Shown here piece by piece: positions 1 to 64,000 of a stretch of 64,000 nucleotides of DNA (positions are counted from its first letter, which is position 1; every line of letters starts with the position of its first letter). The stretch is from NCBI RefSeq assembly GCF_000970025.1, contig NZ_CP009528.1, forward strand, positions 3,273,168-3,337,167. Direction: 5' to 3'. The position numbers were made by a program, and so were the translations under genes. The notes beneath the pieces were generated by a model. It had not been told where the DNA came from, did no database searches, and saw only the letters and a list, made by a program, of their open reading frames with translations. The stretch comes from Methanosarcina barkeri MS. Its GTDB lineage: Archaea; Halobacteriota; Methanosarcinia; Methanosarcinales; Methanosarcinaceae.

Positions 1-1
1 T

Positions 2-592
2 TCTGTTTCTACCGAATCAAAATGGCTTGACGCTGTTCATTCCTGGGATCTATTAAAAGCTAATGCCATAGTCTTAAATTCAGCCAGGAACTTGAAGCTT
101 GAAGGAGAAGTTGAAGAGGGAGTTTTCCTCAGTGGAAAGGTGACAGTAGGAAAGAATACAAGGATTCGTTCAGGAACTTACATTGTAGGCCCTGTAGTCA
201 TAGGGGAAAATTGTGATATCGGACCCAATGTAGTAATTCTGCCCTCCACAACAATAGGAGACAATGTATCGATCAGGTCATTTACCGAAATACAGAACAG
301 TATAATAATGAATGACTGCAGGATATACTCTCATGGGCAGATCTCTAATTCCATAATTGGAAGCAACAATACAATTGGCTCAGGTTTCCTTGTTGAAGAA
401 AAAGAAGGTCTATCGATCATTATGAACGGAACTATTCATCGAGCTCCCAAACTCGGCACCATCTTCGGAGACGACAACCGGATTGGGAATAGTGTACTTG
501 TGAAAGCTGGAGTAACAATAGCTGTTGACTGTCAGGTTGAATCTGGGAATACCATATACAGGGACCTGTCCCGTCATTCGGTTGTTCTTTAA
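2..592 (+). CDS. GlmU-like sugar-phosphate nucleotidylyltransferase/acetyltransferase, 3' part only
   Basis: The reading frame is open from base 2, so the gene begins before the window. Only the end of the nucleotidyltransferase domain is present (a W-LD-VHSWDLLKAN stretch that matches [15 protein letters not shown] in the gene at 3843), followed by a left-handed beta-helix of hexapeptide repeats such as [15 protein letters not shown]. The family transfers a nucleotide to a sugar 1-phosphate and often acetylates the amino sugar. The TTG at 92 is an internal codon, not the start. The stop lies 17 bases before glmS, so the two are probably co-transcribed in a UDP-GlcNAc operon. It is a diverged paralogue of the gene at 3843. 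Which sugar it uses cannot be told from this fragment. Confidence 0.85.
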   Translation, partial: SVSTESKWLDAVHSWDLLKANAIVLNSARNLKLEGEVEEGVFLSGKVTVGKNTRIRSGTYIVGPVVIGENCDIGPNVVILPSTTIGDNVSIRSFTEIQNSIIMNDCRIYSHGQISNSIIGSNNTIGSGFLVEEKEGLSIIMNGTIHRAPKLGTIFGDDNRIGNSVLVKAGVTIAVDCQVESGNTIYRDLSRHSVVL

Positions 593-609
593 CCCTAAAA
601 GGTGGAAAA

Positions 610-2463
610 ATGTGTGGAATTGTAGGATATGCAGGTGAAAACTCTGCTGCATCTGTCATCATAGAATCTCTCAAAAAACTCGAGTACCGTGGATACGATT
701 CTGCTGGGATTTCGATTCTGGGCAGCGGAATCAATACTTATAAGTCAGTAGGTAAAATCGTAAACCTTGAAGCCACAATCCCAGATGAAATAAGTGGCAA
801 CATCGGAATAGGGCACACTCGCTGGGCAACCCACGGACGACCCAGCACAATAAATGCTCATCCGCATACCTCTGGAAACCCATGTAAGATATCTGTTGTG
901 CATAACGGAATCATAGAGAACTACATGGCATTGAAAGAACAACTGACTGCAGAAGGATATGAATTTAAATCGGAAACTGATACCGAAGTGATCGCACACC
1001 TCCTGCATAAACACATATACGGTAAGCCCGATGGAAGAGAAGCAAAATGCGAACTTCTTACAGGACTGCGGGAAGCGCTAAAAGAGATCGAAGGTTCATA
1101 TGCTCTTGCAGCTATCTGTGCTGACGAACAGGGAAAACTCGTGCTTGCCCGGAAAGACAGCCCACTTGTTATAGGACTCGGCAAAGGAGAGAACTTTGCC
1201 GCATCGGATGTAACTGCTTTTTTGAATTATACAAGGGATGTAATTTTCGTAAATGACTTTGAAACCGCAGTTCTGACTCCTACCAATGTAGAGATCTTTG
1301 ACAGAGAAGGAAAAGCACGCGAAAAGAAGATAGAAAAGATCGAGTGGGACTTTGAAGCTGCTGAAAAAGCCGGCTACGAACATTTCATGCTCAAGGAAAT
1401 TCACGAGCAGGTGAGCGCGATTCATAATACACTTGCAGGCAAGGTCTCGGAACTTGAAGGAACGATAGATCTCAAAGAACTTAATATGACCGATGAAGAG
1501 ATAAGGAAACTTTCAAGAGTCCAGATTCTGGCATGTGGAACCTCCTGGCACGCAGGGCTGCTTGGGAAATACCTTTTTGAGCAGCTTGCAGGAATTCATT
1601 GCGACATAGACATCTGCTCGGAGTACAGGTACAGAAGCCCGGTTATAAGTGATGGAACTCTCGCCATCGCAATCACCCAATCCGGGGAGACTGCAGATAC
1701 TCTCGCGGCTGTTAGGGAAATAATGTCCTACAACTGCCCTACACTTGCAATTACAAACGTTGTAGGAAGCACCATTACAAGAGAAGCTAACAGTGTGCTC
1801 TATACCAGAGCAGGACCTGAGATTGGAGTTGCCGCGACCAAAACCTTCAGTACCCAGCTTACACTTCTTTATCTGCTTGCCGTAAAGTTCGCCCTCTCAA
1901 GAGGTAAGCTAAGTCCTAATTATGTTAAAGGATTCATTACGGGTCTAAGAAAAATACCAGGTCAGATTCAGCAGATTCTCAACCAGAAAGAAGCAGTAAA
2001 GGAATGTGCAGAGAATTTTGCTCAGGCAGAAAACTATTTTTTCCTCGGCAGGAACCTTAACTATCCGATTGCCCTTGAAGGAGCTCTCAAATTAAAAGAA
2101 ATTTCATATTTGCATGCTGAGGGTTTTGCCGCAGGAGAACTTAAACATGGACCGATTGCGCTGCTTGAGAAAGGAACGCCTGTAGTTACCATTGCAACAA
2201 GAGGGCAGACTTACGACAAGGTACTGAGTAATATAAAGGAAGTAAAAGCCAGGGATGCAACGGTTATCGCAGTGGCCGATAACAAAGATACAGAGATCGG
2301 AAAATATGCGGATGTTGTTCTTACAATACCTCAGAGTAGTGAATTGCTTTCTCCGCTGCTCAGTGTGGTAGTCCTCCAGCTGCTTGCTTATTACACTGCT
2401 CTTGCTCGTGGATGTTCGATTGACAAACCGCGTAATCTTGCAAAAAGTGTCACAGTTGAATAA
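610..2463 (+). CDS. glmS: Glutamine--fructose-6-phosphate aminotransferase (isomerizing)
   Basis: Makes glucosamine-6-phosphate from fructose-6-phosphate and glutamine, the first committed step to UDP-GlcNAc. The 617 residues are full length for the family. The N-terminus MCGIVGYAG places the nucleophile Cys2 of the class II glutamine amidotransferase domain (about 1-240) after Met removal. Two SIS sugar-isomerase domains follow (about 300-430 and 465-600), with TQSGETADT and SYLHAEGFAAGELKHGP motifs and the usual C-terminal DKPRNLAKSVTVE. A GGTGG-like ribosome site at 600-605 precedes the ATG. It sits between two GlmU-like genes and glmM, which fits a dedicated amino-sugar nucleotide operon supplying cell-surface glycans. 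No glmS ribozyme is seen upstream; that element is bacterial. Confidence 0.97.
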   Translation: MCGIVGYAGENSAASVIIESLKKLEYRGYDSAGISILGSGINTYKSVGKIVNLEATIPDEISGNIGIGHTRWATHGRPSTINAHPHTSGNPCKISVVHNGIIENYMALKEQLTAEGYEFKSETDTEVIAHLLHKHIYGKPDGREAKCELLTGLREALKEIEGSYALAAICADEQGKLVLARKDSPLVIGLGKGENFAASDVTAFLNYTRDVIFVNDFETAVLTPTNVEIFDREGKAREKKIEKIEWDFEAAEKAGYEHFMLKEIHEQVSAIHNTLAGKVSELEGTIDLKELNMTDEEIRKLSRVQILACGTSWHAGLLGKYLFEQLAGIHCDIDICSEYRYRSPVISDGTLAIAITQSGETADTLAAVREIMSYNCPTLAITNVVGSTITREANSVLYTRAGPEIGVAATKTFSTQLTLLYLLAVKFALSRGKLSPNYVKGFITGLRKIPGQIQQILNQKEAVKECAENFAQAENYFFLGRNLNYPIALEGALKLKEISYLHAEGFAAGELKHGPIALLEKGTPVVTIATRGQTYDKVLSNIKEVKARDATVIAVADNKDTEIGKYADVVLTIPQSSELLSPLLSVVVLQLLAYYTALARGCSIDKPRNLAKSVTVE

Positions 2464-2532
2464 TGAAATGCCCAAAAATTTAAAAATTAAAAAACAAGAG
2501 AATTTAAAGAAATACTTTTAGAAAATTTCGGA

Positions 2533-3846
2533 ATGGGATATATGAAACTCTTCGGATCTTCAGGAATAAGAGGGATAGCAAACAAAGAAATTACGCCCGA
2601 ACTTGCACTTAATGTAGGGCTTGTACTTGGAAGCCGAAAAAAAACTGCAGTTATCGGGAGGGACCCTAGAGTTTCGGCCCCTATGATCGAGCATGCCCTA
2701 ATTGCGGGAATGACTGCCACAGGCTGCGCTGTTACAGAAATAGGCCTTGTATCTACCCCAACTCTGGCATATGCAGCCAGAGAATACGAATGCGGTGTAA
2801 TGGTTACAGCCTCCCACAACCCCTCAGAGTATGTAGGGATCAAACTCTGGAACCCTGATGGGATGGCCTTTGACTCGGCACAGCAGGAAGAAATAGAAAA
2901 AGCGATTGAAGATGCAGACTTTTCTCTGGTTCCCTGGAACCTGATAGGCAAGTTCAAAGAAGACAGAAATGCTATCCGGGCTCATATGAATATGATCAAA
3001 AAGCTTGTAGGAAGTTCCAGCCTGAAAGTCGTACTGGACTGCGGATGTGGAGCAGGAGGGACAATTACCCCATATCTCCTCCAGGAGCTTGGTTGTGAGG
3101 TAATAACTCTGAACGCTCAGCCTGATGGCCACTTTCCTGCAAGAAACCCTGAACCAAACGATGAAAACCTTACCATGCTCAAAAAAGCTGTTGTGGATTT
3201 CGGAGCCGATCTTGGAATTGCACATGATGGTGATGCGGACCGGATGATGGCAGTGGACGAAAAAGGCAATTTTGTCTCAGGAGATGAAATGCTTGCAATT
3301 TTCGGGCTATACGAGTGCAGCGGTAAGAAAGGAACAGTCGTCGTGCCTGTGGACACTTCAATGATGGTTGGCGATTCTCTTCAGGGTTCGGAGATTGTGA
3401 GGACAAGAGTCGGGGACGTTTACGTCGCAGAGGGAATAAAAAAATGTGGGGCTATCTATGGAGGCGAGCCATCAGGAAGCTGGATTTTCCCGAAGATTTC
3501 CTACTGTCCGGATGGGATTTATGCAGCCGCAAAACTTGTTGAGATTGTCAAGGAAAAGAAGTTAAGCGAGCTTCGAGAAGAGCTGCCCAGGTACGCCACA
3601 AAAAGAGGAGCTTTCCCCTGTGCAAATAATAAAAAGGCAGAGTTTATGGAAAAAGTTAAGGCTAAACTCGAGCCCATGGGAAAAGTCCTTGATATCGACG
3701 GTATTCGCGTGGAAATGAGTAATGGCTGGGTACTTGTCCGCCCCTCAGGGACGGAAGCAAAAGTTAGAATCACAGCTGAAGCCCGGGAAAACGTTGATGA
3801 GATTTTTGATATGGCTGAAAAGATAGCAAAGGAGGCACTCAAATGA
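2533..3846 (+). CDS. glmM: Phosphoglucosamine mutase
   Basis: Interconverts glucosamine-6-phosphate and glucosamine-1-phosphate. It belongs to the alpha-D-phosphohexomutase superfamily: phosphoserine loop TASHNPSEY (about residue 93), metal loop DGDADRM (about 236), sugar loop GGEPSG (about 315) and C-terminal phosphate loop [12 protein letters not shown]. The length of 437 aa is normal. The start may be the ATG at 2533 or the in-frame ATG at 2542, which would give the family-typical [11 protein letters not shown]; neither has a strong Shine-Dalgarno site. It lies 69 bases after glmS and overlaps the next gene by four bases (ATGA), so translation is probably coupled. A closely related phosphomannomutase/phosphoglucomutase role is possible, but the operon favours GlmM. 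Confidence 0.93.
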
Positions 3847-5036
3847 AAGCGGTTGTCCTTGTAGCAGGCAAAGGCACAAGGATGGAACCTCTAACTTCCG
3901 GCTGTCCTAAAGTTATGCTCCAGGTTGCAAATAAGCCCATCCTCGAACATATACTTAATTCAGCCATCGAAGCAGGCATTAAAGGCTTTGTCTTCATTAC
4001 CGGTTATCTCGAAGAGCAGATAAAAGAGTACTTCGGGGACGGAAGCAAATGGGGAGTAAGCATAGAGTACGTGCAGCAGAAGAAGCAGCTAGGGACTGCA
4101 AACGCGATAGGCTGTGCAAAAGGCTATGTTGATGGGACTTTCCTTGTACTTAACGGGGATATGCTCATAGAGCAGGAAGACTTAAAAGCCCTGGTCTCAA
4201 GGACAGAGGAAGCTGTCATCTGCGTAAAAGAGGTTGAAAACCCGTCGGATTTCGGAGTGCTTGAAACCGAGAATAATAGAGTTGTCAGGATAATAGAAAA
4301 ACCTAAAAATCCCCCTACTAACCTTGCAAATGCCGGAATATATCTTTTCAGGGAATCTATTTTTGACTTTATTGACAGAACCAAGGCCTCAGTGAGAAAG
4401 GAGTTCGAGATTACGGACTCCATCCAGATGCTGATTGATAGTGGAGCAGCCGTGGGTTACAGCCCTCTCGAAGGCAGATGGATAGATATAGGGTATCCCT
4501 GGGACCTCCTGAAAGCAAATGAATACCTCCTGAAAGGCCTTAAGAGCAGCTGCGAAGGTACCGTGGAACCGAATGCTACCATAAAAGGAGAGGTTGTAAT
4601 TGGAAAAGGCACTATTATCAGGAACGGTTCTTATATCGAAGGCCCAGTAGTAATAGGAGAAAATTGCGATATAGGGCCTAATTGTTTTATCCGCCCTTCT
4701 ACGGCAATCGGGAACCATATTAGGGTGGGAAATGCGGTGGAGATAAAAAATACCATTGTCATGGAAGATACTCATGTGGGACACCTGAGTTATGTTGGGG
4801 ATAGCATTATCGGACACCGCTGCAACTTTGGAGCGGGCACGAAGGTTGCAAACCTCCGCCATGATGGGAAAAACATAAAAGTAATAGTAAAAAGCAGGAT
4901 TCTTGACACGGGCAGGAGAAAACTCGGAGTAATTATGGGAGATGACGTGCATACCGGTATCAATACAAGTATAAATATCGGTACGATAATGGAAAAAGGA
5001 AGATATACATATCCTGGGGAGATTGTCAAACATTAA
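3843..5036 (+). CDS. Bifunctional sugar-1-phosphate nucleotidylyltransferase/acetyltransferase (GlmU-like)
   Basis: Predicted to acetylate glucosamine-1-phosphate and transfer UMP to make UDP-GlcNAc. Residues 1-230 form a nucleotidyltransferase domain opening with [13 protein letters not shown], with NGDML for metal binding and EKP further on. Residues 245-397 form a left-handed beta-helix with hexapeptide repeats ([33 protein letters not shown]). The 397 aa length suits archaeal GlmU-type enzymes such as those of Methanocaldococcus and Sulfolobus, which can accept several sugars. The ATG overlaps the glmM stop (ATGA). It is the last gene of the operon; 1.1 kb without a clear gene follows. 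Confidence 0.88.
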
Positions 5037-6125
5037 CCTTTGATGCTAATAGATTCATGGTAACTATTCAGCCTACATATATCGGTTGATATTGATTATG
5101 GTGAAAACAAGGAGTTTGGTAACTAACTAATGAACATCGAAAAAGCACCATAATCCTCTTTTATTCTTTCGATTTGGATCATTATTTCTGTATCAAGCGT
5201 TTTTATTTTATTCTGAATTTTTGTTATTAGTTATAATATCATTTCAATCCTCAAAGATTTAACCAATCCTTAAAGATTTAACCAATCCTTAAAGATTTAA
5301 CCAATCCTTAAAAGATTTAACGTTTTTCAACAGTTGCGGAATTTTTATAGTTAGATAAATGAGAGTGAAAAGAGGGCACTTTATTCTAAAGTTCCATATT
5401 TATCGTATGTACTCGGGTCCAGCAGTTCTCGTTCTAAATAATATTTTCAGGATTTTTTTCTAGATTCTCAAACTCCAGAAAATATTAACATACTTTTAGA
5501 TTTTATCAAACATTTTATTAGAATTAGATGTTTATCTATGAGTTCATCCCAAAACCAACCTTAGTCCCATTTCACTTAAATTTACATAACTGTTTTCCGT
5601 GATCTGAAACTCGATTGCGTATTCAAAATTAGTTATTTAAAAAGTAATTTTGAGTTTTGGGATCGGCTCTATACAAATATTTGTGTATTTATTATAAATT
5701 TTAGTATGATAGCTTTCAGACGATCTCGATGTTGTAATGGGGACTGGGAATCTTTTTATTGGAGAATTGCTTTATAATTGCCAACATTTCTATAGTTTTA
5801 TTCTTTATATTCTCACGAGGAAATTCATGTAAATAAGAAGAATTAGCTTGAAAATCAATGAGATTTGTTCTAAATTCCGTATATATAGCATGTTTTTGGG
5901 TTCAACAATTCCTGATGTAAATAATTTCTTCAGAACATTTTTTATGATCAGAAAATCCGAAATCTACCCATATATTTTAAACTATTATCGGCCAGGTCTC
6001 AAAAAACGAATCATATTTCATAGTGTTTAGTAAGAAGTCATAAATTGTAAGGAGATGTATACACGTCACTTGACCAATATCAGTCTATTAAGAATACTAA
6101 TGAATTTTATTATGATCTCCTCCAG
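5037..6125. other. 1.1-kb intergenic region upstream of the beta-helix gene
   Basis: This AT-rich stretch has no convincing gene. It holds a 19-bp tandem repeat (5245-5321) and a pair of degenerate direct repeats at about 5383-5478 and 5866-5965, which share words such as ttctaaa-ttcc, gggt-ca and taaataat. A 60-codon ORF at 5848-6030 lies over the second copy and has no ribosome site, so it was not called. The region may carry the regulatory sites of the secreted beta-helix protein at 6126, whose start also lacks an evident Shine-Dalgarno sequence. Confidence 0.6.
5245..5321. repeat. Tandem repeat, 19-bp unit, four copies
   Basis: Four head-to-tail copies of caatccttaaagatttaac. The first has one substitution and the last one extra A. 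It lies about 210 bases past the GlmU-like gene. Confidence 0.95.
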
Positions 6126-7619
6126 ATGATGCCAGTGTTAACACGAGAATTAGGAATCTTTTTATTGGTAGGTTTTCTCCTTCTTGCAAGTGTTCCTGCA
6201 GCTTTATGCGCAACTAGCTCATCAATAATATACGTTACAGGGGATGGCACTGGAAAATATAATTGCGATGGAAAAGACGATCATGTACAGATAAATCAGG
6301 CCCTTAAGTTTGTAGCAGGTAACTCTAAATATACTACTGTCCACCTCAAAGGTCCTTTTACTTATGTTATTGACGATACTCTTTTAATCGGTAGTAATAC
6401 TATTCTTGAAGGGGATTCGAGTGCTGTAATCAAACTTGCTAATAATGCAGGCTGGGTTGCAATGAAACCCTTGATCAAGCAGATGAGTAGTTCTGGGAAT
6501 AGTAACATTGTAGTAAGAGGGTTTGAGGTTAATGGAAACCGTAATGGTAATTCCAAAGTTTCTTTGGGTGACGGGTACTATAATATAATGTACTTCACCA
6601 ACTGTAACAACGTAAAAGTATACAATATGTGCATGCATGACGGTCTCGGGGATGGGCTGAGGATAAAATATGGAAAAAATATTAATTTTTATAAAAACAG
6701 GATATACAAACTCGGGCACGATGGTTTGTTTGCAATTCAGTGTAAGAATGTAAAGGTCTGGAAAAACAGGATAAGCTGCAGGACTAACAGCGGCATTAGA
6801 ATCTGGAACTCAAACCATGTAAAAATCTACAGTAATATAATTGATTCTTTCTACCACTGGAGTGCAGGTGGACCAGGCATTCAGGTAGAAAAAGGAGGGT
6901 CTGGTACGGGTCTTATGGATGATATTAGTATCTACAATAATGTTATCCATAACACCTATGGTCCTGGGATCTGGATTTTCAATTATGATACCAATTCTGC
7001 TACTAAAAATTATGGAAAAAATGTTCTTATTCACCATAATGTCTTTTACAGCACAGGCACCAATCCTAGCATTACCTGGGTTGGCGGTATTGTAATTAGT
7101 GGATTCCGCAATACTTACATTGAAAACAATGTCTTTGATGGCATATATCATGCGGCTATTGCCAATTTGTATCCAGATAATTTTTCCCCAAGTTACACGT
7201 CATCTGTATACGCAACAATTGCCCGCAACAATATAATCGTAAACACCCTGAAACGTAAAAAGAGTCCAAGTGGGACAGGGTATGGTGTGATAAATTATCT
7301 CGCCAGTAAAAACCATAAAATATATCTGCAATATAACTGTTTCTACAAAAACGTAGTAGGGAATTATAAAAGTTGCACTTCGAGAAATGATATCCGTGTA
7401 AATCCACTATTTGCGAGCCAGACGAAACATGATTACCATCTGAAATCAAAAACTGGAAGATGGAATGGAAAAACCTGGGTTAGAGACACAGTAATTTCTC
7501 CCTGTATCGATGCCGGACATCCGTCTTGGGGCTATTCTACTGAACCGAAACCCAACGGAAAAAGGATTAACATAGGCAGGTACGGAAATACAAAATATGC
7601 ATCAAAATCAAAGAGTTAA
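6126..7619 (+). CDS. Secreted right-handed parallel beta-helix protein
   Basis: A 497-aa exported protein. A hydrophobic signal sequence spans about residues 9-29 and ends ALCA. The mature part begins with IIYVTGDGTGKYNCDGKDDHVQ, typical of pectate-lyase-fold proteins, and holds at least six PbH1-type coils of the form NV-V-NN-I (about 145-390). These proteins bind or cleave polysaccharides. In Methanosarcina this fold occurs in disaggregatase-related proteins that act on the methanochondroitin matrix; that role here is inference, since no catalytic residue can be assigned. The gene stands alone, and a long repeat-bearing region upstream suggests its own control. No Shine-Dalgarno site is visible before ATGATG. 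Confidence 0.85.
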   Translation: MMPVLTRELGIFLLVGFLLLASVPAALCATSSSIIYVTGDGTGKYNCDGKDDHVQINQALKFVAGNSKYTTVHLKGPFTYVIDDTLLIGSNTILEGDSSAVIKLANNAGWVAMKPLIKQMSSSGNSNIVVRGFEVNGNRNGNSKVSLGDGYYNIMYFTNCNNVKVYNMCMHDGLGDGLRIKYGKNINFYKNRIYKLGHDGLFAIQCKNVKVWKNRISCRTNSGIRIWNSNHVKIYSNIIDSFYHWSAGGPGIQVEKGGSGTGLMDDISIYNNVIHNTYGPGIWIFNYDTNSATKNYGKNVLIHHNVFYSTGTNPSITWVGGIVISGFRNTYIENNVFDGIYHAAIANLYPDNFSPSYTSSVYATIARNNIIVNTLKRKKSPSGTGYGVINYLASKNHKIYLQYNCFYKNVVGNYKSCTSRNDIRVNPLFASQTKHDYHLKSKTGRWNGKTWVRDTVISPCIDAGHPSWGYSTEPKPNGKRINIGRYGNTKYASKSKS

Positions 7620-7708
7620 GGCGTATATCTGTGTCAAAAATATATATAAAAGAGGTTTTGGAAATTATAAAAATTTGAGAACAAAACCATGAATTCTGAA
7701 AAAATGTA

Positions 7709-7729
7709 CCCTTCCCGGAAAGGAAAGGG
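7709..7729. terminator. Hairpin between convergent genes
   Basis: An inverted repeat (cccttccc / ggaaaggg with one mismatch) lies between the convergent genes ending at 7619 and 7789. It could form a 7-8 bp stem, but no T-run follows, so a terminator role is weakly supported. Confidence 0.35.
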
Positions 7730-7788
7730 ACATTTGAAATCAAGAATTTATAGAGCTCAGGGTTCTAAAGCTCAGGAATAAATCTATT

Positions 7789-8322
7789 TTATTTATAAAA
7801 TGTCTTTAAAGTTGAGAGCATCAGTTTTCGGAAAAGCCCTTCGGTTTCCACCTTTAGAGAGTCGTCATTCATGCTTTTTACGGCTTCTTTTAAGGGCTCT
7901 TTTGAATCAAGCACTTTTTGTATGGTTTTTTCATCGGTTTCCACTGTAATGGAAGGCCCGAACTTTGAGTTTGGATCGTTAGGAGTTTCATAGCTGTAGA
8001 AATCCCTTATTTTTCCTCCTCCCATAAGTAAAGTCACATAAAGCATCTCGCCATTATCAAGTTTGATTTTCCCGGCAATTTCCTCACTGGCTACAAATCT
8101 CTGCAGAACATCAGGAACTTTATCGAAATTCGTGTTATAAAGCTCAGCTTTTGCACTCAGTTCTGCAAAGAGAGCGTTTTCAGTAGTAGAATTCTCAGAA
8201 GCCTCATAAAGGTCGGCTTTTTTGATATTCCCTGCGTTCGAGACTGCACCTGCTATCGGGACAAACAAAAGCATAATAAGAATGAAAAGACTCAGAAATC
8301 TTGTTTTGCTGCAAGGAGACAT
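7789..8322 (-). CDS. Small secreted protein, SCP2-like C-terminal half
   Basis: A 177-aa protein of unknown function. Residues 9-27 form a signal peptide (LSLFILIMLLFVPIAGAVS). The remainder is soluble. Its C-terminal half (about 80-175) reads like the SCP2 sterol-carrier fold: a lysine-rich strand, DNGEMLYVTLLMGGGKI, PSITVETDEKTIQKVLDSKEPLKEA, then a terminal helix. This resemblance is by eye and tentative. It is transcribed alone, and a perfect 20-bp palindrome about 112 bases upstream of its start may be an operator. It is convergent with the beta-helix gene. Confidence 0.75.
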   Translation of the reverse strand: MSPCSKTRFLSLFILIMLLFVPIAGAVSNAGNIKKADLYEASENSTTENALFAELSAKAELYNTNFDKVPDVLQRFVASEEIAGKIKLDNGEMLYVTLLMGGGKIRDFYSYETPNDPNSKFGPSITVETDEKTIQKVLDSKEPLKEAVKSMNDDSLKVETEGLFRKLMLSTLKTFYK

Positions 8323-8434
8323 ATCTGAGAATAAGAGGCAGGAATATAAAAAAGTTATTGATACAAATAACTGAAGCAGGACAAAAAAACTAGAATATAG
8401 GACTATACGCAGTTGAATTGAAAAATCAACAACA

Positions 8435-8454
8435 TCAGACAGTTAACTGTCTGA
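8435..8454. promoter_or_regulatory. Perfect 20-bp palindrome, candidate operator
   Basis: tcagacagttaactgtctga is a perfect inverted repeat with no spacer, 112 bases upstream of the secreted protein gene on the minus strand. Its size and symmetry suit a dimeric winged-helix repressor. The binding factor is unknown. Confidence 0.5.
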
Positions 8455-8818
8455 AATGTGACTTTAATCCACAGTGTTTGTTATACTTGATTTTGTTTTT
8501 CAAGTTCATAAGTCCGATGAAGTAATTAGATATTTTAGTTCAGATAAAGTTAAATTGTGTATAAAATGAAAAAGGAAGAGAAAACGAAAAAATAAAAATG
8601 GAGGTTATAATTAGATATTGAGCCCGTTTTTAGAGTCCTGGAAGACAGGCAATGAAAATGAATTAAAGCAATTAAAGCAATAAAATCAATTAAATTTGCT
8701 TTAACAATTAATTATTGTACCAGGGATTATATAAAGATATCTATTTGTTCTCTATTTGTTCTCTTCGAGAAAATAATTACCTGAATGAATTATACAGAAG
8801 AAAAGAATTACTAAAATG

Positions 8819-8894
8819 AATAAAAATTAAACTTAAAGGAATAAAAATTAAACTTAAAGGAATAAAAATTAAACTTAAAGGAATAAAAATTAAG
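8819..8894. repeat. Tandem repeat, 21-bp unit, about 3.6 copies
   Basis: Copies of aataaaaattaaacttaaagg in direct succession, identical to each other, just downstream of the stop of the gene at 8931-9386 (minus strand). Confidence 0.95.
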
Positions 8895-8930
8895 AAAATG
8901 ATATATAAAGTTTAATTAGAAAACAGCAAA

Positions 8931-9386
8931 TCAACTGCTAAAAAAAACTGTTAGATAAGCAATAGCAAAATAACGCCCGAATTTTCCAAGAAAAACCAGA
9001 ATAGAAAAATATCGGAAAGAGAGCTGCATAAGTCCTGCAACCATGGTAATCGCGTCTCCGATACCTGGCACCCAGGTAAAAAGAAGGGTGTAAAGACCAT
9101 ATTTTTTAAAGAGCCTTTCACTTATCTCAAGCTTCTCAGGAGAAGGAGAAAGGAATTTCTCAAGTACCGGACGCCCTTTAAGCCCGAGATAGTATGTTGT
9201 GCACGATCCGAGATAATTGCCTGAAGTCGCTACCAGAACAACAGCAAAAGGATTAAAGCCCTGATAAATGAGAGCTACTACCAGCGCCTCCGATCCTAAC
9301 GGCAAAACCGTGGAAGCTAGGAAGCTCAGGACAAAGAGGTTCAGGTAACCGTAGTCGGTAATAAAGGAACTCAAAGCTTCAAGCAT
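8931..9386 (-). CDS. YqaA/DedA-type (VTT/SNARE-associated domain) membrane protein
   Basis: A 151-aa integral membrane protein with about four hydrophobic segments (residues 9-35, 42-64, 95-117 and 123-148). The sequence follows the short YqaA branch of the DedA/VTT superfamily: FLASTVLPLGSEALVVALI with an acidic residue inside the first membrane region, GNYLGSCTTYYLG, and TWVPGIGDAITMVAGLM. The superfamily is linked to lipid scrambling and membrane homeostasis; the substrate here is unknown. It appears monocistronic. Length is normal for YqaA. Confidence 0.85.
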   Translation of the reverse strand: MLEALSSFITDYGYLNLFVLSFLASTVLPLGSEALVVALIYQGFNPFAVVLVATSGNYLGSCTTYYLGLKGRPVLEKFLSPSPEKLEISERLFKKYGLYTLLFTWVPGIGDAITMVAGLMQLSFRYFSILVFLGKFGRYFAIAYLTVFFSS

Positions 9387-9734
9387 TCAGTTCTACAATC
9401 GTAATTCAGTATTTTAAGCTGTCGTTTCAGGCATCAAAACAAACACTATTTTTGTAATGGACCAATCGTTACTTTGAAGATCAAACGGTAGTTTGTAGAT
9501 CAAACTCCATTTTTAACATTTCTGTTTCTAACTAAAAATTTTCGAGCAAAACAAAAAGGAATTCCACTCTGGACTAAGATCGGAAAAAAAAGAGGAGAGC
9601 CGGATATCCGAGATCTGATATTCAACTCTTACCGCAACAAAAGTATTAAAGTTAATATTAAAGCCTGGTTCATTTTTTGGAATGAACCCATACAGCTATA
9701 ATACAAGCTTTAATATGAAAGCCAGAAACGTTAA
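9387..9734. other. Intergenic region between two minus-strand genes
   Basis: About 350 AT-rich bases. It contains a hairpin near the 3' end of the S-layer-domain gene and two partial copies of gatcaaac. A promoter for the YqaA-like gene is expected here, but no unambiguous TATA box was picked out. Confidence 0.5.
9667..9688 (-). terminator. Hairpin downstream of the S-layer-domain gene
   Basis: ggttcatt and aatgaacc form an 8-bp perfect stem with a 6-base loop, about 50 bases past the stop of the gene ending at 9735. T-rich sequence follows on the minus strand. Confidence 0.5.
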
Positions 9735-12338
9735 TTAGTTTCGTCTCTTCCGCAGGATAACAAATGCCGTGGCGAGTATACCAAGTGTAGCCATCCCACT
9801 GAAGAAAGGAGCTTTTTTTGTCACTTCATAACTTTCGCTCAGTCCTCCGACTTCAACAGTATACGTCCCTTGCTCACCCTCGGTGTGTGAGAATTCGATT
9901 GATTTGTTCTCACCCGGATTAAGGGTTATATTCTGGGAATCAACCGATTCGTTATTAACCAGCAATTCCACTGTGGAGTTTCCTGTGACGCCTCCATTGT
10001 TCATAGCATTCACCTTAATATTTACCGCAGTTCCGGCTTCAACTGAAGCAGGCTGTATCGTGAGGTCTGAGAAGGTGAACTGTGCAGCTTTCTCCGCCAC
10101 CTCTACCTGGGTTTCTCCGTCTTCATAACCGGTCTTTGTGGCATTTACTACATACGTTCCCGGAGTAGTAACCATGTAAGATGTGATACCTTTTGCGTCT
10201 GTCTGTGCGTCAATGATCTGTCCGCCGAAAAAGACATCTGCTCCGGAAACAGGCTTGTTTTCCTCAGAGTCAGTGACCTTTATGCTAATCTGGTCCCCTT
10301 CCCGAACGTTTTCGGGAGAGACTGAAACTAGGAGTTTCAGGATACCCTGTGCTAGGACATCCACATCCTTAGTTCCGGAAACATAACCTTCCCGGCTCGC
10401 AGTTACAGTGAAGCTGCCTTCATTGCTGGGGGTAAAGGTGAGATTTCCACTGTCTCCGGTGGTGCCTATGCTTTTGTTTCCAACAAAAATTTCAGCACCG
10501 ACGACTGAAATATTTCTCGCAGTTACCAAAATCTCGGTCGGCTTACCGACTACAAGCGCATCAGGTATTTCAATATCCAGTTGATCTCCTTCCTCGGTCT
10601 CGGTTTCGACGAATGGATAAAAGCGCAGGACTGAAGAATCGGCAACCTTAAACTTGACATTACCCATCAGGTCTACGACATCATCCTTTGAAAGGGAGAT
10701 TGAATCCTCGTTTTTCATTGTGATGCCTGAGTCGGAAATCGAAGTTATTTTCATTTCACCGAAAGAATCTCCCCCAGAAATTTCCAAGTAATCATCCGAA
10801 ATCTGGAAGATTCCCTCCACAAACACGGCATCTGTTTCTGTGGAACGGAAGACTGTACTTATATGGACCGCAATCATCGGAACATTTTCGGCCCCTCCTA
10901 TATCGGTTTCATAAATATAGTCCCCACCCTGGGAAACGATTCCGGAGTCCAGAAGCTTTCCATTCTTATAAAGCTCAAAGAGTACGCTTTTCCCATTAAC
11001 ATCTACCTGGGATGCCTTAAGGGAGTAGCCGTTCTCCAAGGCTAAAGAAGAACCAGTGAACAGGGATTTTTTGTCATCGTCATCGATCAGAACTTTTGAA
11101 AGTACGCGGTCCGACAGCACACTTATGCCCTTTGAATTGCCAAGAGTGTTTTCAGGATATCCTGCAAAGTATTTCTCTGCCATGAAGCCGATAACTTTAT
11201 AACTTCCCCAGCCCTCATGTTCAAATTTGACATTTTCAGGCTTTGTAGAATAGACGAGGGCTTCATCATCAATTGTCCTACCATCGAGTTTTTCAATGGT
11301 AAGGCTTTCAGTGGAAATATTTTCGTCGATGTTATAATAGAAACCTTCGAAGTTAAAAGGCGTCCAGACCATAGTATCAAACTTATCATCGTGTACCGTC
11401 CCTCTTAATTCATAAGTTCCGGGCTCGGAGGTTTCAACTATTGGTGCAAAACGAAGTTCATTGGCATCAGCTACAACAAAACTTAGTTTACCCATGATAT
11501 CAATAGTGTCACCCTTGCTAAGTGAGATCGAGTCGCTATTTCTCATTTTTATGCCTGAACTTGAGGTAGAACTTACCTCCATTTCCCCAAAATCATCACC
11601 ATTCTGGACTTTCACGTACTGGTCCGAGATCTGGAAAATTCCGTTCACGAAAACCGCATTGGTCTCTCTGCCGCTGAAGATCTGGGAAAAATGAACTGCA
11701 ATTATGGGCACATTTTCAGTATCCCCGAGGTCGGCTTTGTATACATAGTCGCTATTGGAAGATAGGAAAGCTTCGTCGACTATCTTTCCGTCCTTTTCAA
11801 GCTGTACCCAGACGCTATTTCCGTTGATATCAACCTCAACCATGTTCAGGGAGTATCCTTCGTCAAGAACAAGAGAAGAACCCGTGTACAGAGATTTCCT
11901 ATCATCGGAGTCTATCAGGACTTTTGAAAGCTGTCCGTCCGAGATAACGCTAATCTCTTTATCTGCAAAACTTGAGTTTGCGGTGTACCCTGCAAAGTAG
12001 CGCTCTGCCATAAACCCTATGACATCATAAGAACCCCAATTTCCATACTCAAAGTCGGTCTTTATGGGTACGGTTTCGTACTGCAGGTTTCTCTTATTAA
12101 TTGTCCGGCTACCCTTACTGAGCTGGACTGTCAGATTCTCGGAACCTTCTCCGGTATCCAGATCATAATAAAAACCCGAGTAAGTCTGAGGCGTCCATGT
12201 ATAGGTAAGGTTCTCATTTGCATTTTCATCCCAGATGCGGTTGCCTGTCGAATCTGAAGCCTGGGCAACTGCACTTAGACACAAAAATCCAAATGCCAAA
12301 AACAAGCATAAAATCTTGATGTAGTTTTTAATCCCCAA
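9735..12338 (-). CDS. Surface protein: two S-layer domains plus Ig-like modules, C-terminal membrane anchor
   Basis: An 867-aa exported protein. Signal peptide about 1-27. Two S-layer duplication domains of the Methanosarcina type occupy roughly 33-300 and 310-590. Each has the YGNWGSYDVIGFMAERYFAGY-like segment, a KVLIDSDDRKSLYTGSSL-like segment and DAVFVNGIFQISD. Next come beta-sandwich modules: PEGA/carboxypeptidase-regulatory-like at about 600-770 and CARDB-like at about 775-850. The C-terminus has one hydrophobic helix followed by RKRRN. The protein starts with TTG, chosen because GGAGG lies at good spacing upstream (12345-12349 on the plus strand) and no ATG is suitably placed. It is a likely minor S-layer or cell-wall component, diverged from the main S-layer protein at 16500. 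Confidence 0.88.
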   Translation of the reverse strand: MGIKNYIKILCLFLAFGFLCLSAVAQASDSTGNRIWDENANENLTYTWTPQTYSGFYYDLDTGEGSENLTVQLSKGSRTINKRNLQYETVPIKTDFEYGNWGSYDVIGFMAERYFAGYTANSSFADKEISVISDGQLSKVLIDSDDRKSLYTGSSLVLDEGYSLNMVEVDINGNSVWVQLEKDGKIVDEAFLSSNSDYVYKADLGDTENVPIIAVHFSQIFSGRETNAVFVNGIFQISDQYVKVQNGDDFGEMEVSSTSSSGIKMRNSDSISLSKGDTIDIMGKLSFVVADANELRFAPIVETSEPGTYELRGTVHDDKFDTMVWTPFNFEGFYYNIDENISTESLTIEKLDGRTIDDEALVYSTKPENVKFEHEGWGSYKVIGFMAEKYFAGYPENTLGNSKGISVLSDRVLSKVLIDDDDKKSLFTGSSLALENGYSLKASQVDVNGKSVLFELYKNGKLLDSGIVSQGGDYIYETDIGGAENVPMIAVHISTVFRSTETDAVFVEGIFQISDDYLEISGGDSFGEMKITSISDSGITMKNEDSISLSKDDVVDLMGNVKFKVADSSVLRFYPFVETETEEGDQLDIEIPDALVVGKPTEILVTARNISVVGAEIFVGNKSIGTTGDSGNLTFTPSNEGSFTVTASREGYVSGTKDVDVLAQGILKLLVSVSPENVREGDQISIKVTDSEENKPVSGADVFFGGQIIDAQTDAKGITSYMVTTPGTYVVNATKTGYEDGETQVEVAEKAAQFTFSDLTIQPASVEAGTAVNIKVNAMNNGGVTGNSTVELLVNNESVDSQNITLNPGENKSIEFSHTEGEQGTYTVEVGGLSESYEVTKKAPFFSGMATLGILATAFVILRKRRN

Positions 12339-13014
12339 ATTAAACCTCCTCTATGTTGTATTAACCGGGAGCGTAACTTTCAGGCTTCCGAAAGAAAAAA
12401 ATAGGAAAAAATTTCCTGAACATCCGGAATACACCCTGACCAAGATACCCCCGCCTATCTGAGTTATGTCAAAGATATTCAACTATATGTATTTTCTAAT
12501 ATCTCAGGCATCAAATAAAAAATTTTTGGGCATTATAAAAAGTATTTTTCAGAAACCGGAAATAAAAAAATTAAATATGGCAAAAAAAGAAATTGAAGAC
12601 CTTGAAAACCGTAAAACTGGTTTCAATTGCCATTTAAACACTAGAAGAGCAAATATCAGGCTCGCCTGTCAGGAAGACAGTTCAGTACATCCAGAAAATG
12701 TCTTTATCACAACTGGTTTTTATTCAGAGTCAGGTTTTATTCAAAAGAGACTTTTTATTCAAAACCAGATTTATTCAGAAGAGACTTTATATTCACGTTT
12801 GAGATAAGGGTCTGAAAATAAATTCAAAAACCACTTTTTTCCTAAGAGTCAATTTGATATACACAAATTATAAGTTTGAAGAAGCGATTTCTGACACTTA
12901 TAAGCAGAAATCAGCGTAATAAGATTCGTTAAGATCACTTAAGATCCATTACAAGAGTTATAAAGATTCATTCTGCAAAGTAAGACAGAGTAAAAATATG
13001 GAGCCGTCTCTGGC
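12339..13014. other. Divergent intergenic region between the S-layer-domain gene and cca
   Basis: Carries promoters for both flanking genes. At about 12718-12800 an imperfect repeat of ttttattca-aagagact occurs three to four times. The open frame 12466-12807 runs through this repeat, has no ribosome site and reads as low-complexity Lys/Phe/Ile sequence, so it was not called. Confidence 0.5.
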
Positions 13015-14379
13015 ATGGAAACGTATACAAGTATTCCCGAAGAATTAAAACTCACAGTCCTTGAAAGAATACAACCCACTGAACCTGAAAGAGAAAAACT
13101 TCTTGCAATCCAGAAAGAACTTGCCTCACAGGTTAAACTCGCAGCAGAAAAACTTGGCGTACCAGGTGTGCTTGTAAAAATGGTGGGCTCTGCTGCCAGA
13201 GGCACCTGGCTTTCAGGCACTCATGATATTGATGTTTTTATAAGCTTTCCTGAAGAAACATCCAGAAAGGAACTGGAAACCCTGGGTATGGCAGTTGCAA
13301 AAGAGGTGGCAAAACACGCCGAGCATGCCGAAGATCGCCACGCTGAGCATCCCTACCTGAATATTATATACAAAGGCTTTGATGTTGATCTTGTTCCTTG
13401 CTTCAGGGTTGCTTCGGCTTCCCATATCAAATCTGCAGTTGACAGGACGCCTTTTCATAACGATTTTGTCAAACCCCGCATAAAAGGGCATGAAGATGAG
13501 GTCTTGCTTTTGAAACAGTTTATGCGCGGAGGCGGAGTCTATGGTTCAGAACTCAAGACCCAGGGCTTTTCAGGCTACCTGACCGAACTTCTTGTAATTA
13601 GCTACGGCTCTTTCAAAAACACTATCTACGCAGCCTGTTCTTGGAAGCCAGGTGAGAAAATAGATATAATGCAGCATGGAGAAATCGACCACGAAGAACC
13701 TCTTGTAGTGATCGACCCAACTGATCCCAGGCGAAACGTGGCAGCAGCCCTTTCTCTTGACAAATTCTGCATGTTCATAGACCACTGTCGGGAATTCCTA
13801 AAAAGCCCGGAGCTTAGTTTCTTTTTCCCAGCCTCCCTCCTGCCCCTTGAGGACAGCGAAATCCTGGAAAAGCTTGAAAGTCGGAAGAGTACTCAGCTTG
13901 CAGTCGTTTTCAAAACCCCGGATGTGGTAGAGGATGTCCTCTTTCCGCAGCTTTATAAAATGGAGCAGGCAGTAGCTGCCCTTCTGAAAGAATATGATTT
14001 TACAGTGATAAAAACCGGCGTCTGGTCAGGCAATACCGAAACCGCAGTTATGATGGAACTCATTTCAGGTACCCTGCCCAACGTGAAAAAACACATCGGT
14101 CCCCCGGTCTGGGTCAAAGTACACGCAGAGAAGTTCAAGGAAAAATATCAGGCAGAAGATGGCGTTTTCGGAGGCTATATCGAAAACGGAAAATACGTCT
14201 TTGAAATCCGGCGCAAATACCCGACGGCAAAAGGGCTTCTCGAAGATCGACTCAGGAGCTGTTCTCTTGGAAAACAGGTACATCAGAGCATAAATGAGAG
14301 CTTTGAGATTATCGAAGATGCCGGGATTTGCAGGTTAAAAGATCCTGATTTCAGGGTTTTTTTGAGGAAATGGATATAA
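13015..14379 (+). CDS. cca: CCA tRNA nucleotidyltransferase, class I (archaeal)
   Basis: Adds or repairs the 3' CCA end of tRNA without a nucleic acid template. The 454 aa length matches the archaeal class I enzyme. Residues 60-75 carry the polymerase-beta motif GSAARGTWLSGTHDIDVF with the two metal-binding aspartates; the third is in GFDVDLVP. The palm, body and tail regions follow through residue 454 without a break. The ATG at 13015 is preceded by GGAG. A degenerate second copy of its last 200 or so bases, including downstream sequence, lies near 22345-22568. Confidence 0.96.
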   Translation: METYTSIPEELKLTVLERIQPTEPEREKLLAIQKELASQVKLAAEKLGVPGVLVKMVGSAARGTWLSGTHDIDVFISFPEETSRKELETLGMAVAKEVAKHAEHAEDRHAEHPYLNIIYKGFDVDLVPCFRVASASHIKSAVDRTPFHNDFVKPRIKGHEDEVLLLKQFMRGGGVYGSELKTQGFSGYLTELLVISYGSFKNTIYAACSWKPGEKIDIMQHGEIDHEEPLVVIDPTDPRRNVAAALSLDKFCMFIDHCREFLKSPELSFFFPASLLPLEDSEILEKLESRKSTQLAVVFKTPDVVEDVLFPQLYKMEQAVAALLKEYDFTVIKTGVWSGNTETAVMMELISGTLPNVKKHIGPPVWVKVHAEKFKEKYQAEDGVFGGYIENGKYVFEIRRKYPTAKGLLEDRLRSCSLGKQVHQSINESFEIIEDAGICRLKDPDFRVFLRKWI

Positions 14380-14874
14380 AAGAGATTAGAATGTGAACAA
14401 TAGTAATAGCCAATTAATTGGTTTTACACAAAGTGAAATTTTTCAGCAAAATTTTTTTGATGGGTCTTTTCAATTGACCAATTATAAGTCTGCAATTGTT
14501 TCACCCACGTTATTGCCATAATTAAAATAATTTATTCAGAAACATAGACACACTTGGAGAAACAATTACAAACAATATATTGATTCTGGCATAGTATTCG
14601 AATATTAATACAATATTTGAATTATCTGAAAAATAGGCCCTACGATTAATAAAGAACCTCATTTGAATTTTTTATTATGTGTAAGAATTATTAGTAACAT
14701 GACATAGATTTCAAATACTTCATTGTGGTATGACAGACTATTTTGGCTAGATACAATAAACGAATAAAATTTCCCCAAGACATTTACAAATTTATTTTTT
14801 CTGGAATGCGTCTTAAAACTTGACATTTTAATGTTTGATTTAATGTAATGCGTTGATGGAGGTAACTGAAGTCC
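14380..14874. other. Intergenic region after cca with conserved upstream element
   Basis: The first 90 bases (about 14395-14470) resemble the sequence that follows the cca relic near 22580-22650, so the duplication extends past the gene. A 12-bp palindrome ccaattaattgg lies at about 14409-14420. Bases 14581-14625 are similar to 16146-16190, upstream of the S-layer gene. No gene was found. Confidence 0.55.
14581..14625. repeat. Upstream element, copy 1
   Basis: Shares the pattern gattctgg-a--tattcgaa-attaatacaat--t-gaa with 16146-16190. One copy precedes the membrane protein/regulator pair and the other precedes the S-layer gene, which suggests a common regulatory site or an old duplication. 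Confidence 0.6.
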
Positions 14875-15144
14875 ATGCTGACTGAACCAGATCAAATAAT
14901 CCAGCTTATATCAAGTTTATTAGCGTTAATCCTTTTTGTTGTTTCTCACCTTGCATATCGTCGAGAGCGTAGGAAAAAGCTTTTTATTTTATCTTTAGCG
15001 TTTTTTTTCTACTCGGCAATGAATTTTCTGGATGCAGCAGATATTTTTTTCCCTCAAGCAGGTGAATACCCCGAAATTTGGGGAAGTTTACTAAATTTTG
15101 TTGTGCTTGCGTTGTTTTTTCTTTCCATGATAACAAACGAGTAA
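14875..15144 (+). CDS. Small membrane protein of unknown function
   Basis: An 89-aa protein with three hydrophobic segments (about 9-27, 36-52 and 70-86) and a basic cytoplasmic loop, AYRRERRKK. A GGAGGT site sits about 10 bases before the ATG. Its stop lies six bases before the next gene, a double winged-helix regulator, so the two are probably co-translated. Small membrane proteins paired with DNA-binding proteins can act as sensors or anti-regulators; that is inference only. I do not recognise the family. Confidence 0.75.
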   Translation: MLTEPDQIIQLISSLLALILFVVSHLAYRRERRKKLFILSLAFFFYSAMNFLDAADIFFPQAGEYPEIWGSLLNFVVLALFFLSMITNE

Positions 15145-15150
15145 GGTAAA

Positions 15151-15675
15151 ATGGAATTCGAACTAGAGACTAGAAGAAGAATTTACGAACAAATTAAAAA
15201 ATCTCCTGGTATTCACTTCCGGGAACTTGAGCGGAGGCTGCAGATGGTAGTTGGCAACCTGCAGTACCACCTTCAGTATCTGGAAAAGAAAAATATGATA
15301 AGGGCTTTGAATGATGGAGATTATGTACGTTATTTCGTAAAAGACAGGAGCTTAAGCGAAACCGAGAGAAAAATAATGTCTTTCTTAAGAAGATCCGGTT
15401 GCAGACATATACTTCTTCAGCTCCTCAATAATCCGGGAATGAATAACAAAGAAATCTCACAGGCTGTTGGTCTCTCTCCTTCAACCGTTTCCTGGAACCT
15501 GAACAAACTTGTAGAAGCCGGAATAATTGAAAGAGAAAAAATCGGCAGGATAAGTAAATTCACAGTCATTGACCCTTCCGCGATTGCAGAACTCCTTATA
15601 TGCTACAAAGAAAGCTTTCTCGATACTCTGGTTGATGGTTTTATCGAAATGTGGGAATTCAAAGACTCTAAATAA
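15151..15675 (+). CDS. Transcriptional regulator with two winged-helix domains
   Basis: A 174-aa DNA-binding protein. The first winged helix (about 5-70) includes SPGIHFRELERRLQMVVGNLQYHLQYLEKKNMI. The second (about 85-150) includes NPGMNNKEISQAVGLSPSTVSWNLNKLVEAGIIERE. This tandem architecture is common in archaeal ArsR/MarR-like regulators. It is coupled to the upstream membrane protein gene and lies 825 bases before the S-layer gene, on the same strand. A similar sequence element occurs upstream of both units (14581 and 16146), so it may control itself and the S-layer gene; this is inference. No ligand-binding domain is evident. Confidence 0.88.
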   Translation: MEFELETRRRIYEQIKKSPGIHFRELERRLQMVVGNLQYHLQYLEKKNMIRALNDGDYVRYFVKDRSLSETERKIMSFLRRSGCRHILLQLLNNPGMNNKEISQAVGLSPSTVSWNLNKLVEAGIIEREKIGRISKFTVIDPSAIAELLICYKESFLDTLVDGFIEMWEFKDSK

Positions 15676-16013
15676 TTTGATTGCCCATCGTTTTATTTAC
15701 ATCGTTCCAGTATAATCGAAATACAGCTTTTAGCTATTCTTTTCCAATAAACTTAGCACTTTTTAAGAAACCTTCAATATGGTATTTAAACCGAATTGCA
15801 AGCCATGTTGCAGGTAACGTAAAGAAAGCATCAATCATGTATTCTGGGCGGTCAAAATTTTGAGTTAGTCTCATTATCTGAATTCTACTTCACTGGTTTT
15901 AAACTCTATTGAGACATCCTGGTCAGTTAAAAATAGACGAAAACTTTTACGCTTACTGAACAAAAATTGAAAGTATTTATGGTGGCGGGAAACATGGAAG
16001 AAACTTGGGAAAC

Positions 16014-16069
16014 CCGCCACATTCTCCTATGGAAGAAGGTTCCGCCACATTCTTCTAGGGAGGAAGGTT
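16014..16069. repeat. 28-bp direct repeat, two copies
   Basis: Two adjacent units beginning cgccacattct and ending gaaggttc/t, differing at a few positions, about 245-300 bases upstream of the S-layer TATA boxes. Confidence 0.85.
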
Positions 16070-16145
16070 TGAAATATTTTGTAGTGTTGATCCCGATTAT
16101 TCACCACAATAACCTTCAGTTTTCAGTCTTCATTAGACATAATAA

Positions 16146-16210
16146 CGATTCTGGTACATTATTCGAAGATTAGTACAATTGTCGAACATTAGTACAATCT
16201 TCGAACAATT
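16146..16210. promoter_or_regulatory. Upstream element, copy 2, with internal repeat attagtacaat--tcgaac
   Basis: Related to 14581-14625. The core attagtacaat(tg/ct)tcgaac occurs twice in tandem. It lies about 100 bases upstream of the S-layer TATA boxes, a plausible position for an activator or repressor site. Confidence 0.45.
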
Positions 16211-16312
16211 AGATTTTTAGATAGTCGACGAGTTAAATCTCCAAATTATGCCGGAACATATTGAAAATATGCCAAGTTTCCTGAGACTGCATAAATTCGG
16301 GACCACAAAAGA

Positions 16313-16336
16313 TTTATAAAACCCCATTTTATAAAA
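16313..16336 (+). promoter_or_regulatory. Tandem TATA boxes of the S-layer gene
   Basis: tttataaaa (16313-16321) and ttttataaaa (16327-16336) fit archaeal TATA boxes and predict transcription starts near 16345 and 16360. The resulting leader would be about 140-155 bases and ends in a strong GGAGGA site (16485-16490). Confidence 0.55.
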
Positions 16337-16499
16337 CGGTGTAAACCAATTTTCGGGATGAGTAGAAACGAAACGTTCTTCGACAATGAACGTAACGTAT
16401 GAATCAGATTGATGAAGAATGATGAACCCCCTTAAAATATTGATCCCGATAATTCTCTTACATATAGTATACCTTAACAAATATGGAGGAAACAACAAA

Positions 16500-18536
16500 A
16501 TGAAGAGATTTGTAGCCAGTGCACTGGCAGCTCTCATGCTTCTGACTGTATTTGCATCCGCCGCAATGGCTGATGATAATAATACAACCTCAGCAGCTAG
16601 TACAGTTGAGATCCGCGGCCCTGTGTACAATGGCTCAAGTTTAACCGACATCCTTGCAAATTCTGCATATGGTAACGGTACATCTATTACAATGGATGCT
16701 AACAAATTTGCAGCATTCTATTACGACATTGATGACAATGTGACAACCGAGTCTCTTACCATTAAGAACGTTGCTGGTACTTCCGGCAGGACTATCGGAG
16801 AGAACGGTTTAGTATACAAGACAACAATCGGAAACGCCGAATACCAATATGACGACTGGGGCAACTACAGTGTGATTGGCTTCTTCGCAGACAAGTATAT
16901 CCCACTGAAGTCTAACAGTGCTGACAAGCTCGCCAAACTCGTTCTCGACAGTGACGACAAGTACACTCTCAAGACCGGCGACTCCCTTGACCTCGGTGAT
17001 GGATACTCTCTCCAGGCCAAGCAGGTAGATGTTGACGGTAATAAAGTCTGGCTTGAATTCGACAAAGATGGAGAATACGTAGATGACGAGATCGTCTCAA
17101 CTGACACTGGCGATCATACCTGGACTTGCAAAGTTGACGACGTGCAGGGAGAAGACGATGTTCCTGTCCTGAAAGTCCATGTCAACCAGGTATTCCAGGG
17201 CGCAGTCGACAGCATTGCACAGATTGATGCTATCTGGCTCATTGACTACGCAAACGCAATAAAGATCAACTCTGACGATGAATTCGGCAAACTCAACGAT
17301 GTTTCTATCAATGGCCCAACCATTACCATCAGCAATGATGATACATTCAGCCTGACTAAAGACTCTGATCAGGAAATCGGGCAAGGGTTATACTTCAAGG
17401 TTGCTGACTCCAATGATCTCAGGTTCTATGCCTACAAGCAGCAAACAACCTCTGGAACCTATGATGTAAGAGGAACCGTTGTTTCCGGTACAAAGTCTTA
17501 CACCTGGACTTCAGACAACTTTGCTGGATTCTTCTACGACCTGAAAAAGAACGTTGGAACCGAAACTATGAGTGTTTCTGGCGTTAACGGAAGAACTATT
17601 CCTAAAAACGGCCTCAAATACAGCACCACTATAAGCAAGGTTGATTATGATGCCGATGACGTATTCAATGGAACGTACCCTGTTCTTGGCTTCTTTGCCC
17701 AGAAGTATGTACCACTGAAATCCACCGATGCCAGCAAGCTTGCCAAGCTCGTTCTTGACAGCGATGACAAGTACACTCTCAAGACCGGCGACTCCCTTGA
17801 CCTCGGTGATGGATACTCTCTCCAGGCCAAGCAGGTAGATGTTGACGGTAATAAAGTCTGGCTTGAATTCGACAAAGATGGAGAATACGTAGATGACGAG
17901 ATCGTCTCAACTGACACTGGCGATCATATCTGGACTTGCAAAGTTGACGACGTGCAGGGCGAAGACGATGTTCCTGTCCTGAAAGTCCATGTCAACCAGG
18001 TATTCCAGGGCGCAGTCGACAGTATTGCACAGATCGATGGTCTCTGGCTCATTGACTACGCAAACGCAAGGAAGATCGAATCTGACGATGAATTCGGCAA
18101 ACTTAACGATGTTTCCCTTAACGGTGCAAGCATTAACATCAGCAATGATGATACATTCAGTCTGACTAAAGACTCTGATCAGGAAATCGGAGAGGGAATG
18201 TACTTCAAGATTGCCGACTCCAACGATCTCAGATACTACCCATACGTTGAGCAGACCATTGGTAACGGAACCACTACAACCACCCTAAGTAACACCAGCA
18301 TCGATAACACAACAGCTACCGATAACATGAGTGTTACTACACCAGTTGTGAACAACACTGAAGAAACTCAAGATGTAAACGCGAGCGCTCCTACAAACAT
18401 GGAGACCCCAGTTACACCAGAACCAGCTGCTGCAAACAACACCACCGAAACAAAGAGCAGCGCTCCTGGCTTTGAGATCGTCCCAGCAATCTTCGGACTG
18501 CTGTCAGTCTTCTACATCGTCAGGAAGAACAGATAA
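16500..18536 (+). CDS. Main S-layer protein (duplicated Methanosarcina S-layer domain, PGF-CTERM-like anchor)
   Basis: Likely the major sheath protein of the cell. The start is the ATG at 16500, because GGAGGA lies 9 bases upstream and a signal peptide (MKRFVASALAALMLL...AMADD) follows directly; an upstream ATG at 16419 lacks both. The 678 residues comprise the signal (1-24), S-layer domain 1 (about 30-300), domain 2 (about 315-590), a Thr/Asn-rich linker with many N-glycosylation sites (595-650) and the C-terminal SAPGFEIVPAIFGLLSVF-x-VRKNR. That tail resembles the PGF-CTERM signal processed by archaeosortase. The two domains share 163 identical bases (16956-17118 and 17766-17928). Codon choice looks highly biased, as expected of an abundant protein. 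A strong terminator follows. Confidence 0.95.
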   Translation: MKRFVASALAALMLLTVFASAAMADDNNTTSAASTVEIRGPVYNGSSLTDILANSAYGNGTSITMDANKFAAFYYDIDDNVTTESLTIKNVAGTSGRTIGENGLVYKTTIGNAEYQYDDWGNYSVIGFFADKYIPLKSNSADKLAKLVLDSDDKYTLKTGDSLDLGDGYSLQAKQVDVDGNKVWLEFDKDGEYVDDEIVSTDTGDHTWTCKVDDVQGEDDVPVLKVHVNQVFQGAVDSIAQIDAIWLIDYANAIKINSDDEFGKLNDVSINGPTITISNDDTFSLTKDSDQEIGQGLYFKVADSNDLRFYAYKQQTTSGTYDVRGTVVSGTKSYTWTSDNFAGFFYDLKKNVGTETMSVSGVNGRTIPKNGLKYSTTISKVDYDADDVFNGTYPVLGFFAQKYVPLKSTDASKLAKLVLDSDDKYTLKTGDSLDLGDGYSLQAKQVDVDGNKVWLEFDKDGEYVDDEIVSTDTGDHIWTCKVDDVQGEDDVPVLKVHVNQVFQGAVDSIAQIDGLWLIDYANARKIESDDEFGKLNDVSLNGASINISNDDTFSLTKDSDQEIGEGMYFKIADSNDLRYYPYVEQTIGNGTTTTTLSNTSIDNTTATDNMSVTTPVVNNTEETQDVNASAPTNMETPVTPEPAAANNTTETKSSAPGFEIVPAIFGLLSVFYIVRKNR

Positions 18537-18547
18537 ATTCTCTGAGT

Positions 18548-18577
18548 GAAGGATTTTCTTAATCCTTCCTTTTTTTA
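18548..18577 (+). terminator. Terminator of the S-layer gene
   Basis: gaaggatt / aatccttc form an 8-bp perfect stem with a 5-base loop, followed directly by a run of T. It begins 12 bases after the S-layer stop codon. Confidence 0.85.
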
Positions 18578-19215
18578 AATTTTTTATTGAAATCCTAATT
18601 GACTGTTGCGTACTTAAATTCCGCATTTTTAGACGAATAAATGTCCCTGATATCATTGTGCTTACATAAGTAAAGGACTTGTAGCAGAATTTTAAAATCG
18701 TGATAATTAACCTTACATATTTTCATTACTCACATGTGCGCTTAATATTTGGAAACTAAGGATTGTATCCTGAAATGATTCCGCAAATTCAAAAAATTTG
18801 AAAGTTAAATATACAATAAAATAGCAGTCGACGCAAAAGGTTAAACGCTGAAGAAATTTCAATTCCATTTTGATACTTTAGAACGATCATATAAAAGAAA
18901 CAAGTTTTAAGTTGAAATAAAATAACGGGTCGCCTGCATACAATATATAACTGCAATAAAGAAATTAAAAAACGAAATCGTTTTGGGATAAAACAGGGAT
19001 AAAAGAGAAGTGAATAAATTGCTCATCGAAATAAAACGTACTGACCAACAGAGATAGTTATATTTAAAAAACTTAAAGTGTACCATTATTCTCCACAATT
19101 AATATATAGTTGTGTTATTCTATGTAAAAAACCTAATAAATCGGATAACAGTAAGAGATATTTCATAATTATCTGTTTTTGGATTAAGGTATTCAAACAC
19201 TGAGGCGCACATTAA
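18578..19215. other. AT-rich intergenic region before the PAP2 gene
   Basis: About 640 bases without a recognisable gene, tandem repeat or clear palindrome. It presumably carries the promoter of the three-gene lipid/glycan group that begins at 19216. Confidence 0.5.
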
Positions 19216-20046
19216 ATGATATCCTCAAATCAACTAGACTTTATGATAACGCTGTCTCTGATATTTTCAGTGCCAGCAGGCTATTATATTTTTGTGCCGG
19301 AACCTCTTCGGCCCAAATATTATTATAGAAACCTTAGGTCGCCCGGGATTTCAGAGATTCTACCTTATGTAGCTTCGGCAGCATTTATCTTCATACTTAT
19401 GGATTCACAAAGAAAAATTTCAAACCTCCTGGGTCTCAGTCCCTCTCTCAATTATGATAGGTATATGTTGATGCTGGAAGGCACTAAAGTGAGTATTTTC
19501 CAGAGCATAGCCAATCCAACGCTGACATACTTTTGTGGAGCAGTTTATCTGGTTGGATTTTCATTCCTTTTGATCTTTACATTTATATTATTCCTGTTTA
19601 GCCAGGATGATGAAGCTCTTAAAGAGTATGCAATTACTTTTATGCTTATATATTTGATAGCTTACATTTTTTACATATTTTTCCCAGTAAATGTGACAGG
19701 GCATGTATTGCCAGGAGTGGTCCCTTTGCTATATCAATTGAATCCGGCCATCCTGGGGATAGTAACTATCTGTAGTCCCGGTCTTAACAATTGCTTCCCA
19801 AGTCTGCATGCTGCACTCTCGGTAATGGCAACGATGTTTATACTTTTCAAGACAGATCTCAGGCGTTACAAGGTTTTTGCGGTAGGAACAACCATTTTCA
19901 TCCTTTTTTCAATACTGTATCTTGGCATACACTGGATCACGGATATGATTGGCGGAATTATACTTGCTTTTATTTCTTATTTCTTAACTATTCGAATTTT
20001 TAAAAAGAGGTTCAAGGATGAAAGTACTCGTTTTTATATGCGGTGA
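19216..20046 (+). CDS. PAP2-family membrane phosphatase/phosphotransferase
   Basis: A 276-aa membrane protein with about six hydrophobic segments. The catalytic motifs of the PAP2 superfamily are present near the C-terminus: NCFPSLHAALSVMA (about 193-206, active-site His) and GIHWITDMIGG (about 241-251, second His and Asp). The spacing and the Cys-rich lead-in resemble the Aur1/inositol-phosphotransferase branch more than bacterial BacA. Likely substrates are isoprenoid or archaeal lipid phosphates. Its 3' end overlaps the next gene by 29 bases, so the two are translationally linked, which suggests the lipid and glycosyl-transfer steps are connected. Confidence 0.85.
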   Translation: MISSNQLDFMITLSLIFSVPAGYYIFVPEPLRPKYYYRNLRSPGISEILPYVASAAFIFILMDSQRKISNLLGLSPSLNYDRYMLMLEGTKVSIFQSIANPTLTYFCGAVYLVGFSFLLIFTFILFLFSQDDEALKEYAITFMLIYLIAYIFYIFFPVNVTGHVLPGVVPLLYQLNPAILGIVTICSPGLNNCFPSLHAALSVMATMFILFKTDLRRYKVFAVGTTIFILFSILYLGIHWITDMIGGIILAFISYFLTIRIFKKRFKDESTRFYMR

Positions 20047-21160
20047 AGGGTTAGGTCATACCAGCCGCTGTATCGCATTGGGCCGGGAGTTGTTAGCTGC
20101 AGGCCATGAAGTTTATTTAGGAGCATATGGTTATTCAAAGGAGTTTATCGAGAGAAAAGGATACAAGACCGTTGAAATCCCCCCGGAAATAAAACTTGTG
20201 GGTGAGTCCGGTTCCCTGAACCTGAAAAGGTCAATTATATCTACACTGAAAAACGGGAGTGTTTTTGCTATTTTTAAGGTTCTGAGCTTATTAAAAGAAA
20301 AGAAACCTGATATTGTAGTTTCAGATAGTTATTTTACAGGAGTAGTGGCCTCTAAAGTCAGCGGAATTCCTGTTTACCTTATAGTTAATCAGTCAAACAT
20401 GGAAACTTTCTTTAAAAATGGAGGCATTGCCCTAAGAACGATGGGCGGAATAATTAAACAGTTTTATAGCTGCATTTTCAGAAGAGTTGACAGAATAGTA
20501 ATTCCTGATTTCCCAATGCCTTATACCGTATGCCGGCTAAATCTTGCTTTTGAAGAAAAGGTTTCCAAAAATCTGTTTTTCAGTGGACCTCTCACCCTTA
20601 AAAAATATGACGATGTGAAGGCTGAAGTCTTGCAAAAACCCCATGTATTATCTTTAATAGGGGGATTTGGATATCGAGAACCTATATTCAGAAAGGTTAT
20701 CGAAGTTGCAAAACTTGACAAAAGCATAAATTACACTCTCCTTTCGGGGCCGAGCCTAAATCCTGATGTTTTCTCAAACCTTCCAGAAAATGTTACAATT
20801 AAGCGTTTTATTAATGACCAGTTCCCTTACCTCAAGGCTTCTGATCTTGTGATTGCCCCGGGAGGACATAGCACTATAATGGAAGCTCTTACTTTCGGGG
20901 TTCCAGTACTTTCGTTTCCGGATATGAACCATAGTGAGCAGGAAAATAACGCTTCCGTGGTTGACCTTGAAAGTTATGGCAAACGTTTGGATTACAGCGC
21001 GTCTCCAGAAGAGATACTTCGGTCGATAAAAGAGCTTTTAAAAGATGAAAAGATCCACCAGAAGGTTGAAATTATGAAAAAACTATCTAAAGACCTTACT
21101 CCTACTGCAACGTTCAAAGAACTCCTTGAATCAAATAGTAAGATAAGTCAAAAAGTATAA
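20018..21160 (+). CDS. GT-B glycosyltransferase (MurG/UDP-glycosyltransferase-like)
   Basis: A 380-aa cytoplasmic or membrane-associated enzyme. The N-terminal Rossmann domain opens with ICGEGLGHTSRCIALGRELLAAGHEVYLGAYG. The C-terminal donor-binding domain has APGGHSTIMEALTFGVPVLSFPDMNHSEQENNASVV (about 285-320), the nucleotide-sugar signature of the MurG/glycosyltransferase-28 group. The ATG at 20018 has GAGG 9 bases upstream, inside the preceding PAP2 gene. Donor and acceptor are unknown. With the PAP2 and flippase-like neighbours it probably glycosylates a lipid for the cell surface. Confidence 0.88.
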   Translation: MKVLVFICGEGLGHTSRCIALGRELLAAGHEVYLGAYGYSKEFIERKGYKTVEIPPEIKLVGESGSLNLKRSIISTLKNGSVFAIFKVLSLLKEKKPDIVVSDSYFTGVVASKVSGIPVYLIVNQSNMETFFKNGGIALRTMGGIIKQFYSCIFRRVDRIVIPDFPMPYTVCRLNLAFEEKVSKNLFFSGPLTLKKYDDVKAEVLQKPHVLSLIGGFGYREPIFRKVIEVAKLDKSINYTLLSGPSLNPDVFSNLPENVTIKRFINDQFPYLKASDLVIAPGGHSTIMEALTFGVPVLSFPDMNHSEQENNASVVDLESYGKRLDYSASPEEILRSIKELLKDEKIHQKVEIMKKLSKDLTPTATFKELLESNSKISQKV

Positions 21161-21178
21161 TTAGGGTATTGTAATGGA

Positions 21179-21256
21179 GACTATTGCAGTTGAATAATGA
21201 ACTACTGCAGTTGAATAAGACTATTGCAGTTGAATAAGACTATTGCAGTTGAATAA
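21179..21256. repeat. Tandem repeat, 19-20-bp unit, four copies
   Basis: Four copies of gactattgcagttgaataa with small changes, between the glycosyltransferase and the flippase-like gene. Confidence 0.93.
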
Positions 21257-21287
21257 TTCTGAATAAGGTCTAACGGATTGTGTTTTC

Positions 21288-22334
21288 ATGAGAAATTACA
21301 CAAAGTGGATAACAAGCTCAATTTTGATCAGTATAATTTCAATAGTGTTTGTTCTCATCTTTACTCTTGATAAGACAACAATTGAAGTTGTTAGGGATAT
21401 CAAGCCTGAATATGTAATAGCTGCACTTGTTATCCATCTATTTTCTTTCGTTATCTGGGGACTGCGCATAAGGTCAATGGCATCTGCACTGGGGCATAAA
21501 ATAGATTTTAAAACCTCTATAGAAATGGTAATTTCCAGCACTTTTGTTGCAGCGCTTACGCCCTCTTCAATAGGTGGAGAACCTTTGAGAATTCATCTTC
21601 TGAGACAGAAAAAAATGCCGGTTGGACAGGCTACTGCAGTTGTCCTGGGAGAACGCGTACTGGACGCTCTGTTGATCCTGTTAGCCGTACCTTTTTCGCT
21701 ATATTTTCTCCGTGGTGTACTGTCAGATCCCAGAATGGATACGTTGATTATATTAGGAGAACTCCTTTCAATAATTGTCTTTGCCCTCCTGATATATGCA
21801 CCCATGAAACCTCGTTTTATTAAGCTCGTCATAAATTGCCTTATGAAATGGATTGGACGTTTTAGTGGTAAGAAAATAGGATACAAACTGCAGAGATTAT
21901 CAGGGTCGATTGACAGGGAAATTGACGAATTTCATTCAAGCATGAATATCTTTCTGACAGACGGGCGTAAAGGCCTGTATTCCGGGCTGATATACACAGT
22001 CATATACTGGATAGCAGAGTTTTCCTCGCTTCCGATAACTCTTATGGGTCTTAATCAGTCTCCTTCAATACTCATTTCTTTTGCAGTACAGGTTTTACTC
22101 ATGATTATTCTAGTTATGCCTTTAACCCCAGGTTCAAGTGGGATAGCGGAACTTGCCGCGATTTCCCTCTTTTCAATCTTTGTGCCGGCAAATATTCTCG
22201 GAATTACAGTGGCAGCATGGAGAGCTTTTACATTTTATACGAATATTATTGCCGGAGGATTTGTGAGTTTTAAGTTACTGAAAGACACGGAACTGGTGAA
22301 AAAGTACTTAAACCAATCCCAAAGTGAAGCTTGA
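21288..22334 (+). CDS. Flippase-like/LPG synthase transmembrane-domain protein (UPF0104)
   Basis: A 348-aa polytopic membrane protein with eight or more hydrophobic segments. It has the family features AALTPSSIGGEPLRIHLLRQKKMPVGQATAVVLGERVLD in the N-terminal half and MPLTPGSSGIAELAAISLF near residue 280. The family occurs in lysylphosphatidylglycerol synthases and next to glycosyltransferases such as AglD, where it is proposed to move or recognise lipid-linked intermediates. It follows the PAP2 and glycosyltransferase genes on the same strand and likely belongs to the same pathway. The 3' end abuts the decayed cca copy. Confidence 0.87.
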   Translation: MRNYTKWITSSILISIISIVFVLIFTLDKTTIEVVRDIKPEYVIAALVIHLFSFVIWGLRIRSMASALGHKIDFKTSIEMVISSTFVAALTPSSIGGEPLRIHLLRQKKMPVGQATAVVLGERVLDALLILLAVPFSLYFLRGVLSDPRMDTLIILGELLSIIVFALLIYAPMKPRFIKLVINCLMKWIGRFSGKKIGYKLQRLSGSIDREIDEFHSSMNIFLTDGRKGLYSGLIYTVIYWIAEFSSLPITLMGLNQSPSILISFAVQVLLMIILVMPLTPGSSGIAELAAISLFSIFVPANILGITVAAWRAFTFYTNIIAGGFVSFKLLKDTELVKKYLNQSQSEA

Positions 22335-22344
22335 AAGGAATGAG

Positions 22345-22568
22345 AAGTATTTGAGGTTTAGAAGGTTATACGAAAACGGAAAATACGTTTTTGGAATCTG
22401 GAGCAAATCACCGACAGTAAGAGGGCTTCTCAAAGACCGGATTATGAGTGTTCCTTTGGGAAATGGGTGCATTGGAGTGTGAATGAGGGCTTTGAGGTTA
22501 TAGAGGATGAAGGGATTTGCGGGTTGGAATATCAGGGTTTCAGGGTTTTTTTGAGGGAATGGACATAA
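22345..22568 (+). pseudogene. Decayed second copy of the cca 3' end
   Basis: About 205 bases align with 14173-14379 at roughly three-quarters identity, from the gaaaacggaaaatacgt word to the final tttttttgaggga-atgga-ataa. Two single-base deletions break the frame. Similarity continues past the stop (caattaa-tg--tt-a--caaag and aatctttttt words), so more than coding sequence was duplicated. No start or upstream part exists. The relic and the intact cca form direct repeats around 14.4-22.3 kb. Confidence 0.85.
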
Positions 22569-22722
22569 ATTCTTTATGGAAACTAAGTTGAGCTCAATTA
22601 ACTGAGTTTATGCAAAGCAGATTTTTTCTGCAAAAATCTTTTTTAGCGAATCTTCAATCCCAAAAATCAAAAAGAAATCGTTTTAAGCTTGAAGTTTTAT
22701 TGAAACTTATGGTGTTGGGCAG

Positions 22723-25038
22723 TTGATAGATCAAGAGAAGATTCACAAGCAATGCCTTAGCAAAAATCCAGAGGAACATATCAAGGCATTGCATAAGTTA
22801 AGAGATAATTTTTCATCACTGGTAGATAAACAACAGGCATGGAATGATTTGTACAATCTTGCCCGTGATGATAGTAATAAGAGATACGTAAGGCGCGATG
22901 CAATCTTTGCCATTAGCTCTGCGTATTCTGAGATGTCAAATAAAGAAAGAGCATGGAATGATTTGATTGAACTTGCCAATGATGAAGACGATTATGTGAG
23001 ACACTATGCAGCTTCTGCCCTTAGCTCTTCTTTACCTAATACTTCAAATAAAGAACAATCTTGGAACGATTTAATAGGACTAACAAATGATGTAGACGGA
23101 CATGTAAGAAGAGCTTTAGTCTCTACCCTTAGATTATCTTTTTCATATGTACCTAATAAAGAAAAGGCGTGGAACGATTTAATAGGACTAACAAATGATG
23201 TAGATGGATATGTAAGAAAAGCTGTAGCTTCTACACTTAGCTTTTCTTTTTTATATGTTCCGGATAAAGAGAAGGCATGGAACGATTTAATAGGACTAAC
23301 AAATAATGCAGATTGGCGTGTGAGACAGACTGGAGCCTCTACCCTTGGTTTTGTTGGTTCTTATCTACCACACAAAGAAGAGGTTTGGAACAATTTAATT
23401 GAACTTACAAACGATAAAGATAGTGATGTTCGAAGGACTGCAACCTATGCTCTTGGCTATGCCTTTCCTTATGTATCAGATAAACAAAAAGTATGGAATG
23501 ATCTACATGAGCTAACCAAGAATCAAGATAGTGGTGTGCGAAAGGGCATCGTTGATGTTCTCGGTTCTGTATTTTTTTGTATTCCTGATAAAAACCAAGT
23601 ATGGAACGACTTACACAAACTCACCAATGATGAAAACAGCAATATTCGAGCTGGTGTCGCTTCATCCTTAGGTTCTGCGTTTGCCTATATTCCGGATAAA
23701 GAACAGGCATCGAATGATTTACATAGGCTAACCAATGATGAAGAGTGTAATGTGCGAAGTAATGTTGCCTATTCCCTTGGCTTTGTATTTCCTCATATTC
23801 CAAACAAACAAAAGGCATGGAACGACTTAATTATACTCAGTAAGGATAGCGATAAAATAACAAGAGAATCCGCAAATTATTCCCTTGGAAAAGTTTCCAT
23901 ATTCAAAGCATCCCAAGCCAAAGAAGATGATTACAGAAGAGAACTAGAAACAGCTATTAAGTTTTTTGAAAAAGCGGAGCCTGAATATGGATTATATAGA
24001 CCATCACATTTTTGTCTCCCATTTTATCGTTCATTCTATTCTATTGTTTTCGGAAAACATGAATTAAAGAGAAAAATAGACGGGTATGTAGATAGAGATA
24101 TTGAAGATGCTAAAAATGCAATTAAAGGTTCAAAGAGCAAGAAATTGCTTTTAGAAGCTGTTGAAAATCTTGCAAATGCATTAAAAGAGATCCAGAATCT
24201 GGAAAACATAGACTTAGAGGCAACAAAGTGCGAGCTCAATTTTTATAGAAAATATTGTGATCGTGCAGCAGAATTAATGAGAGATACTGAAGAGACAGCA
24301 CCTTTTGCAACAATAACTCTGAGAAAAGGGTTGCCTATCCTAGATAGACACCTAAAAGAGCTTCTTGAAGAAATCCAAGAGAAAGCAAAAATCGCGTGCA
24401 AGGAATCGAAAGATACGGATGCAGAAGAAATTGCATGTGCTGTCAGTAAAGAAGTTCAGAAATGGGAAATTGGTAGTCAGGAAGAAATGACACAAAATAT
24501 TGAAGGTTTGATCGAAACTTTCAGAATGAGAATGCCGCATATACCAGGCTACGAACATATATTTGAAGAAATCGAAGAAATACGAAATGTAAATGATCTT
24601 GCAAAACAATATGAGATAGTTTCGAGACTTGTAGGACTAATACCAATATTTAGCTCGATGCCAGATCAGGTAGTAAAAGATATCAAAACGATCAAAGAAG
24701 AAACAACTTCTATTTCAAACGAAATCAAATATTTACATATTTCAGTTGACAGATTAATAGAATCAGTAGATGAACTGCAAAATCCACAGGAATATCTGGA
24801 TACTATTCAACAAAATCTGGAAGAGATTAAAAATGATATACCTGAAATGAAAGTAAAGATTGATGAAGTGCTCTACGAACTGTATTCTCCCTTGAGTACA
24901 ACTCAAAAACTGAAGGTTGCCATTCCAATAATTCCATCACTTGTCTCTTACGAAATGGAAACAGATGTTCCAAAGCTTGTGGCTGACAAGATTGATGAAT
25001 TAAAGAACTTAGTTTTGCGTTTTAAAAAGAGTAAATAA
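22723..25038 (+). CDS. HEAT-repeat protein with C-terminal coiled coil
   Basis: A 771-aa soluble protein without a signal peptide. Residues about 38-400 hold ten repeats of 36 aa built on WNDLIGLTND--VR--A--L (HEAT-like helical hairpins). Residues about 400-560 are helical and charged. The C-terminal region has a heptad-like coiled coil (about 640-715: IKTIKEETTSISNEIKYL). The start is TTG; the frame has no ATG or GTG upstream before a stop, and the ribosome site is weak. Such scaffolds mediate protein-protein contacts; no catalytic domain is visible. It is AT-rich relative to the metabolic genes and lies just beyond the cca relic. Partners are unknown. Confidence 0.85.
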   Translation: MIDQEKIHKQCLSKNPEEHIKALHKLRDNFSSLVDKQQAWNDLYNLARDDSNKRYVRRDAIFAISSAYSEMSNKERAWNDLIELANDEDDYVRHYAASALSSSLPNTSNKEQSWNDLIGLTNDVDGHVRRALVSTLRLSFSYVPNKEKAWNDLIGLTNDVDGYVRKAVASTLSFSFLYVPDKEKAWNDLIGLTNNADWRVRQTGASTLGFVGSYLPHKEEVWNNLIELTNDKDSDVRRTATYALGYAFPYVSDKQKVWNDLHELTKNQDSGVRKGIVDVLGSVFFCIPDKNQVWNDLHKLTNDENSNIRAGVASSLGSAFAYIPDKEQASNDLHRLTNDEECNVRSNVAYSLGFVFPHIPNKQKAWNDLIILSKDSDKITRESANYSLGKVSIFKASQAKEDDYRRELETAIKFFEKAEPEYGLYRPSHFCLPFYRSFYSIVFGKHELKRKIDGYVDRDIEDAKNAIKGSKSKKLLLEAVENLANALKEIQNLENIDLEATKCELNFYRKYCDRAAELMRDTEETAPFATITLRKGLPILDRHLKELLEEIQEKAKIACKESKDTDAEEIACAVSKEVQKWEIGSQEEMTQNIEGLIETFRMRMPHIPGYEHIFEEIEEIRNVNDLAKQYEIVSRLVGLIPIFSSMPDQVVKDIKTIKEETTSISNEIKYLHISVDRLIESVDELQNPQEYLDTIQQNLEEIKNDIPEMKVKIDEVLYELYSPLSTTQKLKVAIPIIPSLVSYEMETDVPKLVADKIDELKNLVLRFKKSK

Positions 25039-25090
25039 TTAGATGGAACTCTATCCTCTTCAAATTTGAGGAAGAATTCTTCTACGAAAC

Positions 25091-25933
25091 TCAATAAAGA
25101 CTTACAAACCCTTCCATCCTTTTCTGATAATACAAATACTCCTGGGCATACCCGCAGTAGTGTCCAAAATATTCCCTTCCCCAGTCCCCCATACAGCTCA
25201 TGTTTTTGCAGGTTTCAAAGTAACTGTCATCTATATGGTAATGCTGGATGATCTGCCTGATGTGGGTATCAACTGGAAAAGCTTCCATTTTATCAAAAGC
25301 GAAAAGAAGCACGCAGTCAGCAACTTTTTCCCCTATGCCCCTGAGCCTCATAAGGCGTTCCCGCGCATACCTGTACTCCAGGCGGAAAAGCACGTCAAGG
25401 TCCAGCTCGCCCGACGCAACTTCTTCGGCTGCGGCTATTATATTCTGGGTCCTGAAGCCCAGCTTACATTTGTCAAGCTCGGAGGGATCGACATTTGCAA
25501 GAGTTTCAGGGTCAGGAAAGCTGAAATATCCTGGCTCGATTTCTTGACCGAAAGACCGGCTGAGCAAGCAGATTCGTTTTTGGATTGTGGGAATGCTTGA
25601 GGCTGTAGAGAGCATATATGAAATAAGGCATTCCCAGGGGTCCTGCCTGATCAGCCGCAGGCCCCGATATTTGCGGATTGCTCTGTCGATCAGCAGATCC
25701 CGGTTTATGCTTTCGTAAATAGAAGGCAGGTTGTCGTTCAGGCGGAAATAACGAGTAAGAACCTCAGGCGAGAGTTTAGAATCAACAATCAATTGCCCGT
25801 GATCCTGCGAAAGCCGAATAACCTGGTCTCCAACAACGCCTGTCCACCAGTCTCCTTCTCGTTCCCATCGGAAGACCTGTCCGCAGTCAAGCGTATAATT
25901 GAGGTCAAAAAGTTCGGGTTTAAGCCTGTACGT
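25091..25933 (-). CDS. 8-oxoguanine DNA glycosylase (Ogg1-type, HhH-GPD)
   Basis: Removes oxidised guanine from DNA and nicks the abasic site. The catalytic region has the helix-hairpin-helix-GPD motif LMRLRGIGEKVADCVLLFAFDKMEAFPVDTHI with the Schiff-base lysine (GEKVAD) and aspartate (PVDTHI). The first canonical start (TTG at 25792) gives only 233 aa and would cut off the N-terminal Ogg domain. The frame stays open to a stop at 25934-25936 and encodes the expected FDLNYTLDCGQVFRWE and WWTGVVGDQVIRLSQ segments. No ATG, GTG or TTG is available there; an ACG at 25931-25933 is the best-placed candidate and is the start used here. The 5' end overlaps the kinase-like gene by about 14 bases. Confidence 0.85.
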   Translation of the reverse strand, partial: TYRLKPELFDLNYTLDCGQVFRWEREGDWWTGVVGDQVIRLSQDHGQLIVDSKLSPEVLTRYFRLNDNLPSIYESINRDLLIDRAIRKYRGLRLIRQDPWECLISYMLSTASSIPTIQKRICLLSRSFGQEIEPGYFSFPDPETLANVDPSELDKCKLGFRTQNIIAAAEEVASGELDLDVLFRLEYRYARERLMRLRGIGEKVADCVLLFAFDKMEAFPVDTHIRQIIQHYHIDDSYFETCKNMSCMGDWGREYFGHYCGYAQEYLYYQKRMEGFVSLY

Positions 25934-27356
25934 TCAACTCAAGCCCCCTGAGAAAAGTCCCTGCTGTTAACGTATCTCCCAGCCCTACCGTGGTTACTGG
26001 AGATCTGGAAAGCATTGTAGGCAACATGCAAATAATATAGTTCCCCTTCAAAGTATAAGCCCCCTGCTCAAGAATATTTCCATTAAAAGCCTTAACGAAA
26101 GCTGCAATCTGTTCTCTTCCAAATGGACTCTCCTGAAGTTTCGAAGCTTCCTCTTCCACAAATTCCCGTCCTTCAAGCCTGCCTGAAGCTGCATACACGC
26201 CTGCACACCTGACTCCAAATTCCAGGGCTTCAAGCTTTTCTCGGGCTGCCCTCTGCAAAATTGAACTTTCTGATTCATCCATTTCAAATTCAGAAACTGC
26301 TCTGGAATTAAACTCACAATCAGTTTTAAACACAGCCAGCACAAATTCCCTGGTATGGATTATGAGCTTCTTAAGCCCGTGCCCTGATGCCAACCTGAAA
26401 GCCGCACTGGATATAGCATCTGCCTCCATACGCTGAAGTCTTTCTCCAGAGACGCCATGTAAATTAGAAAACACTGCAAGCTCGTCTTCATTCATTCCAA
26501 GGCTATCTGAAAGTTTTGCAAACTTCAGAAAGACAAAATTTGCAATTTCTTTACTTGCAAAATGTCCGAATTCCAGATGAATCTGAAGCTTATTGTTTCT
26601 GGTTTTCCAGCTTTTTAGCTGAGAGAAAGTATCATCAAGAATTGTCTTATAAGTACGGCCATCGGGATAGTTCTCAAGCAGGAGATGAAAACCCGATATA
26701 AGTACTCCATCAAGCTCGCAGGCGTGTTGGAGAGCATATTGCTCAAAAGCAGGGTTGACAAAAAGCCTGAGATTCAAATGATCGCAGGTAGCTATGAAGC
26801 GATTTTCCCTCGGGACCCGAACCTCTGTCCCATAAAGGGAAAATATCTCCCCCTCGGAGAAATCAAAGACGAAATGTATGGGTTCCTGGCTGCTGGAAAA
26901 AGCACCTTTATTTTCTTCAGGACTTTTCCTCTCGTTTTCCGTTATCTGCATGGAGGGTTCCGGAAAATAGATCGCTTTTTTTGAGAAGAGAGAAAGCTGT
27001 GTTTTAGAGGGCACTGCAACATTCGGTATTACCCTGGAAGCTCCCAACTGGGAAAGAGCATTTGCCATTATTCCTGCATTTCCGCCCATTCTTACAAGGG
27101 ATTTCTCAAAATAGCGGCTATTAAGAAACTCGAAAACGGACTGATCAAAAACAAGCCACTCGGCTCCACATCCGTATTTCATACAGTAGGCAAGCCCTGC
27201 TACAAAATCCGATTCCGAAAAGATTTTTCCGGGGGGGTTCTCGATTTTGTCAAGAATTTCAGCCTCTTCGAAAGTTTCCAGCAGTTCCGAAATCTCGGCT
27301 CCACTAATTCGGTACACCGAATCTATATTGACATTATATCCGCAAAGTATATTCAT
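25920..27356 (-). CDS. ADP-dependent phosphofructokinase/glucokinase family paralogue
   Basis: A 478-aa member of the ADP-dependent sugar kinase family, within the ribokinase superfamily. It opens with MNILCGYNVNIDSVYRI, carries GMNEDELAVF (the NXXE metal motif) and ends with VTTVGLGDTLTAGTF, where the GD aspartate is the catalytic base. The sequence is more diverged than the neighbour at 27559, with insertions of low conservation in the middle. It may be a second phosphofructokinase, a glucokinase or an enzyme for another sugar; the sequence does not decide. It lies about 200 bases downstream of the paralogue and overlaps the Ogg gene. Confidence 0.8.
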   Translation of the reverse strand: MNILCGYNVNIDSVYRISGAEISELLETFEEAEILDKIENPPGKIFSESDFVAGLAYCMKYGCGAEWLVFDQSVFEFLNSRYFEKSLVRMGGNAGIMANALSQLGASRVIPNVAVPSKTQLSLFSKKAIYFPEPSMQITENERKSPEENKGAFSSSQEPIHFVFDFSEGEIFSLYGTEVRVPRENRFIATCDHLNLRLFVNPAFEQYALQHACELDGVLISGFHLLLENYPDGRTYKTILDDTFSQLKSWKTRNNKLQIHLEFGHFASKEIANFVFLKFAKLSDSLGMNEDELAVFSNLHGVSGERLQRMEADAISSAAFRLASGHGLKKLIIHTREFVLAVFKTDCEFNSRAVSEFEMDESESSILQRAAREKLEALEFGVRCAGVYAASGRLEGREFVEEEASKLQESPFGREQIAAFVKAFNGNILEQGAYTLKGNYIICMLPTMLSRSPVTTVGLGDTLTAGTFLRGLELNVQA

Positions 27357-27394
27357 CTAATCAGTTCCTGTATCCGTGAAATAGGAGGCGAGTG

Positions 27395-27543
27395 GAAGCA
27401 AATGGAAAGCAAATGGAAGGCGAACGGTACGAACGATAAGCTTATTGGAGGCAAATGGAAGGCAAATGAATGGAAAGAAAATGAATAGAAGATAAATGTA
27501 CGACTTCGGATATCGGATAAGTACTTCGGATATCGGATAAGTC
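27395..27543. repeat. Intergenic short repeats between the two kinase genes
   Basis: Several copies of ggaggcaaatggaa/ggcaaatg words (27395-27485) and a perfect 20-bp direct repeat of acttcggatatcggataagt at about 27503-27542. The 62-codon ORF across it is a by-product. Confidence 0.8.
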
Positions 27544-27558
27544 AAAGAGAATTTATTT

Positions 27559-29028
27559 TCATGCCTGTTCCTGCTTTATTCTTGCAAGCATGGCTGCAAA
27601 AGCTCCTGCCGAGATCGCATCGCCTATCCCGACTGTTGCTCTGGGCTTATCTACTACCTTGGAAGGAATTAAAACTGCATCATGATCAGGCCCATAGAGG
27701 TATCCGTATTCGAACTCCTCAGGGGTACAGAGTTTCTTCCCTACACAGTAAACCTTGAAGTTCTCCAAGTCTTCCAGGCCTTTACTAGAAACCGGGACCT
27801 CCAACCCTGCTTCTACGTCCTCAAGGTTCTCAATTTTTCCTTTAAGGGCTTTGGCACCGGCAAGAGTTGAGGAAAAGAGCAGGGCATCCCTATGTTCTTT
27901 AAGTGTAAGAGGATGGCCTTTTGCAAGGATACAGATGTAAAAGCCAAGAGAATGCACATGGACTCTTTCAAGTGACAGGTCCTTTAAAAGCTGAACAGCT
28001 CCATGGTAAAGCGAGGTAATCCCATTCTCTTCTTTTCTTATCACGGAATAAGAGAGTTCTTCATGCCCCAGGACGTTCAGAGCATTTGCCACTTCCACAG
28101 TATCAAGACCTAGGGAATGAACATTTTTGGCGACAATCTCAGTCAGGATAGCCTTTCTTATTACCCGGTTCTGAATAGATGTAAGTTCTACATGAACGCG
28201 GAGTTCAGGATTTAAAGCCTTGAGTTTCTCAATAGCTTTCACGGAATGCAAAACGTAGTCCTTATACGTAGACCCATCCTCGTATTGCTCTTTTATCATC
28301 TGATAACCTGAAAGCATTGCCCCGTCAATCGGAAAAAGTGAGTCAAGGTGCTCATAGATTTCCCTGTCCATGTCAAGGCGGATCCATTTCGGGCGGGAGG
28401 AAATTATAAGACGGTTATCTCTCGGAATCTGGAATTTGCTTCCACCGCAGGTTACGTCCATGCCTTTGGAATACTCAAAGATCCAGTTGACTTTTGATTC
28501 TATTCCGGGTTTGAAGGCTTCCAGTGGGGGTTTAAGTACAACCTTTCCATCTTCTACCTTAGGGTGCAGAAGATTGTCAGAAGCCACAAAATATTCTGCC
28601 TGTTCTTCAGAAAGCCAGGGGATATATGCTATGACTTTTTTTATTTCTAGACGAGAGAGAAGATTAGAAATTATTCCTGCCTGGCCGCCCATGCGTGCAT
28701 AGTCAAAACCCAGATTATCTTTCAGCCATTCATGAATATCTGAGGTATGGGTAGGAATTTCAGCAGCTTTTCCTTCTCGCATGGAAATCAGCAGGCGAGC
28801 CATGAAATCCAGAGGCTCTTTTATTTCTCTCGGGTATGTTTCAACTCTTGCCTGAACGTCAGCTTCGTTAAAAAGCCCCATAAGCATGGACAGTTCTTTG
28901 TCTGTAAGGTGTTTGATAGCATCAATATTACTGTTGTAAGCTACAAACATACCATCCAGATAAGGAAGTGCTTTTTTGACATTGTAAACAGCATCTTTGT
29001 AGCGTTGTTCCCATTCTTGTATATCCAC
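27559..29028 (-). CDS. pfkC: ADP-specific phosphofructokinase
   Basis: Phosphorylates fructose-6-phosphate with ADP as donor, the archaeal modified Embden-Meyerhof step. The 489 aa length fits. Key stretches are LDGMFVAYNSNIDAIKHL near the N-terminus (sugar site), ARMGGQAGIISNLLSRL, and ATVGIGDAISAGAF at the C-terminus with the catalytic Asp of the GXGD motif. The start is GTG with AGGGGG about 9 bases upstream. The NXXE position reads GLDTVEV, that is D rather than N. In Methanosarcina this enzyme serves glycogen breakdown. It is followed by a paralogue at 25920. Confidence 0.92.
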   Translation of the reverse strand: MDIQEWEQRYKDAVYNVKKALPYLDGMFVAYNSNIDAIKHLTDKELSMLMGLFNEADVQARVETYPREIKEPLDFMARLLISMREGKAAEIPTHTSDIHEWLKDNLGFDYARMGGQAGIISNLLSRLEIKKVIAYIPWLSEEQAEYFVASDNLLHPKVEDGKVVLKPPLEAFKPGIESKVNWIFEYSKGMDVTCGGSKFQIPRDNRLIISSRPKWIRLDMDREIYEHLDSLFPIDGAMLSGYQMIKEQYEDGSTYKDYVLHSVKAIEKLKALNPELRVHVELTSIQNRVIRKAILTEIVAKNVHSLGLDTVEVANALNVLGHEELSYSVIRKEENGITSLYHGAVQLLKDLSLERVHVHSLGFYICILAKGHPLTLKEHRDALLFSSTLAGAKALKGKIENLEDVEAGLEVPVSSKGLEDLENFKVYCVGKKLCTPEEFEYGYLYGPDHDAVLIPSKVVDKPRATVGIGDAISAGAFAAMLARIKQEQA

Positions 29029-29363
29029 TTAACAAACCCCCTGGAAATATAGATATAAACCTGAAATAATTTTCAGGAATTAGGAGAAACCAGGATTTTT
29101 CCCGAAGTAATTTTGCTTAAATTTCGAATTAATCCGAGTTACATATTTTATTTCCTGTTACCTGTTTTTCAGCCTGTACATCAATTCTGTAGTCAGTCCT
29201 GTATTTTCATTCAGTCAGTCCTGTATTTTCAGTCTTACTTTTTCAAGCTGGTTTTTTCAGTCCTGTTTTTTCAGTCCTGTATTGCAATAAGTAATATACT
29301 GGCTTTAAGCTGTGTTCAATATTGTATTAAGTATCCAACACTGCATTAAACTATGTTTCACCA
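29029..29363. other. Intergenic region with pyrimidine-rich repeats
   Basis: Bases about 29185-29285 are imperfect copies of ttttttcagtcctgtatttt, five or six times. Otherwise AT-rich. It separates argJ from pfkC; both are on the minus strand. Confidence 0.7.
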
Positions 29364-30551
29364 TCAGGTAGTATATTCGGCGTTAATCCTGACATAGTCA
29401 TAGGTCAGGTCGCAACCCCAGGCTGTTGCCTGTTCCTCTCCCAGATTGAGATCAAGGGTAATGACAATTTCTTCATTTGCCATTATTTTTTTCAAAAGTT
29501 TGAGATCCGAAGAACTGGAAATCTCGCCGGAATTTACAAGTTCAACCACTTCTCCTCCTCCTGAGAAAGAAAGGGAAAGCAGTTCCTGTTCAAGTTCGGC
29601 ACCTGAATAGCCTGCGGCGGCTACAACCCTTCCCCAGTTTGGGTCCTTTCCAAAAATTGCTGACTTAACCAGAGGAGAACGTACAATTGCCTTTGCAGCA
29701 AATTTAGCGTCCTCATGTGTTTTTGCGCCCACTACCCTAGCTTCAATAAGTTTTGTAGCTCCTTCTCCGTCTTTTGCCATTTTCTTTGCAAGCTCGGTGA
29801 AGACATAAATCAGCCCCTCCTCAAAGTCATCCAGACAATCCATACAGGGCTTGACTCCAGACTTGCAGGTGGAAGTAAGGAGTACCATGTCGTTTGTGCT
29901 TGTGTCCCCATCCACCACAACCATATTGAAAGTTTTATCCACTGCTATTCTGAGAGCAGCATCCAGTACGTCGGCAGGCACTTTCGCATCGGTATATGCA
30001 AAACAGAGCATAGTTCCCATATTGGGCTCGATCATCCCCGAACCTTTGGCAATTGCTCCGATCCTGATCCCGCAGTCCATCTCAATAGCTACTTCTTTTA
30101 TGACTCTATCCGTGGTCATCATTGCTTTTGCAGCTTCACGACTGCACTCAGGAGAACTGCCCAGCCCATTGAGAACTTCAGGAAGATGTTCCGTGATTAA
30201 GGAGACATCAAGCCTTCTGCCAATTACTCCTGTCGAGGCAACTGCAACCGTGTCAGCTTCAAGACCAAGATTCTGGGCAAGTACGGATGCCATCTCCATA
30301 GCATCCAGAAAGCCGTCATCACCTGTAAAGGCATTAGCGTTTCCGCTATTTACAATTAATCCCGAAAGACGGTGATGAGTATCAATTACTCCCTTACTAA
30401 GAGTAACCGGAGCTGCCGTGACCTTATTTTTTGTAAAAACGCCTGCTGCCGGCCCCTCTGCAAGAATAACAGTCAATCCCAGTTTTCCGGCTTTAATCCC
30501 GTTTGCAGATACGCCCTTTACTGCACAGATTCCACCTTCGATTTCCTTCAT
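29364..30551 (-). CDS. argJ: Bifunctional glutamate/ornithine N-acetyltransferase
   Basis: Transfers acetyl from N-acetylornithine to glutamate (and may use acetyl-CoA) in the cyclic arginine pathway. The protein is autocleaved at the conserved K-G-(S)GMIEPNMGTMLCF site (about residue 190), where the Thr of the TM-T-MLCF region becomes the nucleophile. The start MKEIEGGICAVKGV at 30551 is preceded by GGAGAG at proper spacing; an upstream in-frame ATG at 30602 would overlap the CBS gene and lacks support. The 395-aa product is normal length. It is last in the argC-CBS-argJ group. Confidence 0.95.
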   Translation of the reverse strand: MKEIEGGICAVKGVSANGIKAGKLGLTVILAEGPAAGVFTKNKVTAAPVTLSKGVIDTHHRLSGLIVNSGNANAFTGDDGFLDAMEMASVLAQNLGLEADTVAVASTGVIGRRLDVSLITEHLPEVLNGLGSSPECSREAAKAMMTTDRVIKEVAIEMDCGIRIGAIAKGSGMIEPNMGTMLCFAYTDAKVPADVLDAALRIAVDKTFNMVVVDGDTSTNDMVLLTSTCKSGVKPCMDCLDDFEEGLIYVFTELAKKMAKDGEGATKLIEARVVGAKTHEDAKFAAKAIVRSPLVKSAIFGKDPNWGRVVAAAGYSGAELEQELLSLSFSGGGEVVELVNSGEISSSSDLKLLKKIMANEEIVITLDLNLGEEQATAWGCDLTYDYVRINAEYTT

Positions 30552-30570
30552 GAAAGACTCTCCTTTTTCC

Positions 30571-31035
30571 TCAGAGCTTTGCAAGACCTTTGATAATATC
30601 ACCGCGAGTAATGATCCCCACCACGCGGTTGTCTTCAGTTACAGGAAGCCTGTTGATCCTGTGCCTTATCATATGCTCGGATGCCTCTTCAATAGATGCC
30701 TCGGAAGAGATCGTGTGCACATCCCTTATCATAATCTCTTCTATCTTTGTGGAACCCACATCAGAGAGCATATTCTTTGTTTCCTCCCAGCCAAGGAGTT
30801 CCCTGATAGGAACCTCTATAACCTCAAAGGGGCTTGGAAGCCAGAGTTCCCCCTTTTCGGGGAGTATCAGCAGTTTTAACAAGTCCGCTTCGCTTATGAT
30901 TCCCACAAGCTCCTCACCTTCAAGGACAGGTGCTCCACTTATATCGTTTTCCTTCAGGATTCTTGCCGCTTCCCGGACTGTATCATCAGGCTTACAGAAA
31001 ACAACGTTCGGGTTCATGACATCTTTTACCTTCAT
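30571..31035 (-). CDS. Protein with two CBS domains
   Basis: A 154-aa protein made of a CBS pair: residues 1-60 (MKVKDVMNPNVVFCKPDDTVREAARILKENDISGAPVLEGEELVGIISEADLL in sense) and 85-154 (IEEIMIRDVHTISSEASIEEASEHMIRHRINRLPVTEDNRVVGIITRGDII). CBS pairs bind adenosine nucleotides or S-adenosylmethionine and regulate partners. It lies between argC and argJ with 19 bases to argJ, so it may tune arginine synthesis by energy state; that is inference. No attached effector domain is present. Confidence 0.92.
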   Translation of the reverse strand: MKVKDVMNPNVVFCKPDDTVREAARILKENDISGAPVLEGEELVGIISEADLLKLLILPEKGELWLPSPFEVIEVPIRELLGWEETKNMLSDVGSTKIEEIMIRDVHTISSEASIEEASEHMIRHRINRLPVTEDNRVVGIITRGDIIKGLAKL

Positions 31036-31112
31036 CTGACTATACCCCTTGAGACAAATTTTATTCTTTAATTTAATCCGTCACCAGTTATATTTTCTTG
31101 CTTTGGCTATGC

Positions 31113-32126
31113 TTACGGAGCCGCAGCAGGCATCCAGAGCCCAGATTTCTCGTCCAGCCCGAACATAAGGTTCATATTCTGAATAGCCTGCCCTGATGCG
31201 CCTTTGACCAGGTTATCGATTGCCGAGAGGACAACAACCCTGTTATTTTCTTTATCAGCTTCAAAGCTTATATCGCAGAAGTTAGAACCTCTGACTGCGG
31301 TTAGGGAGGGAACTCCTGAAGGGAACCTTATAAACGGCCTGTCCCTGTAAAATTCCTCGTAAATCGTCTTTAAGTCGTCCGCGGAGAGAGGTTCCTTTGT
31401 AAAGAGGTGAGCAGTTGTAAAGATCCCCCTGATAGATGGAATTACGTGGGGAGTGAAATTGATGTTCCTAAGCTTTCCTTCAAGCCCTGTCAGTTCCTGG
31501 ACAATTTCAGCCTTATGCCTGTGAGCTGTAAGTTTGTATGGGATGATATTTTCCGCCAGGTTTGGATAATGTGAGTTTTGAGTGGGCGAGATCCCTGCTC
31601 CTGAGATTCCTGTCTTGGAATCAAAAACCGCAATATCGAGAAGTCCAGCTGCTGCAAGTGGTGCTGCTGCAAGGATTGAACCTGTAGGAAAACATCCTGG
31701 ATTTGCCACGAAATTCTCTTTTGCAACTTCGGGGTGGAGCTCTACAAGCCCGTAAACAGCATTCCTTGGGTCACTATGCTTTATCCCGTAGATTTTCTCA
31801 AATTCCGAGGTTTCAAGCCTATAGTCTGCGCTAAGGTCAACAACCTTAGTGTTGCCATCAAGCAGTTCAGGTACATAGTTCATGGCAGATCCGTGAGGTA
31901 CTGCAAGAAAGACTACGTCACAACGCTCCCTGATATCTTCAGAATCAGGATTTTCATAATTGAGGTCGAGAAAACCTTCAAGATGCTTATGAGTGCTCGT
32001 TACGGGCTTCCCTGCAAGACTTCGGGAAGTTGCCAGCTCCAGCTTAACATTTGGGTGGTTAACGAGCAAGCGCAGGAGTTCTCCTCCCGTATATCCCGAA
32101 GCTCCTATTATTCCAGCCTTAATCAT
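31113..32126 (-). CDS. argC: N-acetyl-gamma-glutamyl-phosphate reductase
   Basis: Reduces N-acetylglutamyl phosphate to the semialdehyde with NADPH. Residues 1-150 form a Rossmann domain (IKAGIIGASGYTGGELLRLL). The catalytic cysteine is in VANPGCFPTGSILAAAPL (about 147). The C-terminal part has HKAEIVQEL, HVIPSIRGIFTTAH and ASGQAIQNMNLMFG. ATG at 32126 is preferred to a GTG three codons upstream. A TATA-like sequence on the minus strand lies near 32190. First gene of the arg group here. Confidence 0.96.
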   Translation of the reverse strand: MIKAGIIGASGYTGGELLRLLVNHPNVKLELATSRSLAGKPVTSTHKHLEGFLDLNYENPDSEDIRERCDVVFLAVPHGSAMNYVPELLDGNTKVVDLSADYRLETSEFEKIYGIKHSDPRNAVYGLVELHPEVAKENFVANPGCFPTGSILAAAPLAAAGLLDIAVFDSKTGISGAGISPTQNSHYPNLAENIIPYKLTAHRHKAEIVQELTGLEGKLRNINFTPHVIPSIRGIFTTAHLFTKEPLSADDLKTIYEEFYRDRPFIRFPSGVPSLTAVRGSNFCDISFEADKENNRVVVLSAIDNLVKGASGQAIQNMNLMFGLDEKSGLWMPAAAP

Positions 32127-32892
32127 AAGTGTCACTGCCTGTGTAATACTAATACAAGATAATTAAATTTGTTATTGGAAAAAACAAATATAAAATCTGT
32201 TTCTATTATTAATTGATGTTACGAGATCTGCTCGAAAAGCTGGCTCCGGCTGCAGAGCCATACCTTTTTCTTCTTAAATACAGTTTTTCAAAGTATATAT
32301 CAGCTTGTAATCGATATCAGTAGATATTCTGTTCATAATTGAATAATAAAGGGAATTAGATATGATCTCTCGAAATCGAATTAGAAAGTGAGTTAGTAGA
32401 TATGTTGAGTTAGATATGTTGAGTTAGATATGTTGAGTTAGATATGCTTGTTCATAAACAGATCTCAAAGGAAATCTACTTGATAATTGAGAATTTTTCC
32501 TGAAAGCTTCTGCCTTGAGTCCAAACCTACTGCTGATTGCTTACTTTCGTAAAGGACCAGAAGTTTACTTTCCGCGGCTCAGAGCATCTAGCTAGAAGCT
32601 GCTTAATCATAAGGAAGTCTTATAAAGGAAACTCCCCAAATTTGTCAGTAAATTAAATTGTGAAGGTTTTCTTTCATTATTCTATAGAGAACGATTCATA
32701 TAATTTTAAATCAGTAAGACTTAAATTTTTTAATATATAAATATATTCCAGATGAGAATTGCTAAGGCACTTAGCGCCGGAAACAGAAAGTTCACAGATA
32801 GTTCACAGGTAAATGATTTTATCTTTGGAGAATCTTTTACTATATAGGAAAATTTGCTATATACCCCTTAAAGTTTCAGGAAGAAAAAAATC
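32127..32892. other. Intergenic region between argC and the deoxyribosyltransferase
   Basis: Divergent promoter region of about 770 bases. It contains a minus-strand TATA box for argC near 32190, a GC-rich hairpin ggctc-gagcc at about 32244-32261 followed by T-rich sequence on the plus strand, a 14-bp tandem repeat (32390-32447) and a plus-strand TATA-like tatatag near 32841 for the next gene. No gene seen. Confidence 0.55.
32390..32447. repeat. Tandem repeat, 14-bp unit
   Basis: gttagatatgttga repeated about four times, with edges less exact. Confidence 0.9.
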
Positions 32893-33315
32893 ATGAACAA
32901 GAAGAAGAAAATCTATCTTGCAGGCCCCCTCTTCAGTCATGCAGAACTCGAATATAACCGTAGATTGAGAGATTTGCTTCTCAGTAAAGGCTTTTCGGTT
33001 TTTTTGCCCCAGGAAGACGCAGAGGATACCATAGACGAACGCGAAAAACTGAACCAAGAATGTATTTTCAATAAATGTGTAGAAGGTGTAGACGGTTCTG
33101 ACATTGTAGTTGCAGTCCTTGATGGTGTGGATGTAGATTCAGGAACTGCCTGGGAGATAGGCTACGCTTATGCAAAGGAAAAGCCTGTTATCGGGGTTCG
33201 AACCGACTTTCGTTCTCTCTCCGACGGGATTGTTAACCTTATGGTAGAAATGGCTATAGTCTCCCTTGCAAAGAATGAAGACGAACTGCTGAAAATAATA
33301 GAAAAATTCAGGTAA
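32893..33315 (+). CDS. Nucleoside 2-deoxyribosyltransferase family protein
   Basis: A 140-aa Rossmann-like protein. It starts MNKKKKIYLAGPLFSHAE, the family's IYLAGP-F motif, and has VVAVLDGVDVDSGTAWEIGYAYAKEKPVIGVRTD, where the Glu of AWEIGYA is the expected nucleophile. Family members swap bases between deoxynucleosides, or hydrolyse modified nucleoside monophosphates in nucleotide-pool cleansing. Length is typical. A CAGGAAG site precedes the ATG. Monocistronic. Confidence 0.9.
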   Translation: MNKKKKIYLAGPLFSHAELEYNRRLRDLLLSKGFSVFLPQEDAEDTIDEREKLNQECIFNKCVEGVDGSDIVVAVLDGVDVDSGTAWEIGYAYAKEKPVIGVRTDFRSLSDGIVNLMVEMAIVSLAKNEDELLKIIEKFR

Positions 33316-33876
33316 CTAGCACCGGCTTCTAACTGTTTCTATTCCTTAAATTTTTGATTCTGGACTATTTTTGGTTCTAGACTATTTTTGGTTCTAGACT
33401 ATTTTTGGTTCTAGACTATTTTTGAGTCTGGACTATTTTTGAGTCTGGACTTTTGAGTCTGGACTTTTGAGTCTGGACTTTTGAGTCTGGACTATTTTTG
33501 GTCCTAGCCTTTCTTTGGTCCCAACTTTCCTTTGCTCAGAACTACTTTTGACCCAAATTGCTTTTCCCGTTCACCAAAATATACTCTTGAAGACAAAATC
33601 CAGATAACATATAAGGAGTTGTACTGGCGCACTTCGTTGCTTGCATGGATCTGTTCACGCCACCGCTTTAAATATGGGGTTTAAAGAAATTATTAATGAT
33701 TAGAGTTTCAGTTTAATAACTTGAAGACACAACCAACTATCGGTTTCCTTAGATTAGTTATATTTTTGCGGTTGAGGGCATATGTAATACGAACAAAAAA
33801 GATAGGTTCCGAAGTAAAATAGGCATGATTAAAGATGAAGCCAAATATGCAGGTTTTGAAAATCTGATGTACAGGC
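33316..33876. other. Intergenic region with a minisatellite
   Basis: Dominated by the repeat at 33361-33510. The rest is ordinary AT-rich sequence without a gene or tRNA that I can recognise. Confidence 0.6.
33361..33510. repeat. Tandem repeat, 12-18-bp units
   Basis: Blocks of actatttttggttctag, then gactatttttgagtctg, then a shortened gacttttgagtctg, then back to the long form. The block order suggests repeated slippage or unequal exchange. Confidence 0.95.
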
Positions 33877-34644
33877 TTATTTTTTCTCGACATTGAACTT
33901 TGAGATCTCCAGGAACCAATAGCCTCCTCTTAAGACCATTTCACTCTCCATGACCTTTATTTTGTTTTTGAACAACGGGCCGTCGGTAACAAAAGTATGG
34001 AACTCCCCGTTTTCACCACACGGATCGATTGAAGGATTGTGATTTTTCAGGTCGCGTATGAAATTTTCATTGATCTTTCGGCCCAGCCACTCTTTCCCTA
34101 GCAAATCGGCTTTGACGCTGAGCAAGATCGCCTCAAACCCAGAATCTATGAGGTCATTTATGATCTGTTCGGAATTCCTCTGCCAGAGAGGCATTATTAA
34201 CTCGAGGCCCAGTTCCCCACAGATCCTGTCTACAAGGTTTTTGTGTGTGTCAATATGCCCAAAAACAGCCCCATCTATTTTCTCCCCGCTATCCCTTAAA
34301 TTACGGACCACTTTTTTGAACTCCTGTTCATATGAAACAAAGTCTTTATGGATAAGAGGAATTCCAAGCGCCTCAGCTTGTGCATAAACCAGGTCAGGAC
34401 TGATGTCATGGGAGCCACGCCTCTGAATTTCCCTGAAGTTCAGAAGATGGGAGACCTCAAAACCTTTTGAGATTGCCCTGTAACATGCGAAACAACCGTC
34501 CTTTCCTCCGGTCCACGAAACAACCACCCTGCCTTTATCGATCTTGCTTTCATCGATTTTGCTTTCATCGATCTCGCTTTCATCGATCTCGCTTTCATCG
34601 ATCTCGCTTTCATCGTTCTTAATCGAAGTTGGATTGGTACTCAT
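33877..34644 (-). CDS. Diphthine--ammonia ligase-type ATP pyrophosphatase (Dph6/MJ0570 family)
   Basis: The family catalyses the last step of diphthamide synthesis on translation factor 2 with ATP and ammonia. The PP-loop is VVSWTGGKDGCFACYRA (about 36-52). Other family motifs are HDISPDLVYAQAEALGIPLIHKDF, GAVFGHID and HNPSIDPCGENGEFHTFVTDGPLF near the C-terminus. At 255 aa it is slightly long because residues 12-36 are a run of ESEID/ESKID pentapeptides made by a 15-bp repeat. Normal proteins begin near the PP-loop. The ATG at 34644 touches a GGGAG directly; a GTG close to the PP-loop is an alternative start. Confidence 0.87.
   Translation of the reverse strand: MSTNPTSIKNDESEIDESEIDESEIDESKIDESKIDKGRVVVSWTGGKDGCFACYRAISKGFEVSHLLNFREIQRRGSHDISPDLVYAQAEALGIPLIHKDFVSYEQEFKKVVRNLRDSGEKIDGAVFGHIDTHKNLVDRICGELGLELIMPLWQRNSEQIINDLIDSGFEAILLSVKADLLGKEWLGRKINENFIRDLKNHNPSIDPCGENGEFHTFVTDGPLFKNKIKVMESEMVLRGGYWFLEISKFNVEKK
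34536..34620. repeat. 15-bp tandem repeat at the 5' end of the Dph6 gene
   Basis: Five to six copies of tcgctttcatcgatc (plus strand), in frame, each adding five residues to the N-terminus of the enzyme. Confidence 0.95.
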
Positions 34645-35012
34645 CTCCCATATACATGCACAATTCGAAAAAAAAGATTTTGTTTTTTACTGGCCTTCTG
34701 CATGAGTAGTCCTCAAAATCTCCCTGAAGCCAGGCTTCTTTCCGTAAATCAGCAAATAAGCTATTGAAGAGTCGATCGGCTTGAAAGCACGATAATTCGT
34801 GGGCAGAGACAAAGAGGATGAAGAGGAGTTATAAAGATGACCTATATAATAATGAAGTGGAAAACCTTCTCTTCGTAATTAAATATGTAATTACATCAAA
34901 TTGCAATTAATTGAGAAAAGATCAATTGCAGAAGCTAAAATCTATAACGATTATTAAGTAAAAAAATTTTAATATAGTATGCCTGACATAGTAACTACTG
35001 GAGGTTAAAATA
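34645..35012. other. Divergent intergenic region
   Basis: About 370 bases between the Dph6-type gene (minus) and the small protein at 35013 (plus). AT-rich with no distinct repeat. Promoters of both genes are expected here. Confidence 0.5.
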
Positions 35013-35183
35013 GTGACCTTTGTGAACGGCTATACTTTTAGAAAAGTGAAAACTTCACATGGGCCTGATATGTACGTCTCCAGATATGGGAAGCTGGTAA
35101 AGATCGTGCCATTCAGTCCACAGGTGGAGTTCTCTGAAAAATACACCAGTGACTTGATCCACCAAATCGAGTCAGTGGAGTGA
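35013..35183 (+). CDS. Small basic protein, 56 aa, unknown function
   Basis: A short frame beginning with GTG at 35013, with a strong TGGAGGT site at 34999-35005. It encodes a compact protein: VNGYTFRKVKTSHGPDMY, then a strand-rich middle (VSRYGKLVKIVPFSPQ) and a charged tail, FSEKYTSDLIHQIESVE. The ribosome site, codon choice and lack of low complexity support a real gene. I do not recognise a family. A short hairpin (ccgag/ctttcgg) and T-run about 70-90 bases downstream may terminate it. Confidence 0.65.
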   Translation: MTFVNGYTFRKVKTSHGPDMYVSRYGKLVKIVPFSPQVEFSEKYTSDLIHQIESVE

Positions 35184-35621
35184 AATAATAGCAAGTTTTT
35201 CCGACTTTTTCTTTTTGATTCGGACTTATTTTTGTGAAAGCTTTTTTTCAGGCCGAGGCTCTTTCGGTCTGGCATTTTTTAGACTACTTTTACTATATAT
35301 ATAGCTTGTGCTTTTTATAATTTTTTATACACAGTTGTTACGCTCAGAAATTTTCAGGGATTTTCAGGAATTTTCAAGGACTTTCAGGGACTTTCAGTTT
35401 AGAATACCTGATTTATGAAAGCATTTGTTAACTTTACATAGGTAAAAGAAACCTTAACAAATAGAAAGCAGGTAAAATAATCTTCAATTACAGGGAAAAG
35501 CATAAATGTTAGAAATTATAGGGAAACCATTAAGTTGATCATGGAATAAGAAAAATCGATGAATGACCAATATAAAGGAAAGTCGATGAATTGCTCCAAA
35601 ATATAAAGGAAAGTTGATGAA
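35184..35621. other. Intergenic region with short repeats
   Basis: Contains a 10-bp repeat (a-ttttcaggg, about 35348-35398, five copies) and a 31-33-bp direct repeat (about 35556-35586 and 35587-35620: atataaaggaaagt-gatgaattg). The second copy supplies the ribosome site and TTG start of the next gene. Confidence 0.75.
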
Positions 35622-36044
35622 TTGATTAGAAGCTACAGGAAAACAGATCTTGAAGAGATGGTAAAGATCTGGTACGAAGCCTCAGTTATTGCACATTTCT
35701 TTATCCCTGCCTCGTTCTGGGCTTCGCAAAAGAACGCAATGAAGGAGGAGTACCTTCCACTCGCCGAAAACTTTGTTTTTGAGGAAGAAGGGCAGATTTC
35801 AGGATTCATCTCCCTTGTTGGGAAACATGTCTGCGCCCTTTTCGTTGCGCCGGAAATGCAGGGTCGAGGAATTGGCAGAGCTCTTTTAGAATATGCAAAA
35901 ACCCTGAAAGGGAGGCTCTCTCTCAAAGTTTACAGAGAAAACGAGAGTGCCTTTCACTTTTATGAAAAGTGTGGGTTTGTGGCGACTGGTGAAGAGATTG
36001 ATGAGTATACAGGTTGTGCGCAGATCTTGATGGAATGGAAATAA
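35622..36044 (+). CDS. GNAT-family N-acetyltransferase
   Basis: A 140-aa acetyl-CoA-dependent acetyltransferase. It opens IRSYRKTDLEEMVKIWYEAS and has the acetyl-CoA loop LFVAPEMQGRGIGRALLEYAK (about 78-98) and the C-terminal NESAFHFYEKCGFVATGEE motif. It resembles the YjaB/PhnO type. Start is TTG with GGAAAG upstream. Substrate unknown. Confidence 0.9.
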   Translation: MIRSYRKTDLEEMVKIWYEASVIAHFFIPASFWASQKNAMKEEYLPLAENFVFEEEGQISGFISLVGKHVCALFVAPEMQGRGIGRALLEYAKTLKGRLSLKVYRENESAFHFYEKCGFVATGEEIDEYTGCAQILMEWK

Positions 36045-36180
36045 AATCAGGTAAATTCAAAAATAGAAAGGATCTGTTGACGGGCTGGAGATTTAAACAC
36101 GTTATTTTGAGGAACTGAGGGATTTTAATGCATTCTGACAGTGGGAACCATAAAAAAGCTGAAATAAAAAACTATGGGAC

Positions 36181-36450
36181 TTACTAACTCATCTTACTAA
36201 CTCATCTTACTAACTCATCTTACTAACTCATCTTACTAACTCATCTTACTAACTCATCTTACTAACTCATCTTACCAACTCATCTTACTAACTCATCTTA
36301 CTAACTCTTCTTACTAACTCTTCTTACTAACTCTTCTTACTAACTCTTCTTACTAACTCTTCTTACTAACTCTTCTTACTAACTCTTCTTACTAACTCAT
36401 CTGACTAACTCATCTGACTAACTCATCTGACTAACTCATCTGACTAACTC
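36181..36450. repeat. 13-bp minisatellite, about 20 copies, upstream of hsdM
   Basis: Twenty or so units of ttactaactcatc. Variants are grouped: first actcatctt, then actcttctt, then actcatctga. It ends 111 bases before the hsdM start codon. Confidence 0.97.
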
Positions 36451-36490
36451 TTATTCTTAGCAAAATATTGCTATTGACAGAAAATAGCGA

Positions 36491-36555
36491 TCAACACTTA
36501 AATCAATAATTCTATCCAGTATGCAAACTATCCTGAGTTACTGTTTAAGTGTTGA
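36491..36555. promoter_or_regulatory. 12-bp inverted repeat around the hsdM promoter region
   Basis: tcaacacttaaa (36491-36502) and its exact reverse complement (36544-36555) flank 41 bases, ending 6 bases before the hsdM ATG. The left arm includes a TATA-like acttaaat. This is a possible operator that limits methylase expression. Confidence 0.45.
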
Positions 36556-36561
36556 GAATCC

Positions 36562-38115
36562 ATGACAAAAAATACAGCAGGCTCAAACGGCGCAAATCTA
36601 GGTTTTGAAGAAAAACTCTGGCAGGCGGCGGATAAACTCCGAAACAATATGGACGCAGCAGAGTATAAACATGTAGTACTTGGCCTTATTTTCCTGAAAT
36701 ACATCTCGGATGCTTTTGAGGAGATGCACGAAAAACTTCAATTGGAAGTTGAGGAAGGAGCAGACCCGGAAGATCCGGAAGAATATCTAGCAGAGAATGT
36801 TTTCTGGGTGCCTTCCGAAGCCCGCTGGAACCATCTGGAGAGAAGTGCAAAGCAGCCTAATATTGGGAAAATTGTAGACGAAGCCATGGCTGCAATTGAG
36901 CGGGACAATAATACTCTAAAAGGCGTGCTTCCAAAGAACTACGCAAGGGAAGGACTTGACAAGCAGCGCCTGGGTGAGTTGATTGATCTTGTAGGCACAA
37001 TCGGCCTTGGGGATAAGGAAAGCCGAAGTAAAGACGTGCTTGGCCGAGTTTATGAGTATTTCCTCGGCAGGTTTGCAGATGCAGAGGGCAAGCGCGGCGG
37101 CCAGTTCTATACCCCGAGAAGTATAGTAAGAGTTCTTGTTGAGATGATTGAACCTTATCGAGGACGAATTTATGACCCATGCTGCGGTTCGGGTGGAATG
37201 TTTGTCCAGAGCGAGAAATTTATTGAAGCGCACGAAGGCCGTCTTGAAAATATTTCTATTTTCGGTCAGGAATCAAACCAGACTACCTGGCGACTCTGCA
37301 AAATGAACCTTGCTATCCGAGGTATAGACAACGATGGCATTAAATGGGGTGATTCTTTTCATAATGACCTGCACAAAGACCTGAAAGCCGATTTCATCCT
37401 TTCAAATCCTCCTTTTAACGATTCGGACTGGAAAGGCGAACTTCTTTCCGAAGATGTCCGCTGGAAATTTGGAGTACCACCAAAAGGCAATGCCAATTTC
37501 GCCTGGGTTCAACACTATATCCACCACCTTTCCCCAACTGGAATTGCAGGCTTTGTGCTTGCAAACGGCTCCATGTCTTCAAATACCTCTGGTGAGGGTG
37601 AAATCCGGAAAAATATCATTGAACAGGACCTTGTAGACTGTATGATCGCACTTCCGGGTCAGCTTTTCTACAATACTGGAATCCCAGCCTGCCTATGGTT
37701 CATTGCCCGAGATAAGCAAAACAGCGGTTTCCGCGACCGGAGCGGCGAGGTCCTATTTATTGACGCCCGGAATATGGGAGTTTTACGGGACCGTACCCAC
37801 CGCGAACTTACTGACGAAGAAATCCAGAGAATTGCGGGTACCTACCATGCCTGGCGTGGAGAAAAGATTGAAAGCGGGGAGTATGAAGACATCCCTGGCT
37901 TCTGTAAGGCTGCAACTGTTGATGAAATTAAGAAACACGATTATATACTTACTCCTGGCCGTTACGTAGGTTTTGAAGAGACCGAAGATGATGATGAGGA
38001 ATTTGAAGAGAAAATGAGAAAATTGACTGTAGAACTTTCGGAGCAGTTCAAGAAATCAGAGGAGCTGGAGACGAAAATTAAGGAGAATCTGGCAGGGCTT
38101 GGGTATGAACTCTGA
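36562..38115 (+). CDS. hsdM: Type I restriction-modification methyltransferase subunit
   Basis: Adenine-N6 methyltransferase of a type I system. The N-terminal HsdM domain covers residues 10-145 ([32 protein letters not shown]). The N6-methyltransferase domain follows, with AdoMet motif [15 protein letters not shown] (about 200) and catalytic NPPF in [13 protein letters not shown] (about 280). The C-terminus has a charged coiled coil. The 517 aa are intact and full length. The specificity gene is a relic about 2.7 kb downstream and no hsdR is present, so this is an orphan methylase. Between lie AlbA_2 relics and the Mrr-like nuclease. Confidence 0.95.
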
Positions 38116-38287
38116 CTTCCGGCTGAAAGAATCCGAGACTCTTGGCTTAAACTGGTTTAAAATTGATAAAAAGGGTAAAAGTAGGCAGATAAAAAGTAGG
38201 CAGATAAGTAGTCTGAAAGACTGGAAGATGGTCACAGGTTTAAAAATTCGGAACAAATTTGGATGAAAAACAGAATGGGTTAGTATT

Positions 38288-38662
38288 ATGGATCAGAAGA
38301 AGCTGCTGGAAAAACTGGAAGAGCTTGAGTGGGAAGACTTCGAAGTAAAAGAAGCAAGAAATTCTATTCCAAAGTTATGAATCCGGGCCATCTCCCAAAA
38401 GACCTGGAATCAATTATGAAAGATGAAAGAAGATTTCTCTATGCCCAGAAATCCCACAATAGCAAGAATCTTTCGAGCCATAAAACTCTCTGAGAATGCT
38501 GGCTCTGGATTTGATAAAATGTTTACCGGCTGGAAAGTCCATTACGGAGTGGAACCAATAGTTTCTGGAGGCATCGATTTCTACAAGATAGAGTTCCCAT
38601 TGAGTCAAGAAGAAACTACCAAAAAGACTACCAAAAAGACTACTCAAATGATAATTGAATAA
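38288..38662 (+). pseudogene. Relic of an AlbA_2/Schlafen-type putative DNA-binding protein (copy A)
   Basis: An ATG at 38288 starts MDQKKLLEKLEELEWEDFEVKEAR, the usual N-terminus of the family, then stops after 30 codons. The sequence resumes with parts normally about 300 residues later: NPGHLPKDLESIMKDERR, a frameshift, then MPRNPTIARIFRAIKLSENAGSGFDKMF and the Thr/Lys-rich linker. A large internal deletion and a frameshift have destroyed the gene. Intact relatives are about 450-490 aa and often sit inside type I restriction loci. Confidence 0.8.
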
Positions 38663-39091
38663 ATGGTTTCCGAGCGAAGAAATGAACTGCTTGCTGAAAC
38701 TCTACATGAAATCCATTTGATCGAAAAATGGGGCAGAGGCATCAGCCTTATACTTTATAAAGAGCCTGAAACCGATTTTAAAGAGGTAGGGACTCAGTTT
38801 ATTGTCACATTTAAGAGAAAACAGATGGAAGCAGAAGAAAAAGCCGGGGAAAAGGAAGTAACTGGGAAAACAACTAAGGAGAAAACTAGGGAGAAAACTA
38901 GGGAGAAAACTAGGGAGAAAATCATTTTCCTGATTAAAGAAAATCCTTCTATAACTACAAAAGAACTGACCGAAAAATTGGATATTACTGACAAAGGCGT
39001 CGAATGGCAAATTAAAAACTTGAAGGATGAGAAAATTCTCAAAAGGGTAGGCCCTACTAAAGGCGGCCACTGGGAAATTCTTGAGAAATGA
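38663..39091 (+). pseudogene. 3' fragment of a second AlbA_2-type protein, winged-helix end (copy B)
   Basis: Joined directly to copy A. It begins inside the family's ERRNELLAETLHEIHLIEKWGRGI segment and runs to a C-terminal winged helix (about 90-142: NPSITTKELTEKLDITDKGVEWQIKNLKDEKILKRVG). The linker contains a 15-bp tandem repeat that encodes EKTR. It lacks the nucleotide/DNA-binding N-terminal domain. The frame is open, so a small helix-turn-helix protein could still be made from the ATG at 38663, but no good ribosome site is visible. Confidence 0.75.
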
Positions 39092-39130
39092 AATTCTGAC
39101 CCGTACAACCGTATTACCTTATTGGGTCGT

Positions 39131-39158
39131 TCTTGTCACGCTCGACGAAGGAGAGCGG
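39131..39158 (+). repeat. 28-bp inverted repeat, left copy
   Basis: Exact reverse complement of 41427-41454. Each copy contains the small hairpin cgctc-gacgaagga-gagcg. Similarity continues imperfectly inward. The pair encloses the nuclease gene and the hsdS relic. Confidence 0.95.
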
Positions 39159-39342
39159 CCTTTCCGATAATATCATAAAAGAAGAAACAGCAGAACTAAA
39201 CGCCAGCCTGCTAGATACGAAATGCAAAAGGTCTTTACAAGTTGATTAAATTTGTAACATAAGATATTTATTTATAATTTATATTGAACTTGTGTACCCC
39301 TATTGACAGAGAGCCTTACTAAATATAGTCTAAGATGAGAGA

Positions 39343-40686
39343 ATGAATCAAGAACTTATACTTAAGAATATAAATGGTTTTGAATTTGAAGAACTTGTAG
39401 CAGATATCTTTAGGAAGAAGGGATTTAAAAACGTAGTAGTCACACCACGTACAAACGACGGTGGAAAAGATATCATAATGGATGAAGTTTCTCCTTCTGG
39501 AGAAATTATTAAAGCTGTAGTGGAGTGTAAGCATCATAAAACTGGGATAGGAAGACCTGTAGTTCAAAAATTACATTCTGCTGTATCTACCTTAGAATAC
39601 TCTGGCAAGAAAAAAGGGTATATTGTATCTTCCAGTACTTTTACTGATACTGCTGTTGATTATGTAGAAAAAGTAAACAAACAATCAAACAATTTGGTAT
39701 TAGAACTAATTGATGGTAAGAAATTAAAAGAAATTGCATGTGATTTAGGTGTAAATTTAAAAAATGGTGTTATAGAAGCAATCAGTAATAAAAGCGTATC
39801 TTATTCTTCAGAATCATTTATTAAAACAAACACTTTAGAGTCTAACTTTAACAATGTTAATAATATAAACAAAGATCAAGTTTCAGTTGAAGGTTTAAAA
39901 ACCACATTTCATCCAATTTATTACATCAATTATAATATAGATTCTCAATGTGCCACCTCTGTAGGAGTTATACATGAAGAATCAGGAAACGAACAGTTAA
40001 TAATTGATGGTAGAACCGGCAATGAATTGAAAAACGAACTTGAGAATTTTCTTTTAAATGATATAAACAATGAAAAAGAAATTACAAATGGCAGTTGTTT
40101 ACAAGATAAATTAGATTTTCAAAAAAATGAAAATGAGTTGAAAAATCAAGCAATTTCAGAAATCATTAATTCACGCACAAAAAACGTTACTTATAAAGGA
40201 AAAAATAATGTTACTTACAACAAAAAATGTACTCCAAGACCCAAAGATATTACTATCCATGACTGTAGATCATTGTATTATCCTGAATGGACTTTAAACA
40301 TCAAAGCTAAACAAAAAAACTATATTGTATCATTTTTAGAATCGGCTGGAGACTTTATTACATTAAGAAACGATACAAAAGTTTGTCAAATCTGCAATCA
40401 TAAAATTGAGAAAAATAGATGGTATTGCACATATTGTGGGTCTATCATTTGTAAAAAACACCTTAAAGTAACAAGACTTAAAAAAGCAAGGATTTGCACC
40501 AATTGCTCGATAACTAAAAGTTTTTTTGGCGCTAAAAAATATTTTGAGTCAAATGAGGAACTCGAAACTTTCAATAATTACTATGCATCGTTGCCTCTGT
40601 ATAAAAAAATGTGGGAAAATACTTACCTTGTATTTGCTATTGTATTCATAATTATAATTGGACTTTATTTTTTGTTTTTGAATTAA
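39343..40686 (+). CDS. Mrr-like restriction endonuclease with FYVE-like zinc domain and C-terminal membrane helix
   Basis: A 447-aa protein with an unusual layout. Residues 8-125 are a PD-(D/E)XK Mrr-type nuclease domain: GFEFEELVADIFRKKGF, then NDGGKDIIM (metal Asp), then VVECKHHK (E-x-K). Residues 150-330 are Asn/Lys-rich without recognised motifs. Residues about 348-390 have eight zinc ligands in order CQIC, CTYC, CKKH, CTNC, the spacing of a cross-brace (FYVE/RING-like) finger. A hydrophobic helix, VFAIVFIIIIGLYFLF, ends the protein. The gene is intact and clearly more AT-rich than hsdM, pointing to recent transfer. No cognate methylase is adjacent. It may degrade foreign DNA at the membrane; this role is inferred. 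Confidence 0.85.
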   Translation: MNQELILKNINGFEFEELVADIFRKKGFKNVVVTPRTNDGGKDIIMDEVSPSGEIIKAVVECKHHKTGIGRPVVQKLHSAVSTLEYSGKKKGYIVSSSTFTDTAVDYVEKVNKQSNNLVLELIDGKKLKEIACDLGVNLKNGVIEAISNKSVSYSSESFIKTNTLESNFNNVNNINKDQVSVEGLKTTFHPIYYINYNIDSQCATSVGVIHEESGNEQLIIDGRTGNELKNELENFLLNDINNEKEITNGSCLQDKLDFQKNENELKNQAISEIINSRTKNVTYKGKNNVTYNKKCTPRPKDITIHDCRSLYYPEWTLNIKAKQKNYIVSFLESAGDFITLRNDTKVCQICNHKIEKNRWYCTYCGSIICKKHLKVTRLKKARICTNCSITKSFFGAKKYFESNEELETFNNYYASLPLYKKMWENTYLVFAIVFIIIIGLYFLFLN

Positions 40687-40831
40687 CAAAAATTTTTAAA
40701 AATTAAACTTATTTAATAATAGAGCTCATCCAAAACCGATTTATTTTCAAATTAAAAGGTATCACAGTCAATTCATTCCCGGTAACACTATCTTAGGATC
40801 AGCTCAACAAAAATAATATGGAGAAGAGCAA

Positions 40832-41272
40832 TTGGCCTCTGAAACAAAATTCAAAGAAACCGAGATTGGGATGATTCCTGAAGAGTGGAAAGTCAAAGAG
40901 AGTTAGGAGAAATTTCAGTCAATCTTGACAATAAAAGAGTGCCTTTATCAGCAAAAGAAAGAGAAAAAATGAAGGGAATTTATCCTTATTACGGTGCTCA
41001 AGGAATCATAGATCACATAAATGATTATATTTTTGATGGAACTTACTTGCTTGTAGCGGAAGACGATGAAAATCTAAAATCTCACAAGGAAAAAATAGCA
41101 ACTATTGCAAAAGGAAAATTTTGGGTAAATAACCATGCTCACATAATATCTAATAACGAAAAAAACGATTTGAAATTCTTGTATTATTTCATTAACACAG
41201 TTATGTATCAAAGTACCTAACCGGTTCAGTTCAGCCAAAGTTAAATCAAAATAATCTTAATAGAATTCTCAT
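40832..41272 (+). pseudogene. hsdS: Truncated, frameshifted type I specificity subunit
   Basis: A TTG at 40832 with GGAGAAG upstream starts ASETKFKETEIGMIPEEWKV, the typical HsdS opening. A one-base frameshift at about 40895-40905 leads to KELGEISVNLDNKRVPLSAKERE...GIYPYYGAQGIIDHINDYIFDG and HAHIISNN. Another shift near 41220 leads to GSVQPKLNQNNLNRILI, after which similarity ends. Only the first of two target-recognition domains remains, about 150 of some 400 residues. The product cannot give a working enzyme with hsdM. Confidence 0.85.
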
Positions 41273-41426
41273 AGTTGAGGATATGCAGCTAATCAAAAAT
41301 TTAGTGTCACGTGCGGCTGGAATCAATGAATTCCTTGAATAAAGGATTTTAATCTCATTTTTTCTTTTGTGCCTATTTCTGTGACTATTATTATAATGAT
41401 ATTCTTTTTGTAATTTCACGGAATGA

Positions 41427-41454
41427 CCGCTCTCCTTCGTCGAGCGTGACAAGA
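41427..41454 (-). repeat. 28-bp inverted repeat, right copy
   Basis: Exact reverse complement of 39131-39158, about 85 bases past the end of the hsdS relic. No transposase or recombinase lies between the copies. Confidence 0.95.
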
Positions 41455-41660
41455 CACATTAAAGACGGCTAAAATAGAGATTTTCTGGTGAAAATTGTCA
41501 CCTAGTTAGATTTCAATATACATTGAACTAAGAAATTTTCCAGTCACTTTTGCTTTAGAATATTTTTTGTTTTGCTTTAGAATCATTTTTGCCCGAAAAT
41601 TTTGCAATTTTTCCTGAAATATTCCTGATTTTATAACTATTAAAACCGGAATATGCGAAA

Positions 41661-41716
41661 ATTATAAATACTAAGATTACTATCTATAGGGTAGTAACTT
41701 GAGAACAATACTACCC
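41661..41716 (+). promoter_or_regulatory. TATA box followed by a strong hairpin
   Basis: attataaata (41661-41670) fits an archaeal TATA box. About 20-25 bases later an 8-bp perfect inverted repeat, gggtagta (41689-41696) and tactaccc (41709-41716), lies at the predicted transcription start. It could be an operator or a 5' RNA hairpin of the relic gene that follows. Confidence 0.5.
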
Positions 41717-41957
41717 TTACAGAACAATTAAACAAGGACTGTAAGCGCCTACCCCTCAGTTACATAATAGATATCTGCGAACAGACCGAAGGCGAACATG
41801 TAACACCTTCAAAAAACAGACTTGTTCCTACCTCCTAAAGAAATGTGAGAGTCTTGAACTCTCATCATCGTGCCTGTAAAAAACGGGTGAGATAAAAACG
41901 GACCTCCGCCGTTATTTCTTTCCCGCCATCCAGGCTGTTCTCCGGAGAGATGGATAA
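41698..41957 (+). pseudogene. Relic of a small winged-helix regulator
   Basis: Two overlapping frames read like one decayed protein. Frame A (41698-41838) gives LNKDCKRLPLSYIIDICEQ and VTPSKNRL. Frame B (41826-41957) gives SYLLKKCESLELSSSCL, an internal stop at 41877, then KTGEIKTDLRRYFFPAI. The order helix, recognition helix, wing and -TG-I- resembles archaeal winged helices. It needs one frameshift and contains one stop, and no start codon is clear. An alternative reading is a structured leader of the downstream hsp20 gene. Confidence 0.45.
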
Positions 41958-42109
41958 TAACTGTGTTGGACTAATTTACAGATCAAAAACTGTGAAGAAA
42001 AATAAAACCCAGGAAAACTGAAAGAAAAGCAATCCTGAAATCGGGAAAGTCTGAAATTGGGAAAGCTTGCGATCAAGGAAGCCTGGAATTGAGTAACGAG
42101 GAATCTGCA

Positions 42110-42568
42110 ATGAAATTTCCAATGAAAAGAACAGACCGTGACATGTATAGCTGGGACCCATTTGATGAGATCAGAAGAATGCAGAACTATATGGAACATA
42201 TGTTCAGGACTTTTCCTGCACTGGAAAGCCGGTTCGGAAACGAAGCCTTCTCTCCACTAACTGATGTAATGGAAGAAGACGATAAGGTAGTTGTGACAAC
42301 CGACCTTCCCGGGGTTGACAGGGAAGATGTTGAACTCAATCTAAAGGATAATGTTCTGGTAATCAGTGCAGGGAAAGGAAATGAAGAAGAAGCTGAAAAA
42401 GAAGGTTACCTCAGAAAAGAACGGTCTTTCATGCGCTATTACCGCGAGATTCCTCTTCCCGACGGCGTAAATGAAGAAGGAGCAACTGCGCAGCTCAAAA
42501 ACGGCGTCTTAACTGTCACTCTACCGAAAACAAAACCTGTAACTGGAAAGAAAATCGAGATTGAATAA
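42110..42568 (+). CDS. Hsp20/alpha-crystallin small heat-shock protein
   Basis: An ATP-independent holdase that binds unfolding proteins and oligomerises. The protein has 152 aa from the ATG at 42110, chosen because GAGGAA lies 6 bases upstream; a TTG seven codons earlier is less likely. The alpha-crystallin domain covers about 50-140: PLTDVMEEDDKVVVTTDLPGVDREDVELNLKDNVLVISAG, then the conserved NGVLTVTLPK near the end. The N-terminal WDPFDEIRRMQNYMEHMF is typical of archaeal Hsp20. Heat control may act through the region upstream. Confidence 0.95.
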   Translation: MKFPMKRTDRDMYSWDPFDEIRRMQNYMEHMFRTFPALESRFGNEAFSPLTDVMEEDDKVVVTTDLPGVDREDVELNLKDNVLVISAGKGNEEEAEKEGYLRKERSFMRYYREIPLPDGVNEEGATAQLKNGVLTVTLPKTKPVTGKKIEIE

Positions 42569-43197
42569 ACCAGCACTCAGGATAAAAATACTCAAACAAC
42601 GTATCACAATACCGATACCACAATCTACCACAATCCGAATAAGTTGAATTTCAACTTGATTTCAGCCTAAAACTCTCAATCTCTATAAATCACATGCGGA
42701 CAGACTCAGGAATAAGACTCTGAAAGCCTGCAGGCTGCCCGCAATAAAACGGAAATTCGATATATTGTTTATTTACCTCCTATATTTACCCCCTATATTT
42801 ACCTCCTATATTTACCTCCTATATTTACCTCCTATATTTACCCCCTATATTTACCCCCTATTTATTAATTGTCTGATTATTTGCTCCCTATTTACTAATT
42901 GTTTGATTATTTACTTCCTATTTATTAATTTTCTGAGTATTTACTTCCTATTTATTAATTTTCTGAGTATTTACTTCCTATTTACTAATTTTCTGGTTAT
43001 TTACTTCCTATTTACTAATTTTCTAATTATTTGCTTCCTGTATATTCTTTCCCAAAAAATTTAATTGCACTATTCATGTTTTAGTTTCGGAACATATTAT
43101 TTTCGGACTCATAAAGCTCTGAAAACCTGTGTAAGAATTATTCTAAAACGTTTTAAGAAATCAAGAAAGCCGCAAGAGTCCTCATTCACCTGAAGGA
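42569..43197. other. Intergenic region between hsp20 and AMMECR1, mostly repeats
   Basis: Begins with ordinary sequence holding a 17-bp palindrome (aagttgaa-t-ttcaactt, 42641-42657), then the large repeat at 42762-43040. The 99-codon ORF across the repeat encodes only Phe/Ile/Leu/Tyr/Pro low-complexity sequence and was not called. Confidence 0.7.
42762..43040. repeat. Two adjoining tandem repeats
   Basis: First part (to about 42865): 12-13-bp units of tatatttacctcc/cccc. Second part: roughly 36-bp units of tgattatttacttcctatttattaattttc, about five copies. They share the word atttac-tcctat, so the longer unit may derive from the shorter. Confidence 0.93.
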
Positions 43198-43791
43198 TTA
43201 TTCCCCAATGACCTCGCCACATGGTTCTTTTTCCTTGAAAATCTGCCCTTCAAAACAGGAGACTTCGGCTCCTTTGAGCCAAGCGTCAGGCAAAAGGCCG
43301 GCTTTCAGGCAGGTATGGCTCAGAAACTCGATAGAATCCATATTATACTCAGGGGCGACCTGAGGAAGCAAAAGTCCCTGACAGTAGCCCTGCTTTACAA
43401 TAAGTCCATGCTTTCCGATTTCTATGTGCTCAGGAAGCTCTTCTGCAGGAGCATTAATCTTTTCAGGCTGGGTAAGAATTGTTACCTCAACAACTATCTT
43501 ATCAAGCTCATCTTCTCTCACCGGAGGAAAACGTGGGTCCCGAGTTGCCGCAGAAATTGCAGAATCCATAATTGCGTCCTCAAGTTTCGAATCAGGGAAC
43601 GGATGTCCTATACAGCCCCTCAGAAGTCCGCTTTCAGTAAGTGTGACAAAAACCCCCCTTTTCTCTCCGAAAACCGGCGAAAACTCAAAATCCAGTTCCT
43701 GAGATTCCGGAAGCCTTTCTTCCGAGAGGAACAATTCGATTGATTTCCTTGCAAGTTTGACTGCAGCCCTACCCTCAACGTCTGTAAGCAT
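43198..43791 (-). CDS. AMMECR1-domain protein
   Basis: A 197-aa protein of the widely conserved AMMECR1 family. The signature [35 protein letters not shown] (about 55-90) contains the nearly invariant RGCIG. Also seen: [32 protein letters not shown] and [11 protein letters not shown]. Structures of archaeal members show a two-domain fold; the biochemical role is unknown. In many archaea it lies near MEMO and AMMECR1-linked radical enzymes, but no such gene is next to it here. Confidence 0.93.
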
Positions 43792-44265
43792 ATTTGAACC
43801 AACACCTCAATTTTAATTGAATTTTTGCCTGTAACTCTCTTAATAAATATTCCACCATTACCAATACTACCTGCAAATATTACCAGCATTACCAGTACTA
43901 GCTGCAAATACCAGCTATACATTTACCTAAGTTATTAGTATGATAATACTTACGTGGAAGCTAGTATAACATTATGTTCATCGAAGATGGTAAAAGTATA
44001 TTTTCGGAACTTCACTTTAAAGAAGCCGGAAGATGAAAAGAACTGTTTTAAAAAAGAAAAGCCAGAAAGTCTGGCAGAAGGAAATTTCTAGAAGGAAATT
44101 TCTAGAAGGGAACTCAAAGAAGAGAACTCAAAGAAGAGAACTCAAAGAAGAGAACTCAAAGAAGAAAACTCAAAGAAAGGAATTCCAAGAAAGGAATTCC
44201 AAGAAAGGAACTCCCAATAGAAAGCTTATTTTCACAGATGTCAGAACTTGCAGGAAACAGAAGGA
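43792..44265. other. Intergenic region with repeats
   Basis: Includes short copies of taccagcattaccagtactagctgcaaat-like words (43858-43920) and the tandem repeat at 44080-44215. The ORF at 44033-44269 is mainly Lys/Arg/Glu/Asn repeat and was not accepted as a gene. Confidence 0.7.
44080..44215. repeat. Tandem repeats, 14-16-bp units
   Basis: Units of gaaggaaatttcta (two), then ctcaaagaagagaa (four to five), then ggaattccaagaaa (three). The runs differ slightly and blend into one another. Confidence 0.93.
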
Positions 44266-45504
44266 TTAGATTTTCTTAGCTTCCTCATATCTCTTAGCTG
44301 CAGCCTTCAGAGCCTCTACACCAGGCAGCTTTACTCCTGAGAGATAATCAATTAATGCCCCGCCACCTGTACTGATGTGAGAGAAACGGTGTGCAAGCCC
44401 GAGATGCTCGACTTCTGCCGAAATATGTCCACCGCCAATAATTGAAAACTCGGACTTAGTAGCAGCTTTTATAATCTCGTGCGTTCCAAGAGCAAACTCA
44501 GTAACTTCGGAAATCCCTGCAGGGCCGTTTAAGATAACAGTTTTTGCACTTGCGATTTCACTGGTAAAGTCCACAATGGTCTCAAGCCCGATATCGTTTA
44601 TAGGAAGAGAATTAGAATTAAGTTCCGATACAGGCAATTCGACCCGCTTCTTATTATCGTTTAAAGCCACGTCCCTGGGAAGGCCAACTTTATCTTTGAA
44701 TTTCGCAAGTATACCTTTTGCTTTTTCGATCTGGTCTTCGTAACCCTGGGATTTGATGAAGTCCATATTCACTTTCCCAATATCTATACCGGATGCCGCA
44801 AGTGCCACATTTGCTACTACTCCGGTCAGGAGTACCCGGTCAGCTCCTCCATTTGAAAGCACATTTTCAGCCACATGAAGTGAATCATCAACTTTTGCCC
44901 CTCCGAGCACAAAAATAGTTGGTCGCTCCCCTCCTTTGATCCCTCGATCCAGAGATGTGAGCTCCTTTTCCATGACCCTTCCGGCTCCGGTCGGAAGAAC
45001 TTCTGTAAATCCGACTACGGAAAGTTGAGACCTGTGAGATACAGCAAAAGCGTCATTAAGAAAGATATCCACAAAAGGTGCCAGTTTTTTAACCGGATAG
45101 GTTTTTGCCTGTTCTGCTGGAGTTCTTTCGATGCTTTCTTCGGAATAGAACCTTACATTTTCAAGCAGGATGACATCTCCGTTTTCCATAGAAGCAATTC
45201 TGGTCTTTGCGTAAGTTCCGAAGATATCATCTACATAAAGAACCTGCTTTCCCAGATATTTGGACATCAAATTAGCATGAGGCTTCATTGTAGTAAAGTC
45301 TTTTTTTCCGGGCCTGCTCTGGTGTGCAAGCAAAACAACTTTTGCATCCTCAAGATCCTTCAAGGTGGCAATATGGCTTCGGATCCGCATATCATCCAGA
45401 ATATTACCCTGTGGATCCATAGGGGAGTTTAGGTCAACCCTTACAAGAATTGTCTTTCCGCGTGTGTCAAAATCATCGATTGTAAGAAAGTCTCTAGAAG
45501 TCAT
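44266..45504 (-). CDS. pgk: Phosphoglycerate kinase
   Basis: Converts 1,3-bisphosphoglycerate and ADP to 3-phosphoglycerate and ATP, or the reverse in gluconeogenesis. Full length at 412 aa. N-terminal domain: ILVRVDLNSPMD (substrate site) and LLAHQSRPGKKDF. C-terminal nucleotide domain: IFVLGGAKVDDSL, GPAGISEV and GGGHISAEV followed by STGGGALIDYLSG. A TATA-like tatatataaaaatc on the minus strand lies about 30 bases before the ATG, so the leader is very short. Confidence 0.97.
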   Translation of the reverse strand: MTSRDFLTIDDFDTRGKTILVRVDLNSPMDPQGNILDDMRIRSHIATLKDLEDAKVVLLAHQSRPGKKDFTTMKPHANLMSKYLGKQVLYVDDIFGTYAKTRIASMENGDVILLENVRFYSEESIERTPAEQAKTYPVKKLAPFVDIFLNDAFAVSHRSQLSVVGFTEVLPTGAGRVMEKELTSLDRGIKGGERPTIFVLGGAKVDDSLHVAENVLSNGGADRVLLTGVVANVALAASGIDIGKVNMDFIKSQGYEDQIEKAKGILAKFKDKVGLPRDVALNDNKKRVELPVSELNSNSLPINDIGLETIVDFTSEIASAKTVILNGPAGISEVTEFALGTHEIIKAATKSEFSIIGGGHISAEVEHLGLAHRFSHISTGGGALIDYLSGVKLPGVEALKAAAKRYEEAKKI

Positions 45505-45805
45505 ACCTCAGCGCACCTTTGTGAATGAGATTTTTATATATATTAGAAAATAAAATTTAACAGCAAATTTTAGAGAATTTTTTTATTATTGAATAATGGT
45601 TATGTTTGTCATGGAATTTTTTCCATAAATAAGTTTGTTTGTGTGCAGGTCTCATGAAATGGATTACAAATTTTATATAAAAGCCAGAATTAAAAACTGG
45701 CCACAATTTAATAATATATTGGATTACAGAAAAAAATATTAAAGGAGGTAGAAGGCGACGACATATGAAAAGGATAACCGTAGAGATTTTGAAGAAAGAA
45801 TAAGA

Positions 45806-46351
45806 ATGATGGTGGAAGCCGGATACGAAACTGTTGCAAAGGAGATAATTAAATGCACCCGATGCCCCCTCCATAAAAGTGCAATCAAAAGAGTCATAGG
45901 AAAAGGGTCATGTAATCCGAAAGTTTTCTTCATAGGAGAAGCCCCCGGAAAAAGCGAAAATGAAACCGGGATTCCTTTCTATGGCAGGGCAGGAAAAAAA
46001 CTGGATAAAATGATCGAGTACATGGGGCTTTCCGAAGAAGACTGGATGGTAACAAATACTGTCAAATGCCATCCACCCGAAAACCGAAGACCCAGTACAA
46101 ACGAGATAGAGTGCTGTAAGCCCTTCCTGCTTTCTCAGATAATCCTACTTAACCCGAAAATCATAATTCTTCTTGGCAATACAGCTGAGAAGTCCTTTTG
46201 CCCCGGAAAAAAACTCGAATGGGGAGTCCCTGTGGAACACGAAGGAAGAACAATCCTGAAACTTTACCATCCCGCAGCCCTGATTTATACCTCCTCAAAA
46301 AAAGAGGTCCAGCGTGCTTTCATTGACAAAAACCGTGAGCTATGGAGCTGA
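45806..46351 (+). CDS. Uracil-DNA glycosylase, family 4 (iron-sulfur)
   Basis: Removes uracil from DNA to start base-excision repair. Motifs: GEAPGKSENETGIPFYGRAG (water-activating region), TNTVKCHPPENRRPS and LYHPAALIYT. Four cysteines (in IKCTRCPLHK, ECCKPF and FCPGKK) match the [4Fe-4S] ligands. From the ATG at 45806 the protein is 181 aa, but no ribosome site precedes it. The frame is open upstream to 45751 and encodes a plausible TYEKDNRRDFEERIR. GGAGG at 45744-45748 sits 9 bases before an in-frame ACG at 45758. The true start may therefore be upstream and non-standard. The ATG at 45765 is out of frame. Confidence 0.93.
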   Translation: MMVEAGYETVAKEIIKCTRCPLHKSAIKRVIGKGSCNPKVFFIGEAPGKSENETGIPFYGRAGKKLDKMIEYMGLSEEDWMVTNTVKCHPPENRRPSTNEIECCKPFLLSQIILLNPKIIILLGNTAEKSFCPGKKLEWGVPVEHEGRTILKLYHPAALIYTSSKKEVQRAFIDKNRELWS

Positions 46352-46855
46352 ACATTCCGGTTAACGTCCAAAACCTTGCAAAAAGAGTAGAAAAAACATA
46401 CTAGCTCGAAAATTGTCAATTAAGAGATATTTACTTCAAAAATCCTGCAATAAAGCTTTTCTACGTCTTTTTTATCCTTCAAAAATTAGAATAACACTCT
46501 GAAAAACACAGTCTGAAACGATCTGTGAATCGATATATCGATTCACAAATTATAAATATCGAGATTTTTACTCTAGTAATGGGGTTTGTGCGGCGGTTAG
46601 AAACAAGGATTTGAATAAAAAATCGGCATCTAATATCGTAAATTTAAGATTCTGATATCCAGTATCATAGCATTTAAGATTCAAATTTTGTGCCGTAACA
46701 TCTAATATTCAAATATCTGATGTCAAAGCATCTATATTCCAGAATGAGATTCTGAATACAGATGCCTTAACGCCTTACACTAAACTCCCCGAGATATGAA
46801 CAAAGTTAGTTTTTTTATGTAGTTTGCCGGAGAAAAAAAATTTGGGAGGGGTAGT
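46352..46855. other. Intergenic region with a palindrome and diffuse repeats
   Basis: Contains the 24-bp palindrome at 46524 and a TATA box. Beyond it, bases 46625-46740 repeat words such as catctaatat, gatatc-a and taagattc loosely. After the palindrome an ATG at about 46579 opens only 11 codons (MGFVRRLETRI), possibly the remains of a regulator gene. Confidence 0.55.
46524..46547. promoter_or_regulatory. Perfect 24-bp palindrome next to a TATA box
   Basis: The two halves, tgtgaatcgata and tatcgattcaca, are exact reverse complements with no spacer. It abuts aaattataaatat (46547-46559). The position, immediately upstream of a TATA box, suits a repressor or activator site. Confidence 0.55.
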
Positions 46856-47152
46856 ATGGCTATGGTGAAAATGTCTCCTGATGTAGTTTCGTGTTCTGAT
46901 GACAAGGGAAACCTTGAAATCCAGATCAATCTGCCTGGAGTAAAGAAAGAGAATATCGAATTAAAGATGGTTGAAGAAGGCTTTTTCGTAAGAGCGAAAA
47001 GAGAAGAGACCGGGGTCGAATATGCCGGGACTTATGCATTCTGCTGCGGGGTTGTTCCTCAAAAAGCAGTTGCTAGATATTGCGATGGAAAACTATTTGT
47101 CGTAGTGCCTTACAGGGAAACTTCAGAGACTGTAGACATTGAAATTCAGTAA
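46856..47152 (+). CDS. Short Hsp20-like protein
   Basis: A 98-aa protein consisting almost only of an alpha-crystallin/CS-type beta-sandwich: VVSCSDDKGNLEIQINLPGVKKENIELKMVEEGFFVRAKRE, then FCCGVVPQKAVARYCDGKLFVVVPYRET. It lacks the long N-terminal arm of the protein at 42110 and the usual I-x-I tail. GGGAGGG lies just before the ATG. Possibly a chaperone or an Hsp20-domain adaptor. Its last codons have been duplicated as a tandem repeat downstream. Confidence 0.85.
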   Translation: MAMVKMSPDVVSCSDDKGNLEIQINLPGVKKENIELKMVEEGFFVRAKREETGVEYAGTYAFCCGVVPQKAVARYCDGKLFVVVPYRETSETVDIEIQ

Positions 47153-47270
47153 AGAAATTGTAAACTTGAAATTCAATAAAAGAGACCGTAGACATTGAAA
47201 TTCAATAAAAGAGACCGTAGACATTGAAATACAGTAAAGAAATTGTAAACTTGAAATTCAGTAAAAGGGC
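47122..47270. repeat. Tandem repeat derived from the 3' end of the Hsp20-like gene
   Basis: About five units of 27-33 bp. Each copies the end of the gene (agagactgtagacattgaaa and ttcagtaaa) with changes; two carry gaaattgtaaacttgaaattca. The first unit is coding, the rest lie after the stop. Confidence 0.9.
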
Positions 47271-47353
47271 GAAATAACAAAATCGTTATTGATATTAGTA
47301 TTCGCGCTGCAAATTGAACTTTTAATATGGAAAGAATACGGTGGAGGGAAAAA

Positions 47354-47548
47354 ATGCACCCAGTAATCGACTATAAAAAGTGTACCGGAGCTCTTGCCTG
47401 CTACGAAGTTTGCCCCGCAGACGTTTTTGATATAGAGGAAATTGAGAGAGTGAAAAAGGCAGTTGTAGCCCGCCCGGAAAATTGCATCGAGTGCAACCAG
47501 TGTGTGGAAGCCTGCCCTGAAGATGCCATCGAACTTGTTGAAGATTAA
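47354..47548 (+). CDS. Ferredoxin with one altered cluster motif
   Basis: A 64-aa two-cluster-type ferredoxin that would carry electrons in the cytoplasm. The second motif is complete: CIECNQCVEACP. The first reads CTGALACYEVCP, so the second of its cysteines is alanine. That predicts one [4Fe-4S] cluster plus a [3Fe-4S] cluster, or a lost cluster. The start is the ATG at 47354, since GGAGGG lies 5 bases before it; an ATG at 47327 lacks a ribosome site. A strong terminator follows. Confidence 0.92.
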   Translation: MHPVIDYKKCTGALACYEVCPADVFDIEEIERVKKAVVARPENCIECNQCVEACPEDAIELVED

Positions 47549-47716
47549 GCTGAGTAATTTAAGCTGAGTAATCTCCTGAGAATCCTCATAGGTGATACCG
47601 GAAAAAGTTATTTTTTTGCACAGGTTCAAATCTGTTATAAGATCCCTATTTATCTATACTCCAGGAACCGACACCTCTTGTCAGTTCATCCAAGTACAGG
47701 CAAAAAATGTAAGAAG

Positions 47717-47743
47717 AAAAAGCAAGTAGATTACTTGCTTTTT
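47717..47743. terminator. Bidirectional terminator hairpin
   Basis: aaaaagcaagta (47717-47728) and tacttgcttttt (47732-47743) form a 12-bp perfect stem with a 3-base loop. A-tract on one side and T-tract on the other allow use in both directions. It includes the stop codon of the beta-propeller gene on the minus strand. Confidence 0.85.
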
Positions 47744-49443
47744 TCCTCATTCTCAGTAACCTGTGAGGTATTTATAGAGCTGGATTTATTGCTCTGGACA
47801 TTATCAACAGTGCCGGACTCTTCACTCTCTATAATTTCCTTCACAGGCATATTTTTCCAGATAGAAGAAGAGTTCGTCGCATTAAATTCTACAAGAGAAC
47901 TTTCTTTATACTCCCAGTCACTCTCTGAAGAAAATATAATAGACCTTATAGTAAGCCGTTCTCCATTGGGACTCCACTCTCTTAAGATGTCATGTCTACC
48001 TTTTATTGTAGGCGTTATCTGAGTAAGGTTAGAACCATCAGAGTTGACAACAAATAAAGGAGCTGCAATGTTCTTACATTTTGAAGGGCCCGGCTCATTT
48101 TCAATTATCTTTCCGGTATCAGGGTAAAGGGCAGATGTGAACACTATAAGATCTCCAGACGGGCTTATCGAAAATTTTTTAGCTTCGTCGAGAGGGTCAC
48201 AGAATAAATCCCAGAAATAAGAGGATGTAAGTCCGAAACTGGTTATGAAGGTCAGGTTAGTTCCATCGACATTGATTGAATATAGTTTATTTTTACCTTC
48301 AACGAATAATATTTTCTTTCCATCAGGAACCCATTGAGGTTCGCTGGCATTACCCTTATACAAAAGAGACTTTTTATTTTCGTTTCCCTCTACGAGATAG
48401 AGATTACCATTTTGATTTACCAGAAGACATGAACCGTTTGGCTGCCAGTATTCTTTTGTCAAGATACGTTGTTCGGTACCATCGTAATAGGAAATTTTTC
48501 CTTTCAATTCCGAACCGTCAGTGTTAGATATATAGGTCTGCAAATCGAAGCTTCCTGGCAGTCCAGAAACCAGGAGTATTTTTTTCCTGTCAGGACTGAG
48601 TGAAAAAGCACAGTATTTTTCATCATTATCTTCCGGCTGGAAAGTCTGAATTAAATCCCCACTCTCGTTGATAAGATCTACAGATCCTTCATCTGTAGTA
48701 ATGAAGATTTTGTCAGAATCATACCAGACAGGCTGTGGATATGTAGCTGAAGAAAGTTCACGGGCATTTGTACCATTTCTGCTTGCAGTATACACTTTAG
48801 TAGAATGGTTTTCTGGGTTTTCCCATTCAAACGTGATTTTACTGGAATCAGGACTCCATTTAAGCTTTCTCTGAAAACCAATATTCCCAATGTTTTCTAA
48901 TATGCTTGAAAGGTCCGTGTAGTTGGTGCCTATACATTTTAAATTCGTACCATCGGGATTGCAAATAACAAAACAATAGCCAGTGTTTGTTCGTTCAACC
49001 TTTGAAACTCCAAAATAGATCTTGTCCCCAGATGGAGACCACTCTGCCCCGGGTATGGAATAACTGTTAAACTCTTTTACTCCATAATCGATTTCACCCA
49101 ATGTACGGGATTTCGTGTCTAAGAGATAGTGCCTGTGAATACTATGTGAAAGAGAAATCGATTTGGAAGAGGTTATCAGCAGGTATTGTCCATCAGGGCT
49201 CCATGATGCATAACTTACTGAGAATCCTTCTTCTTTAGGAAGAATTTCTTCAAACTGCATAACTTTAAGCTGTGTATTGTTAAGCTGTGTATTGTTAAGC
49301 TGTGTATTGTTAAGCTGTGTATTGTTAAACTGTGTATTGTTAAGCTGTGTAACATTAGAATTTTGATCTTCTGATACCGGGCTTGTGAATGCTATACCTG
49401 TAGAAAGTAATAATAACATCGTAATTAATATACTTTTTAACAT
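47731..49443 (-). CDS. Secreted TolB-like beta-propeller protein
   Basis: A 570-aa exported protein. Signal peptide about 1-19 (MLKSILITMLLLLSTGIAF). A low-complexity stretch NNTQLNNTQLNNTQL (about 31-60), encoded by a 15-bp tandem repeat at 49256-49350, gives many N-glycosylation sequons. Then come at least six WD40/TolB-like blades, each with a WSPDG-type strand: WSPDGQYLLITS, WSPSGDKIYFG, WSPDSSKITFE, SPDRKKILLVSG, WVPDGKKILFVEG and WSPNGERLTIRS. The C-terminus is a Ser/Asn/Glu-rich tail without a membrane helix. Such propellers mediate protein contacts at the cell surface. Function unknown. Confidence 0.85.
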   Translation of the reverse strand: MLKSILITMLLLLSTGIAFTSPVSEDQNSNVTQLNNTQFNNTQLNNTQLNNTQLNNTQLKVMQFEEILPKEEGFSVSYASWSPDGQYLLITSSKSISLSHSIHRHYLLDTKSRTLGEIDYGVKEFNSYSIPGAEWSPSGDKIYFGVSKVERTNTGYCFVICNPDGTNLKCIGTNYTDLSSILENIGNIGFQRKLKWSPDSSKITFEWENPENHSTKVYTASRNGTNARELSSATYPQPVWYDSDKIFITTDEGSVDLINESGDLIQTFQPEDNDEKYCAFSLSPDRKKILLVSGLPGSFDLQTYISNTDGSELKGKISYYDGTEQRILTKEYWQPNGSCLLVNQNGNLYLVEGNENKKSLLYKGNASEPQWVPDGKKILFVEGKNKLYSINVDGTNLTFITSFGLTSSYFWDLFCDPLDEAKKFSISPSGDLIVFTSALYPDTGKIIENEPGPSKCKNIAAPLFVVNSDGSNLTQITPTIKGRHDILREWSPNGERLTIRSIIFSSESDWEYKESSLVEFNATNSSSIWKNMPVKEIIESEESGTVDNVQSNKSSSINTSQVTENEEKSK

Positions 49444-49812
49444 TTAGAATCCCATCCAAGCTTGTTTATTTATAAATAACTTTGTTACAAAAATTACTTG
49501 ATGTTGTCTGATTATGCATTTCTTCTGAAAATTAATGGAATAAATTTTCAAATGTATCAATCACTTCCATTTATACTCGAATCATGTCGAAAGATTCCTC
49601 TAAGCAGGCTTTCAGCTAGAAAAATTTTCTAAAAAGTTTTGGTTCAATTTCCGAAAGTTGGAAGCACGATATAGCAAATGACCCGATTTTATAAGTATAA
49701 AAATATTTTTTAAGTTTAATTTAAGAATGATTGAAAAGCAAGAGAGAAAAGTCAAATCCTCCTTGCTTAGAATTGCTGGGTTAAATCAAGATGTATCAAC
49801 ATAATCGCGTCA
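49444..49812. other. Intergenic region between two propeller genes
   Basis: AT-rich, about 370 bases, no repeat or gene recognised. Expected to hold the promoter of the TolB-like gene (minus strand). Confidence 0.5.
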
Positions 49813-51156
49813 TTAATTCTTCTTTTTAACAAATGCAACTGCCCCTAATACTGCTACAAGTACCCAAATAGAGTTTAGAAAAGGAATTGATGCTTGAGTA
49901 GGGACAGATTCTCTTTTCTGCTTATCCGCTGTTCCTCCATTTGCTGTCATCCTGGTATCATTTGTCTGGTTTTCGGTTTGATATACAGGGTTTAAGAAAG
50001 AAGTACCATTTAATCCAATAGTAGAACTGGATTTTATTACCGGACCAATCCCCACAGCAGTAGGGGATCTTCCTACGGGCACCGTAGTATTAACTTTGTT
50101 TGTGGCTGTGTCAATTATAGAAGTAGTGTTGCTCCCATAGTTCACTACATAAACCTCATTTCCATCTGGGGTGACTGCAACTTCGTAAGGGTAATTTCCT
50201 ACACTTACTCTGGCTATAACCTCGTTTTTGGTTGTGTCAATAACATCAACAGCACCTGTATGTGAAGTTGCATCAATATTACCTTTACCTGAATATCCAC
50301 CAGGTATATCTATCGCTACGTATGCTCTCGTTCCATTAGGACTGACTGCAATTTCATGTGGCAAGTTTCCCACATTTACTGTGGCTTTAACATTATTTGT
50401 TGCCGTGTCAATTACAGAAACAGTACCTTTGTAGTAAGGATAACTATTGGAGTTAACAACATACACCTTTGTTCCATCCGGACTGACTGCAATTCCATGT
50501 GGATTTTTTTCCACATTTACTGTCGCTGTAACATTGTTTGTTGCTGTGTCAATTACAGAAACATTACCCTGGTAGTCAGGAGGAATGCCGGAGGTCACAG
50601 CATATACCTTTTTTCCGTCCGGAGACACTGCAATTTTGTAAGGCAAGTTTCCTACTTTTACTGTGGCTGTAACATTGTTTGTTGCCGTGTCAATTACAGA
50701 GATAGTGTTGCTTGCAGTGTTCGCAACATACACCTTTGTTCCATCTGGACTGACTGCAACCCCCCAGGGATAGCTTCCTACGTATACTGTGTCTATTACC
50801 TGATTTTTGACTGCGTCAATTACAGAGACACTGTTGCTCATACAGTTTGTCACATATACTCTTGTTCCGTCCGGACTGACTGCAGCTCCTGAGGGCTCGA
50901 TTCCCACATTCACCGTAGCTGTAACAGTATCTGTAGCAGTGTCAATTACAGAAACACTGTTACTCTCTAAGTTTGCAATATATGCGAATGGTGATGCACC
51001 TGCGACACTCACCAGTGTTAAAACCGTAAGTGCCGCTATTTCAAAAGCTTTTAAGATGTTACATCCCCTGCGTGCTTTATTAGATATTTCAATAGATGAG
51101 GATGAAAACGAAAAAGTGGAAATCGGTATCATTGATATAACTTTACTTTTCATCAT
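49813..51156 (-). CDS. Surface YVTN-repeat beta-propeller protein
   Basis: A 447-aa protein with seven to eight repeats of about 42 aa following VIDTATNNVTATVNVGNLP-IAVSPDGTKVYV (roughly 55-370), the YVTN family found in Methanosarcina surface layers. A hydrophobic segment at about 38-55 (AFEIAALTVLTLVSVAGAS) is the likely signal or signal anchor; the 35 residues before it are unusual and the real start could lie nearer. The C-terminus has a membrane helix (LNSIWVLVAVLGAVAF) and VKKKN. Probably displayed on the cell surface. Confidence 0.87.
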   Translation of the reverse strand: MMKSKVISMIPISTFSFSSSSIEISNKARRGCNILKAFEIAALTVLTLVSVAGASPFAYIANLESNSVSVIDTATDTVTATVNVGIEPSGAAVSPDGTRVYVTNCMSNSVSVIDAVKNQVIDTVYVGSYPWGVAVSPDGTKVYVANTASNTISVIDTATNNVTATVKVGNLPYKIAVSPDGKKVYAVTSGIPPDYQGNVSVIDTATNNVTATVNVEKNPHGIAVSPDGTKVYVVNSNSYPYYKGTVSVIDTATNNVKATVNVGNLPHEIAVSPNGTRAYVAIDIPGGYSGKGNIDATSHTGAVDVIDTTKNEVIARVSVGNYPYEVAVTPDGNEVYVVNYGSNTTSIIDTATNKVNTTVPVGRSPTAVGIGPVIKSSSTIGLNGTSFLNPVYQTENQTNDTRMTANGGTADKQKRESVPTQASIPFLNSIWVLVAVLGAVAFVKKKN

Positions 51157-51700
51157 TTTCCCCGCTCAGCGTTTGTCTAACGATAGTGATGTGACTTAAC
51201 ATTAACAATTAATTTCTGCAGTTTAATGAATATACATATCTTCTTCTGCTATAACCTGAGTTCCACTTTTATAAACGCATAAACTTCTCATGATATCGAA
51301 TTATGCTAATTTTTAAGCAAATAAACTTCAGGCTCTAACTTTAGAATCAAATCATCTGACTATTAGACTTATGAAATTCGATTGAGATCTTGAAACTTGG
51401 GAACTCAGGATGTAACTCTTTATGATGTTTTTCAGTGTATCGATTCCAAAACACCTTCACGGACTTGAAATTTTAAATTTATTCATTAACAATGAATTTT
51501 TTCAATGATGGACTAGTTCTGGAATCAATACATTAATTCGTCTTTAAGGTGGGTAATGTTTGTTTTTTAAGGTGGGTAATGTTTGTTTTTTAAGATGGGT
51601 AATGTTTGTTTTTAGGGTGGGTAATGTTTGTTTTTAGGGTGGGTAATGTTTGTTTTTTAAGGTGGGTAATGTTTGTTTTTAGGGTGGGTGGTGCAGGTAG
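51157..51700. other. Intergenic region with a 22-bp minisatellite
   Basis: Upper part is ordinary AT-rich sequence. Bases 51548-51690 are the repeat listed separately. No gene seen. Confidence 0.6.
51548..51690. repeat. Tandem repeat, 20-22-bp unit, about seven copies
   Basis: Copies of ggtgggtaatgtttgttttt followed by agg or taa. It lies immediately past the stop codon of the S-layer-domain gene at 51701 (minus strand). Confidence 0.95.
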
Positions 51701-53554
51701 TTAGCTATTTGAGATTTTTCTGAAAACAAGGCTTCCTAGGTTAGATTTATTTACTCCACTAACGATTTTTTCAAGTGTGAATCCTCCGATTTTATCCCCA
51801 ATTTTGAGGGTTCTGACATTTGAATAGTCAATCAGCCAGATCCCGTCAATCTGGACAACACTGTTGTTTCCACTTTGATAGACGTTACTAACATGGACTT
51901 TCAGGACAGGAACATTGTCTTCACCTTGAATTTTGTCAAGGTAGCAAGTCCAATTCTCACCAGTTGAAAGGATAGTATCATCTACATATTTTCCATTTTT
52001 ATAGAATTCAAGCCAAACCTTCTTACCGGCAACGTCAACCTGCTTGGCCTTGATACTGTAGTCCTGGCCGAGACCAAGTTTACTGCCGGCCTTCAGGGTG
52101 AATTTGTCACCGCTGTCAAGAACGAGCCTAGCAAGCTTGTCAACATGACATTTCCAGATTGGATCGCAATCGACAAACAGTGGAACATTCTTATCTCCAA
52201 GCAAATTGATTAAGGGGTATTGCTCATTAGACCAGCTATTACACTCATAACTGGTACTGACAACATTACAGTTTACAGGAGATTCCGTAGCATTTTTGAA
52301 AATAAGGCTTCCAAGGTTAGACGAATTTGTTCCATTGATGATTTGCTGAAGTGTGAGTCCTCCGATTTCATCTCCAATGTTAAGAGTTCTGGCATTTGCA
52401 TAATCAATCAGCCAGATCCCGTCGATAAAAACGATGCAGTTTTCCACACCTACGAATAACTGTTTGACGTGGACTTTCATGACAACAATATTATTTTCAC
52501 CCTGAACGTTGTCAAGAGTAACAGTCCATGTCTTGTTTTCATCACTAGTATTAACGGAGAGATTTTGATCTGCTATGTGTTGTCCGTCTTTAGTGAATTC
52601 TAGCCAGACTTTCTCACTATCAATATCGATCTGTCTGACTTTGAGAGCGTAACCATTTCCAAAGTCAAATTTTTCGCCGTTTTTGAGAGTGTAAGTCTCA
52701 TTACTATCAACCATTAATCTGGCAAGCTTGTCAACATGTGATTGCCAGATTGAATCATTATTGGCTAGCAAGGGAACATTCGTCTCCCCAAACAAATCAA
52801 TTACTGGGTATCGTTCATTAGACCAACTACTGCATTTATAGCTGGTACTGACAACATTACAACTTACAGGAGATTTCGTAGCATTTTTGAAAATAAGGCT
52901 TCCCAGATTAGACGAATTTGTTCCATTGATGATTTGCTGAAGTGTGAATCCTCCGATTTCATCTCCAATGTTAAGAGTTCTGGCATTTGCATAGTCAATT
53001 AGCCAGATACCTTCAATCTGAACGATATTGTCTACTGCCCCCGCAAATAGCTGATTGACATAAATTTTCATGACAACAATATTGTTTTCACCCTGAATAT
53101 TGTCAAGGGCAACAGTCCATGTCTTGTTGCTATCAGTATTAACCGAGACAATTTGATCAGCAATATATTTCCCATTCCTGGTAAATTCAAGCCAAACCTT
53201 CATTCCATCAATGTCAATCTGCTTGACTTCAAGAGCATATCCCTGACCAAGGTCGAGCTTTTCGCCCTCTTTGAGGGTATAAGTTTCGTTACTGTCAAGA
53301 ATCAACCTGGTAAGCTTGTTAATATGTGCATTCCAGATATTACAGTGGTTAGCAAGCAATGGAACATTTTTCTCCCCAAATAAATCAATTACTGGATATT
53401 GTTCGTTAGACCAACTACTGCATTTATAATGGGTGCTGACAACATTACAAATAGTATCTTTACTGCAATTATTGTCTGTTGCACCTCCGGTGTTTAGTGT
53501 TATTGAAATTAATAGAGTAAGAGCAACCAGTGCAATTACTTTATATTTTTTCAT
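51701..53554 (-). CDS. Secreted protein with three S-layer half-domains
   Basis: A 617-aa exported protein. Signal peptide about 1-25. Three units of about 190 aa (about 38-225, 230-420 and 425-612) each run SWSNEQYPVIDLFG, KLTRLILDSNETYTLK-GEKLDLGQGYALEVKQIDIDG-KVWLEF, DNIQGENNIVVMK and GIWLIDYANARTLNIGD, the core of the Methanosarcina S-layer domain seen at 16500. There is no PGF tail or C-terminal membrane helix, so it may be shed or bound to the lattice. AAGGAGG precedes the ATG. Neighbour and paralogue of the gene at 53981. Confidence 0.88.
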   Translation of the reverse strand: MKKYKVIALVALTLLISITLNTGGATDNNCSKDTICNVVSTHYKCSSWSNEQYPVIDLFGEKNVPLLANHCNIWNAHINKLTRLILDSNETYTLKEGEKLDLGQGYALEVKQIDIDGMKVWLEFTRNGKYIADQIVSVNTDSNKTWTVALDNIQGENNIVVMKIYVNQLFAGAVDNIVQIEGIWLIDYANARTLNIGDEIGGFTLQQIINGTNSSNLGSLIFKNATKSPVSCNVVSTSYKCSSWSNERYPVIDLFGETNVPLLANNDSIWQSHVDKLARLMVDSNETYTLKNGEKFDFGNGYALKVRQIDIDSEKVWLEFTKDGQHIADQNLSVNTSDENKTWTVTLDNVQGENNIVVMKVHVKQLFVGVENCIVFIDGIWLIDYANARTLNIGDEIGGLTLQQIINGTNSSNLGSLIFKNATESPVNCNVVSTSYECNSWSNEQYPLINLLGDKNVPLFVDCDPIWKCHVDKLARLVLDSGDKFTLKAGSKLGLGQDYSIKAKQVDVAGKKVWLEFYKNGKYVDDTILSTGENWTCYLDKIQGEDNVPVLKVHVSNVYQSGNNSVVQIDGIWLIDYSNVRTLKIGDKIGGFTLEKIVSGVNKSNLGSLVFRKISNS

Positions 53555-53980
53555 TTTACTGTTCCTCCTTGTTCCTGCTACTTGCAGGTCATTAAGCCGT
53601 CCTCTGGACTTTAATTCGTCCAGGGTGAATTAACTATACTCAGTTTTTTAGTAGTTTATTGGATCTTCAAAATCTAGCATAGTTTCCACTAATCGTTGAC
53701 CGTTATCGATCAAAAACTAGGAAAACAATATAATGTCTTTCGACAAGACCCAAATTTTATTGCTAGACCAATAAAAACATGAAGTAAAGAAATTGGGCTC
53801 TGTAGAAATTTTCATGGAGCAGTCTTAATATACCTGTGACTGAGATATGGACTGAATTTTCGATAATTTAAGGCGATCCGTTTCTGTCTATTTAAAGAGG
53901 ATTTCTACAAAGCTGGAAATTGTCTGTGGATTTTTCATTAGAACGTGGCATTTGATGCTTTTGTAGAACTGAGTTATTCT
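53555..53980. other. Intergenic region between two S-layer-domain genes
   Basis: About 425 bases with the promoter and ribosome site (aaggaggaac) of the gene ending at 53554. No repeats or ORFs of note. Confidence 0.5.
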
Positions 53981-56158
53981 TCATTGAAATTTGCTTGTGA
54001 TAAAATTCAAGAAGTCCAAATGCCATGGAGTGGATAGGCCTGTATTCTTGTTAGTGGATACACCCGTTTCCTCTTTGGAGATAAGTGAAGAAGAATCAGC
54101 AGCTTGAGTTTTCTTGAAAGCAAGACTTCCCAGGTTAGATGAGTTTGTCCCGCTAACTATTTTTTCAAGCGTGGATTCCCCGATTTCATCCCCGATTTTA
54201 AGAGTTCTGGCATTTGCATAATCAATTAGCCAGATCCCGTCAATCTGAACAATACTGTCTTTCCCGTCCTGATAGACTTTGCTAACATAGACTTTCAGGA
54301 CAGGAATATTGTCTTCGCCTTGAATATCGTCACGTAAACAAGTCCAATAATGCTCATTGGGCTCAGTTAAAATGATATCGTCATCTACATATTTTCCATC
54401 TTTATCGAATTCAATCAAAGCCCTATCTCCATCAACGTCGATTTGCTTGATCTGGAGACTGTAGCCCTGGCCGAGATCGAGTTTTTCACCGGTCTTCAGG
54501 AGATGTTTCTTATCGCTATCAAGAACGAGTTTAGCAAGCTTATCAACATGACATTGCCAGATTGGGTTATTATGAGGCTCCCATGCTGAGCCGTAACTGG
54601 CAAGCAACGGGATATACTTATCTCCAAATAGATTGATTGATGGGTACTGATTAGACCAGCTGTCACATTTATAATTAGTACCAACAACATTACAACTTAT
54701 AGAAGATCCTGTAGCATTTTTAAAAACAAGGCTCCCCTGGTTAGAGATATTCTCTCCGCTGATTATTTCTTCAAGTGTAAATTCTCCTATTTTATCTCCG
54801 ATTTTAAGGGTTCTGACATTTAAATAGTCAGTGAGCCAGATTCCGTCAATCACGACATCACTATATTGAAGGATATTATTTTCTACAAATCCGCCTACGT
54901 TGCCAATATGAACTCTCATGACAATAACATCATTTTCGCCCGGAATATTATTGTCAAGAGTAACATTCCATGTTGTATTCTTGTCATTATCGATTGTAAC
55001 TATTCGATCATCAATATATTTTCCGTCCTTTGTGAACTCGAGCCATGCTTGCTTATTGGGTATACTTATCTGCTTGGCTTCGAGAGCGTAGCCCTGACCG
55101 AGATCGAGTTTTTCACCGTCTTTGAGAACGTGACGTTCATTACTGTCAAGAATCAACTTGGAAAGCTTGTTAACATGTGCATCCCAGATACTTCCATTAG
55201 TGGTAAACAGCGGAACATATTTATCGCCAAATAAGTCGATTACTGGATACTGTTCATTAGATACCCATTTATAACTGGTACTAACAACATTACAAACATC
55301 GGTTATATTGCTTACATTGTCTGCTGTATTTGCTATGTCTTCTGTACTTGCAATATCTGCTGTATTTGCTATGTCTTCTGTACTTGCAGTGTCTGCTGTG
55401 TTTGCAGTGTCTACTGCTACATTAGACCAGCCGTCGCATTTATAATTGGTACCGACAACATTACAAACTAATGAAGATCCCGTAGTATTTTCAAAAACAA
55501 GACTTCCCATGCTAGAAGTATTTACTCCGCTGACGATTTTCTCAAGAGTGAATTCTCCTATTTTATCTCCTACCTTGAGAGTCGTGGCATTTGTATAGTC
55601 AGTCAACCAGATGCCGTCGATCCAAACGACTCTGGTTTCCGCACCCACAAATATATTCTTAATATGAACTTTCATGACAACGATGTTATTTTCACCCTGA
55701 ACATTGTCAAGGGTAACAGTCCATGTCCTATTGCCTTCATTACTGGCTGAGACTATTTGGTCAGTAATATATTTTCCATCCTTACTGAACTCAAACCATA
55801 GTTCCTCATTGTTAATATTAATCTGTTTGGCTTCAAGAGCGTATCCATTGCTGAGATCGAGTTTTTCACCGTCTTTGAGGGTGTAAGTCTCATTATTGTC
55901 AAGAATCAACTTGGCAAGTTTGTTAACATGTATATTCCCAATACTTCCATTAGTGGTAAACAGCGGAACATATTTATCTCCAAATAAATCGATTACCGGA
56001 TATTGTTCGTTAGACCAACTCTCGCTTTTATAATCGGCGCCGGCTACATCATAAACATTGGTTATACTGCTTGTATTGTCTGCTGCATTTGCAGTGTCTG
56101 CTGATACTGCAAGTAAGAGAGTGAGAGTAACCAGTAAAACTGCTGTATGTTTCTTCAT
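53981..56158 (-). CDS. Secreted protein with three S-layer half-domains and an inserted Asp/Thr/Ala repeat
   Basis: A 725-aa paralogue of the protein at 51701. Signal peptide about 1-26. Three S-layer half-domains occur at about 45-235, 300-490 and 500-690. Between the first and second is a low-complexity run (about 245-285) of TADTASTEDIANTADIAST type. The residues around it resemble the sequence at the signal-peptide cleavage region of the same protein, which suggests that the start of the gene was duplicated inward. No C-terminal anchor is seen. The leader aatatggaggaaacaataaa before ATG is almost the same as that of the main S-layer gene. Confidence 0.88.
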   Translation of the reverse strand: MKKHTAVLLVTLTLLLAVSADTANAADNTSSITNVYDVAGADYKSESWSNEQYPVIDLFGDKYVPLFTTNGSIGNIHVNKLAKLILDNNETYTLKDGEKLDLSNGYALEAKQININNEELWFEFSKDGKYITDQIVSASNEGNRTWTVTLDNVQGENNIVVMKVHIKNIFVGAETRVVWIDGIWLTDYTNATTLKVGDKIGEFTLEKIVSGVNTSSMGSLVFENTTGSSLVCNVVGTNYKCDGWSNVAVDTANTADTASTEDIANTADIASTEDIANTADNVSNITDVCNVVSTSYKWVSNEQYPVIDLFGDKYVPLFTTNGSIWDAHVNKLSKLILDSNERHVLKDGEKLDLGQGYALEAKQISIPNKQAWLEFTKDGKYIDDRIVTIDNDKNTTWNVTLDNNIPGENDVIVMRVHIGNVGGFVENNILQYSDVVIDGIWLTDYLNVRTLKIGDKIGEFTLEEIISGENISNQGSLVFKNATGSSISCNVVGTNYKCDSWSNQYPSINLFGDKYIPLLASYGSAWEPHNNPIWQCHVDKLAKLVLDSDKKHLLKTGEKLDLGQGYSLQIKQIDVDGDRALIEFDKDGKYVDDDIILTEPNEHYWTCLRDDIQGEDNIPVLKVYVSKVYQDGKDSIVQIDGIWLIDYANARTLKIGDEIGESTLEKIVSGTNSSNLGSLAFKKTQAADSSSLISKEETGVSTNKNTGLSTPWHLDFLNFITSKFQ

Positions 56159-56241
56159 TTTATTGTTTCCTCCATATTCCTAACGATTCCACTTCAAAAC
56201 TTATTCCATTCATTCCATATTTTCACAATCCAAATATATTA

Positions 56242-57726
56242 TTAATAAAAAGAGGAGGCATTCACTGTTCCACCTCCCTTAAGTATCATCAATCCTTTCT
56301 CTGCAGAATTCCTTACGTATTTATACTCGTCTTTATCGGTGCCGATCCGGCTCAAACAGTTGATGGCTTCTGGTCCTCCCAGTATCCCAAGAGCTTGAAC
56401 TTCCGAGATTCTGACATCCGACTCTCTTTCGGTCTCAAGGGCCTTAATGATAGGCTCAACAGCCTTCCTATCGCCAAGTGATCCAAGAGATGTTGCCGCA
56501 CTTTTTCTTACTCCCAAATTTTCGTCCCCAAGCAAGGGAATAAGAGGATCGACCGCCCGGGTGTCCCCGACTTCCCTAAGAGAATAAACAATTTCCATTC
56601 TTATATGCCAGTTTTCATTTCCAAGAGCGGCAATAAGAGCGTCTGCAGCCTCAGGATTTTTATATCTCGCCAGGGAATAGATAGCAGTCTCGCAGAGAGA
56701 AGAATTATTAGACTGAATGAGCTCTGCAAGGAGTGGTATCGCTTTTTTGCTCTCAATACGTCCAAGAGAACCAGCAGCAGCTGCCTGTACCTTGACGTTG
56801 CTATCTTCAAGAGAATGAATTAGGGGCTGCTCGGTCTGGGCAATTTCCTCAGACTCATTAAAATGACCCAAAGCGTAAGCAGCTCCTATGCGCACTTCTG
56901 GAACCTGGTCATTCAGCATCCGAACCAGAATAGGAACAGCAGCAGGGTCCTGAATATTCTCATATACAGCTACGGCGTTAGTCCGGGTTGTAGGATTTTT
57001 GCTGCCCAGCAGTTTAATGAGTTTTCCGAACACATATTCCCCTTTAATACGACCAAGACTGGAAGCTGCAGAACTCCCAACTTCTTTATCAGCTAATAGA
57101 TCCAGGAGGGTATCAACTGCCCGCGGATCTCCAGTATCTCCAAGAGCAAATACAGCCTCAGAGCGTATATTCGAATTGCCATCATAGCTTATACTAGCAT
57201 CATCGCGTTTCAGAACCTCACAAAGAGGTTCAGTAGCCCTGGGATCTTTCAACATTCCAAGTGCAATTACCGTATAGCGAACGACCTCTCCGTTTTCGTC
57301 CTTCAAAAGCTCAATAAGGGGCTCAACAGCTTCAGTGGCTTGAAGTTCGCCAAGTGAAAAAGCTGCATTCATACGAACTTCCGGAACCGGGTCCTTCAGA
57401 GCTGTTATTAGCGAATTTGTAGCCTTTTTGTCACCTATTATTCCAAGATCCTGAGCAGCAAGGCTTCGAACCTGTGGATTATCGTCTTTTAAAGCTTTTA
57501 TAAGAGGGTCTACTGCAGGTTCCCCGATCGCCCAAAGTTCATTAGCTGAACCCGAACTGACTCTTTCGTCCTCATCTCCGAGACCCTGAATTAGTGTATT
57601 CACCCGGGCCTCTACCGGATCCTTCTCAAAACAGCCAGCACAGATTCCGAAAAGCAAAAACATAAGAACCAAAAGTTTTGCGCTCTTGAAACTGAAAAGC
57701 TCATATCTTTTTATCATATGCTTCAC
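56242..57726 (-). CDS. HEAT-repeat lipoprotein
   Basis: A 494-aa exported scaffold. The N-terminal signal ends with a lipobox-like FGICAGC (about residue 32), so the mature protein is probably lipid-anchored outside the membrane. The rest is thirteen or so PBS-lyase-type HEAT repeats (EPLIELLKDENGEVVRYTVIALGMLKDPRA pattern, about 45-480). These bind partner proteins. It overlaps the upstream gene by 26 bases and is third in an operon with a secreted beta-rich protein and a membrane-bound regulator. Confidence 0.88.
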   Translation of the reverse strand: MKHMIKRYELFSFKSAKLLVLMFLLFGICAGCFEKDPVEARVNTLIQGLGDEDERVSSGSANELWAIGEPAVDPLIKALKDDNPQVRSLAAQDLGIIGDKKATNSLITALKDPVPEVRMNAAFSLGELQATEAVEPLIELLKDENGEVVRYTVIALGMLKDPRATEPLCEVLKRDDASISYDGNSNIRSEAVFALGDTGDPRAVDTLLDLLADKEVGSSAASSLGRIKGEYVFGKLIKLLGSKNPTTRTNAVAVYENIQDPAAVPILVRMLNDQVPEVRIGAAYALGHFNESEEIAQTEQPLIHSLEDSNVKVQAAAAGSLGRIESKKAIPLLAELIQSNNSSLCETAIYSLARYKNPEAADALIAALGNENWHIRMEIVYSLREVGDTRAVDPLIPLLGDENLGVRKSAATSLGSLGDRKAVEPIIKALETERESDVRISEVQALGILGGPEAINCLSRIGTDKDEYKYVRNSAEKGLMILKGGGTVNASSFY

Positions 57727-58570
57727 CTGCCTCTTCCTGAGCCGGAATATGCAATTCGGCAGATGTTACCTGATCCTGCCATCGAGATGTTACATTCAGC
57801 AGGAAGCGATCCCCGTTTTCCCCGACAATCACATTCGGGATAGGCTTATATAAATCTCCTGAGGGTTTACCGTGCGCAATTTCCACAATTGCATATGGAT
57901 AACCCGGCCAGGCTCTGAGGGCACTTTTATCCTGTCCTCCCACGGAATAAAACTCGGAAGACGTAAACACAATTTTTCCTGTTCTTTCGTTTGTTACTGT
58001 TAAGTTAGTACTCACTTTGTCTGCAGAGCTCAGCCCGTAATTTAGGAGATAGCCATAAACCCTGTAAACATCAGAAGTGTTTATGTGCTCCATTTCATCC
58101 TCCAGTTTCAAGTGTAGTTCGGGAAGCGGGATATTTACAAGATAAGTGTCTTCATCCAGAAGTCTGCCATTCTGAACAACCCTAACCTTTACAGGGTATT
58201 CCCCTGGAAGCTTATATCCAAGCCATACACTGACCGAGTTATTTCCATGAACAAGTTTTATCGGCTTCTGAAGAGAAACTGATCCTTCATCCCATGGATT
58301 TGTAGAATTATCGGAAATTATCAGCCTTGATGTTGAGTAGCTCGTCCCATTTTCGTCCACAAAAGCATTTTCAATCTCAAGCCACACATCCACGGACTTT
58401 AAACCGTTATTTTGAAGCGTTATGTTCAGCTTTCCAGGGTCACCGGCCCCAAAAGGAGAAGCATGCATATCAACTATTTTTACATCGGCCCCATTTCCAT
58501 AGTACCATGACCCTCCCAGAATCAGGACCAGTAAAACAACTGAAATCGAAATAAGAGCACTTTTCTTCAT
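57701..58570 (-). CDS. Exported beta-rich (CARDB-like) protein of unknown function
   Basis: A 289-aa protein with an N-terminal hydrophobic helix (about 4-22, LISISVVLLVLILGGSWYY), a signal or anchor. The body reads as two Ig/CARDB-like beta sandwiches (about 30-150 and 150-265: KIVDMHASPFGAGDPGKLNITLQNNGLKSVDVWLEI, HLKLEDEMEHINTSDVYRVYGYLLNYG). It overlaps both neighbours, by 4 bases with the regulator and 26 with the HEAT lipoprotein, so the three are made together. No catalytic motif was seen. Confidence 0.82.
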   Translation of the reverse strand: MKKSALISISVVLLVLILGGSWYYGNGADVKIVDMHASPFGAGDPGKLNITLQNNGLKSVDVWLEIENAFVDENGTSYSTSRLIISDNSTNPWDEGSVSLQKPIKLVHGNNSVSVWLGYKLPGEYPVKVRVVQNGRLLDEDTYLVNIPLPELHLKLEDEMEHINTSDVYRVYGYLLNYGLSSADKVSTNLTVTNERTGKIVFTSSEFYSVGGQDKSALRAWPGYPYAIVEIAHGKPSGDLYKPIPNVIVGENGDRFLLNVTSRWQDQVTSAELHIPAQEEAGEAYDKKI

Positions 58571-59175
58571 TTCATTTCACCCCTCATCCCGACGTTATCC
58601 TTAAGCTCATCAGCTATCGAAATGCAATTTGTAAGCCCGTACTTTTTCTTTGTTATTATGCCTCTCCTTTCCAGGTTCATGAGAACTCGAGAAACTTTGG
58701 CCTTGGAAAAGTCGAGAGAATTTACGAGTTCATTCTGGAGAATTCTTCCTCCTTTTGCTACAATCAGTTCAATGGCTTTCCTTTCATCTCCTTCAAGGGC
58801 TCGCAAAAGGACATCTGTGGGGTCGATGTTATCCCTGGGCAGGGTTTCCTCAACAGGGTCATTTTCATGCGAAACCTCAAAAATCTTCTCTGGATCTTTC
58901 TCTGTGATAACATTGAGAGCAACTACCTGTGCTTCCTTTCCGGTTATCGAAAGCTCAGAGCCTTGAACCCCCATGGACCGCAAAACCTGAGCCAGCGCCA
59001 GACCTCCAAAAAACCCGGAAAAAAGGAGAATATACGCCTCTTTTACAGTATACACGTACGGGATATCCACAACCTTGAACGTATCTCCTTCAAGCTGGAT
59101 TACCACTGGTGAATCCTCAAGTAGGAGATTAATAGCTACAGTGCTCGAAATAAGCAGGATACCCACAGCCAGCAT
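58567..59175 (-). CDS. Membrane-anchored winged-helix transcriptional regulator
   Basis: A 202-aa protein with hydrophobic segments at about 1-17 (LAVGILLISSTVAINLLL) and 45-62, and a short extracellular loop between (EDSPVVIQLEGDTFKVVDI). The C-terminal cytoplasmic winged helix (about 125-190) reads GDERKAIELIVAKGGRILQNELVNSLDFSKAKVSRVLMNLERRGIITKKKYG. This is the layout of one-component membrane-bound regulators. ATG at 59175 is the first canonical start, but the frame continues upstream with a basic TTQERKRL that would suit a cytoplasmic tail, and an ACG at 59199 stands 5 bases after GAGGTG. First gene of the operon with 57701 and 56242. Confidence 0.87.
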   Translation of the reverse strand: MLAVGILLISSTVAINLLLEDSPVVIQLEGDTFKVVDIPYVYTVKEAYILLFSGFFGGLALAQVLRSMGVQGSELSITGKEAQVVALNVITEKDPEKIFEVSHENDPVEETLPRDNIDPTDVLLRALEGDERKAIELIVAKGGRILQNELVNSLDFSKAKVSRVLMNLERRGIITKKKYGLTNCISIADELKDNVGMRGEMK

Positions 59176-59199
59176 GAGTCTTTTCCGTTCCTGGGTCGT

Positions 59200-59656
59200 C
59201 TCACCACCTCATTTATTACTCCTAGTATGTAAGAAACAAATGTTATAATTTGAGTATGACCAGACCTGAAACGTCTCAGAATTTTGCAACCACTGCCAAC
59301 TGATGACGAAAACAGCTTTTCCTAAATTTTTGGAAAAAACTTGAAAAATGGACTGCAAGACTTTTAAAAAAACTACTTGACCGCAAGACTTTTAAAAAAA
59401 GGCTTGACCGAAAACCCTGGCAATGTTTGAATTTGAGGAACTTATTCCCAACCCTATCGGCGTGATCAACAGGCTCAACGGTTGTGGCACAACCCTTTTA
59501 AAAAAAGGCTTGACCGAAAAACCAAGCAACTAAATGGTCGGCGTGATCACAATCATTTTCAAAAAAGGCTTGACCGAAAAACCAAGCAACGAACTGGTCG
59601 GCATGATCAACAGGCACAACGGTTGAGGATCAACGATTGTGCTTGAAGCAAAAAAA
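59200..59656. repeat. Region of long imperfect direct repeats
   Basis: Three to four copies, at about 59340-59635, of aaaaaaggcttgaccgaaaa (shorter in the first), followed by ccaagcaac-aa-tggtcggc-tgatca. Two full units of about 60-65 bp are over 80% alike. Translated fragments (LTEKPSNELVGMINR) recur but no full ORF exists. A promoter for the regulator at 59175 is expected at the right... minus-strand side. Confidence 0.8.
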
Positions 59657-60407
59657 TCACATGTCCCTCTTCAGTATCAACCTCAAATCCACAGCAAGTA
59701 CGCCTTTTCCCTTTTCAAAAACCATCATGGGGTTTATCTCGAATTCTTCTATCTCCGGAAAATCGCAAACAAGCCTCGAAACCCTGAGAATTGTGTATAC
59801 AAGCGCGTCAATATCAGAAGGTTTTTCCCACCGGACTCCAGCAAGTAATGGATAGGTTTTGATTCCTGCAATCATTTCTCTGGCTTCTCTTTCGTCAACA
59901 GGAGCTATCGCAAACTGGATATCTTTGAGAATTTCTACATAAGTTCCACCAAGCCCGAACATCAGCATAGGCCCAAATGTGGGATCATGAACCATCCCAA
60001 GAATTACCTCTTTGCCACCCGAGAGCATGGGCTGAAGCTGTACGCCTTCAAGGTATGCATCCGGCAGTTTCTTTTTGATACCGTCCATCATGTCCTGATA
60101 AGCAGCTTTTACCTCAGCAGCATTTTGAAGGGAGAGTTTGATTCCTCCAATATCGTATTTATGAGATATCTGTGGAGAAACGACCTTCATTACAAGAGGA
60201 TAACCTATCTCTTCTGCTGCGATTATAGCTTCTTCTGCAGTTTTTGCAAACTTGGTCTTTACTACAGGAATGCCATAAGCTTTCAGAATACAAACAGCTT
60301 CAAGGCCCAGTATGTGCCGGTTCTTTGCTCTGGCAGCTTCAAAAACCCTTGGCTGCCAATACCCTATCTGGTATGGGTGCGCGAGGGATAATATCCACCT
60401 GCTTCAT
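59657..60407 (-). pseudogene. Frameshifted ATP-grasp (acyl-CoA synthetase ADP-forming, beta-type) gene
   Basis: From an ATG at 60407 the frame reads [20 protein letters not shown] and stops at a TGA near 60340. The adjacent frame continues with [41 protein letters not shown] and then the conserved ATP-grasp body ([56 protein letters not shown]). One insertion or deletion near 60345-60360 would join them. No canonical start exists in the second frame before the ATG at 60190, which would remove the first lobe. Relatives make ATP from acyl-CoA and ADP. It lies next to ackA-pta, an alternative route for the same chemistry. Confidence 0.75.
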
Positions 60408-60584
60408 AATAATATGATAGCTTAAGAACAGTTATTCTTTAAGGGTATTCATTTTTTGACAATAGAAACTCCAATTCTCGAAGACTAAAAGTTATTTTTC
60501 AAAAAGCAGAAAAAAGCAGAAAAACAAAAATGGTAGAAATTGAATTCATAACATCAAACTATTAACAGCAAATATCTTAATAGA

Positions 60585-60750
60585 AACTCGTAACAGCAAA
60601 ATTCGTAACAGTAAAACTCGTAACAGCAAAACTCGTAACAGCAAAACTCGTAACAGCAAAACTCGTAACAGCAAAACTCGTAACAGTAAAACTCGTAACA
60701 GCAAAACTCATAATAGTAAAGCAGGTTTCAGCAAAACTCATAACAGCAAA
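60585..60750. repeat. Tandem repeat, 16-bp unit, about ten copies
   Basis: Copies of aactcgtaacagcaaa, with scattered changes (cataa for cgtaa, gtaaa for gcaaa). Confidence 0.96.
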
Positions 60751-60799
60751 AATGCAGTTTAAGCTTTTACGAGCATACTAAAAGTTAAAAATAGAAAAG

Positions 60800-60821
60800 G
60801 TAAAGGAGACTTCTCCTTTAC
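60800..60821 (-). terminator. Terminator of ackA
   Basis: gtaaaggag and ctcctttac form a 9-bp perfect stem with a 4-base loop just past the ackA stop. A T-rich tract follows on the minus strand. Confidence 0.88.
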
Positions 60822-60823
60822 AA

Positions 60824-62050
60824 TCAAACAGGTACCGAGCTACGTAGTTTAGCTTCGGTCTCAACAATTTCCTTTGTTTCCCTTGCAATGGCAAGTTCTT
60901 CATTGGTTGGAATGACAAAAACCCTTACACTTGAATCAGGGGTACTGATGTCAATTTCCTGGCCTCTGATCTTGTTCTTTTCCTCATCGATTTTTATGCC
61001 GAGGCCGTCAAGACCAGCAAGGATTCTCTTTCTGATGCTTGCGCTGTTTTCTCCGATACCTGCGGTAAAGACAATCGCATCTGCACCATTGAGCACAGCT
61101 AGATACTCACCAATAACCCTCTTAACACTATATGCGAAGATCTCAAGGGCAAGCTCAGCTCTCTCGTTTCCGTGAGAGGCCGCCTCGTCAAGGTCTCTGA
61201 AGTCGTTGCTTATCCCGGAAACTCCAAGTACGCCTGACTTCTTATTCATGAGAGTATCAATCTCTCTACTTGACAGTCCTTCTTTATCCATAATGAATGG
61301 AACGACTGCCGGGTCAATGGAACCACATCTGGTACCCATTGCAACCCCTTCAAGCGGGGTAAAGCCCATGCTGGTATCAATAGATTTTCCACCTTTCACT
61401 GCTGCAATACTTGAACCATTTCCAAGGTGACAGGTGATAATCTTGGTATCTTCTATAGGCTTTCCAAGCATAAGAGCGGCTCTTCCAGCGACATACTTGT
61501 GGGAAGTCCCGTGGAACCCGTATTTTCGGACTCCATACTTTTCGTAGAGGTCATATGGCAAAGCATACATGTAGGCATACGCAGGCATGGTTTGATGGAA
61601 TGCAGTATCAAAAACAATAACCATGGGCGTTCCAGGCATGATCTCTGCACAGGCTGTGATTCCCATCATGTTTGGAGGGTTGTGGAGAGGAGCCAGATCG
61701 AAGCAATCTCTAATAGCTTCCTCGACACCTGCATCAAACAAAGCAGATGTTGTGAACTTCTCGCCACCGTGCACAACCCTGTGTCCGACCGCGTTGATTT
61801 CACCCATATCTGTGATGACACCAAATTCCGGGTCGGTAAGAGCCTTGACAACTTCTTCAAGGGCTACTCTGTGGGTTGGCAGGTCAACCTGCTTTTCCAG
61901 CTTCTTGCCATCAAACCTCTTCTGAGTAATGATCGAGTTATCGATTCCCACCCTTTCGCAAAGACCGACTGCAAGAGGGGACTCATTGATCATATCAATC
62001 AACTGATATTTCAGGGATGAGCTTCCTGCGTTTATTACCAATACCTTCAT
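60824..62050 (-). CDS. ackA: Acetate kinase
   Basis: Phosphorylates acetate with ATP, the first step of acetate use for methanogenesis. The 408 residues from ATG 62050 equal the known Methanosarcina enzyme; an in-frame ATG at 62068 would add six residues. Motifs: [75 protein letters not shown] and [13 protein letters not shown], which together build the acetate, phosphate and nucleotide sites. It follows pta by about 120 bases on the same strand. Confidence 0.98.
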
Positions 62051-62171
62051 ATTTAAACCCCAATTCATAGATTGCTTTTAATTTCCGTTTTATATATACA
62101 ATAAGGTATTTTATATATGAAAGTCAATAAAAAGCTTTCTAAAATGTTTGTAAATATAGAAACGTTTGAGA

Positions 62172-63173
<1,002 letters not shown>

Positions 63174-63424
63174 TCAACCAACCTCCTATATAATTAGAGT
63201 AGTCTAAGTTAGCTGGGTCTTAATATATAAACATACGTAAAATGAATAGAGATATATATAAAAATAATAAATATATAATTAAGACCGCCAACAAAAACTT
63301 ATATACGAACTTTTTTCCTTGAATTACATAACGATCTGTGATATTTGTGGCAGATGGTATACTTAAAACAATTATTACTGATTATACGTGATAAATAATA
63401 TAAAAGAATTTCGGAATGATCTAA
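63174..63424. promoter_or_regulatory. Divergent promoter region of pta-ackA and the flavoprotein gene
   Basis: A minus-strand TATA box (atgtttatatatta, around 63221-63234) lies about 50-60 bases before the pta TTG. A plus-strand TATA-like acttatatacgaac (around 63297-63310) faces the flavoprotein gene, about 115 bases before its ATG. Acetate-dependent regulation is known for this operon; no specific operator was identified. Confidence 0.6.
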
Positions 63425-63997
63425 ATGAAGATACTGGGAATTTCAGGCAGTCCACGAAAGGGAAAGAATTGTGAAAAAATGATTTTAACTGCTCTCGAAA
63501 TAGCAAAAGAAAGAGGTTTTGAAACCGATACCGTTTTTATTTCAAACATGGAGATTGCACCCTGTAAAGTATGCGGAGCTTGTGTGGAGAATGACTCATG
63601 TGTAATTGAAGACGATATGGAAGAAGTTTATGAAAAAATGAGATCAGCAGACGGCATAATTGTTGCATCGCCGGTATATATGGGGAATTATCCTGCCCAA
63701 CTTAAAGCTCTTTTTGATAGAAGTGTCCTGCTTCGCCGCAATAACCTTGCACTTAAAAACAAAGTTGGAGCCGCTCTCTCAGTTGGAGGCTCAAGAAACG
63801 GAGGTCAGGAAAAAACCATTCAATCAATCCATGACTGGATGCATATTCACGGTATGATTGTAGTTGGCGATAATTCTCATTTCGGCGGAATAGCCTGGAA
63901 CCCGGTAGAAGAAGACTCCATCGGTATGCAGACCGTTTCCGAAACTGCAAAAAAACTCTATGAGGTTCTGGAACTTATTCAGAATAACAAAAGATAA
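63425..63997 (+). CDS. Iron-sulfur flavoprotein (Isf-type, NADPH-dependent FMN reductase fold)
   Basis: A 190-aa flavodoxin-fold electron carrier. MKILGISGSPRKGKNCEKM is the FMN phosphate loop. The compact cysteine motif CKVCGACVENDSC (about 47-59: C-x2-C-x2-C-x4-C) binds the [4Fe-4S] cluster of Isf proteins. Further: SADGIIVASPVYMGNYPAQLKALFDRS and GGSRNGGQE. Isf accepts electrons from ferredoxin and may reduce oxygen or peroxide. It is divergent from pta-ackA, consistent with the acetate context known for Isf. The gene ends three bases before the window does. Confidence 0.93.
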   Translation: MKILGISGSPRKGKNCEKMILTALEIAKERGFETDTVFISNMEIAPCKVCGACVENDSCVIEDDMEEVYEKMRSADGIIVASPVYMGNYPAQLKALFDRSVLLRRNNLALKNKVGAALSVGGSRNGGQEKTIQSIHDWMHIHGMIVVGDNSHFGGIAWNPVEEDSIGMQTVSETAKKLYEVLELIQNNKR

Positions 63998-64000
63998 GAA

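Follow-up and report, generated by a model that had tools for sequence, protein, structure and literature searches.

Intergenic mosaic elements of Neisseria (dRS3/RS) are dispersed intergenic repeats that have been proposed to promote exchange of neighbouring loci, and minimal mobile elements are alternative cassettes, often restriction-modification genes, which lie between conserved genes and are moved by homologous recombination (passages of PMC3898611). In SpnIII-type invertible hsdS systems, repeats inside duplicated hsdS genes swap recognition domains (passages of PMC7394358). REP sequences have been reported in archaea, and Methanosarcina is not mentioned in the relevant passages of that source or in its hits to a term search (PMC12306157). 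A Methanosarcina genome is said to hold more than four type I systems (passages of PMC10609329). Neither the repeat studied here nor a repeat-bracketed hsdS in Methanosarcina was found described in a literature search that was poor in subscription papers and had the classic Methanosarcina genome papers outside it.

We analysed a stretch of 64,000 nucleotides from Methanosarcina barkeri MS (the window), in which inverted repeats bracket a nuclease gene and an hsdS remnant. In our judgement, two facing copies of a genus-wide, REP-like intergenic repeat, which bracket the hsdS slot, have probably acted as homologous-recombination joints for defence cargo, with one inversion. The bracket around the hsdS slot of this type I restriction-modification locus is old, and the repeat is an ordinary dispersed one whose position here is unusual, conserved and demonstrably recombinogenic. 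On this account an anonymous inverted repeat becomes a natural record of archaeal restriction-locus reshuffling: one small repeat is the joint for independent change of the modules on either side, and its facing copies inverted the specificity slot. Such a portable joint would help explain the turnover of type I specificity and accessory nucleases in Methanosarcina.

This behaviour resembles that of the Neisseria repeats and minimal mobile elements more than SpnIII-type hsdS shuffling. Dispersed repeats and differing cassettes, here between an acetyltransferase gene and hsp20, are found in both (passages of PMC3898611), whereas the domain of life and the sequence are different, and in Methanosarcina the repeat itself joins inner and outer modules and its copies face each other around hsdS. 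Inverted repeats and an inversion at repeats in a type I locus (once, in genomes G003 and G025) are shared with SpnIII-type systems, but the Methanosarcina bracket holds a single hsdS, the repeats lie outside it and the whole slot inverts. Like REP sequences, the element is short, dispersed and intergenic, with many copies and a core able to form a hairpin; its copy numbers are, however, modest and its length is about 90 bp. Only 1 of 30 Y1_Tnp loci (from 47 listed matches in 7 genomes) had a copy of at least 20 bits, giving no link to the REP-associated Y1 transposase; an IS200/IS605 link was rejected on the same count. MITEs are likewise small dispersed non-coding repeats, but no terminal inverted repeats of the Methanosarcina element were seen apart from the core hairpin.

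Repeat arms and genes in the window

Direct sequence comparison verified the coordinates of an earlier note, which had reported positions 39131-39158 and 41427-41454 as exact reverse complements of 28 bp each; pairing of the arms continues to 53 nt at 83%. Allowing up to 3 mismatches, a 21-base core was found in the 64-kb window only at the two arms; in 100 dinucleotide shuffles of the window it was found 0 times. Each arm sits inside a complete copy of a longer repeat, as defined by an nhmmer profile of 154 copies, and the outer halves of both arms also resemble the repeat family. Since the arms belong to full family members, most of their perfect identity comes from the family core, with five further bases in common. 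The cargo is what the same note had read it to be, a nuclease and an hsdS relic (Pfam matches to Mrr_cat and Methylase_S), with in addition the final ~20 codons of a gene resembling PDC-M57B (Table 1). Its statement that the 2.27 kb between the arms hold no transposase agrees with our Pfam searches to the extent that neither transposase nor recombinase was found among the seven window proteins searched (five in one scan and two in another).

Table 1. Features of the bracketed locus, in window coordinates
Feature	Position	Strand	Basis
GNAT acetyltransferase, conserved left border	35622..36044	+	Pfam; synteny
hsdM, 517 aa, open frame	36562..38115	+	Pfam HsdM_N/N6_Mtase; tblastn map
Broken AlbA_2/ATPase-type gene remnant with winged helix	38423..39091	+	Pfam HATPase_c_4, HTH_24; tblastn
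Left repeat copy, ~90-bp dispersed element	39093..39190	+	nhmmer profile, 80.1 bits; holds arm 39131-39158
Mrr module, borders approximate	39230..40800	+	Alignment; replaces short left copy-hsdS spacer seen in G003, G025 and G010
Mrr-like nuclease, 447 aa	39343..40686	+	Pfam Mrr_cat, 92.9 bits; PADLOC PDC-S02 and mREase_IV
hsdS fragment, 111 aa, one target-recognition domain	40885..41220	+	Pfam Methylase_S, 37 bits; PADLOC Specificity_I
PDC-M57B-like 3′ tail, right after hsdS fragment	41277..41336	+	tblastn with G004 protein, residues 217-236 of 236
Right repeat copy, opposite orientation	41397..41476	-	nhmmer, 60.6 bits; holds arm 41427-41454
hsp20, conserved right border	42089..42568	+	Pfam; synteny

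Gene order in the window is hsdM, broken AlbA-like gene, left copy, Mrr, hsdS fragment, PDC-M57B tail, right copy and hsp20. The counterpart of the AlbA_2/ATPase-type remnant in G010 is a single open frame of 486 aa. No hsdR was found between acetyltransferase and hsp20 in the window by tblastn mapping. The locus is decayed and not a working switch: hsdS is broken, hsdR is absent and an Mrr-like nuclease lies in the slot. The name PDC-M57B is taken from the PADLOC match of the G010 homologue; a GIY-YIG label for this protein, a sequence-based guess with no Pfam match, was dropped. Read from its sequence, the Mrr-like protein, which PADLOC also matches to the candidate family PDC-S02, shows a stretch rich in Cys and, towards the C-terminus, a hydrophobic segment that is membrane-spanning in appearance. 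Tandem arrays were also noticed: about 21 copies of a 13-bp unit at 36180-36450, between the acetyltransferase gene and hsdM, within which blast alignments to G004 change register, and A+T-rich arrays of 13-bp and 30-bp units at 42770-43063, downstream of hsp20.

A repeat family dispersed through the genus

The core GTCACGCTCGACGNAGGAGAGCG has nine exact sites and one with 3 mismatches in its own genome (G000; 4,574,907 bases), where the full 28-mer is perfect only at the two window sites. With up to 3 mismatches, it occurs in 28 of 30 Methanosarcina genomes (475 matches summed, at most 71 per genome), and a reversed control pattern gave 0 matches in the same 30. The core was also found in at least 120 stretches of named genomes; among the matches listed, nearly all titles are Methanosarcina, Methanosarcinaceae or Euryarchaeota. 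Two MAG contigs titled Cloacimonadota and Zoogloeaceae (L075 and L096) carry the Methanosarcina repeat and are probably misbinned. Viral contigs searched with the 20-base core gave 0 matches.

The profile of 154 distinct copies outlines an element of ~90 bp with a weaker 5′ half, an almost invariant core, this invariance being partly built in as copies were chosen by the core, and an A-rich 3′ part. As judged with a crude ORF caller, 61 of the 154 copies lie between co-directional, 33 between convergent and 17 between divergent ORFs; another 17 lie within an ORF of at least 100 aa, and for 26 the stretch shows no neighbouring ORF on at least one side. Rfam searches at gathering scores matched nothing in the window, and at nine own-genome loci no family fell on the repeat. 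Near another own-genome copy, Rfam sRNA41 (RF02905) was matched with 88.5 bits on the - strand of L004 (2177-2290). An intrinsic terminator was rejected, the stretch after the core being A-rich and not T-rich. An RNA stem in the 5′ half (GACCC/GGGTC) was rejected as well: in the column profile one side has G-to-A changes and the opposite side is mostly C.

The core holds the arms of the 5-bp-stem hairpin, CGCTC and GAGCG, that the earlier note had pointed out. Each base pair of the stem can form in at least 97% of the 196-198 distinct copies compared for it; the arms are nearly invariant, with few double changes, and therefore yield little covariation information. Among corresponding copies of the locus, loop and stem vary together (CGCTC-GACGNAGGA-GAGCG, CGCTC-GAA-GAGCG, and stems such as CCGCTCGC-GCGAGCGG with short loops), and the variant loops and longer stems preserve the hairpin. 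The arms are present in the window copy, and its DNA fold is no better than that of shuffles (z 0.33); two copies of the CCGCTCGC-GCGAGCGG class did better (z -2.82 and -1.32). A hairpin function of the core is plausible from these patterns.

Pairs of copies less than 10 kb apart were counted at 121 positions in six genomes with complete match lists (G000, G001 and G003-G006; G002 was left out). Eighteen were direct and three inverted, with 7.3 pairs expected at random; facing repeat pairs are therefore unusual. Only two close pairs face each other, and both are the hsdS-slot locus (G000 and G003). Because the repeat is dispersed singly, yet is linked to hsdS cargo, the searches of the whole genome and of relatives bore out one half of what the earlier note had set against its own proposal, single scatter as an ordinary intergenic repeat, and not the other, the lack of any link to this cargo.

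The bracketed slot in other genomes

The layout of this old locus is acetyltransferase, hsdM, in some cases a TPR-like gene, left copy (+), cargo, right copy (-), hsdR and hsp20; "TPR-like" is a provisional name, as neither of two such proteins scanned had a Pfam match. In G005 and G017 the order is hsdM, TPR-like gene, left copy, hsdS, right copy, small hsp20, hsdR and hsp20. In G010 it is hsdM, AlbA_2/ATPase gene, TPR-like gene, left copy, hsdS, PDC-M57A (DUF6884), PDC-M57B, right copy, hsdR and hsp20; PADLOC lists the PDC-M57A/PDC-M57B pair, inside the bracket after hsdS (L233, 8386-9472), as candidate defence genes. Among loci selected by a match to hsdS or to the repeat, the bracketed cargo is hsdS alone, hsdS with PDC-M57A/B, PDC-M57A/B, or Mrr with a broken hsdS, and the acetyltransferase-hsp20 interval differs in gene content among the genomes mapped.

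Left (+) and right (-) copies occur together in ten genomes: G000, G001, G003, G004 (split), G005, G007, G010, G017, G022 and G025. Low profile scores mean that the left copies of G005, G007, G010, G017 and G022 (8-19 bits) were identified by place and alignment, and that of G001 (two pieces, 7-16 bits) by place. The right copy is present in 13 genomes, three of which (G006, G011 and G028) were seen with it alone; it lies at the corresponding place in G001, G004, G005, G006, G007, G010, G011, G017, G022 and G028. At the acetyltransferase-hsp20 site no bracket repeat was found in G002, G003, G008, G009, G012, G013, G019, G020, G021, G025 and G027, and G020 has only a 7-bit fragment, outside the interval. 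The survey of this site covered G000-G013, G017, G019-G025 and G027-G029; the stretches fetched for G023, G024 and G029 held hsp20 but not the rest. Because the acetyltransferase gene of G003, G012, G013 and G027 almost directly abuts the hsp20 flank, 36.05-41.58 kb of the window is the interval absent from these genomes.

The inner flank of the left copy adjoins the hsdS start in G003, G025 and G010; G000 has instead of ~60 bp a piece of ~1.57 kb there, which includes the Mrr gene. The earlier note had proposed a look for target-site duplications; alignment of G000 with G003, G025 and G010 showed none at the Mrr junctions, and insertion of Mrr with such a duplication was rejected. By alignment, G004 has the left copy and Mrr as in G000. 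These lie at 3,546 kb and the right copy with hsp20 at 3,808 kb, in opposite senses relative to the window, the pattern expected from a large inversion. Since G004 holds them 260 kb apart, left and right copies are separable. Directly beside the G004 right copy, ~446 bp (L200, 8224-8670) are inserted relative to the window (41472/41474).

Inversion, module assortment and competing readings

G003 and G025 carry the bracket at another chromosomal site, flanked by the TPR-like gene and small hsp20 as in G005, and in the tblastn map the hsdS start and the PDC-M57B tail between the copies have the reverse orientation. The outer flank of the TPR-side copy resembles the left flank of G004 (z 36.6 for G003 and 38.0 for G025), and its inner flank the right flanks of G000 and G004 (z 17.7 and 15.7 for G003; 44.5 and 39.1 for G025). 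At the other copy of G003, the outer flank resembles the right flanks of G005, G017 and G028 (z 19.0, 24.6 and 12.6) and the inner flank the left flanks of G000, G004 and G010 (z 13.4, 17.7 and 19.0). In both genomes outer left is joined to inner right and outer right to inner left, with the joins within both repeats. Such a flank pattern is the signature of recombination between two facing copies. Because G003 and G025 are sisters in gene trees, a single inversion event accounts for both; that only one event is seen counts against the best explanation. A variable core site is A in both G000 copies and C in both G003 copies, and the separated copies of G004 differ (A and C). Recombination or gene conversion via the repeats is favoured by this agreement of paired cores and their difference in the split G004.

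Further evidence of joining came from the right copy, whose outer and inner flanks were compared in 13 genomes over 150 bp each, the element itself being skipped. Outer flanks are of type A (G005, G017, G028, G003 and G025) or type B (G004, G006, G007, G010, G011 and G022), with G000 and G001 unmatched. Inner flanks are of type X, the PDC-M57B end (G000, G003, G004, G010, G025 and G028), or type Y, the hsdS end (G001, G005, G007, G017 and G022), with G006 and G011 unmatched. Within-type z scores are at least 7.6 and between-type scores at most 3.8. All four combinations exist: AX (G028, G003 and G025), AY (G005 and G017), BX (G004 and G010) and BY (G022 and G007). The acetyltransferase and hsp20 trees, in which some supports are low, give the groups {G000, G003, G004, G025}, {G005, G017, G028} and {G007, G010, G022}; G007 is missing from the hsp20 tree and G025 from the acetyltransferase tree, and the first group forms a grade close to G012 and G013. 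Flank types cut across these groups: the close relatives G005 and G028, like the close relatives G010 and G022, differ inside, and G003 and G004 differ outside. The letters at the X and Y junctions are common to different tree groups. Since two outer and two inner types combine four ways across clades, the repeat itself is the joint at the right copy.

Nearly all genomes share the inner flank of the left copy, the match being weak for G000 and G004, where Mrr intervenes; outer flanks of this copy form the types {G003, G004, G025}, {G005, G017} and {G007, G010, G022}, with G000 alone. G027 has a further type I system, with an HsdM 49% identical, that carries the same inner-left flank and its own copy between hsdM and hsdS (L238, contig 79), which suggests that hsdS may have been exchanged between paralogous type I systems.

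Two of the three interpretations offered in the earlier note were supported: inversion sites within a type I locus, as history, with the interior of G003 and G025 inverted exactly between the copies, and recombination scars, through the four flank combinations. The copies would offer portable homology on which homologous recombination or gene conversion by the cell itself could act. Copies that face each other would permit inversion of the slot, and copies on incoming or duplicated DNA would permit replacement of modules on either side. An identity of 28 bp is short for homologous recombination, being near the lower limit for efficient recombination in bacteria, and counts against this explanation. 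Methanosarcina is polyploid. A bolder version, which we consider rather unlikely, makes the repeat a genus-wide recombination joint, perhaps served by an enzyme of its own that is specific for the hairpin or the site, and has it build slots for defence cargo that can be both swapped and inverted, the type I hsdS bracket being the first recognised example; if true, archaea would own a repeat-based shuffling system for restriction specificity.

Plain decay, in which the repeats are inert and whole-gene deletions and insertions naturally end beside them, would suit the mostly intergenic contexts of the 154 copies and the many decayed loci. Parallel insertions or deletions ending at the repeat could in principle yield the assortment of flanks, which counts against the repeat as a joint, though different clades have the X and Y junctions in common. 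We consider plain decay unlikely, as the inversion joins lie inside both repeats and the A/B and X/Y flanks, always separated by the repeat, recur in different clades in all four combinations.

A programmed phase-variation switch, with a recombinase inverting the bracketed hsdS cassette in living populations, would fit a bracket that encloses hsdS and the derived inversion of G003 and G025, and hsdS inversion is known in bacteria (passages of PMC7394358). We nevertheless regard it as quite unlikely: no recombinase was found beside the bracket among the proteins scanned, the inversion is known only from the wrecked locus, and in the intact loci of G005, G017 and G010 left-right identity is low because the left core is of a different hairpin class from the right.

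A non-autonomous, MITE-like 2.3-kb transposon that carries Mrr and hsdS and has the arms as its terminal inverted repeats, the remaining interpretation of the earlier note, is prompted by perfect 28-bp facing arms around cargo without a transposase, but is very improbable and largely refuted, as copies are mostly single and close pairs mostly direct, each end is a whole dispersed repeat with a family-like outer half, cargo differs between corresponding brackets, Mrr and the left copy are parted from the right copy in G004, and no target-site duplication was seen at the Mrr junctions.

Returning to the repeat as a recombination joint, its association with hsdS is an enrichment and not a rule. 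Among the matches listed, 10 of 95 hsdS loci have a copy of at least 25 bits within 700 bp, several of the ten being counterparts across genomes, and 85 have none; within 3.5 kb the number is 16. The repeat gave 18 matches, one copy being double-counted, in 715,064 b near hsdS, against 1 in 400,000 b of random stretches, a control that is small and unmatched for intergenic content. At 2.41 Mb of the own genome (L204, 8579-15322), three copies, all with the same orientation, accompany another hsdRMS locus, where one precedes hsdR and two follow hsdS; its G003 counterpart (L205) retains only the hsdS end and three copies.

Follow-up and report, generated by a model that had tools for sequence, protein, structure and literature searches.

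Archaeal Mrr-type nucleases with a conserved middle domain, an eight-ligand zinc finger and a predicted C-terminal membrane anchor

Several described systems resemble the protein analyzed here. The Mrr-type (type IV) restriction endonucleases (Pfam PF04471) have the catalytic domain and the catalytic motif in common with it, but classical Mrr proteins have the N-terminal domain Mrr_N, which was not found in this protein, and the middle domain, the zinc finger and the tail anchor are extra parts. SNIPE is a membrane-bound antiphage nuclease that cuts phage DNA during injection (PMC13190303). Like the protein here, SNIPE carries a nuclease, a conserved middle domain and a membrane segment (predicted in our case) in one protein, and the likeness is an analogy of logic; in SNIPE, the nuclease is of the GIY-YIG type, DUF4041 is present and the membrane segment is N-terminal (PMC13190303). 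Neither DUF4041 nor GIY-YIG is among the Pfam matches of our protein and no homology to SNIPE was seen. By this comparison the protein is analogous but unrelated to SNIPE. A guard role against foreign DNA was proposed in 2005, in a survey of the nuclease superfamily, for the COG4741 membrane nucleases (PMC1189080), which also join a nuclease of the PD-(D/E)XK superfamily to a predicted membrane helix (PMC1189080); their helix, however, is N-terminal, their nuclease is a minimal core of another branch, and no zinc finger or middle domain is described for them. ZorD of Zorya is an Mrr-like nuclease in a membrane-based defence, and one relative of our protein matches the PADLOC model of this nuclease. 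ZorD differs in being a helicase-nuclease of large size that the ZorAB motor recruits (PMC12904381), and no Zorya motor genes were identified here.

The gene is located in a stretch of 64,000 nucleotides from Methanosarcina barkeri MS, designated here as the window (Table 1). An earlier note on this DNA had given the open reading frame as 39343-40686 on the forward strand; the strand and both ends were correct, and the frame is intact and encodes 447 aa. The protein consists of an Mrr_cat nuclease, the middle domain, the zinc finger and the tail anchor, in this order. The combination of nuclease, zinc finger and tail helix recognized in the earlier note is kept as one unit in homologous sequences: 41 full-length sequences (39 distinct, the window included) were compared, with identity down to about 30%. 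The layout was thought to be unusual, but it is instead that of a recurring archaeal family. This family is currently annotated only as "restriction endonuclease", and no description of the architecture was found in the open-access literature.

The low GC content noticed earlier is seen in the numbers, 28.6% in the gene vs. 39.9% in the window. Among the Methanosarcina orthologues, with the L006 rows left out of the comparison because they were read on the wrong strand, the dN/dS of the gene relative to G029 is 0.31 and relative to UBA293 0.20; judged from these values, the gene is under purifying selection. AlphaFold2 prediction with an alignment of only 3 sequences reached a pLDDT of 36.4 for the full length and of 53.7 for a C-terminal fragment, the latter being confident in the tail helix only.

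Table 1. Features of the Mrr-type nuclease gene and of the surrounding island, in window coordinates.
Feature	Coordinates	Strand	Basis or remark
Variable island (~5.5 kb)	36042..41580		GNAT side to hsp20 side
HsdM type I methyltransferase, apparently full length	36562..38115	+	PADLOC MTase_I E 4.5e-239
Complete Mrr-type nuclease gene, 447 aa	39343..40686	+	ORF call; purifying selection
Mrr_cat PD-(D/E)XK nuclease domain, residues 7-131	39361..39735	+	Pfam PF04471
Conserved middle domain, residues 183-345	39889..40377	+	Matches no known family
Eight-ligand zinc finger, C348 to C388	40384..40506	+	Spacing CxxC-x10-CxxC-x4-CxxH-x11-CxxC
C-terminal hydrophobic helix, residues 428-446, predicted tail anchor	40624..40680	+	Kyte-Doolittle 2.95
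HsdS specificity-subunit fragment	40885..41220	+	Pfam Methylase_S E 5.2e-09; PADLOC Specificity_I E 2e-27

The nuclease domain was recognized by Pfam with the E-value 1.8e-26 (92.9 bits vs. the cutoff 21). Its catalytic residues, which were described as intact, are present as D43 and E61-C62-K63. D43, C62 and K63 are the same in all 16 sequences compared, and E61 is nearly invariant, with Gln in L066. With the nuclease as a query, a sequence search of PDB returned a weak match to AF1548 (E 0.055), and PADLOC matched the nuclease domain to the candidate system PDC-S02 and to mREase_IV. The Mrr_cat domain and the mREase_IV match would fit a type IV-like nuclease dependent on modification or structure, in which the middle domain would read modified DNA and the tail would set the amount or the place of the protein, not its target. 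The soluble archaeal Mrr protein HVO_0682, which cuts GATC-methylated DNA in Haloferax (PMC7521656), is a further point in its favour, as is the lack of a recurring methyltransferase partner in the neighborhoods described below. The N-terminal Mrr_N recognition domain of classical Mrr is, however, absent from the Pfam matches up to E 1, and the tail helix of all full-length relatives suggests that the helix matters. This alternative is considered somewhat unlikely, and it is a live rival.

The middle domain is a fourth part of the protein that was overlooked in the earlier note. Pfam gave zero matches for the fragment of residues 183-345, and a sequence search of PDB with the middle domain returned nothing convincing, the single hit having an E-value of 0.15. 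A second archaeal Mrr group (L076, L077, L078 and L079) has a homologous middle part, with an hhalign probability of 98.5 and an E-value of 3.3e-15. In the proteins of this group, a zinc ribbon at the N-terminus is followed by the Mrr nuclease and the middle part, zinc fingers with the unit CxxC-x4-CxxH/C form an array at the C-terminus, and there is no tail helix. A profile of the middle domain of this group matched in 9 of 384 genomes. Other layouts were observed in L075, where TPR, Mrr, the middle domain and the fingers are followed by a different tail, and in L074, where the nuclease and the middle part are on two overlapping ORFs. As these layouts indicate, the middle domain accompanies an Mrr nuclease in every locus read. 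It probably recognizes a substrate or a partner.

The zinc finger has eight Cys/His ligands (C348, C351, C362, C365, C370, H373, C385 and C388) in the order originally reported, CxxC, CxxC, CxxH, CxxC. The full pattern is found in 40 of the 41 full-length sequences; the lone exception is a Methanocaldococcus protein, in which the fifth ligand is moved by two residues and the eighth is replaced by His. The dN/dS over the finger is 0.07-0.09 among the Methanosarcina orthologues, the lowest part of the gene. The conservation of the ligands suggests zinc binding. The finger had been called FYVE-like, and this is appropriate for the number and the spacing of the ligands but not for membership of the FYVE family (PF01363), for which Pfam gave 14.8 bits vs. 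the gathering cutoff of 27.8. Several zinc-ribbon models of Pfam also match the cysteine region, all below their own cutoffs. A sequence search of PDB with the finger returned weak matches with FYVE among them, and by the alignment with Vps27 and by comparison with FYVE domains, the eight ligands stand in FYVE spacing. FYVE domains have a phosphoinositide-binding motif of the RRHHCR type, and by inspection this lipid-binding motif was not seen in the protein. A basic DNA-binding finger was also considered and is less likely; its net charge is +11 in the window protein, while the haloarchaeal sequences look much less basic by eye. In the AlphaFold2 model of the C-terminal fragment, based on the 3-sequence alignment, the finger region is mostly at pLDDT <50. 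A role as a small module beside the membrane, either structural or protein-binding, is probable for the finger.

The single C-terminal hydrophobic stretch was correctly recognized earlier, and the next best stretch in the protein has a Kyte-Doolittle value of only 0.81. In all 41 full-length sequences, the most hydrophobic window is located at most 6 residues from the C-terminus, with a mean hydropathy of 2.38-3.38. Because the tail helix is kept in all 41 homologues and the full ligand pattern in 40 of them, down to about 30% identity, they are not a product of chance. The local pLDDT of the tail helix is ~76-87 in the C-terminal fragment. The hydropathy suggests membrane insertion, and the C-terminal position of the helix suggests that the nuclease is oriented to the cytoplasm. 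A membrane-tethered nuclease is a sensible reading, for which SNIPE provides an experimental precedent (PMC13190303).

Relatives of the gene recur in archaea. In a tblastn search against plasmid records, 71 records had at least 80% of the protein covered, at ~31-34% identity and all archaeal among the matches listed; the carriers are haloarchaea and Methanocaldococcus fervens with its plasmid pMEFER01. The Methanosarcina orthologues show 94%, 84% and 83% identity. A profile of the part downstream of the nuclease matched in 48 of 393 genomes and in 31 of 136 genera, the sample being the single phylum of the host. In the phylogenetic tree, the haloarchaeal group is apart from the methanogen and other sequences, and the Methanosarcina sequences are together, while the deep branching is unsure because of long branches and unsettled bootstrap values. 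No relative was found in viral contigs scanned with three queries, and phage records contained no full-length relative, only partial matches to the nuclease domain, none of them extending past residue 192. The outcome of the viral and phage searches neither supports nor excludes a role in defence.

The neighborhoods of 48 loci were compared. The commonest neighbor cluster was present in 14 of the 48, a count to be taken as a rough guide because the ORF calls behind the clusters are mechanical and some are spurious in GC-rich DNA. Neither a methyltransferase nor any other partner was found repeatedly across these loci. Many of the haloarchaeal copies are surrounded by plasmid genes and not by recognized defence genes. 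On pMEFER01 the gene begins 11 bases downstream of the MCM helicase gene, and one plasmid copy is near orc1/cdc6. These positions, together with the frequency of the gene on archaeal plasmids, would suit a nuclease of plasmid maintenance or DNA processing, acting at the membrane in the replication, segregation or transfer of archaeal plasmids. The neighbors, however, vary from plasmid to plasmid, and the gene is chromosomal beside restriction genes in Methanosarcina and on chromosome-size contigs in several haloarchaea. This plasmid function is quite unlikely, and it is the other live rival. A cell-killing effector, that is, a membrane-bound nuclease activated after infection to cut the cell's own DNA, would fit from the anatomy alone, with a nuclease and a separate sensor-like domain; the gene stands alone with no recurring antitoxin or sensor partner, and this function is very improbable. 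As separate observations, the Mrr gene of one haloarchaeal plasmid is followed by proteins of the DUF7567, DUF7568 and HVO_2833 types (L030 7397-9863, minus strand), and neighbors like these recur on other haloarchaeal plasmids.

The best reading, held tentatively, is that the protein is a stand-alone, membrane-tethered archaeal nuclease of restriction type acting on entering DNA. Nuclease activity, membrane insertion, topology, zinc binding, target and defence role are all predicted features in this reading. The N-terminal Mrr domain would cut DNA, the middle domain would probably contribute the recognition of the substrate or partner, and the C-terminal helix would anchor the whole chain in the cell membrane, the nuclease facing the cytoplasm. 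Held there, the nuclease would act on virus or plasmid DNA during entry, and its location, alone or together with recognition by the middle domain, would set foreign DNA apart from the cell's own. The reading of a membrane-tethered nuclease is supported by the conserved catalytic residues and the purifying selection, by the tail helix in every full-length relative, and by the recurrence on archaeal plasmids with no recurring methyltransferase or partner. One haloarchaeal copy with a SIR2 protein and a helicase within 6 kb, both matching PADLOC models, and the PADLOC matches to PDC-S02, mREase_IV and, in one relative, ZorD, are also in its favour. The many haloarchaeal copies among plasmid genes and the copy 11 bases after MCM argue against it. 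It is more doubtful that the family is, at large, a widespread archaeal immune nuclease, tail-anchored and with a hitherto undescribed recognition domain, which would tell foreign DNA by place as an independent counterpart of SNIPE. If it is true, archaea own a one-gene, location-based defence against incoming DNA that evolved separately from bacterial SNIPE, and this defence is directly testable in genetically tractable haloarchaea. Even if it is not, a conserved, undescribed domain tied to archaeal Mrr nucleases and the family behind a bare "restriction endonuclease" annotation have been identified.

The gene of the window belongs to a variable island. In four Methanosarcina genomes without the gene, the sequence matches the window up to ~36042, continues with a short spacer, and matches again from ~41580-41655. 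In two other Methanosarcina genomes, the site holds HsdM (truncated in one of them where the fetched stretch ends), a relative of an uncharacterized 364-aa ORF of G029 and a short segment matching the HsdS side, with several kb before the hsp20 side; HsdR was not identified at the site in these two genomes. The presence of HsdM and the HsdS-side segment at this site also supports the membrane-tethered, restriction-type reading. The Mrr gene of G029 and of UBA293 is preceded by a remnant of the HsdM 3' end and by the 364-aa ORF. The 364-aa ORF (L081 8489-9583) has no Pfam match, and relatives of it adjoin HsdM or the Mrr gene in three more loci of Methanosarcina.

The earlier note regarded the gene as newly acquired and as intact among broken neighbors. 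In two other Methanosarcina lineages, remnants of HsdM adjoin its orthologues, and the dS against UBA293 is 0.40, close to the 0.54 of the neighboring gene pgk, which argues against a recent acquisition and agrees with a gene already settled in the clade. Identity to G029 is 95.7% over the block 39095-40776 and 87.5% over the GNAT flank, and the dS against G029 is 0.083 vs. 0.212 for GNAT; this closer relationship of the block suggests recombination between lineages. Another Methanosarcina genome has a broken relative interrupted by two stop codons (L008 1501-1662), which suggests gain and loss. As for the neighbors, the HsdS piece and the RecG-like pieces are fragments as claimed, but HsdM appears full length. 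The RecG-like pieces are adjacent (38423-38662 and 38663-39091) and are similar to RecG-like (HATPase_c_4) proteins in their C-terminal part; the second also includes a winged helix. Outside the island, the N-terminus of the ORF at 33877-34644 (minus strand) consists of the short tandem repeats SEIDE/SKIDE, and in its counterpart at L081 5946-6416 another repeat unit forms a longer run.
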